Shown piece after piece: positions 1 to 33,816 of a stretch of DNA of 33,816 nt (within the stretch, counting starts at the first letter, position 1; every line of letters starts with the position of its first letter). Both the position numbers and the translations under genes were made by a program. The DNA comes from Patescibacteria group bacterium (GTDB lineage: Bacteria > Patescibacteriota > Minisyncoccia > Phycocordibacterales > GWA1-40-21), in NCBI GenBank assembly GCA_018968925.1, contig JAGWZI010000008.1, positions 1 to 33,816 of the forward strand, written 5' to 3'. Below the pieces are notes generated by a model that had not been told where the DNA came from, did no database searches, and was given only the letters and a program-made list of their open reading frames with translations.

Positions 1-478
1 CATAGACAGTAACAATATCATTATCAACAGCATTAGTGTGGCCAGAATATGTAACAAAGATGATATCGCTTTGATTCCAGAAACTATCACCCTCATTTAC
101 GACGGATATCCTCATGTATCCTTCGCCATTCGATTCCTGTATCTGCTCAACCTGTCCGGTGAATTCCGCTATCTGTCCATCATATGAATCAGGGTCTTTA
201 TTCAGCTCAGCGTAGCTGATAGTTGTTGCTTCTGATTCCAATGTACTCGTTGATGATGGACAAGTAGATGTTGTTTCTGACGAGCTTGTATTGTCGGAGT
301 TATTGCCAGAAATAGAACCGATGATTACAAGCACGATGATAATGCCGAGTATAAAACCGAGAATAGTCAGAACGGGATGGCGATTGGACCAATGCCTCAA
401 ATCTGCTTGGCAGTGTGGGCATCGCGTGGCACGTTCGTCGATATCCTTGTAGCAATGCGGGCAGTGTTTCGTTTGCAT
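1..478 (-). CDS. Partial (runs off left edge): zinc-ribbon membrane protein with extracytoplasmic domain
   Basis: Manual translation from cat at 476-478: MQTKHCPHCYKDIDERATRCPHCQADLRHWSNRHPVLTILGFILGIIIVLVIIGS...ISYAELNKDPDSYDGQIAEFTGQVEQIQESNGEGYMRISVVNEGDSFWNQSDIIFVTYSG. Two CxxC pairs, one TM segment, beta-rich tail. Missing from the ORF track because the frame is open at the window edge. Confidence 0.75.
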   Translation of the reverse strand, partial: MQTKHCPHCYKDIDERATRCPHCQADLRHWSNRHPVLTILGFILGIIIVLVIIGSISGNNSDNTSSSETTSTCPSSTSTLESEATTISYAELNKDPDSYDGQIAEFTGQVEQIQESNGEGYMRISVVNEGDSFWNQSDIIFVTYSGHTNAVDNDIVTVY

Positions 479-517
479 AAAACAAAATTATGGCTAATAA
501 AATCCAAGGGGTGGAAA

Positions 518-624
518 AAACAAAAAGCCTATCCCTAGGAACGGCTCGAAGAGCCTATACCGGTTTCCCGATATAACGTCGTAAACGAAACCTAAGGATA
601 GGTTTTTTGTTTACGACGTTTTTT
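518..624 (+). other. Multi-hairpin structured region with two mutually exclusive long stems, upstream of the serine recombinase
   Basis: AACGTCGTAAAC (575-586) / GTTTACGACGTT (609-620) is a 12-bp perfect inverted repeat followed by a T run. AAACAAAAAGCCTATCCCTAGG (518-539) pairs with CCTAAGGATAGGTTTTTTGTTT (591-612) over 22 positions with one G-U and one mismatch. GGCTC-GAA-GAGCC lies at 543-555. Confidence 0.6.
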
Positions 625-826
625 CATCATGCCGTCGATCACTCAACGGTTTAGACTACTTCGTATTTAATTGTCGAATACCATGATAGCTCTTTTTCCA
701 CTATCAGTCTACTGATCATATCGCTGAGTCTTTGTTTTGCTAAGGCCGGTTGCCAACACGTTGCCAACGATCCCCCTCTTAGCAAAACGCTCAAATTGCG
801 TCATCAATGTATACATGGAAAACGTT

Positions 827-2140
827 ATGATCAAGGTCAAATATGTCCTCTACGCCCGCAAATCGACCGAATCGGACGAGAAACAGGCGCTATCCATAGA
901 TTCGCAGGTGAAGGAGATGCTCGCCATCGCCGAACGGGAAAATCTCGAGATCGTGGACGTGCGACGCGAGGCGCACTCCGCCAAGGATTCAGGGCAACGG
1001 CCGGTATTCAAGGAGATCCTTGAGGACATACACCGTCAGAGATTCAATGGTATTCTCGTCTGGCATCCCGACCGCCTCTCAAGGAACGCCGGAGATCTCG
1101 GATCGCTCGTCGATCTCATGGACCAGAATCTCCTCGCACAGATACGGACGTACGGCCAGACCTTCACGAACAATCCGAACGAGAAATTCCTCCTTATGAT
1201 CCTCTGCTCCCAGGCGAAGCTCGAGAACGACAACAAGAGCGTCAACGTGAAGCGTGGATTGCGGACACGCTGCGAAATGGGCCTGCGACCTGGCCAAGCT
1301 GTCGTCGGCTACCTCAACGAGAACCGCGCGGACAGAAAATGCCACGTTGTCGTTGACCCATATCGCGGACCAATTATCAAAAAGATGTTTGAAAAAGTCG
1401 CCTACGAGAAATGGAGCGGGCGCAAAGTGTATCATTGGCTGAAATTCGAGATCAATTTCAAAACCGCCCGAGGCAACAAAGGATTGACGCTTAGCAATAT
1501 CTACCAAATCCTTTCCAATTCCTTCTACTACGGCATGTTCGAATATCCCGTCAAAAGCGGCAATTGGTACGAGGGTAAGCATGAGCCGCTCATCGCGCGA
1601 GAGCTTTTCGATCTCGTGCAGGCGCAAGTGAAAGGACAATCCATGAGCGCCGAGCGCAAGGAATTCGCTTTTACCAAATTGATGACGTGCGGCTTATGCG
1701 GTTCAGGTATTACGGCTGAGGAGAAATTCAAAAAGCTGAAGAATGGCCAGGTCAACCGCCATGTCTATTACATGTGTACCAAAACGAGGGATAAAAATTG
1801 CAAAGAAGGATCAGTTGCCGAAGTGGTTCTCATCAAGGAATTCGAGAAACTTATCGACACGATTGACATTGATGAGATTGGCATCAAGCGGCAGATCGAA
1901 GAGAAAGTCGCTGAAATCAAATATTTCAACCAGATGATTCTTGGCAAGAGCCGCCCAATCGTTATCGAGGATATCGACATTCGGCGATACGCCAAATGCG
2001 TCCTGCGGAGAGCAAAGGATGGCGAGAAACGGGAGTTGTTGGGGTGTTTGAAGGGAAAGATCGTTTTGAGAAATAAGGGAATCCAATTACAAAATGACGA
2101 TTTAGGAAAATGTGGAAAATCTGCTAGAATAAAAAAATGA
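827..2140 (+). CDS. Large serine recombinase (resolvase + recombinase + zinc-ribbon domains)
   Basis: KYVLYARKSTESDEKQALSIDSQ...ILVWHPDRLSRN...(recombinase domain)...LMTCGLCGSGITAEEKF...YYMCTKTRDKNC. ORF opens at 737; ATG at 827 (MIKVKYVLYARKS) is the likely start. Confidence 0.9.
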   Translation: MIKVKYVLYARKSTESDEKQALSIDSQVKEMLAIAERENLEIVDVRREAHSAKDSGQRPVFKEILEDIHRQRFNGILVWHPDRLSRNAGDLGSLVDLMDQNLLAQIRTYGQTFTNNPNEKFLLMILCSQAKLENDNKSVNVKRGLRTRCEMGLRPGQAVVGYLNENRADRKCHVVVDPYRGPIIKKMFEKVAYEKWSGRKVYHWLKFEINFKTARGNKGLTLSNIYQILSNSFYYGMFEYPVKSGNWYEGKHEPLIARELFDLVQAQVKGQSMSAERKEFAFTKLMTCGLCGSGITAEEKFKKLKNGQVNRHVYYMCTKTRDKNCKEGSVAEVVLIKEFEKLIDTIDIDEIGIKRQIEEKVAEIKYFNQMILGKSRPIVIEDIDIRRYAKCVLRRAKDGEKRELLGCLKGKIVLRNKGIQLQNDDLGKCGKSARIKK

Positions 2141-3114
2141 AGAGAAAAGCAAGGAAATCCGGTAAAAAATTGAGGGCGATAGACCTGTTTGCCGGATGCG
2201 GCGGCTTTTCTTTAGGAATGCAAAAAGCGGGATTCAGGGTTGTTGGAGCTGTTGACAATTGGAAACCGGCAGTTGAAACATATAAAAAAAATTTTCGCGA
2301 TCACGATATTTTTGACGTTGACCTCAGCGACATATCGGAAAGCGTCAAAAAATTAATTCGTTTTAAACCAAATATAATTGTTGGCGGTCCGCCATGTCAA
2401 GATTTCTCGCACGCCGGGAAAAGAGACGAGACTCGGGGCAGAGCCGACTTAACTGTCGCTTATGCAAAAATCATTTCAAACATCAAACCGGATTTTTTTA
2501 TCATGGAAAACGTTGATCAAATAACTAAATCAAAAAAATTAGTTGAGGCCAGATTCATATTCAAAGAAAGCGGCTATGGAATAACGGAAAAGGTTCTTGA
2601 TGCGAGTCTTTGCGGCGCACCACAAAAAAGAAAACGCTTTTTCATGATCGGTATTTTAAATGGCGCTGATGATTATTTGGAACCGTACCTGAATTCAAAA
2701 ATTGCCCAAAAACCGATGACCTTGAGAGATTATTTTGATGGTAAATTGAAAACCGATTTTTATTACAGACATCCGAGAAATTACAATAGGCGTGGTATTT
2801 ACAGTATTGATGAACCGAGCCCGACGATAAGAGGAGTGAATAGACCAATTCCGAAGGGGTATCCCGGACACAAATTGGATGCCACCGATGATTTTACAAA
2901 AGTAAGACCATTAACAACCAAAGAAAGAGCTCGGATACAAACCTTTCCTGAAAAATTTGTATTTATGGGTTCAAAAACCGAAATCGAACAACAGATTGGC
3001 AACGCCGTGCCGGTAAATCTTGCTCAATTTGTCGCAAGCGCTGTCATGAACTATATAAAAAATCCAAAAAAATTTTCCAGATGGAAAAAAGAAAGACAAG
3101 AATCCCTTTTTTAA
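2137..3114 (+). CDS. DNA (cytosine-5)-methyltransferase
   Basis: DLFAGCGGFSLGMQKAGF, VGGPPCQDFSHAGKRD, FIMENV, QKRKRFFMIG and C-terminal RIQTFPEKF...QIGNAVP motifs. ATGA overlap with the recombinase stop. Confidence 0.95.
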   Translation: MKRKARKSGKKLRAIDLFAGCGGFSLGMQKAGFRVVGAVDNWKPAVETYKKNFRDHDIFDVDLSDISESVKKLIRFKPNIIVGGPPCQDFSHAGKRDETRGRADLTVAYAKIISNIKPDFFIMENVDQITKSKKLVEARFIFKESGYGITEKVLDASLCGAPQKRKRFFMIGILNGADDYLEPYLNSKIAQKPMTLRDYFDGKLKTDFYYRHPRNYNRRGIYSIDEPSPTIRGVNRPIPKGYPGHKLDATDDFTKVRPLTTKERARIQTFPEKFVFMGSKTEIEQQIGNAVPVNLAQFVASAVMNYIKNPKKFSRWKKERQESLF

Positions 3115-4184
3115 AAAATATCGATCGATCCTTGAATGACACCGTCAAAGCGGCGTTCCGGGCTCAATAATCTTTGTCCATTTCCAAGAATGATTTGGGA
3201 AATCTCTTTTCTTGTAATCCTTGGCTTGAGCAACTCTGGCGAACGCATGTACTCCCTTGTTCTTAAACCACCCATTGCAAATGCTTTATCATTCTTGGTG
3301 TTATAAGTATAGGTGTCAATAATTTTTTTGTGGCCAATCCTTCCCGAATTTGCATAATCATGAAGCATCATGGTGAGCCAAATAACCGATCTTTCCGGTC
3401 TGGTTATTGAATCGGTCTCGCCGGTTTGATTGAAAAAAAGCCTGGTCATGGCAAAATTGCTCCATACAAAAACATCGAGACAATTATCAGCCAATCTCAT
3501 AGATTTTCCTTTCGTCTTCCATATTGGCTGAACCATGAGCGGCACTTCCAGTTCTGGGTGTTCCGACATCAATCTATCCACGGCCCTAACCAGGTCCGGG
3601 AGCATTTTTTTTGCATCCGCAGATTTTTTCCATTGAATTCTGTGCTCAAAAACTTTTCCCAAATATTTCGAAAAAAGTGCTGGTTTTGCCTTAGATACAA
3701 AACTCAGTGCCAAATATACGATGGTGTCCGGTCTTACCACTATTTCGCTGCCATAATCTTTTTCATCAAAAGATGACGTCAAATCGTCAGGCAGGGCAGT
3801 CAATTTAATTTCCAGTGGCGAAAGAAAGTCTCTTTTTTCACCATCAACACGTTCTATCACAAGGTCAACTCTTGGCAAGGTTCCCGTGACCAAACTCTGG
3901 TACGGAATGAAGCCTTCTTCAAAAACAAAGGAAATATTTGGGGAAGATGGATCAATTTTATATAAATCAGAAACATTTATTTTTTCGTGAATAACAGAAA
4001 AATCTTTGGCTAGTTTAATATAAACGGGTTTAATACTACGAAAATACATATAGTTTAACAAAGCTGCCGGAAAAGCATTGTTAAATTGATTCTTGCCCCA
4101 GGAAGACTTGTCCGTCAAATCGCGATTGGTGCGATTGATGCCAAACAAACCTGGCCTTTGATCATTTTTTGATTCTTGTGGCAT
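3111..4184 (-). CDS. HindVP-like type II restriction endonuclease
   Basis: PGLFGINRTNRDLTDKSSWGKNQFNNAFPAALLNYMYFRSIKPVYIKL...PLEIKLTALPDD resembles the HindVP family from memory. ORF extends to 4247, but MPQESKND (4184) is a plausible start. Convergent with and overlapping the methyltransferase end. Confidence 0.75.
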   Translation of the reverse strand: MPQESKNDQRPGLFGINRTNRDLTDKSSWGKNQFNNAFPAALLNYMYFRSIKPVYIKLAKDFSVIHEKINVSDLYKIDPSSPNISFVFEEGFIPYQSLVTGTLPRVDLVIERVDGEKRDFLSPLEIKLTALPDDLTSSFDEKDYGSEIVVRPDTIVYLALSFVSKAKPALFSKYLGKVFEHRIQWKKSADAKKMLPDLVRAVDRLMSEHPELEVPLMVQPIWKTKGKSMRLADNCLDVFVWSNFAMTRLFFNQTGETDSITRPERSVIWLTMMLHDYANSGRIGHKKIIDTYTYNTKNDKAFAMGGLRTREYMRSPELLKPRITRKEISQIILGNGQRLLSPERRFDGVIQGSIDIF

Positions 4185-4222
4185 TTCAAACTCAATTATA
4201 ACAAAAATAAATCGCTTTGTCG

Positions 4223-4648
4223 CTAAGACGATCGAGTTTTTAAACAAACCAATATTTCCGATATTATTTGATCAAACTTTTTCTGGATCTTTTTTTCCCA
4301 AAATCTCAAAACTTTCCATCCCTTCTTTTTTAAAATTTTGTTTACTTCTTTGTCCCTGGCAATATTTCCCTTGATTTTGTTTAACCAAAATTTGGTCTTT
4401 AAAGCTTCTTTGTTTTTCTCGAATTGATATCCGTGCCAAAATTCACTATCCACGAAAACAGCAATTTTTTGCTTCACGAAAGCGATGTCGGGTTTCCCGA
4501 ACAATTTATAATGTTTCCGATAGCGAAAACCCAAAGGATATACCTTTGAACTCAACAGCTTGTTAAAATCAATTTCGAGTTTCGTATTTCTCGACTTGAT
4601 CTTCGCCATCAATTCGCTTCTCTTCTTTTTGGAAAGAAAATCCGTCAT
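4223..4648 (-). CDS. vsr: Very-short-patch-repair-type (Vsr) endonuclease
   Basis: KKRSELMAKIKSRNTKLEIDF...GFRYRKHYKLFGKPDIAFVKQKIAVFVDSEFWHGYQF...GWKVLRFWEKKI; Vsr architecture. Confidence 0.85.
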   Translation of the reverse strand: MTDFLSKKKRSELMAKIKSRNTKLEIDFNKLLSSKVYPLGFRYRKHYKLFGKPDIAFVKQKIAVFVDSEFWHGYQFEKNKEALKTKFWLNKIKGNIARDKEVNKILKKKGWKVLRFWEKKIQKKFDQIISEILVCLKTRSS

Positions 4649-4662
4649 TTAAGATAAGTTAG

Positions 4663-5637
4663 TTAGAATGGATAATTGATGACCGTGTAACCTTTTATTG
4701 GAGAAAAAGTTGGCTTGCCAGAAGTTGTATCCAATTCTAGTTTTGAAATATAAAACTGTTTTTCATACTTTTCAAAATTTATTGAAACAATTTTAAAAAT
4801 GTTCCTAATAATCGGGCTTTTTTGATCCATAAAACCAGTGCCAAAATTAAGTCCAAATTGCGCGTGGAACATTACCACGGCCGCACCAACTGCGTAGACG
4901 GCATTCTCCAAAGTTGCAAACCTTAAGTTTTCTTCCCTATCGTGCTTCGTTTTGTTGTATGCGTCATACCAAGATAGCGACGTTGTTGGCTTGGCAACGT
5001 TCCAATCTTTGAAAGGCATGAATGCCGGAAAATCTGGATATGATTGCAAAGCGAGCTCGTAAACATCCAAAAACATTATTTCTTTCAACTTAACGTAATC
5101 GTTGGTGGTAAAATCCCCTTTTGGCAAAGGATAAGCATTTTCTTTTAGTACGGCCGTCCACGCAGATTCAACTTCCATGCACGCTAGCAACAGAATTTCT
5201 CTTATTTTATGACCGTAAGTCGATAAATTATCCTTGTTTGGTTCAATCGTTTCGAACAGATTTTCAAGTTTGTTGAGAATGATGTGAAGCGAGACAAATG
5301 ATTCGTTAAGTTTTTCCTGAGAATTGAGTTCCCAAGGACGACAACCACAAGCCATTGGTCTCCATATTCTCTTATAAAAAGTGCCCAATTGATAATCTGA
5401 CTCAACAGGTTCTGGATCTCCAAAACTTTTAAAAACCCAATCTTTTAGATCTGTGAAATTAGTGTCTGGAATTTTGACAAAGTGGATTTCACCACCGTGA
5501 TTTATTCCCGAAGCGAAAAAAGCATCTTGCCCTTCGATGGCAACTCCTCGTTCATGATGAAAAGAAAAATCCTGATCAAATTTTTGACCTTGTTTTCCTT
5601 TGGGAAAAAATTTGTTTTGAAAAAACAATATTTTCAT
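4663..5637 (-). CDS. Uncharacterised protein, possible HEPN-like C-terminal half, in the RM island
   Basis: 324-aa ORF; SWYDAYNKTKHDREENLRFATLENAVYAVGAAVVMFHAQFG looks like an all-helical N/KH motif region. Function unknown. Confidence 0.6.
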   Translation of the reverse strand: MKILFFQNKFFPKGKQGQKFDQDFSFHHERGVAIEGQDAFFASGINHGGEIHFVKIPDTNFTDLKDWVFKSFGDPEPVESDYQLGTFYKRIWRPMACGCRPWELNSQEKLNESFVSLHIILNKLENLFETIEPNKDNLSTYGHKIREILLLACMEVESAWTAVLKENAYPLPKGDFTTNDYVKLKEIMFLDVYELALQSYPDFPAFMPFKDWNVAKPTTSLSWYDAYNKTKHDREENLRFATLENAVYAVGAAVVMFHAQFGLNFGTGFMDQKSPIIRNIFKIVSINFEKYEKQFYISKLELDTTSGKPTFSPIKGYTVINYPF

Positions 5638-5711
5638 AAAAATAAGTATATCAAAAAATATGGCTAACTTTCGTCACCGATTCTCCCGTCCAAGTCCCCT
5701 GGTATATGCAA

Positions 5712-5735
5712 CGTCAAAAAAGCGTTGTTTTGACG
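5712..5735 (-). terminator. Possible terminator downstream of tRNA-Gln
   Basis: CGTCAAAA (5712-5719) / TTTTGACG (5728-5735) inverted repeat with a T run on the minus strand. Confidence 0.35.
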
Positions 5736-5756
5736 CGTGTCGAGCGGCGCACGTGT

Positions 5757-5830
5757 TGGCTGCGGGACTTGGACTCGAACCAAGATTCTGCGATCCAGAG
5801 TCGCATGTCCTACCATTAGACGATCCCGCA
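5757..5830 (-). tRNA. tRNA-Gln(CTG), CCA encoded
   Basis: Minus: TGCGGGATCGTCTAATGGTAGGACATGCGACTCTGGATCGCAGAATCTTGGTTCGAGTCCAAGTCCCGCAGCCA; anticodon arm TGCGA-CTCTGGA-TCGCA. Confidence 0.93.
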
Positions 5831-5849
5831 ATGGAACGAGAGGAGAATA

Positions 5850-5873
5850 CTTGAAAAAGGGATATTTTTCAAG
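5850..5873. promoter_or_regulatory. 9-bp perfect inverted repeat covering the -35/spacer of the tRNA-Gln promoter
   Basis: CTTGAAAAA-GGGATA-TTTTTCAAG on plus; on minus TTGAAA-N17-TATTCT reads as a promoter whose TSS falls a few nt before tRNA-Gln. Confidence 0.5.
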
Positions 5874-5889
5874 CGGCAACGCCTCGGCA

Positions 5890-5935
5890 AATCATTTTTG
5901 CTGACCAGACCTTGCCCCGCCTCGCAAAAATGATT
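5890..5935. terminator. Long inverted repeat between ftsX and tRNA-Gln, probable terminator
   Basis: AATCATTTTTGC (5890-5901) / GCAAAAATGATT (5924-5935), 12 bp perfect, just downstream of the ftsX stop. Confidence 0.45.
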
Positions 5936-5946
5936 CACCTTGGCTT

Positions 5947-6879
5947 TCAGTCCTTCAGATACTTCTCGACCGCCAGATAGCTGCCGAGCGCGCCGAGGAG
6001 AATTCCCGCGCCGAGCGTGACGCCGAGAATGCCGAAGAAATGGGACAGGTAGTATCCAAAAACGTCGAAGCCAACAAAATACGAACCGTAATAATGGTTG
6101 ATGGCGAAGGTGATGAGCGCGGAGAGCGTGAGCGTCAAAAACGCGGCGATCGTCCCGGCAAAGACGCCGGAGACGACGAACGGCCCTTTCACGTATTTCT
6201 GCGACGCGCCGACGAGGCGCATGACCGCGATCTCGTCGCGCGCCATGAATATGATGAGCCGGATCGTGTTGAAAGCGACGGCGACCGACACGACGATGAA
6301 GATGATCGCAAGCCAGAGGCCGAGCTGGTTCGCCGAATCGATGATGTTCGTGATCTTGTCGATGACCGCCTTGTTCTCGGAATAGTCGACCGTGTCGATG
6401 ACGGGAGAGCCGTCGGCGGACAGGAGTTCGCTCGAGCCGCTGTCGAGAAACGCGGCGATGCCGGCGTAATCGGACGGATTTTTTGCCTTGATCTCGAGCG
6501 ACGCTTCGAGCGGATTCGCGCCGAGCGCGCCGAGCGCCGAAAGCGTCAGGCTGTCGTTCGCGTGGCGGGCTTCGAACGCGGCAAGCGCATCGTCGCGCGA
6601 CGTGTACGTCACGCTTGCGACCTCGGGCAAGCCCTCGAGCGATTTCTCGATCGCAAGAATGTCCGGCTCCGCCGCCGTCGTCACAAAGTAGACCGTCACA
6701 TCCACTTTTTCCTTCACCTGGTCGAGACTGAAGCGCAAGAATCCGCCGAGCAGCATGACGGACACGATGATGAAGAGCGTGATCGTCATGACGAGGAGCG
6801 ATGAGAACGACACGAAGCCGTTGCGGAAGAAATTCTGCAGGCCGGAGCGGACGATTCGTTTGAAAGTGAGCCAGAACAT
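5947..6879 (-). CDS. ftsX: Cell division permease FtsX
   Basis: MFWLTFKRIVRSGLQNFFRNGFVSFSSLLVMTITLFIIVSVMLLGGFL...VDVTVYF...IIFMARDEIAVMRLVGAS; next to ftsE. Confidence 0.95.
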   Translation of the reverse strand: MFWLTFKRIVRSGLQNFFRNGFVSFSSLLVMTITLFIIVSVMLLGGFLRFSLDQVKEKVDVTVYFVTTAAEPDILAIEKSLEGLPEVASVTYTSRDDALAAFEARHANDSLTLSALGALGANPLEASLEIKAKNPSDYAGIAAFLDSGSSELLSADGSPVIDTVDYSENKAVIDKITNIIDSANQLGLWLAIIFIVVSVAVAFNTIRLIIFMARDEIAVMRLVGASQKYVKGPFVVSGVFAGTIAAFLTLTLSALITFAINHYYGSYFVGFDVFGYYLSHFFGILGVTLGAGILLGALGSYLAVEKYLKD

Positions 6880-6894
6880 TGCGCGATTATAGCA

Positions 6895-7575
6895 TTACAT
6901 CGAATATTTGCCGGACGGATCGTCGCGAACGACGACGCCGTCTTCCATGGTGAGAACGCGGCGACCGATCGAATCGACGACACCCTTGTTGTGCGTGGCG
7001 AGAATGATCGTCGTGCCGAGCTCGTTGATCTTGCGGAGGATCTGGACGATCTCGTACGTGCTCACGGGATCGAGATTGCCGGTCGGCTCGTCGGCGATGA
7101 TGATGTCCGGCTGGTTGACGATCGCCCGGGCGATGGCGACGCGCTGTTTCTCGCCGCCCGAGAGCTCGTGCGGGAAATTGAAGGCCTTGTCCGCGAGATT
7201 CACGAGGTCGAGCACGTGGGGCACGTCGGCCATGATCTCCTCGTCGCTCTTGCCGGATACTTCCATGGCAAAGGCGACGTTCTCGTAGACCGTCTTCTGC
7301 GGCAGGAGGCGGAAATCCTGGAAGATCGTGCCGATCTTGCGGCGGAAATGGTGGATCTCGTCCTTTTTCAGCCGGTGAATGTCGACGGAGCCGAAAAAGA
7401 CGCGGCCGGAGGTCGGCCGCTCTTCGGCAAGGAGCATCTTGGTGAGCGTCGTCTTGCCGGCGCCCGAATGGCCGACGATCGAGACGAATTCCGACGGCTC
7501 GATGGCGAGCGTGACATCGCGGACGGCGACGGTGTCGTTCGGATATTTCTTCGTGACTTTCTCGAAAAGGATCAT
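6895..7575 (-). CDS. ftsE: Cell division ATP-binding protein FtsE
   Basis: MILFEKVTKKYPNDTVAVRDVTLAI..GHSGAGKTTLTKMLL...LSGGEKQRVAIARAIVNQPDIIIADEPTGNLDP. Confidence 0.97.
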   Translation of the reverse strand: MILFEKVTKKYPNDTVAVRDVTLAIEPSEFVSIVGHSGAGKTTLTKMLLAEERPTSGRVFFGSVDIHRLKKDEIHHFRRKIGTIFQDFRLLPQKTVYENVAFAMEVSGKSDEEIMADVPHVLDLVNLADKAFNFPHELSGGEKQRVAIARAIVNQPDIIIADEPTGNLDPVSTYEIVQILRKINELGTTIILATHNKGVVDSIGRRVLTMEDGVVVRDDPSGKYSM

Positions 7576-7592
7576 GAACAGCTATTATAACA

Positions 7593-8462
7593 CTAAAGAT
7601 TCTTCTCCGCTTCGATGAACTTGCCGAGATCGCCCGCGAGCACCGGCTCGATGTTCGCCGTTTCCATGTCCGTGCGGTGGTCTTTGATCATTTTGTACGG
7701 ATGGAAGACGTACGAGCGGATCTGGTTGCCCCAGTCGATCGATACCGATTTCGAAATGTGCCTGCCGGCCTGTTCTGCCGCCTTCTCCGCTTCGTGCAAT
7801 TTGAACAATTTTCCTTTCAAAATTTGCAGGGCCTTTTCCTTGTTCTGCGGCTGGCTGCGTTCTGACGTCGAACGCACGGCGATGCCGGTCGGAATATGGA
7901 CGATGCGCACCGCTGTTTCCCGCTTGTTGACATTCTGGCCGCCCGGGCCGCCGGCCTTGGAGATCTCTATTTTCAATTCGCTTTCCGGAATGTCGAGGGC
8001 GGCGTCTTTGTCGATCTTCGGCACGACTTCCACCATGGAAAACGACGTCTGGCGCAAATTTTTTGCGTTGAACGGCGACAAGCGCACGAGCCGGTGGACG
8101 CCGGATTCGTTCTTCAAGAGACCGTAGGCGTTCGGGCCGATGATCTCGACGATGACGTTGCGATAGCCGCCGTGGTCGTTCTCCGCAGCGTCGATGATAT
8201 GGAAATCCCAGCCTTGCTTCGCGGCATACTTTTCATACATTTCGAGCAGGATGCGAGAAAAATCCTCGGCATCGTCGCCGCCCGCGCCGGAAAAGATGTT
8301 CATGATGGCGTGGCCGGCGTCGTATTTGTCCTTGCCGAGGATCTCGCCTTTCAGGAAATTGATCTCCTTCAGGGTCGTCTGCGCTTTCGCCTTGTCCGCC
8401 CAAAAATCGGGCTTTGCAAGTTCCGCTTCGAGCTTCGCCAATTTTTCTTTCAATTCGTCCAT
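7593..8462 (-). CDS. prfB: Peptide chain release factor 2 (shortened N-terminal domain)
   Basis: SPF motif (GVHRLVRLSPF) and GGQ motif (GGPGGQNVNKRETAVRI). Start at MDELKEKLAKLEAELAKPDFW; about 289 aa. Confidence 0.95.
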   Translation of the reverse strand: MDELKEKLAKLEAELAKPDFWADKAKAQTTLKEINFLKGEILGKDKYDAGHAIMNIFSGAGGDDAEDFSRILLEMYEKYAAKQGWDFHIIDAAENDHGGYRNVIVEIIGPNAYGLLKNESGVHRLVRLSPFNAKNLRQTSFSMVEVVPKIDKDAALDIPESELKIEISKAGGPGGQNVNKRETAVRIVHIPTGIAVRSTSERSQPQNKEKALQILKGKLFKLHEAEKAAEQAGRHISKSVSIDWGNQIRSYVFHPYKMIKDHRTDMETANIEPVLAGDLGKFIEAEKNL

Positions 8463-8486
8463 ACGAGCAGTATAGCAAACCTTTTG

Positions 8487-8559
8487 AGCCACCTCCCGGG
8501 ATTGAACCGGGGACCCCATCTTTACGAAAGATGTGCTCTACCAGCTGAGCTAAGGTGGC
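8487..8559 (-). tRNA. tRNA-Thr(CGT)
   Basis: Minus: GCCACCTTAGCTCAGCTGGTAGAGCACATCTTTCGTAAAGATGGGGTCCCCGGTTCAATCCCGGGAGGTGGC; loop TTCGTAA. Confidence 0.95.
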
Positions 8560-8586
8560 GTGGTATCTTTTTTTCAATCTTGCGGG

Positions 8587-8659
8587 AGCCGTTGACCAGG
8601 ATCGAACTGGTGACCTCGTCATTACCAATGACGTGCTCTACCAACTGAGCTACAACGGC
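8587..8659 (-). tRNA. tRNA-Thr(GGT)
   Basis: Minus: GCCGTTGTAGCTCAGTTGGTAGAGCACGTCATTGGTAATGACGAGGTCACCAGTTCGATCCTGGTCAACGGC; loop TTGGTAA. Confidence 0.95.
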
Positions 8660-8675
8660 ACGTCAAACTTTTCAA

Positions 8676-8699
8676 TCTACCAAAACAGCTACAACGGCA
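8676..8699 (-). repeat. Partial copy of the tRNA-Thr(GGT) 5' half in its own leader
   Basis: Minus TGCCGTTGTAGCTGTTTTGGTAGA vs tRNA TGCCGTTGTAGCTCAGTTGGTAGA: 21/24 identical, only CAG->GTT differs. Confidence 0.85.
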
Positions 8700-8800
8700 T
8701 GGCTTTTCCGAACAAGCTACGCGGTAATGCGGGGCTCGGCAAGCATACTAAGCGATTTTCGGTTTTTTTGCAAAGGAAAAAACGTGCTACAATACCGGGC

Positions 8801-9352
8801 ATGAACCAACGGCTTGGATTCCGCGCGCTCGTCCTCTCCATCGTGAAGGGTCTCCTGCCCGGCCTTGTCCTCGCCGTCGGAGCGGTCGTCGTACTTCTGA
8901 TGAAGAATGCGATCGGCCAGGCGCTCGTCTCGGCGGGCTACGGTGCCGATACGGTCGGCAAAATCCTCCTGTTTGCCGTCGGCGGCCTCTATGTGTTCGC
9001 CGTCATCATGCTCGGCCTCGGGCTCGTCTACGCGCTTATCGGATATTTCAGCACGCGCTTCGGCCTCGATGACTACGCGTTCAAGCTCCACCGCGGTCTC
9101 ATCAGCCGGGACGAAGTGACGATCCCCTATCACCAGATCCAGGATGTGAACGTCGAACAGAGCGTCATCGGCAGGATCTTCGGCGTCGGCACGATGATCA
9201 TCCTCACCGCCGGCCAGGACGATCGCGGCACAAACGGCGAGGAAAACGAGATCGTTTTTCCTATCGTTGACATCGGTGTGGCGAAAGATCTGCAGAAACG
9301 GCTTGAGGTCAAAGGTTCCGTCCAACTCGTCAAACAGGCGCCCGGCAATTGA
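8801..9352 (+). CDS. PH-domain (bPH2/YdbS-like) membrane protein
   Basis: MNQRLGFRALVLSIVKGLLPGLVLAVG..., two TM segments, then YFSTRFGLDDYAFKLHRGLISRDEVTIPYHQIQDVNVEQSVIGRIFGVGTMII. Confidence 0.85.
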   Translation: MNQRLGFRALVLSIVKGLLPGLVLAVGAVVVLLMKNAIGQALVSAGYGADTVGKILLFAVGGLYVFAVIMLGLGLVYALIGYFSTRFGLDDYAFKLHRGLISRDEVTIPYHQIQDVNVEQSVIGRIFGVGTMIILTAGQDDRGTNGEENEIVFPIVDIGVAKDLQKRLEVKGSVQLVKQAPGN

Positions 9353-9384
9353 CCGCCGCCGAGAACACCGCTAGAATGCCGGAT

Positions 9385-10341
9385 ATGAAAAACATCGTCA
9401 CGCTCGGCGGCGCAAGCGGCCATACGCAGGTGCTCCTCGCCCTCAAGGATATGCCGGGCATCCGCATTACCGCCATAACCCCGAGCACCGATTCCGGCGG
9501 CTCGACCGGCATCCTCAAAGACAGCTACGGCGCAAGCGGCTATCTCGGTGACCTGACGAAATGCATCGTCGCGCTCTCAAGGAACGAAAAGCTCGCCCGC
9601 GCGCTCATGTACCGTTATGAAGACGGACCGATCGCAGGACATTCGGTAAAAAATCTCCTCTTCTTCGCGCTCGAGAAGACCGGCTCGCTCGCATCCGCGC
9701 TCCGGACGATGGGCGCGATCGCCGACATCGATGGTCATCGCGTCCTGCCGGTCACGAGCAAGAAGACCGAGCTCCGGGCACGCCTCGCTCTCGGCAGCGT
9801 CATCGCCGGCGAAACGAACATCGACAATATCGCAAAGAACCCCCTTTGGAATCCGAACGTGCATTCCATCAAGGACGTCTACCTCGCGCCGTCCGTTCCC
9901 GCGTCGTCGGACGTCATCGCGGCGCTCGAGACGGCCGATCTCATTATCCTTTCGCCCGGCGATCTCTACTCGAGCATCGTGCCGACCTTATTGCCGAAAG
10001 GCGTTTCCGCGGCCGTCAGGAAAAGCAAGGCACCGGTCGTTCTTTTTCTCAACATCATGACAAAGCAGGGCGAGACGGACCACTACACGGCCGAAGATTT
10101 CATCCGCAACATCGAAAAATATCTCGGCAAGCGCGTCGACCATATCGTCGCGAACAGCGCAAAGATCCCGAAAAAGGCGCTTCTGCGCTATTCGCTCGAA
10201 AGCAAAGTCGAACTCGGCAAATTCGTCAAGAAATCCGACGCGCGCGTCATCACGGCACCCGTGGCCATGACCGATGAGCGCGGCGCCCTCGTCTCCGATC
10301 CGAAAACAATCCGGAAGGTGGTGGAGAGAATTTTGAGATAA
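9385..10341 (+). CDS. yvcK: YvcK/CofD-like family protein (gluconeogenesis factor)
   Basis: MKNIVTLGGASGHTQVLLALKD...ITPSTDSGGSTGILKDSYG..GDLTKC...DLIILSPGDLYSSIVPTLL. Confidence 0.9.
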   Translation: MKNIVTLGGASGHTQVLLALKDMPGIRITAITPSTDSGGSTGILKDSYGASGYLGDLTKCIVALSRNEKLARALMYRYEDGPIAGHSVKNLLFFALEKTGSLASALRTMGAIADIDGHRVLPVTSKKTELRARLALGSVIAGETNIDNIAKNPLWNPNVHSIKDVYLAPSVPASSDVIAALETADLIILSPGDLYSSIVPTLLPKGVSAAVRKSKAPVVLFLNIMTKQGETDHYTAEDFIRNIEKYLGKRVDHIVANSAKIPKKALLRYSLESKVELGKFVKKSDARVITAPVAMTDERGALVSDPKTIRKVVERILR

Positions 10342-10345
10342 CCTG

Positions 10346-10419
10346 CGCGACCGAGCGGACTCGAACCGCCGACCTCCCGCGTGACAGGCGGGCGCTCTAA
10401 CCAACTGAGCTACGATCGC
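10346..10419 (-). tRNA. tRNA-Asp(GTC)
   Basis: Minus: GCGATCGTAGCTCAGTTGGTTAGAGCGCCCGCCTGTCACGCGGGAGGTCGGCGGTTCGAGTCCGCTCGGTCGC; loop CTGTCAC. Confidence 0.95.
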
Positions 10420-10448
10420 ACTATAGCTTCAAACGTTCATTCTTCATC

Positions 10449-10490
10449 TGCAATCGTGGCTTTTGGCTAACCAAGACAGCTGCGATTGCA
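10449..10490 (-). repeat. Hairpin element mimicking the tRNA-Asp 5' half, in its leader
   Basis: Minus TGCAATCGCAGCTGTCTTGGTTAGCCAAAAGCCACGATTGCA: first 24 nt match tRNA-Asp (with preceding T) at 19/24. TGCAATCG/CGATTGCA perfect 8-bp outer stem. Confidence 0.8.
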
Positions 10491-10506
10491 CATAACGAAC
10501 AGCGGA

Positions 10507-10535
10507 AGAATAGCAGAAAAAATCCATTCTTTCAA
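10507..10535 (-). promoter_or_regulatory. Promoter of tRNA-Asp
   Basis: Minus TTGAAA-N17-TATTCT with TGC extension; predicted TSS about 10 nt before the leader mimic. Confidence 0.6.
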
Positions 10536-10560
10536 TGACAATGAGACGGAAACTTTTTTG

Positions 10561-10634
10561 TGTCGGCGGGTGGGATCGAACCACCGACCTTGGGCTTATG
10601 AGTCCCACGCTCTAGCCAACTGAGCTACGCCGAC
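10561..10634 (-). tRNA. tRNA-Met(CAT), elongator type
   Basis: Minus: GTCGGCGTAGCTCAGTTGGCTAGAGCGTGGGACTCATAAGCCCAAGGTCGGTGGTTCGATCCCACCCGCCGAC; paired acceptor 1-72. Confidence 0.93.
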
Positions 10635-10663
10635 AATATGTCATTCCATTTCAACCTGCGCTT

Positions 10664-10687
10664 TCTCGCCAAACAGCCACGCCGACA
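10664..10687 (-). repeat. Partial copy of the tRNA-Met 5' half in its leader
   Basis: Minus TGTCGGCGTGGCTGTTTGGCGAGA vs tRNA TGTCGGCGTAGCTCAGTTGGCTAGA; followed by AAGCGCAGG, which pairs back to CCTGtCG. Confidence 0.78.
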
Positions 10688-10695
10688 GGCAAAAA

Positions 10696-10723
10696 ACTAT
10701 AGCATTTTCTGGCAAAGTTTCAA
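10696..10723 (-). promoter_or_regulatory. Promoter of tRNA-Met
   Basis: Minus TTGAAA-N16-TATAGT with TGC extended -10; predicted TSS (about 10689) coincides with the start of the leader mimic. Confidence 0.65.
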
Positions 10724-10737
10724 ACTCGAACTCCTTG

Positions 10738-10809
10738 TTGCGGGGGTCGGAATCGAACCGACAATCTCCAGGTTATGAGCCTGACGAGCTACCGTTGCTC
10801 TACCCCGCT
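10738..10809 (-). tRNA. Initiator tRNA-fMet(CAT)
   Basis: Minus: AGCGGGGTAGAGCAACGGTAGCTCGTCAGGCTCATAACCTGGAGATTGTCGGTTCGATTCCGACCCCCGCAA; unpaired A1-A72 typical of an initiator. Confidence 0.93.
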
Positions 10810-10863
10810 CTGAGAAAAAGATGATACAACAAAAAGCCGCCGAATGCAATCCGGCCCCTTCGG

Positions 10864-11490
10864 TCAGACCATGTCGAAATCCTCGAAGACCGTGCGGTAC
10901 AGGCCGATGACGCGTTTGGCCTCGCGTTCGGAAATGAGAAAATCCGATCCTTCATGCGCCACGGCATTCCGGATCTTGTGCGCCTCCCATGCTTTCTCGA
11001 TGGACGGAAAATCGCCGACCTCCACCGCTTTCAATTTGTCGCCGACCGTCTCGCCGGGCAAATGCAGAGTATCGAGCAGTTCCGCGAGGATGATGTCCGC
11101 CTCGATGATGGCAAGCTTCCACTTCGCCGGATCTGCGGAATTGATGTGGTCCTCGACGATCGTCCATTTCGGATTCGTCGCTTCCGCGCCGCCTGTTTCG
11201 CTCTCCTTTTCGCCGTCCGTAGGCAGGATCGTGGCGATGACCCGCTCGCGCAGACGGTTGAAGCGGATCGAATAGAGCACGACCACGATGACCATCGCGA
11301 TCGAGAACAGAAAGGCGAAAACGGCGTATTTTGCGAACGCGTTGATGAGGTAGAACGGCGCGCTCTGCGCAACGGAAACCGCGGTCGCATGGATTTCGCC
11401 GGTAACGGTCGATGTCGGCGCTCCGCCGAAAATGATGTCATGAAGTCCCTGGAGGATCGAGACAAGGCTGACCGGCTGCGATGCATTCAT
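10864..11490 (-). CDS. Membrane protein with C-terminal HEPN-like cytoplasmic domain
   Basis: TM segment (YAVFAFLFSIAMVIVVVLYSI) then WKLAIIEADIILAELLDTLHLPGETVGDKL...AWEAHKIRNAVAHEGSDFLISEREAKRVIGLY; contains R-x4-H (RNAVAH). Confidence 0.75.
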   Translation of the reverse strand: MNASQPVSLVSILQGLHDIIFGGAPTSTVTGEIHATAVSVAQSAPFYLINAFAKYAVFAFLFSIAMVIVVVLYSIRFNRLRERVIATILPTDGEKESETGGAEATNPKWTIVEDHINSADPAKWKLAIIEADIILAELLDTLHLPGETVGDKLKAVEVGDFPSIEKAWEAHKIRNAVAHEGSDFLISEREAKRVIGLYRTVFEDFDMV

Positions 11491-11522
11491 GGCGGGATTA
11501 TACCATTCCGCCCGCCGGCGCG

Positions 11523-12944
11523 CTATTTCTCGCCGAGGAAATTCCTGCCGAGGGCGAAAAGGGTCCTTTCCCCGCCGTGATTTGCGATAAACTGGATGCC
11601 GATCGGCAATTTCTTTCCGTCGATTTCCTTGAATCCGGCCGGCACCGAAATGGCTGGAACACCGGCAAGATTCATGGGCACGGTAAAGATGTCCTCGAGA
11701 TACATGGCGAGCGGATCGGACAGTTTTTCGCCAAGCTTGAACGCGACGGACGGCGCGGTCGGCGTAGCGATGACATCCACCTTTTCAAACGCTTTCCGGT
11801 AATCGTCCCTGATGATGTCACGAACGGTGTTCGCCTTGTTATAATACGCGTCGTAATAGCCGGATGACAGCACGTACGTGCCGATGATGATCCTGCGCTT
11901 CACTTCCGCGCCGAGCCCCGCTTCGCGCGAAAGGAAATATTCCTCGATGCCGTTCGCGCCCGGAACGCGCGTGCCGTAGCGCATGCCGTCGAAGCGCGCC
12001 ATGTTCGAGGAAACCTCGGCCGGCACGATGATATAGTAGACGGCGAGAGAATATTTGACGTTCGGCAGAACAATGTCGACGATCTCATGGCCGAGCTTCC
12101 TCAATTTCTCAAGCGATTCATTGAACGTTTTCAAAACCGCTTCGTCGATGCCGCCGATGGTAAGAAGATCCCGCGGCACGCCGATTTTCATCTTTGATTT
12201 CGGTTTCTTTTCTGGAAAATCCATCGAGGTACCGTCCATCGCGTCTTGCCCCTTGATCGCATTGAAAAGGATTTCCGTGTCCGCAACGGTATTGCCGAAC
12301 GGGCCGATCTGGTCGAGCGACGAGCCCATGGCCATGACGCCATAGCGCGACACCGCGCCGTAGGTCGGCTTGAGGCCGACAATGCCGCAGAACGACGCCG
12401 GTTCGCGGATCGAGCCGCCGGTGTCCGATCCGAGCGCCGCAAGCGCAAGCCCCGCCGCGACCGCCGCCGCCGAGCCGCCGGACGATCCGCCCGGCACGCG
12501 CGTCGTATCGTGCGGATTTTTCGTCGGGCCGTAGGCGGAATTCTCGGTCGAACCGCCCATGGCAAATTCGTCCATGTTCGTCCGGCCGAGAAACACCGCG
12601 CCATCCTGTTTCAACTTTTTGATGACCGTCGCGTCGTACGCTGCGCGGTAGTGTTCCAAAATTTTCGATGCCGAGCTAGCGACCTTGCCTTCGATCAGAA
12701 TATTGTCCTTCACCGCAAGCGGGATGCCGGTGAGCAGAGCCGCTTTGCCGCTCTTGATGATCTCGTCCGCATGCTTTGCCTGCTCGATGACGTCGGAAAA
12801 AACCTCGAGATACGCGTGGATCTCGCCGTCCTTCTTTTTTATTTCATCCAAATACGCCTTCGCGAGATCGACGGCGGAATATTCCCCCTTCGCAAGGGCG
12901 TCGTGCGCTTTTTCTATCGTCAGATGTTTGAGATCGATCGCCAT
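11523..12944 (-). CDS. gatA: Asp-tRNA(Asn)/Glu-tRNA(Gln) amidotransferase subunit A
   Basis: Amidase signature LTGIPLAVKDNILIEGKVASSASKIL...GGSSGGSAAAVAAGLALAALGSDTGGSIREPASFCGIVGLKPTYG. Confidence 0.97.
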   Translation of the reverse strand: MAIDLKHLTIEKAHDALAKGEYSAVDLAKAYLDEIKKKDGEIHAYLEVFSDVIEQAKHADEIIKSGKAALLTGIPLAVKDNILIEGKVASSASKILEHYRAAYDATVIKKLKQDGAVFLGRTNMDEFAMGGSTENSAYGPTKNPHDTTRVPGGSSGGSAAAVAAGLALAALGSDTGGSIREPASFCGIVGLKPTYGAVSRYGVMAMGSSLDQIGPFGNTVADTEILFNAIKGQDAMDGTSMDFPEKKPKSKMKIGVPRDLLTIGGIDEAVLKTFNESLEKLRKLGHEIVDIVLPNVKYSLAVYYIIVPAEVSSNMARFDGMRYGTRVPGANGIEEYFLSREAGLGAEVKRRIIIGTYVLSSGYYDAYYNKANTVRDIIRDDYRKAFEKVDVIATPTAPSVAFKLGEKLSDPLAMYLEDIFTVPMNLAGVPAISVPAGFKEIDGKKLPIGIQFIANHGGERTLFALGRNFLGEK

Positions 12945-12945
12945 A

Positions 12946-13230
12946 TCAGAGGATTTTCTTGACCTTCAGATAATCGCCGTCATGCTCTGGAAATCCGGCG
13001 ACGATTTTCTTCGTATTCGTTCCCGTCTCGGTCACGTCCGCATCGGGGCGCGTGATATTCCGGTGCTCGCCGGCCTGTTTTTCCTCGCCGGTCACGGACG
13101 TTATTTCTTTCAATTTCGCCACATAGCCCAAAATCGGCTCGATTTCCTTCTGGAATTTCGCCTTCTCCGCGTCAGAGAGCTTGATGCGCGCAAGCGTGGC
13201 AAGATGCTCGATATCCTTGATTTCCAACAT
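12946..13230 (-). CDS. gatC: Asp/Glu-tRNA amidotransferase subunit C
   Basis: MLEIKDIEHLATLARIKLSDAEKAKFQKEIEPILGYVAKLKEI; directly upstream of gatA. Confidence 0.93.
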   Translation of the reverse strand: MLEIKDIEHLATLARIKLSDAEKAKFQKEIEPILGYVAKLKEITSVTGEEKQAGEHRNITRPDADVTETGTNTKKIVAGFPEHDGDYLKVKKIL

Positions 13231-13269
13231 GAAAAACACTATAGCACAAAGGAGAAAAATGAAAAACGC

Positions 13270-15817
<2,548 letters not shown>

Positions 15818-15818
15818 A

Positions 15819-16430
15819 TCAATATTGCAGGTTCGCGGCATAATTGTAGATGAAATCCGTCGAAGTCGCGGAGGTAAAACCGGACGGCGCGCGCCATGAC
15901 ACGACGGAGACGACTTTGGCCTCGGCGGGATTGCCGGGAGACTGGATGATGGAAATCGACCGCGAAAACATCGAGTTCGCGGCGGTGAAGCCGGACGGCA
16001 GACCGGTGACGTTTACGCCGAATGAAACGAACTGGCCGCTTGCGTTGCGTATGATTTGCATCGCCGAGGCGTTCGCCGAAACGGTGAGCGACTCTCCGTC
16101 GATGTTGCAAGCGGCGGGCGCGATGCAGAGCGAGAGGTTCGGTCCGTAGCCCGACGCGCCGCCCGTGAGCCAGTCGGCGGTCGACGTCGGCGCACCCATC
16201 GGGTTGCTTTCCGAATAGAGCGCGATGCCGTCGCGGATATTCTTCACCGATTCGACCCCTTCCTGCGCGAGAAACGACGCCGTCGTCTCGTTGCCCGACA
16301 ACACGGCGTCGGTCAGGCCCTTCTCGGCAATGACCATCGGGCTCGCGATCGCGATCATGAGGATCGAGATGGCGACGAGCGCCTCGATGAGCGTGAAGCC
16401 GGTATTTTTTTGTGCAGGGAAGAAACGCAT
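15819..16430 (-). CDS. Type IV minor prepilin (PilV-like)
   Basis: MRFFPAQKNTGFTLIEALVAISILMIAIASPMVIAEKGL; prepilin signal G^FTLIE. Confidence 0.85.
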   Translation of the reverse strand: MRFFPAQKNTGFTLIEALVAISILMIAIASPMVIAEKGLTDAVLSGNETTASFLAQEGVESVKNIRDGIALYSESNPMGAPTSTADWLTGGASGYGPNLSLCIAPAACNIDGESLTVSANASAMQIIRNASGQFVSFGVNVTGLPSGFTAANSMFSRSISIIQSPGNPAEAKVVSVVSWRAPSGFTSATSTDFIYNYAANLQY

Positions 16431-16431
16431 G

Positions 16432-17010
16432 TCAGTTGCGGAGGCGTTCCGATGCGGCCGTCTCGATGTCGAATTCGGTGCTCGTGCCGTTTTTGAACGG
16501 GACAAAGCCCGTCGCCGTGATGACGACGCGCGGCTGGACATTTGCGCCCCCATATACGGAGAATGCCATGTTCGTGATGGTCACCGTCGAGGTCGGCGCT
16601 GTCACGCTCTGCCATCCGGAGACGCCCGCGCAATTGGCGCCGGTGCAGAGCGTCTCGAGATTGCCCATGCCGGGAGCGAGCGCGGAACTTTGCAGGAACT
16701 TGTATTCGATCGTATCACCGGACGGATCGAGATATTGGACGGCCGAACCGCCGGAACAGCTCGCGGTCCAGGTCGTCCCGTCGATCGAACACGCGTAACT
16801 CGTCCCCGAGCGGATGCCGCGCGCCATCTGGCCGACGGCGAACGAAACATTGTCCATCACGGTCTTCAGGGACTGCGAGCGGTCGTTCGCGCCGATGATG
16901 GAAACAAGCGCGCCGATGGCAGAAGTCATGACGACGGTAAAGATCGCCGTCGCCACGAGCATCTCGACGAGCGTGAATCCCTTCTCTCTGCTGTGCGCAG
17001 GACCCGACAT
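16432..17010 (-). CDS. Type IV minor prepilin (PilW/PilJ-like)
   Basis: MSGPAHSREKGFTLVEMLVATAIFTVVMTSAIGALVSIIGAN; prepilin signal G^FTLVE. Confidence 0.85.
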   Translation of the reverse strand: MSGPAHSREKGFTLVEMLVATAIFTVVMTSAIGALVSIIGANDRSQSLKTVMDNVSFAVGQMARGIRSGTSYACSIDGTTWTASCSGGSAVQYLDPSGDTIEYKFLQSSALAPGMGNLETLCTGANCAGVSGWQSVTAPTSTVTITNMAFSVYGGANVQPRVVITATGFVPFKNGTSTEFDIETAASERLRN

Positions 17011-17032
17011 TATGCGGATAGTATACCACGCG

Positions 17033-17803
17033 CTATCCGAAGTGGAGAACGGCGAGCAGGTTCCAGGAAACGAAAAGCTCGAAGAAAAACGCGGCGATGA
17101 TGAAGGGTGCGAACGGGATCGCGCTTTTCATGCCGATAGCGAGGCGCGACGGACGGATTTTCTCGAGACCGATAAGGAGAAGGCCGACCGCCGCCCCCGC
17201 CCAGAACGACACGACGATGGCGGAAATTCCGAGCGAGAAACCGAGCATCCAGCCGATACCAAGCGCGAGCTTCGCGTCGCCGAGCCCCATCCACTTCCCC
17301 CGCGACACGAGCCAGAACAGGGCGAAAAAAGAAAAGAGGAGAAAGCCTGCGAGAAAATCGAGGCCGTTCCACCCGCGCGAGACGATCATGAATGCGAGCG
17401 CGGCAATATCGAAAACGGCGACGAGCCCGTCCGGAATGATCATGTGCAGCAAATCATACGCGCCGATGGCGATGAGCGCCGAGATGGCGACAAGCGAGAC
17501 GAAAAACGATGAGGAGAAACCGAACGCGAAGAATGCGAGCGTGAAAAACCCGGCGGTCAAAAATTCGACGAGCGGGTATTGGATCGAGATCCTGCTTTTG
17601 CACTTCCGGCATTTGCCGCCGATGAGCAGAAAACTCGCGATCGGGATGAGTTCGTACCAGGAAAGCGTCCGGCCGCAGCTGAAACATTTCGACCGGCCCG
17701 CCGCGATGGAAAGACCGGTGCCATAGCGCAAGACGACGACATTGAGAAAACTGCCGACGATCGCTCCGAACAGAAAGACGAATATCGCGGAAAGCGCGGT
17801 CAT
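17033..17803 (-). CDS. pilD: Prepilin peptidase (A24 family)
   Basis: GSFLNVVVLRYGTG...CFSCGRTLSWYELIPIASFLLIGGKCRKCKSRISIQYPLVE...AYDLLHMIIPD...GLGDAKLALGIGWMLG. Confidence 0.95.
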   Translation of the reverse strand: MTALSAIFVFLFGAIVGSFLNVVVLRYGTGLSIAAGRSKCFSCGRTLSWYELIPIASFLLIGGKCRKCKSRISIQYPLVEFLTAGFFTLAFFAFGFSSSFFVSLVAISALIAIGAYDLLHMIIPDGLVAVFDIAALAFMIVSRGWNGLDFLAGFLLFSFFALFWLVSRGKWMGLGDAKLALGIGWMLGFSLGISAIVVSFWAGAAVGLLLIGLEKIRPSRLAIGMKSAIPFAPFIIAAFFFELFVSWNLLAVLHFG

Positions 17804-18306
17804 TGCGGCATCACGTCGTAATAGAGCGGCGGCAACGATGCCGGCGTCTCTTGGCTCGCATCACCGGAATTGCAGAGATAGAAACTGCCGCCGTTCGTGA
17901 ACGTCGGGGAAAGGGCGTACGAGCTGAAATCCCTCGCCGAAGCGAGATAGCTGTTCGACACCTCGAATACCGTCCAGAGCTCGTATGACGTGCAGATGGA
18001 CGACCCTTGCGACTCCGTGAGGGGCACGTAATGATAGGCGTAATTGCTCCCCGACGGCGATCCGGACGGCGGCACCGGCATCGCGGCGAGATACTGCGGA
18101 ACAAGGGCGGCGGTCGAGGTCGGATAGAAGCCCGTGCGGTTCGCATACGCTTCGAGCGAGAGCTGGAGCGAGCCGAGATCGGCGACGCGCTTCTTGTCGC
18201 GCGAGCCGGCCTGGGCGTTCGAGAAAGAACTGTAAGCGATAGCCGTGAGAATGACGATGATGGCGATGACGATGAGAAGCTCGATGAGCGTGAATCCTTT
18301 CCTCAT
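17800..18306 (-). CDS. Type IV prepilin / pseudopilin
   Basis: MRKGFTLIELLIVIAIIVILTAIAYSSFSNAQAGSRDKKRVADL. Confidence 0.9.
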   Translation of the reverse strand: MRKGFTLIELLIVIAIIVILTAIAYSSFSNAQAGSRDKKRVADLGSLQLSLEAYANRTGFYPTSTAALVPQYLAAMPVPPSGSPSGSNYAYHYVPLTESQGSSICTSYELWTVFEVSNSYLASARDFSSYALSPTFTNGGSFYLCNSGDASQETPASLPPLYYDVMPQ

Positions 18307-18337
18307 GCCGATATTCTACCGCGGTTTCGGGCAAAAG

Positions 18338-18361
18338 AAAAACGCCCCGAAGGGCGTTTTT
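18338..18361 (-). terminator. Rho-independent terminator after the major pilin gene
   Basis: AAAAACGCCC-CGAA-GGGCGTTTTT perfect hairpin with T tract on either strand. Confidence 0.85.
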
Positions 18362-18380
18362 CGTTCAAGAGCGGCGGCCG

Positions 18381-18818
18381 TTATTGGCACACGCCGTCGG
18401 AAGCGAGCGACGCCGCCGATGTTGAGGCCGAGTTGCCGTTGCTGTCGACGCACCACCAGGAACCGTTCGAAAGCTGGGCGAAGATCACGAACGCCGTGCT
18501 CGACGCGATGCAGGACACGTTGCCCGCCGACGCGTTCGACGTGATGTTGGAAACGATGTTCTTCATCTGCGGATCAAGCTGGAACAAGCTTGAGACGCCC
18601 GTGCAGGAAGCCGAGCCGAGAGGCGTCGACGTGCCGTACGTGTTGTTGCTGCTGTAATAGAGCGCGCCCTGTGCCTTCGCGCTGTCCATGGCCGCCTTGA
18701 CCGCCGCGTCGGAGCCCTTCTGCCGCGCCGAGTTCAGGGACGCGAGGACGACCGACGAGAGGATGCCGATGATGGCGATGACCACGAGAAGTTCGATCAG
18801 TGTGAAACCTTTTTTCAT
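18381..18818 (-). CDS. Major type IV pilin
   Basis: MKKGFTLIELLVVIAIIGILSSVVLASLNSARQKGSDAAVKAAMDSAKAQG. Confidence 0.92.
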   Translation of the reverse strand: MKKGFTLIELLVVIAIIGILSSVVLASLNSARQKGSDAAVKAAMDSAKAQGALYYSSNNTYGTSTPLGSASCTGVSSLFQLDPQMKNIVSNITSNASAGNVSCIASSTAFVIFAQLSNGSWWCVDSNGNSASTSAASLASDGVCQ

Positions 18819-18899
18819 ACTCGAAATAATGTATCGATACGATTATTGCTGATAAGTAGCTTGCCGCCGGGACTGTTTGCTCAGGACAGGATCCTTGGC

Positions 18900-18915
18900 G
18901 GATATCGCGATATCC
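18900..18915. repeat. 16-bp perfect palindrome between pilC and the pilin gene
   Basis: GGATATCGCGATATCC, extended outwards by CTTGG...CCAAG with a 2-nt offset. Confidence 0.7.
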
Positions 18916-18977
18916 AAGCCTACGGAAGAATTATACACCTCTACCGGTCTCTCGACGGGAACGGCTGTGGATAACTT

Positions 18978-20183
18978 CTAGACGCCGGCGTTCATGCTGT
19001 AGATCGGCACAAGGACGGCCGCCATGAGGAATCCGACGCCGACGCCAAGGAGGACGATCATGGCCGGCTCGATGAGAGAGACAAGACCGTCGATCTCGTT
19101 CGTCACTTCCCGCTCGTAGAAGACGGAAAGGGTCTTCAGGATGTCGCCGAGCTTGCCGGTCTCTTCGCCGATCTTCGCCATCTGGACGAACATGCCGGGC
19201 ATCTCCGGATGCCTGCCGAGAGTATCCGAGACCGAACTGCCGGCCTTCACGTCGTCGACGACGCGCTTGAGGATCTTTTCGTAGACGAGACTGCCGACGA
19301 CGGTCGAGGTGATCTCGAGGCCCTTTACCATCGGGATGCCGGAAATGATCATGGTGTTCAGGTTGTCCGCCACACGAGAAAGATAGAGCTTCTGGTAGAG
19401 ATTCTTGGCGACGGGCGCCGAAAGCTTGATCTCGTCGAACTCATAGGCTCCAACCGGGGTGCGGAAATACCGGACGACGAAGAATCCGCCGATGACGAGC
19501 GCGACCAGGACGATCCAGCCGTAGCTCGTGAAGAAGCTCGAGAGGCCGAGAACGATCTGCGTGTATGCCGGGATCGGCGTGCCGGAGTCTTTCAGGATGG
19601 CGCCGATCTTCGGGATGACGACGACGAGCATCAAGGCCATGACGGCGATGAACGTGAGGACGACGAATGCCGGATAGATAAGCGCCGTCTCGACTTTCGA
19701 CGTGACGGCATACGACCGGTCGAGATGGTCGGCAAGGTACATGAAGGTCTGGTCGAGCTTGCCCGACTCTTCGCCGGCGCGCACCATGTTCACATAGAAA
19801 TCGGAAAAGACGTCCGGGTGCTTCGCGAGCGCGCCCGATATGGAATCGCCGGCCTGTAGATCGTCGGCCACGTCCTTGAGCTTGCGCCGCAAGACATCCT
19901 TTTCGGACTGCATGGCGAGGAGCTGGAAGATGCGCAAGGCGGAAACCTGCGCGGCGAAGAGCGTCGCCATCTGCCGCGACAGGATAACCACGTCCTTCGT
20001 CGAGATGCGGTCGAAGAACGAGATGTTCGAGAAGAGCGTCGCGCCCTCCTCTTCCGGCTTGATAGTGACGATCGAAAGGCCGCGCTTCTGAAGGGCGCTG
20101 ATCGCCACTTCGATATTGATGGCATCGATGACGCCGTCCTGCGATTTGCCCTGCTGGTCAAGCGATTTGTATCGGAAGTTCAT
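18978..20183 (-). CDS. pilC: Type IV pilus inner-membrane platform protein PilC
   Basis: MNFRYKSLDQQGKSQDGVIDA...LSRQMATLFAAQVSALRIFQLLA..., two GspF domains. Confidence 0.95.
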   Translation of the reverse strand: MNFRYKSLDQQGKSQDGVIDAINIEVAISALQKRGLSIVTIKPEEEGATLFSNISFFDRISTKDVVILSRQMATLFAAQVSALRIFQLLAMQSEKDVLRRKLKDVADDLQAGDSISGALAKHPDVFSDFYVNMVRAGEESGKLDQTFMYLADHLDRSYAVTSKVETALIYPAFVVLTFIAVMALMLVVVIPKIGAILKDSGTPIPAYTQIVLGLSSFFTSYGWIVLVALVIGGFFVVRYFRTPVGAYEFDEIKLSAPVAKNLYQKLYLSRVADNLNTMIISGIPMVKGLEITSTVVGSLVYEKILKRVVDDVKAGSSVSDTLGRHPEMPGMFVQMAKIGEETGKLGDILKTLSVFYEREVTNEIDGLVSLIEPAMIVLLGVGVGFLMAAVLVPIYSMNAGV

Positions 20184-20187
20184 AGAG

Positions 20188-21252
20188 TTACATCATTTTC
20201 TGCAGCACCTTCGCGTCGGATGCGTAGCGGAAGGCGTTCTCGACCGTGATCTCGCCGCGAGCGACGAGCTCGGCCAGGCAGCGGTTCATGTCGATCATGC
20301 CTTCCTGCGACGACGTCTCGATGACCGAGGGAATCTCGTGGACGCGGTTCTCGCGGATGAGGTTCGCCACGGCGTTCGTGTTGATCAGAAGCTCATACGC
20401 CGGAATGAGACCGCCCGAAATGCGCGGGATGAGGCGCTGGGAGAGGATGCCGGTAAGCGACCCCGCGAGCTGGATGCGGATCTCCTCCTGCTGCTCGGCC
20501 GGAAACGAGTCAACAATGCGGGAAATGGTCTGCGCGGCGGTGTTCGTGTGGAGCGTGGAGAGAACGAGATGTCCCGTCTCCGCGGCGGTCACCGCCGTGC
20601 CGATCGTCTCCGCTCCGCGCATCTCGCCGATGAGCGCCACGTCGACGTCCTCGCGGAACATGCTCTGCAAAGCCGTCGCGAAATCCGCGGTGTCGATGCG
20701 CACCTCGCGCTGGTCGATGATGGATTTCTTCGGCTCGTAGACGTATTCGATCGGATCCTCGATCGTGATGATATGCTCGGCGCGGGTTGCGTTGATGTGC
20801 TCGACCAAGGCGGCCAAGGTCGTCGTCTTGCCGTGACCGACCGGACCGACGACGAGGAAGAAACCCTGCGGTTTGTCGGCGAACGCCGTGATCGATTCCG
20901 GCAGATTGAGCTCGGCGATCGAGCGGATCTTCTTCGGAATGAGACGGAGCGCGACGGCGACCGCACCTTGCTGGTAATAGGCGTTGCCGCGGAACCGTTC
21001 GCCGTTCTCGATGCCGTAGGAGAAGTCGAGCTCTTTCGTCTTGACGAACCGGTCGCGCGCTTCGGCGCCGACCATCTCGGTGAGGATGCCGAGAATGTCG
21101 GCCTTGCCGACGACCGGCTGTTTGAGGAGCGGCAGGAGGAGGCCGGCGACGCGGATGACCGGCTGGCGGCCTTCGGCGAGGTGGAGGTCTGACGCGCCTT
21201 CGCGGAAGACGATGCCGACAAGATCAGCGAGGATGGATTTTGAGTCTGTCAT
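20188..21252 (-). CDS. pilT: Type IV pilus retraction ATPase PilT
   Basis: GASDLHLAEGRQPVIRVAG...VVGPVGHGKTTTLAALVEHIN...IEDPIEYVYEPKKSIIDQREV...AETGHLVLSTLHTNTAAQTISRIVD. Confidence 0.95.
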   Translation of the reverse strand: MTDSKSILADLVGIVFREGASDLHLAEGRQPVIRVAGLLLPLLKQPVVGKADILGILTEMVGAEARDRFVKTKELDFSYGIENGERFRGNAYYQQGAVAVALRLIPKKIRSIAELNLPESITAFADKPQGFFLVVGPVGHGKTTTLAALVEHINATRAEHIITIEDPIEYVYEPKKSIIDQREVRIDTADFATALQSMFREDVDVALIGEMRGAETIGTAVTAAETGHLVLSTLHTNTAAQTISRIVDSFPAEQQEEIRIQLAGSLTGILSQRLIPRISGGLIPAYELLINTNAVANLIRENRVHEIPSVIETSSQEGMIDMNRCLAELVARGEITVENAFRYASDAKVLQKMM

Positions 21253-21268
21253 GGTAATGTATGAAAAA

Positions 21269-21667
21269 TTATTTCTTTCCTGCCGTCTTCTCGTAAATGT
21301 GCGACACCTGCTCGACGACTTCGGACGGCACGGTCGTCGCCTTCACGATGTACCCGGCGACGCCGAGATCCCGCGCCCGCGAGACGTCCGACGGCATGCT
21401 CTGGTTCGTCAGCATGATGGCGATGGCGTGCGACGCGAGGCGGTTTTTCTTGATCTCCTCGTACACGGAAAAGCCGTCCATGAGCGGCATGACGAGATCG
21501 AGCAGAATGATGTCCGGAGAGAAGCCGTCCTTGAGCGCGGAGACCGCCGCGACGCCGCTTGGAGCCGTGCGGACATCGAAATTGTTCTTGCCGAATTTCA
21601 GGGCGTACATGTCGAGCAGAAATTTGTCGTCGTCGATGATGAGGATTTTCTTTTTCTCTTCCTTCAT
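21269..21667 (-). CDS. CheY-like response regulator receiver protein
   Basis: ILIIDDDKFLLDMYALKF...IILLDLVMPLMDGF...IAIMLTNQ...GVAGYIVKA; receiver Asp, Thr and Lys present. Confidence 0.93.
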   Translation of the reverse strand: MKEEKKKILIIDDDKFLLDMYALKFGKNNFDVRTAPSGVAAVSALKDGFSPDIILLDLVMPLMDGFSVYEEIKKNRLASHAIAIMLTNQSMPSDVSRARDLGVAGYIVKATTVPSEVVEQVSHIYEKTAGKK

Positions 21668-21707
21668 ATTTTTATTATAGCACGCCTGCCGCCGCTCGAA
21701 AGCGAAC

Positions 21708-23414
<1,707 letters not shown>

Positions 23415-23425
23415 GGGGGAAAAGC

Positions 23426-23785
23426 CTATTTGATCTTCACGTGGATCGTCGTGGTCGATACGGCGCCGGTCGATCCGACGGGCGCGAACGGATTGTCGCG
23501 GCCTGCGGGCGGCGCGGAAAACGTGACCGTATTGTCATGCAAGTTGACGAACGCCGGGCTGAAGAAGAGCGTGTCGCTCAGATTGCCCTGGCTTTTCACC
23601 TGCTGCATTTCCTGCAACAGATTGTAAATATAGGCGGCATCGGAGGAATTCGCCGGCCCGGCCGCGCTGCCCGCGGCCACGGAGAGGGACGAATCGCTCG
23701 GCGCCGACCCGGTATTGCCGAGATACCAGAACGCGAGAAGCGTGATGAGTCCTGCTATGGCGATGGCGAAGATTGCTTTTTTCAT
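23426..23785 (-). CDS. Small membrane/periplasmic protein of the pilus operon (PilP-position)
   Basis: MKKAIFAIAIAGLITLLAFWYLGN...PAGRDNPFAPVGSTG; between pilO-like and pilB. Confidence 0.6.
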   Translation of the reverse strand: MKKAIFAIAIAGLITLLAFWYLGNTGSAPSDSSLSVAAGSAAGPANSSDAAYIYNLLQEMQQVKSQGNLSDTLFFSPAFVNLHDNTVTFSAPPAGRDNPFAPVGSTGAVSTTTIHVKIK

Positions 23786-23786
23786 G

Positions 23787-24356
23787 TTATTGGAGCCAAT
23801 AGGTGTTCAGCGTGACATCGTAGGTGTAGAGACCGGTATCGTTCGACGAGAATGAAATGTTCGTGATGTCGACGAGGCGCAGATTCTGCTCGAGCGCCGA
23901 AAGAAAACCGAGGAAATCGGAATAGGACGCGTTCGCCACGCTGAAGCTGACCGCGAGCGTGCCGTACGACTGTCCGGCGGACAGGACGCTCGACGCGACG
24001 CCCGTCGTCACGGAGAAATTCTGGGCCGCAAGACCGCGCGACGAGGCGATCTGGCTGATCTCGATGATGAGGCGCAGGTTGTCGACGTTCGCCGGCAGCA
24101 TGCGGGCGAGTTTCGTCTGATCGTCGGTGCTGATCGTGTTCGCCTTGTTCACGAGATCGTTCTCCTCGGCCACCACCGACTTGGCGCTCGCCGACAGGTC
24201 CTGGTATTTGGCAAGTTCGTTCTGCAAATCGACGACGCTGTAGGTCGTGTAATCGCCCGGAACTTCGTTCGCGGCGCTCCGGTAATTCGGATCGACGTAG
24301 CCGAAAAAGACGCCGATGGAAGCTATGAAAAGCAAGATGGGAAAGATGAAGTTCAT
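23787..24356 (-). CDS. PilO-like pilus assembly protein
   Basis: MNFIFPILLFIASIGVFFGYVDPNYRSAANE...coiled-coil...ferredoxin-like tail; position after the pilN-like gene. Confidence 0.75.
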   Translation of the reverse strand: MNFIFPILLFIASIGVFFGYVDPNYRSAANEVPGDYTTYSVVDLQNELAKYQDLSASAKSVVAEENDLVNKANTISTDDQTKLARMLPANVDNLRLIIEISQIASSRGLAAQNFSVTTGVASSVLSAGQSYGTLAVSFSVANASYSDFLGFLSALEQNLRLVDITNISFSSNDTGLYTYDVTLNTYWLQ

Positions 24357-24363
24357 GGCGTTG

Positions 24364-24999
24364 TTATTGGCCTTGCGGCGCGGCGGCCGCAGCAACCGTA
24401 TTCGCGTACGACAGGTAGCTCGGATTCACGGTCGCCGAGAACGAGAACGAGACGCTCCCGTCGGCGGCGTTGTAGCTGAAGCTCGAGAGCTTCGGATTGC
24501 TGATGACGTTCTTCCAGTCCGGCTTGCCGAACTCGTCTTCCTGCGAAGCGACAGACGTCCAGCCGCGTCCGACGCCGGAGAGCTCGATCTGCACCGTCGG
24601 ATTGCCGCTCGCATCCTTGCCGCCCGACGAGAACGAGAAGTTCGTGAAGCGGACGTCGACGTCGGTCACCTTCTGGAGGAAAGCGAAGATCGGCGTTATG
24701 GCGACATGCTTCGACAGCAGCGTGCCGCCCGCGTTGATGCGGTTGTTGAGGTCGATGATGTTCTCGATCGTGGCCGCGTCGGCGACAATGCCGGTCTTGT
24801 TCGAGGTGATCCCCGCCTGTTCGCTCGCGATCTGTTGCGCCAGGATCTTCTTCTCAAGGAAGACCCACGCACCGAGACCGACGGCGACGAAAAAGACGAT
24901 GATCGAGAGCAGCGTGAGAAAACCGATGCCGCCTCCGGCCGATTTCGGCTGGGCGATCGGGGCTTTCGGTATGAACGATGTCTTGAATTGCGTATCCAT
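24364..24999 (-). CDS. PilN-like pilus assembly protein
   Basis: Short cytoplasmic N-terminus, TM (IGFLTLLSIIVFFVAVGLGAWVFL), coiled coil; directly after pilM. Confidence 0.7.
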   Translation of the reverse strand: MDTQFKTSFIPKAPIAQPKSAGGGIGFLTLLSIIVFFVAVGLGAWVFLEKKILAQQIASEQAGITSNKTGIVADAATIENIIDLNNRINAGGTLLSKHVAITPIFAFLQKVTDVDVRFTNFSFSSGGKDASGNPTVQIELSGVGRGWTSVASQEDEFGKPDWKNVISNPKLSSFSYNAADGSVSFSFSATVNPSYLSYANTVAAAAAPQGQ

Positions 25000-25053
25000 T
25001 CTTCCTTTATTATACCCTGTCCTGCAAAAAAAGCACTGCGTTTCGCCTGTTGA

Positions 25054-26172
25054 CTACGATTCCTGGAGTTTCCGTATGGCAAGGCCGATGGCGGCGGTGA
25101 ATTCCGGCCCCGCGGTCTTGAGCACGTTCGCGAGGAATGCCGGATAGGCGACTTTGCCGAAGGGATCGGCGACCTCGACGGGCGCACCGAACGCCGCCTG
25201 CGCCTTCTCCGGCAAGCCTTTGAGGAGCGCTCCCCCGCCCGTCAGGATGACGCGGCTGATCTTCTTGTCGGATTTGCGGTAATAGTCGAGCACGAACCGC
25301 CCCGCTTCGGCGAAAATATAGTCGATACTTACGGACGAAACCTGCGCGATGCCGGGTCCCGTGCCCGTGGCGGCGAGCCCTTGGGCGCGCTTCGTCTTCT
25401 CCGCTTCGACGAAAGATACGGACAAGGATGCCGCGATGGCAAGCGTGATATCCTGCCCGCCGCGATTCACGACATGCGACGCGCGCAGGATGCCGCGCTC
25501 GACAATGAAGACCTTCGTCGATCCCGCGCCAAAATCCATGATCATGACGGGCGCGATCGCCGGTTCGAGCACTGCGCGCATCGTGCTGAAGATCTCCACT
25601 TCCGAAAACGTCGCGTTGATCGCGGAAAGTTTCTGGATGTCCTGGTTCTTCCTGATCGCGTCGTTCGTGATGACGACGAGGAGCACCTCGGTGCCGACCG
25701 CCTCGGGCGTTTTCTCGCCGTTCCTGAATTCGGAGACCGTGCTCTCGTCCTTCGGCACCGCCCACCAGTCGAGCGTCACTTCGGAGATCGGCACGGGAAT
25801 GTATTTGCGCGCTTCAAGCGGCACCATATCGGGGAGCGACCGCTCGTCGGACGTCGGCAGGCGGATGAACGAGACGAACGACGAGCCGATCGGGATCGAA
25901 ATGCCGCAATTCACGGTCGTCGTGTTCGATTCCTTGAGCACGTCTTTGAGCGCCTCGGCGATCTTGTCCGCCGGCAATATCGCCGCGCGGCCGAGGTCCG
26001 TGCCGGCGTACGGGCCGAGCGCGATCTCGCCGTACGTCTCGAGCACCGCCTTGCCGCCTTTCTTTTTGAGCTGGACGATCTTGATCGAAGAGGAACCGAT
26101 GTCGATGCCAAGGACGCTCTCGGCCTTTTCCGAGGAGAACGAGCTGAAGATGTTCGATAGGAAATTCGCCAT
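25054..26172 (-). CDS. pilM: Type IV pilus assembly protein PilM
   Basis: SVLGIDIGSSSIKIVQLKKKGGKAVLETYGEI...MDFGAGSTKVFIVERG...RVILTGGGALLKGL; actin-like ATPase fold. Confidence 0.93.
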   Translation of the reverse strand: MANFLSNIFSSFSSEKAESVLGIDIGSSSIKIVQLKKKGGKAVLETYGEIALGPYAGTDLGRAAILPADKIAEALKDVLKESNTTTVNCGISIPIGSSFVSFIRLPTSDERSLPDMVPLEARKYIPVPISEVTLDWWAVPKDESTVSEFRNGEKTPEAVGTEVLLVVITNDAIRKNQDIQKLSAINATFSEVEIFSTMRAVLEPAIAPVMIMDFGAGSTKVFIVERGILRASHVVNRGGQDITLAIAASLSVSFVEAEKTKRAQGLAATGTGPGIAQVSSVSIDYIFAEAGRFVLDYYRKSDKKISRVILTGGGALLKGLPEKAQAAFGAPVEVADPFGKVAYPAFLANVLKTAGPEFTAAIGLAIRKLQES

Positions 26173-26197
26173 TGCGCCTCTCTATTATGATATTCCA

Positions 26198-26210
26198 TGC
26201 TAGTATAGCA
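26198..26210. promoter_or_regulatory. Overlapping divergent -10 elements between pilM and comF
   Basis: TGCTAGTATAGCA is symmetric: plus reads TGC-TAGTAT, minus reads TGC-TATACT (with TTGAAG-N16 upstream on minus). Confidence 0.5.
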
Positions 26211-26228
26211 CGGTACGCACGCTCTTCA

Positions 26229-26900
26229 ATGATTTCCGACGACCTATTTCCCCGCATCCGCCGCTTCTTCAGCGCCGCGCTCTCGCTCGTCCTGCCGAAA
26301 GACGCGCTCGCGGCGGAACTCGAATCGCTTTCTCCCGCGGACATCCTCGAGCGCATTCCCCGGGCCGAAGAATTGCCGGAAAAATTGCACGCCGTCCTCT
26401 CCTACCGCCATCCGCTCACCCGACAGGCGGTCTGGGAGATCAAATACCGCGGCAATCGTGCCGTCACCGAGACGTTTTCGCGCATAGCATATGAATCGAT
26501 CGTCGGCGCGCTCGCGGACGAACTGGCGCTCGATCGTTTTTCACATCCCCTCCTTGTTCCCGTGCCGGCAAGTCCGAGCACGATGAAAACGCGCGGCTTC
26601 AACCAATGCGTTCGGATCGCCCGTATTATGGAGAACATGGACGGCGGAAAGAATTTCGAGGTCCGTTTCGACGCGGTGCGCAAAGTGAAAGACACGCCGC
26701 ACCAGGCGCGGTCGCGCAACCGCGCCGAACGCCTGGCGAATTTGGAGGACAGTTTCGCCGCGGAGGAAAAAATAATCCGCGGCCGGAACGTCATCGTTCT
26801 CGACGACGTCATCACGACCGGCGCGACGATGCGGGAAATGTCCCGCGCGCTGCGCGCCGCCGGCGCAAAAAAGGTCGTCGGGTTTGCGATAGCACATTGA
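26229..26900 (+). CDS. comF: ComF-family phosphoribosyltransferase lacking the N-terminal zinc finger
   Basis: AVWEIKYRGNRAV...PLLVPVPASPSTMKTRGFNQC...KVKDTPHQARSRNRAERLANLEDSF...GRNVIVLDDVITTGATMREMSRALRAAGAKKV. Confidence 0.9.
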   Translation: MISDDLFPRIRRFFSAALSLVLPKDALAAELESLSPADILERIPRAEELPEKLHAVLSYRHPLTRQAVWEIKYRGNRAVTETFSRIAYESIVGALADELALDRFSHPLLVPVPASPSTMKTRGFNQCVRIARIMENMDGGKNFEVRFDAVRKVKDTPHQARSRNRAERLANLEDSFAAEEKIIRGRNVIVLDDVITTGATMREMSRALRAAGAKKVVGFAIAH

Positions 26901-26922
26901 ATCGTGCTACGCTTCCCGCATC

Positions 26923-26994
26923 GCCCCCGTCGTTCAATGGATAGGATGCTTCCCTCCGAAGGAAGCGATGCAGGTTCGATTCCTGCCGAGGGCA
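26923..26994 (+). tRNA. tRNA-Arg(CCG)
   Basis: GCCCCCGTCGTTCAATGGATAGGATGCTTCCCTCCGAAGGAAGCGATGCAGGTTCGATTCCTGCCGAGGGCA; anticodon loop CTCCGAA; one C5-A68 acceptor mismatch. Confidence 0.9.
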
Positions 26995-27036
26995 CAAAAA
27001 AATAAACGCCGCCGGGCGTTTTATTTTTTTGTGCCC
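26990..27036. terminator. Long hairpin that incorporates the tRNA-Arg 3' end
   Basis: GGGCACAAAAAAATAAACGCC (26990-27010) / GGGCGTTTTATTTTTTTGTGCCC (27014-27036); one bulge; the first five bases belong to tRNA-Arg. Confidence 0.8.
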
Positions 27037-27078
27037 GAGAGAAAGCGCGGGGCGCTTTCGTGCAGGAATCGAAGCCTG
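27031..27078 (+). repeat. Inverted degenerate copy of the tRNA-Arg 3' end, interrupted by a GC hairpin
   Basis: GTGCCC + GAAAGCGC-GGG-GCGCTTTC hairpin (27041-27059) + GCAGGAATCGAAGCCTG; the tRNA-Arg complement is GTGCCCTCGGCAGGAATCGAACCTGC. Confidence 0.7.
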
Positions 27079-27167
27079 ATTGAGCCGAGCTTGGAGCGTA
27101 TCCGCGAACAAGCGAGCCAATCGGGGTACTGACTCTGTAAGAGTCGAGTCGGCCGAATGCACAAAAA

Positions 27168-27665
27168 CTACGAAACCTTCACGAATTTCCCGACGATGAC
27201 GCCGATCAGGATCGCCGCGCCGCCGAGGAGCGCCATTTTCGCCGCATGGTCGAGCATGCGCACGCGCGAAACTTTCGCCGCGGCAAGGCCGACGAGAAAG
27301 AGAGCTGCGACGGATGCGACGATCGAGACCCAAAACGCCGCGACGGGCGCGAGGAACACGTACGGCAGGATGGGAATGCACGAGGCGAGCACGAACGAAA
27401 CGAACATCACGAACGCGGAGAGCGCCGCGCGAGCGCCGGACACTTCGCCGCGGGCGTCGTATTCCTCGGTCGATTCTTCGGACAGGAAACTGCCGACCGC
27501 CATGGAAAACGCCTCGACGAACGCGTACACGATGCCGGTCATGATGATGACGCGCGGCGCCGTGCCACCGATGTCGATGCCGGCGAGCAGGCCGACGGTC
27601 GAGACCAGGCTGTCGATCACGCCGAAAATGATATTACGGAGATAGATGTCGGCGTTCGATTTCAT
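27168..27665 (-). CDS. VIT1/CCC1-family transporter
   Basis: NIIFGVIDSLVSTVGLLAGIDIGG...IMTGIVYAFVEAFSMAVGSFLSEESTEEY; VIT family pattern. Confidence 0.85.
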   Translation of the reverse strand: MKSNADIYLRNIIFGVIDSLVSTVGLLAGIDIGGTAPRVIIMTGIVYAFVEAFSMAVGSFLSEESTEEYDARGEVSGARAALSAFVMFVSFVLASCIPILPYVFLAPVAAFWVSIVASVAALFLVGLAAAKVSRVRMLDHAAKMALLGGAAILIGVIVGKFVKVS

Positions 27666-27682
27666 GCCGCAATCATCTCACA

Positions 27683-28168
27683 TCAGCCGTTGAGACGCCA
27701 GATGGCAAAGTTGAGATACGCCGCAAAGCTCACCCAGACAATATACGGCGCAAGGAACCACGCCGCCGCGCGGGAAACCTTCGCGAACACTGCGATCGTC
27801 GCCACAATAAAAAGCCAGAGAATGACAATTTCGACGAACGCCGCGCCAGGATTATGCAGGCCGAAAAAGATGACGGACCACAAAACATTCAAAACAAGCT
27901 GCGCGGCGAAAACCGCTATCGCGGTTTTCGCCGTCCCTTTCTCCTCGGGCATTTCCCCTGCCCGCTTCCAGATGAGAAAAAGCGCAACACCCATCAAGGC
28001 AAAAAGCGTCGTCCACACCGGCGCAAAAATCCAATTCGGCGGATTGATCGCTGGTTTCACAAGTTCTGCATACCATGTCCCGATCGCCGGTGTGGTAAAT
28101 ATCGCACCGACCGCCCCCACTGCTTCGCATCCCGCCACGCACCCGAGAAGTTTAAGAAAAATTTTCAT
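27683..28168 (-). CDS. tspO: TspO/MBR family protein
   Basis: TWYAELVKPAINPPNWIFAPVWTTLFALMGVALFLIWK...LVLNVLWSVIFFGLHNPGAAFVEI. Confidence 0.93.
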   Translation of the reverse strand: MKIFLKLLGCVAGCEAVGAVGAIFTTPAIGTWYAELVKPAINPPNWIFAPVWTTLFALMGVALFLIWKRAGEMPEEKGTAKTAIAVFAAQLVLNVLWSVIFFGLHNPGAAFVEIVILWLFIVATIAVFAKVSRAAAWFLAPYIVWVSFAAYLNFAIWRLNG

Positions 28169-28247
28169 ATTATTTTTTCTATTTATCATTTTTCATATTT
28201 TCGATATTTATCATTTCTCGATTATGTTTGTTTCTGAAGACATATCA

Positions 28248-30773
28248 CTATATTTCACTAAGTACAGTACCGATTTTCTTTTCCATTACTTCGATCAGCT
28301 TGCGGTTTGAGGCGATAATTTCTCCCTCTTTTTCCATTTCTTCGATCATTCGCTTTTGGATTTCTAAAGATGGCAGTGGAATTTTCACTGAATTGATGTC
28401 TCCGTTGTTAATCAATGCCACTCCCGCTGAATTTGAAATTGTTGTGAGATCGAATCCTTGTAGAAAAGCAAAGAGATACTCCGGCAATAACACATTTTCA
28501 TCCTTTACAGTCAGTGCCATGCAATTGTTGTCGATTAAGCAAAGCATCCGAGTGATTCTCTTTTTGTTAGTGGCTATCGCTGCGCCTCTTTTTGGAAAAA
28601 TCACAGATCTTACAGGAAGCAAACTTAATTTCGTCTCCTTAAGCCAGTGAGATGTAGTCACTATTTCGGTTTTATTTTCCTCTAAGTTCATATCGCTAAC
28701 CTTGATACAAGCAATATTCTTATCATTATCAAATTTACTTAGCACATATCCGTTATTTATTGATGTCAGTTTAGAAAGTTCAGTCATAGGAATATCACCT
28801 AGCTTTCTAAGCGACTGGCCAAAATATCGTCTCTCTCTCTCTAGATTTTCGATAATTGCCTTAGCGTGCTCGATGGCGTTCTGTTTGACCTCAATCTGCT
28901 CGACAATTTCTTTCTGCACCTCAATCGGCGGGAGGGGGATCTTGAGTTTTCGTAAGTCATTGTTAGATAAATGTAGTATGTTTGCGCCTTTTGCGTACAC
29001 AGCTAATTCCTTTTTTAGAGGAGAGTTACTGATCAGATAAGCCAAATATTTTGAAAGAATAATTTTATTTTCCGTTCTAATAATATTTATATCTCCTCCA
29101 ATTACAACTCCATCTTTATCTAGTGCGCGGGCAACTGCAATACCCATAGCATCTGCAGTTGTTGTGGCTGGTACAAGAACATCTCCCACTTTAGATAAAA
29201 CCTTACCTTCATAATTTGTTCGACTAACTACCTGAGTAATTACAGGTTGATATGTAGTGTAAATTTCACCATATCTAATACACATATATTTACCGTCAGG
29301 CACTATATCTTTCTTTGCAACACCTTCACCTCTTAGGAAAATAATTTGTTTTTTATCTTCTAACTTTTTTAGTTCAATAATAGGCCATTTGTAATTCTTC
29401 TTTTCTCCGAGATTATCTAGCCGGTATCGTTCTGCTGAAAGATTATAGTCGCCACTTTGCGCGATTTGCTCCTTTGATATTTCGTGGGCGAAAAGGCTAT
29501 TTTCCTGAAGCCATGGATTTTTCGTTCCTGTTTCAATCGCTATTCTTTGTCCCTTGAGTACCTTTGTGGCGTCTACTTCGTTATCAGGGCGGATGAGATC
29601 GTTTCTATCAATCGGTCGGCGCTGTGCGCCAAGATCAAAGCCGTCGTTCAAAACCCGCACGAACAAAATCTTGTCTGTCTTTTTTGCTATCGTGTTGTCA
29701 AAAAAGAGAATACTTGTTTTTACTCCGGCGTACGGATTGAAAACTCCCTGCGGGAGAGACACGACGGCAAACAAGCCGTCCTCAACCAGAATCTTTCGAA
29801 GTTGTTTATACGCTCCAGACGACTGAAAAATAATGCCCTCCGGCACGATGATACCGGCGCGTCCATTTGGGCGCAGATGCTCCTTGATGTAATCCACGAA
29901 AAGCACCTCCGCGCGGTTTGCCTGTACGGAAAACCGCTTGTGCGGACGAATACCGCCCTGTGGCGACATAAACGGTGGATTTGCCATAATGACATCAAAA
30001 CTCTCGTCCCACTTTTCGTCGCTTGAAAGCGTGTCGTATTCAAAAATTTTCGGCTCGGCGAAGCCATGCAGATACATATTCACTTTTGAGAGCTTCACCA
30101 TGTCAGGCGAAATATCGTAGCCGACAAGATTATTCATCAGTTTTTTCTTTTCGTCTGGCGTGAGCGGTTTGTCTTTCTGCTGTTTGAGAATATTTTTGTA
30201 CGCGCTAATGAGGAAACCCGCCGTACCGCACGCGGGGTCGAGAATTGTGTCGCTCTTTTTTGGCTCAATGACATCAACTATAAAATCGATGATATGCCGA
30301 GGCGTGCGGAATTGCCCCGCATCGCCCTGTGAGCCGAGAATCGAGAGAAGATATTCAAAAGCATTGCCGAGTTCTTCGCTGTGATTGTAGGTGAAGCCGT
30401 TTATTTCTTTCAAGAAAAGCGTGAGCGTTTCGGGGCTTCGATACGGAAGAAAAGCGTCCTTAAAAATATCGCGGAATAGTTGCGGAATGTGCGGATTTTG
30501 GGACATTCGCGTGACAGCTTCACCGTAAAGCTCTAGTCGCTCATGTCCACCGAGCTTCGGGTCGAGTAATTTCGTCCATGCATATTTTTGGAAGCCATTG
30601 GTGAAAAAGCGCGCCTTGCCTCCAAGCTCGATCGCTTCTTTGTCCATATCATCCATAAACTTATAGATGAGTGCGGTCGTGATCTGCTCAACCTGTGCCT
30701 TGGGATCAGGCACTTTACCGACAAGAATTTGCCGAGCGGAATCTATTTTTCGTTTTGTTTCTTGAGTAAGCAT
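28248..30773 (-). CDS. Type I restriction-modification HsdM-HsdS fusion (N6-adenine MTase plus two target-recognition domains)
   Basis: DPACGTAGFLISAYKNIL and NPPFMSPQGG MTase motifs, followed by two S-type TRD/coiled-coil units (IPLPPIEVQKEIVEQIE..., IPLPSLEIQKRMIEEME...). Confidence 0.92.
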   Translation of the reverse strand: MLTQETKRKIDSARQILVGKVPDPKAQVEQITTALIYKFMDDMDKEAIELGGKARFFTNGFQKYAWTKLLDPKLGGHERLELYGEAVTRMSQNPHIPQLFRDIFKDAFLPYRSPETLTLFLKEINGFTYNHSEELGNAFEYLLSILGSQGDAGQFRTPRHIIDFIVDVIEPKKSDTILDPACGTAGFLISAYKNILKQQKDKPLTPDEKKKLMNNLVGYDISPDMVKLSKVNMYLHGFAEPKIFEYDTLSSDEKWDESFDVIMANPPFMSPQGGIRPHKRFSVQANRAEVLFVDYIKEHLRPNGRAGIIVPEGIIFQSSGAYKQLRKILVEDGLFAVVSLPQGVFNPYAGVKTSILFFDNTIAKKTDKILFVRVLNDGFDLGAQRRPIDRNDLIRPDNEVDATKVLKGQRIAIETGTKNPWLQENSLFAHEISKEQIAQSGDYNLSAERYRLDNLGEKKNYKWPIIELKKLEDKKQIIFLRGEGVAKKDIVPDGKYMCIRYGEIYTTYQPVITQVVSRTNYEGKVLSKVGDVLVPATTTADAMGIAVARALDKDGVVIGGDINIIRTENKIILSKYLAYLISNSPLKKELAVYAKGANILHLSNNDLRKLKIPLPPIEVQKEIVEQIEVKQNAIEHAKAIIENLERERRYFGQSLRKLGDIPMTELSKLTSINNGYVLSKFDNDKNIACIKVSDMNLEENKTEIVTTSHWLKETKLSLLPVRSVIFPKRGAAIATNKKRITRMLCLIDNNCMALTVKDENVLLPEYLFAFLQGFDLTTISNSAGVALINNGDINSVKIPLPSLEIQKRMIEEMEKEGEIIASNRKLIEVMEKKIGTVLSEI

Positions 30774-30776
30774 AAA

Positions 30777-33284
30777 TTACATGAATGTATTCACGGACAC
30801 GTAATCCTTTACATACTCAGGAATGATTTCGCGATAACCGTTTAATTCTTTATAGTCCGCCATTGAAACTTTCGGATTCGTTGCGAATCGACCATATTCT
30901 TTTGACTCCACAATTTCCCGAATCTCATTGTCTGTAATGTATGCCTTGAGGAAATTTTTGATTGGGTAGTAGTATTTGCTATCCGGTTTATAGATAGAGA
31001 TAAACTTTTCAAATTCTTCTTCAAGAAGTTCATCCTTATTCTTGAATTTATCAAGGCGACCGAATACGCGATCTATGACTTCACGCAAAGAAAGGCGACG
31101 GTCTACTTTTGCGGATTTACGTAGCTTCTCTAGGTTATAGAAATCCTCGGGCTTATCGAAAATTTCGGTCTTCACATACTCCTCGATGGCTTGCATATCG
31201 CCCTGTTCGTATTTTTCTTTTACGAAACTGTCGGATTTGAGCACATCCTCAAATTTCTCAAAGAGTTTGCGGTCTACTTTCATTCCCTCAACGCCGATGG
31301 CTTTTTCGTTGAAAGTTTTTAGTGGGTCAGGAGTTCCGATAACTACTTCATCAATATCAATCGACTCTCCGCCTGTTCCACCAGTGCCTACTTTCGGTAC
31401 TTTTAGAACTTCGTCGTAGTTAAACTTTTCCTCGAAATACTCGCAGTTGGCGAAAAAGTCAAAAAGCTTGAATTTATCCTTTTCTGTCCTTGTTTCTTCC
31501 ACTTCTCCGTCCTCGAGATTTTCAAACGAGAAATTGAATTTGCGAGTACCGCGCCCTTTGATTTGTATGAAATCAGTCGGCGAGAAAATCGGACGCATAA
31601 GCCCAAGGTTCAAAATATCTTGGCAATCGTAGCCGGTTGTCATCATGCCGACGGTGACGCATACACGGGTTTTGCTTGATTTATAGCCACCGAGCCATTT
31701 CGTGTAGCCGTTTAGATTGTTGTTTGCAAAATTGATAGTGAATTGCTGTGTGTCTGGAATGTTTGAAGTAACTTGCACGGCAAAATCTGAATTGTATTTG
31801 CCCGGCCACATTTTGTCGGCAAGTTGATTAAGAATTTGCGTGATTTTTGTCGCGTGTTTTTGGCTTACACAATAGATAATGCCTTTACCAATCTCTCCAC
31901 TCACCGGATCGGGCAGGGCGTTTTTTAAGAATGTCTCGCAGAAAATCGTGTTTGTCTTGCCGGAGAAAAACTTCCTTTCAAAATCGGTTTGATAAAAAGT
32001 CTGCTCCTCTTTGCCTTCCTCGGTATCAATAATGAGCGAATATCCCTCATCAGAGAGAAGTTGTGTAGTGATTTCAGTGCGTGCGTCAGCAACAACCGGA
32101 TTGACCAAGAAGCCATCTTTTACGCCGTCGAGTAAGCTATAGCGGAAAGTCGGCTCGCCGTTTTCACAGCCGAAAGTAGTGTACGTATCAAGAAGTTGGC
32201 GACGTTCCCATGCTCGCGGGTCTTTCTCGTTCAATTTTGCAGGGTCTATACCTTTGAGATAATTTCGGGGAGTAGCGGTGAGTCCGAGTTTGTAGCCGAC
32301 AAAGTATTCAAAAACAGCTCGGCTGTTTCCGCCGATTGAGCGATGTGCTTCGTCAGAAATAATGAGATCAAAATCTGTCGGAGTGAAAAGTTTCTGATAT
32401 TTATTGCCGGATGAGAGACTTTGTATCGTAGAAACGACAATCTCCGCTTTGCGCCAATCGTCGCGGTTTTCTTTGTAGATAACGGTCGTATAATCCTTAG
32501 AAAGCCACTTCTTGAAATTTTTTGCCGCTTGATCCTCAAGTTCTATGCGATCTACGAGGAAAAGAATCCGTTTTGCATTCCCGGTCTTAAGAAACAGCTT
32601 GATAACAGCGGCGCAGGTAAGTGTTTTTCCTGTCCCCGTTGCCATTTCAAAAAGATAGCGGTCTTTCCCATTTTGCGCCCACCCTTGGAGGGCTTCAATA
32701 GCTTTCAGCTGGTATGGACGCAAGAATTTCAAATCGTATTCCCTGATCAGTTCTGATTTTTGCTTTTCATCTATCCAGCGAGGGTCTTTTTGATAGACAG
32801 GATTTTGGGTGAGTGCAATAAAATTTGGCGTGAGTTTTTCTCCATTCAATTTTTTGGAGTTCGGCTTGAAGGATTCAATATGTTTGAGTGATTCCGGCGT
32901 AGGGAAAACGGTAATGATTGATGGATTTCCTCGTTCCAAATCCCAAAAATAATGGATATTGCCGTTCGAGAGGATAATGAAACGGACATTTTGAGACTGC
33001 GCATATCGGCGGGCTTGTTCTTTTCCGTTGAGTGGGTCTTTATCCTCCGATTTTGCTTCTAGCACAACATATGGAAATCCCTTTTCATCAAGCAGAAGAA
33101 AGTCGATAAATCCGTCCTTTGTTTTATCAAAATCATTTCCAAATTCATCAACGGCAGACTTTGTGAGCTTCACGTTGTTTTCCAAAACAATGTTCGCTGT
33201 CCCATTTTTATCATCAAAAAACCTCCAGCTGGACGCTTGAAGTAGATTGTTTATTTTTATTCGTGCTTTTGCTTCTTTTTGCAT
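30777..33284 (-). CDS. hsdR: Type I restriction enzyme R subunit
   Basis: Nuclease (GFIDFLLLDEKGFPYVVLEAKSED), Walker A ATGTGKT, DEAH, GLTATPRNYLKG, GRGTRKF. Confidence 0.95.
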   Translation of the reverse strand: MQKEAKARIKINNLLQASSWRFFDDKNGTANIVLENNVKLTKSAVDEFGNDFDKTKDGFIDFLLLDEKGFPYVVLEAKSEDKDPLNGKEQARRYAQSQNVRFIILSNGNIHYFWDLERGNPSIITVFPTPESLKHIESFKPNSKKLNGEKLTPNFIALTQNPVYQKDPRWIDEKQKSELIREYDLKFLRPYQLKAIEALQGWAQNGKDRYLFEMATGTGKTLTCAAVIKLFLKTGNAKRILFLVDRIELEDQAAKNFKKWLSKDYTTVIYKENRDDWRKAEIVVSTIQSLSSGNKYQKLFTPTDFDLIISDEAHRSIGGNSRAVFEYFVGYKLGLTATPRNYLKGIDPAKLNEKDPRAWERRQLLDTYTTFGCENGEPTFRYSLLDGVKDGFLVNPVVADARTEITTQLLSDEGYSLIIDTEEGKEEQTFYQTDFERKFFSGKTNTIFCETFLKNALPDPVSGEIGKGIIYCVSQKHATKITQILNQLADKMWPGKYNSDFAVQVTSNIPDTQQFTINFANNNLNGYTKWLGGYKSSKTRVCVTVGMMTTGYDCQDILNLGLMRPIFSPTDFIQIKGRGTRKFNFSFENLEDGEVEETRTEKDKFKLFDFFANCEYFEEKFNYDEVLKVPKVGTGGTGGESIDIDEVVIGTPDPLKTFNEKAIGVEGMKVDRKLFEKFEDVLKSDSFVKEKYEQGDMQAIEEYVKTEIFDKPEDFYNLEKLRKSAKVDRRLSLREVIDRVFGRLDKFKNKDELLEEEFEKFISIYKPDSKYYYPIKNFLKAYITDNEIREIVESKEYGRFATNPKVSMADYKELNGYREIIPEYVKDYVSVNTFM

Positions 33285-33297
33285 ATATCAGGGCAAA

Positions 33298-33319
33298 AAC
33301 CATTATATTCCTTATGGTT
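33298..33319. promoter_or_regulatory. Inverted repeat flanking a -10 box upstream of hsdR
   Basis: AACCAT (33298-33303) / ATGGTT (33314-33319) around minus-strand TATAAT (33302-33307). Confidence 0.45.
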
Positions 33320-33436
33320 CTAACTTAGACATCTGGCGGAGACGGCGGGGAATTCTCTCCTTACAGAAGCAGTATACCTTTTGGCTAAAATTTTCGCTAA
33401 CTCAATTTTAGGCTCAAAAGGTTTTCGAATCCCAAC

Positions 33437-33457
33437 AAAAGCGCCCCCGGCGCTTTT
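33437..33457. terminator. Rho-independent terminator
   Basis: AAAAGCGCC-CCC-GGCGCTTTT followed by T; downstream of the partial minus-strand gene at the right edge. Confidence 0.7.
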
Positions 33458-33597
33458 TCCTAAAATTTTCCTTTGGGAAATTTTCTCCTGCGGAGAGGGT
33501 CGTGTTCTGACCTTTCTCGGTCAAGCTCCGCTTGCTTATTTTAACAATTTTTATGACTCCATGTCGATGCATCTCGAGCAGATTAAGAATAACATTT

Positions 33598-33816
33598 TTA
33601 CAACTGCTCTATGTATTTTTTATGCAACCGCGTCATTTTTGCTAATTGCGGATACACTTGTACCAAGACTTCTTTTTCATTTTTATCATTATAAGAAATC
33701 AAGATTTGGTTTTCATAATTCAGATTAAGTGATTGTAACTTTGTATGAAGATCGCAAAATTCTATTTTTGATTCTGTCCATGCTTTTGGTTGAAGAATGA
33801 TCCAAAGGTTAGCTTC
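33598..33816 (-). CDS. Partial C-terminus of an unknown protein (5' end beyond window)
   Basis: Open frame from the right edge: EANLWIILQPKAWTESKIEFCDLHTKLQSLNLNYENQILISYNDKNEKEVLVQVYPQLAKMTRLHKKYIEQL*. Missing from the ORF track because it has no start in the window. Confidence 0.6.
   Translation of the reverse strand, partial: EANLWIILQPKAWTESKIEFCDLHTKLQSLNLNYENQILISYNDKNEKEVLVQVYPQLAKMTRLHKKYIEQL

Follow-up and report, generated by a model that had tools for sequence, protein, structure and literature searches.

Cognate copies of tRNA 5' ends with a rewritten D-arm in tRNA leaders of one order of Patescibacteria

Three tRNA leaders repeat the 5' end of their own tRNA

The window, by which we mean the whole stretch of 33,816 nucleotides analysed here, contains genes for tRNA-Thr, tRNA-Asp and elongator tRNA-Met whose leaders each repeat the first bases of their own tRNA and then diverge from it at nucleotides 13–15 (Table 1). 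A preliminary description of this DNA had reported a cognate acceptor copy and a common motif in these three leaders, and we find the sequences and coordinates as described there. The initiator tRNA-Met, said to be without the element, has a short leader and no copy and provides an internal contrast. The second tRNA-Thr gene, located behind tRNA-Thr(GGT), shares its D-arm class and has no copy of its own. The Asp copy is also self-complementary (TGCAATCG ... CGATTGCA), and a hairpin is predicted there. A LOOT RNA, belonging to a known Rfam family, is found elsewhere in the window.

Table 1. Features of the window on which the analysis draws
Feature	Position	Strand	Basis
LOOT RNA (RF03000)	543-657	(-)	Rfam, 79.5 bits
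tRNA-Thr(CGT), second gene behind tRNA-Thr(GGT)	8486..8559	(-)	
tRNA-Thr(GGT), D-arm AGCTCAGTTGG	8585..8659	(-)	ARAGORN and Rfam RF00005
tRNA-Thr(GGT) 5'-end leader copy, GCCGTTGTA-GCTGTTTTGG-TAGATTGAAAAGTTTGACGT, core 8680-8689	8660..8698	(-)	sequence, motif, cognate rank 1/44
Candidate -10 box TAGTAT for the Thr transcript, ahead of its leader copy	8745..8750	(-)	read from sequence
tRNA-Asp(GTC)	10345..10419	(-)	ARAGORN and Rfam
tRNA-Asp 5'-end leader copy, core GCTGTCTTGG 10471-10480	10449..10490	(-)	sequence, motif, cognate rank
Candidate -10 box TGC-TATTCT, ahead of the Asp leader copy	10508..10513	(-)	read from sequence
tRNA-Met(CAT), elongator	10560..10634	(-)	ARAGORN and Rfam
tRNA-Met 5'-end leader copy, GTCGGCGTG-GCTGTTTGG-CGAGAAAGC	10660..10686	(-)	sequence, cognate rank
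Candidate -10 box TGC-TATAGT, 9 nt ahead of the Met leader copy	10696..10701	(-)	sequence and spacing analysis
Initiator tRNA-Met	10737..10809	(-)	
R1 match behind tRNA-Arg	27062-27153	(+)	weak, E 0.0022
R1 match	33346-33435	(-)	E 4.8e-10

Within the window the bare motif GCTGTYTTGG, allowing up to one mismatch, occurs six times against 3.4 expected, which is not significant. Any test must therefore concern cognate copies, and it is from its tie to such copies that the motif draws its significance.

Leader copies are cognate across the source genome and its relatives

In the 579-kb source genome 45 tRNAs were located and their leaders extracted. When each leader was compared with the 5' end of its own tRNA, the check called for in the preliminary description, the mean score was 13.75, as opposed to 11.31 for shuffled pairings, and none of 20,000 permutations reached the observed cognate score. 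A leader copy of the gene's own 5' end precedes 10 of the 45 tRNA genes (Val-TAC, Val-CAC, Val-GAC, Thr-GGT, Thr-TGT, Phe, Lys-CTT, Ile-TAT, Met and Asp), with two copies each before Val-GAC and Phe; the leader of Lys-TTT, at a contig end, was left out of this count. All ten tRNAs have the D-arm AGCTCAG[CT]TGG, and for nine of the ten core-bearing leaders the own tRNA ranked first of 44. The sequence CTGTTTTGG occurs 14 times in this genome, nine times in copy-bearing leaders and five times elsewhere, in contexts that are not tRNA-like; the reversed pattern occurs six times.

A pattern of the motif, a gap and AGCTCAG was present in 12 of 60 relatives, and the reversed pattern had no match among them. 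Scanning 85,488 species genomes with the motif pattern returned at least 115 stretches. Among the matches listed, nearly all of those from Patescibacteria have cognate copies and those from other phyla have none; because the latter (Flavobacteriaceae, Prevotella, Brevundimonas and others) agree at no more than 5/7 acceptor bases, they were taken as chance. Across 89 distinct Patescibacteria leaders the copied acceptor equals that of the own tRNA at 6.21/7 bases, compared with 3.03/7 for a random tRNA and 5.09/7 for a tRNA with the same anticodon from another species. The latter control reached at most 5.46 in 2,000 permutations, so the copy tracks species-specific acceptor changes. Nucleotides 26–31 of these copies are likewise cognate. 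The derived element said to be shared by three different tRNAs is thus shared genome-wide and among relatives.

When 293 genomes of the class were scanned (about 23 from the order of the window and 270 from other orders, assigned by kinship listing), the exact pattern was found only in the order of the window and in none of the 270. This order consists of tiny, ultra-small bacteria of the Paceibacteria type, and the genomes are assemblies, many of them metagenome-derived. Presence of the leader element is uneven even within a genus, which indicates that it is not essential. Loss of RNase P as a cause of the odd leaders was rejected, as 27 of 30 genomes, the source genome among them, encode RNase P RNA.

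The copied D-arm is rewritten in the same way

Altogether 109 copies were listed, nearly all of Val, Thr, Lys, Phe, Ile, Met, Asp and Ala tRNAs. A copy starts slightly ahead of nucleotide 1, taking in a few bases of the leader, and extends to about nucleotide 30; the cognate acceptor of the preliminary description stands, but the copy reaches beyond both that acceptor and the motif. At positions 13–15 the CAG of the tRNA becomes GTT or GTC, and nucleotides 23–25, in the 3' strand of the D-stem, are swapped for segments such as GATAAC, GGTCGTT or GAATGC. While the D-arm change is indeed shared, as had been proposed, it is better described as CAG13-15 to GTY with replacement of nucleotides 23–25 than by the original motif. 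At least 13 isoacceptors and many species share this three-base change, and the replacement flank on the 3' side of the D-arm is common to different tRNAs of one genome (0/401 permutations). The distance from core to tRNA varies widely. An AAAAG or AAAGC segment, originally presented as part of the architecture, occurs mainly in some leaders of the source genome. Its proposed pairing with GCT-TT, judged by eye, fits only some sequences, and a fixed CUGU-UUUG-GYAG hairpin was rejected as a general fold on the same grounds.

Because the core itself served as the query for most loci and only five genomes (G000, G005, G006, G024 and G054) were sampled independently of it, core conservation among the leaders at large is partly built in. 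In the motif-free sample copies were found by the acceptor, with at most one mismatch in nine bases. At AGCTCAGYTGG tRNAs of these five genomes every acceptor-found copy continues into the rewritten core, or into a form that differs from it by one base, and none has the original D-arm. Core-bearing copies precede 20 of the 42 tRNAs of this class as against 0 of 157 others (p = 3.5e-16). The copy of a Met tRNA with another type of D-arm is rewritten by the same rule (GTTCAATGG to GTTGTTGG).

Exact tandem units, in up to four copies, include the bases before the tRNA (loci L160, L149, L062 and L057). In some upstream or older copies (L122, L160, L054 and genome G001), which come from searches favouring intact cores, the acceptor has drifted and the core is kept. 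This decay of the acceptor beside a lasting core suggests that the core, not the acceptor, is constrained. Retention between species was 0.80 for the acceptor, 0.72 for the post-core segment, 0.51 for the spacer and 0.48 for the upstream sequence, in a comparison of 24 non-independent pairs of species with near-identical tRNAs.

In leader copies of Glu, Arg, Ser and Cys tRNAs the D-arm is broken by GC-rich hairpins (L242, L236, L240, L289 and L053). Possible resemblances to boxA and to CRISPR repeats were noticed as well.

The promoter appears to lie in front of the copy

An extended -10 element (TGnTAnnnT) peaks 9 nt before copy-less tRNAs. In copy-bearing loci it is commonest 9 nt before the first copy, although loci with a recognisable extended -10 are few (nine at 8–10 nt, of 95), and the tract between copy and tRNA has no such peak. 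The candidate -10 box of the Met leader has this same spacing. From the sequence, the promoter appears to stand ahead of the copy, in which case the copy would be transcribed. The spacing further suggests that the copy has replaced the former tRNA start, which seems to be what a local tandem duplication that kept the promoter would produce.

Origin of the copy and possible roles of the rewritten core

Origin of the leader copies by local tandem duplication is well supported. The direct repeat includes flanking bases, namely the leader bases before nucleotide 1, as in a tandem partial gene duplication. The patternless decay expected of such a duplication was not seen; instead, the same GTY change runs throughout the AGCTCAGYTGG class in the five genomes. 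The preliminary description had considered a mobile or duplicative scar, of which the duplicative part is borne out and the mobile part is not, there being no orphan copies beyond chance and no viral copies. Its other suggestions, regulated folding or 5' processing and a decoy for RNase P, are hypothetical roles.

The cognate copy, its rewriting, the promoter spacing and the restriction to one order are computational observations. We tentatively prefer to read them as a tandem 5'-end copy whose rewritten core is kept as a signal in the nascent leader. The 5' end of the tRNA gene would have been copied locally in tandem, and the resulting leader element would have taken the promoter-proximal place, with the intact tRNA downstream, so that the pre-tRNA transcript would begin at or near the copy. 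With CAG at 13–15 changed to GTT or GTC and nucleotides 23–25 replaced, the copy would not fold as a tRNA D-arm. The rewritten core UAGCUGUYUUGGYAG and its 3' flank may be kept since something reads them in the nascent leader as a signal for processing or regulation; the leader would then be removed, presumably by RNase P. The acceptor copy would be mainly a trace of origin. We infer that the core most likely persists because it marks the beginning of the pre-tRNA for recognition or processing. Within-genome likeness of the flanks, which such a reading of the core draws on, could instead stem from gene conversion between leaders.

The copied acceptor could alternatively be the working part. 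In a self-competing switch it would pair with the 3' acceptor strand of the tRNA and displace the native 5' strand, delaying folding and RNase P cleavage and so tuning tRNA output, while the rewritten D-arm would prevent a stable alternative tRNA. Nucleotides 13–15 and 23–25 are D-stem and tertiary-core positions, which agrees with such a switch. An energy model predicts pairing of the 3' strand with the copy at 0.69 versus 0.25 with the native strand; with a shuffled leader the predicted values are 0.01 versus 0.80, and a perfect copy of nucleotides 1–30 would be worse, at 0.91 versus 0.06. Leader pairing is, moreover, a known anti-determinant of RNase P (PMC9433436). The same prediction would, however, follow from any acceptor copy, and the model ignores loop size, tertiary contacts and co-transcriptional folding. 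Acceptors have decayed in some older copies, and GTT and GTC lie mid-table among the 64 triplets in a folding scan. We consider such a switch unlikely. Nor did the triplet scan support a defused D-arm, or pairing with the D-arm of the tRNA itself, as an explanation for GTT or GTC. Since these triplets are unremarkable for folding, the core persists and its flank is genome-specific, recognition of the core in trans seems favoured.

A slightly less doubtful alternative than the switch is that the copies are neutral scars. If slippage or template switching often duplicates tRNA 5' ends in this lineage, intact copies would harm folding and be lost, and copies with a broken D-arm would persist and drift. 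Exact recent tandem units, patchy occurrence within the genus, copies of other tRNAs broken by GC-rich D-arm hairpins and the inverted D-arm duplication at Thr-TGT of G024 are what such a process would leave. It accounts poorly for an identical three-base change across so many isoacceptors and species, for the fact that copies of the AGCTCAGYTGG class in the five genomes were never intact or broken in another way, and for a genome-specific flank and a core that outlasts the acceptor in some copies.

We regard it as very improbable that the core is a DNA element that affects RNA polymerase at tRNA promoters as an operator or an initial-transcribed-sequence element. The copy does start near the inferred transcription start, but the distance between core and tRNA is variable, copies may occur several times in a row, and the core is missing from most tRNA promoters of these cells.

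About as improbable is an attachment-site or transposon scar, left by insertion into the D-arm with target duplication and later deletion. A short insert between direct repeats, palindromic inserts in the copied D-arms of other tRNAs and an RNA element between copies of tRNA 3' ends would agree with it. Against it, longer elements, orphan copies beyond chance and viral matches were all absent, and cognate similarity continues beyond the supposed insertion point. A core site lies within 300 nt upstream of a called tRNA in 111 of 119 cases; of the other eight, six are leaders of cut-off or missed tRNAs, one is a chance match in another phylum and one stands before no tRNA. Phage or plasmid attachment was rejected, as viral scans with the core gave only chance matches without tRNAs and no match of a copy plus tRNA.

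Comparison with known elements

Transfer RNA leaders are usually treated as short, disposable tails. In the window and seven further loci no leader matched any Rfam 15 family at gathering score, only the tRNAs themselves matching, and no T-box covariance-model match was obtained. No description of such a leader element was found in the open-access literature. To judge from sequence comparison, the leader element appears unlike any described RNA element, with no match in Rfam 15 or in open-access papers, and the earlier statement that it is not a T-box holds. A T-box likewise carries a 5' leader sequence corresponding to a particular tRNA; it lies upstream of a protein gene, whereas the leader element lies directly before the tRNA gene itself and has a sense copy in place of specifier and antiterminator. 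Partial tRNA duplications, pseudo-tRNAs and att sites also place a direct repeat of part of a tRNA beside an intact gene. Here, in contrast, it is the 5' end that is copied, and the D-arm is rewritten identically each time. Integrative attachment sites would show a mobile element between the repeats, or copies outside leaders; no element was found there, nor any such copies beyond chance.

Leader pairing brakes RNase P in E. coli (PMC9433436). These anti-determinants share with our leaders a cis leader able to pair with the acceptor end of the tRNA, but they consist of short pairings or hairpins that involve the 3' RCCA or bases close to the site of cleavage (PMC9433436). The leader element, by contrast, copies the cognate 5' end in sense orientation, carries a conserved derived core and is repeated in tandem. 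By this analogy the anti-determinants would be its nearest way of working, not a class to which it belongs.

In a large uncultured lineage, cognate self-copies marked by a single derived motif thus recur at single-copy tRNA genes. Such copies offer a testable case of a leader element specific to tRNA genes and hint at how tRNA supply is managed in very small genomes.

Structured elements behind tRNA genes

In relatives, above all G024, many tRNAs have a structured element downstream that includes a T-arm complement and whose last bases repeat the 3' end of that tRNA exactly. Two kinds of such elements align and covary, with double changes in 21/29 and 19/28 predicted pairs, and neither matches an Rfam 15 family. 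R1, a model of one kind, matches 47 of the 80 genomes scanned in the order, as many as 42 times within a single one. Of 34 inspected matches, 30 lie within 250 nt behind a tRNA, mostly at 30–90 nt. Its closing stem is formed by the T-arm complement paired with the copy of the tRNA's own 3' end (loci L202, L229, L235-L239 and L314-L343). These signals suggest a wider, undescribed class of tRNA-flanking RNAs.

A more speculative extension of the core-reading proposal, which we hold doubtful, is an order-specific regulation in which rewritten sense copies would be read by a factor that varies between genomes, with the structured RNAs on the 3' side as a counterpart. If true, tRNA loci would be flanked by tRNA mimics that control maturation.

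The second 3'-side RNA contains conserved GAAAG-nCGGAG and GAGnCGGGGUCG, with CGUGAC just before the tRNA 3'-end copy; it is the kind with 19/28 covarying pairs (L202, L205, L236, L259, L087, L154, L163, L166, L181 and L239). Near-complete second tRNA copies were observed downstream of Thr-TGT in G024 (L228), Thr-CGT (L164) and Lys-CTT in G054 (L268); they have no 5' acceptor strand and carry an insert in the D-loop or between the D-arm and the anticodon arm, and that of L228 is preceded by the inverted D-arm duplication. At tRNA-Arg(CCT) of G054:C3 (L258) the arrangement is nested: a tRNA-Arg 5' half, whose D-loop contains a palindrome of 40 nt, is followed by an inverted repeat, an intact tRNA-Arg(CCT), the same repeat inverted and then the 3' half of a tRNA-Arg.
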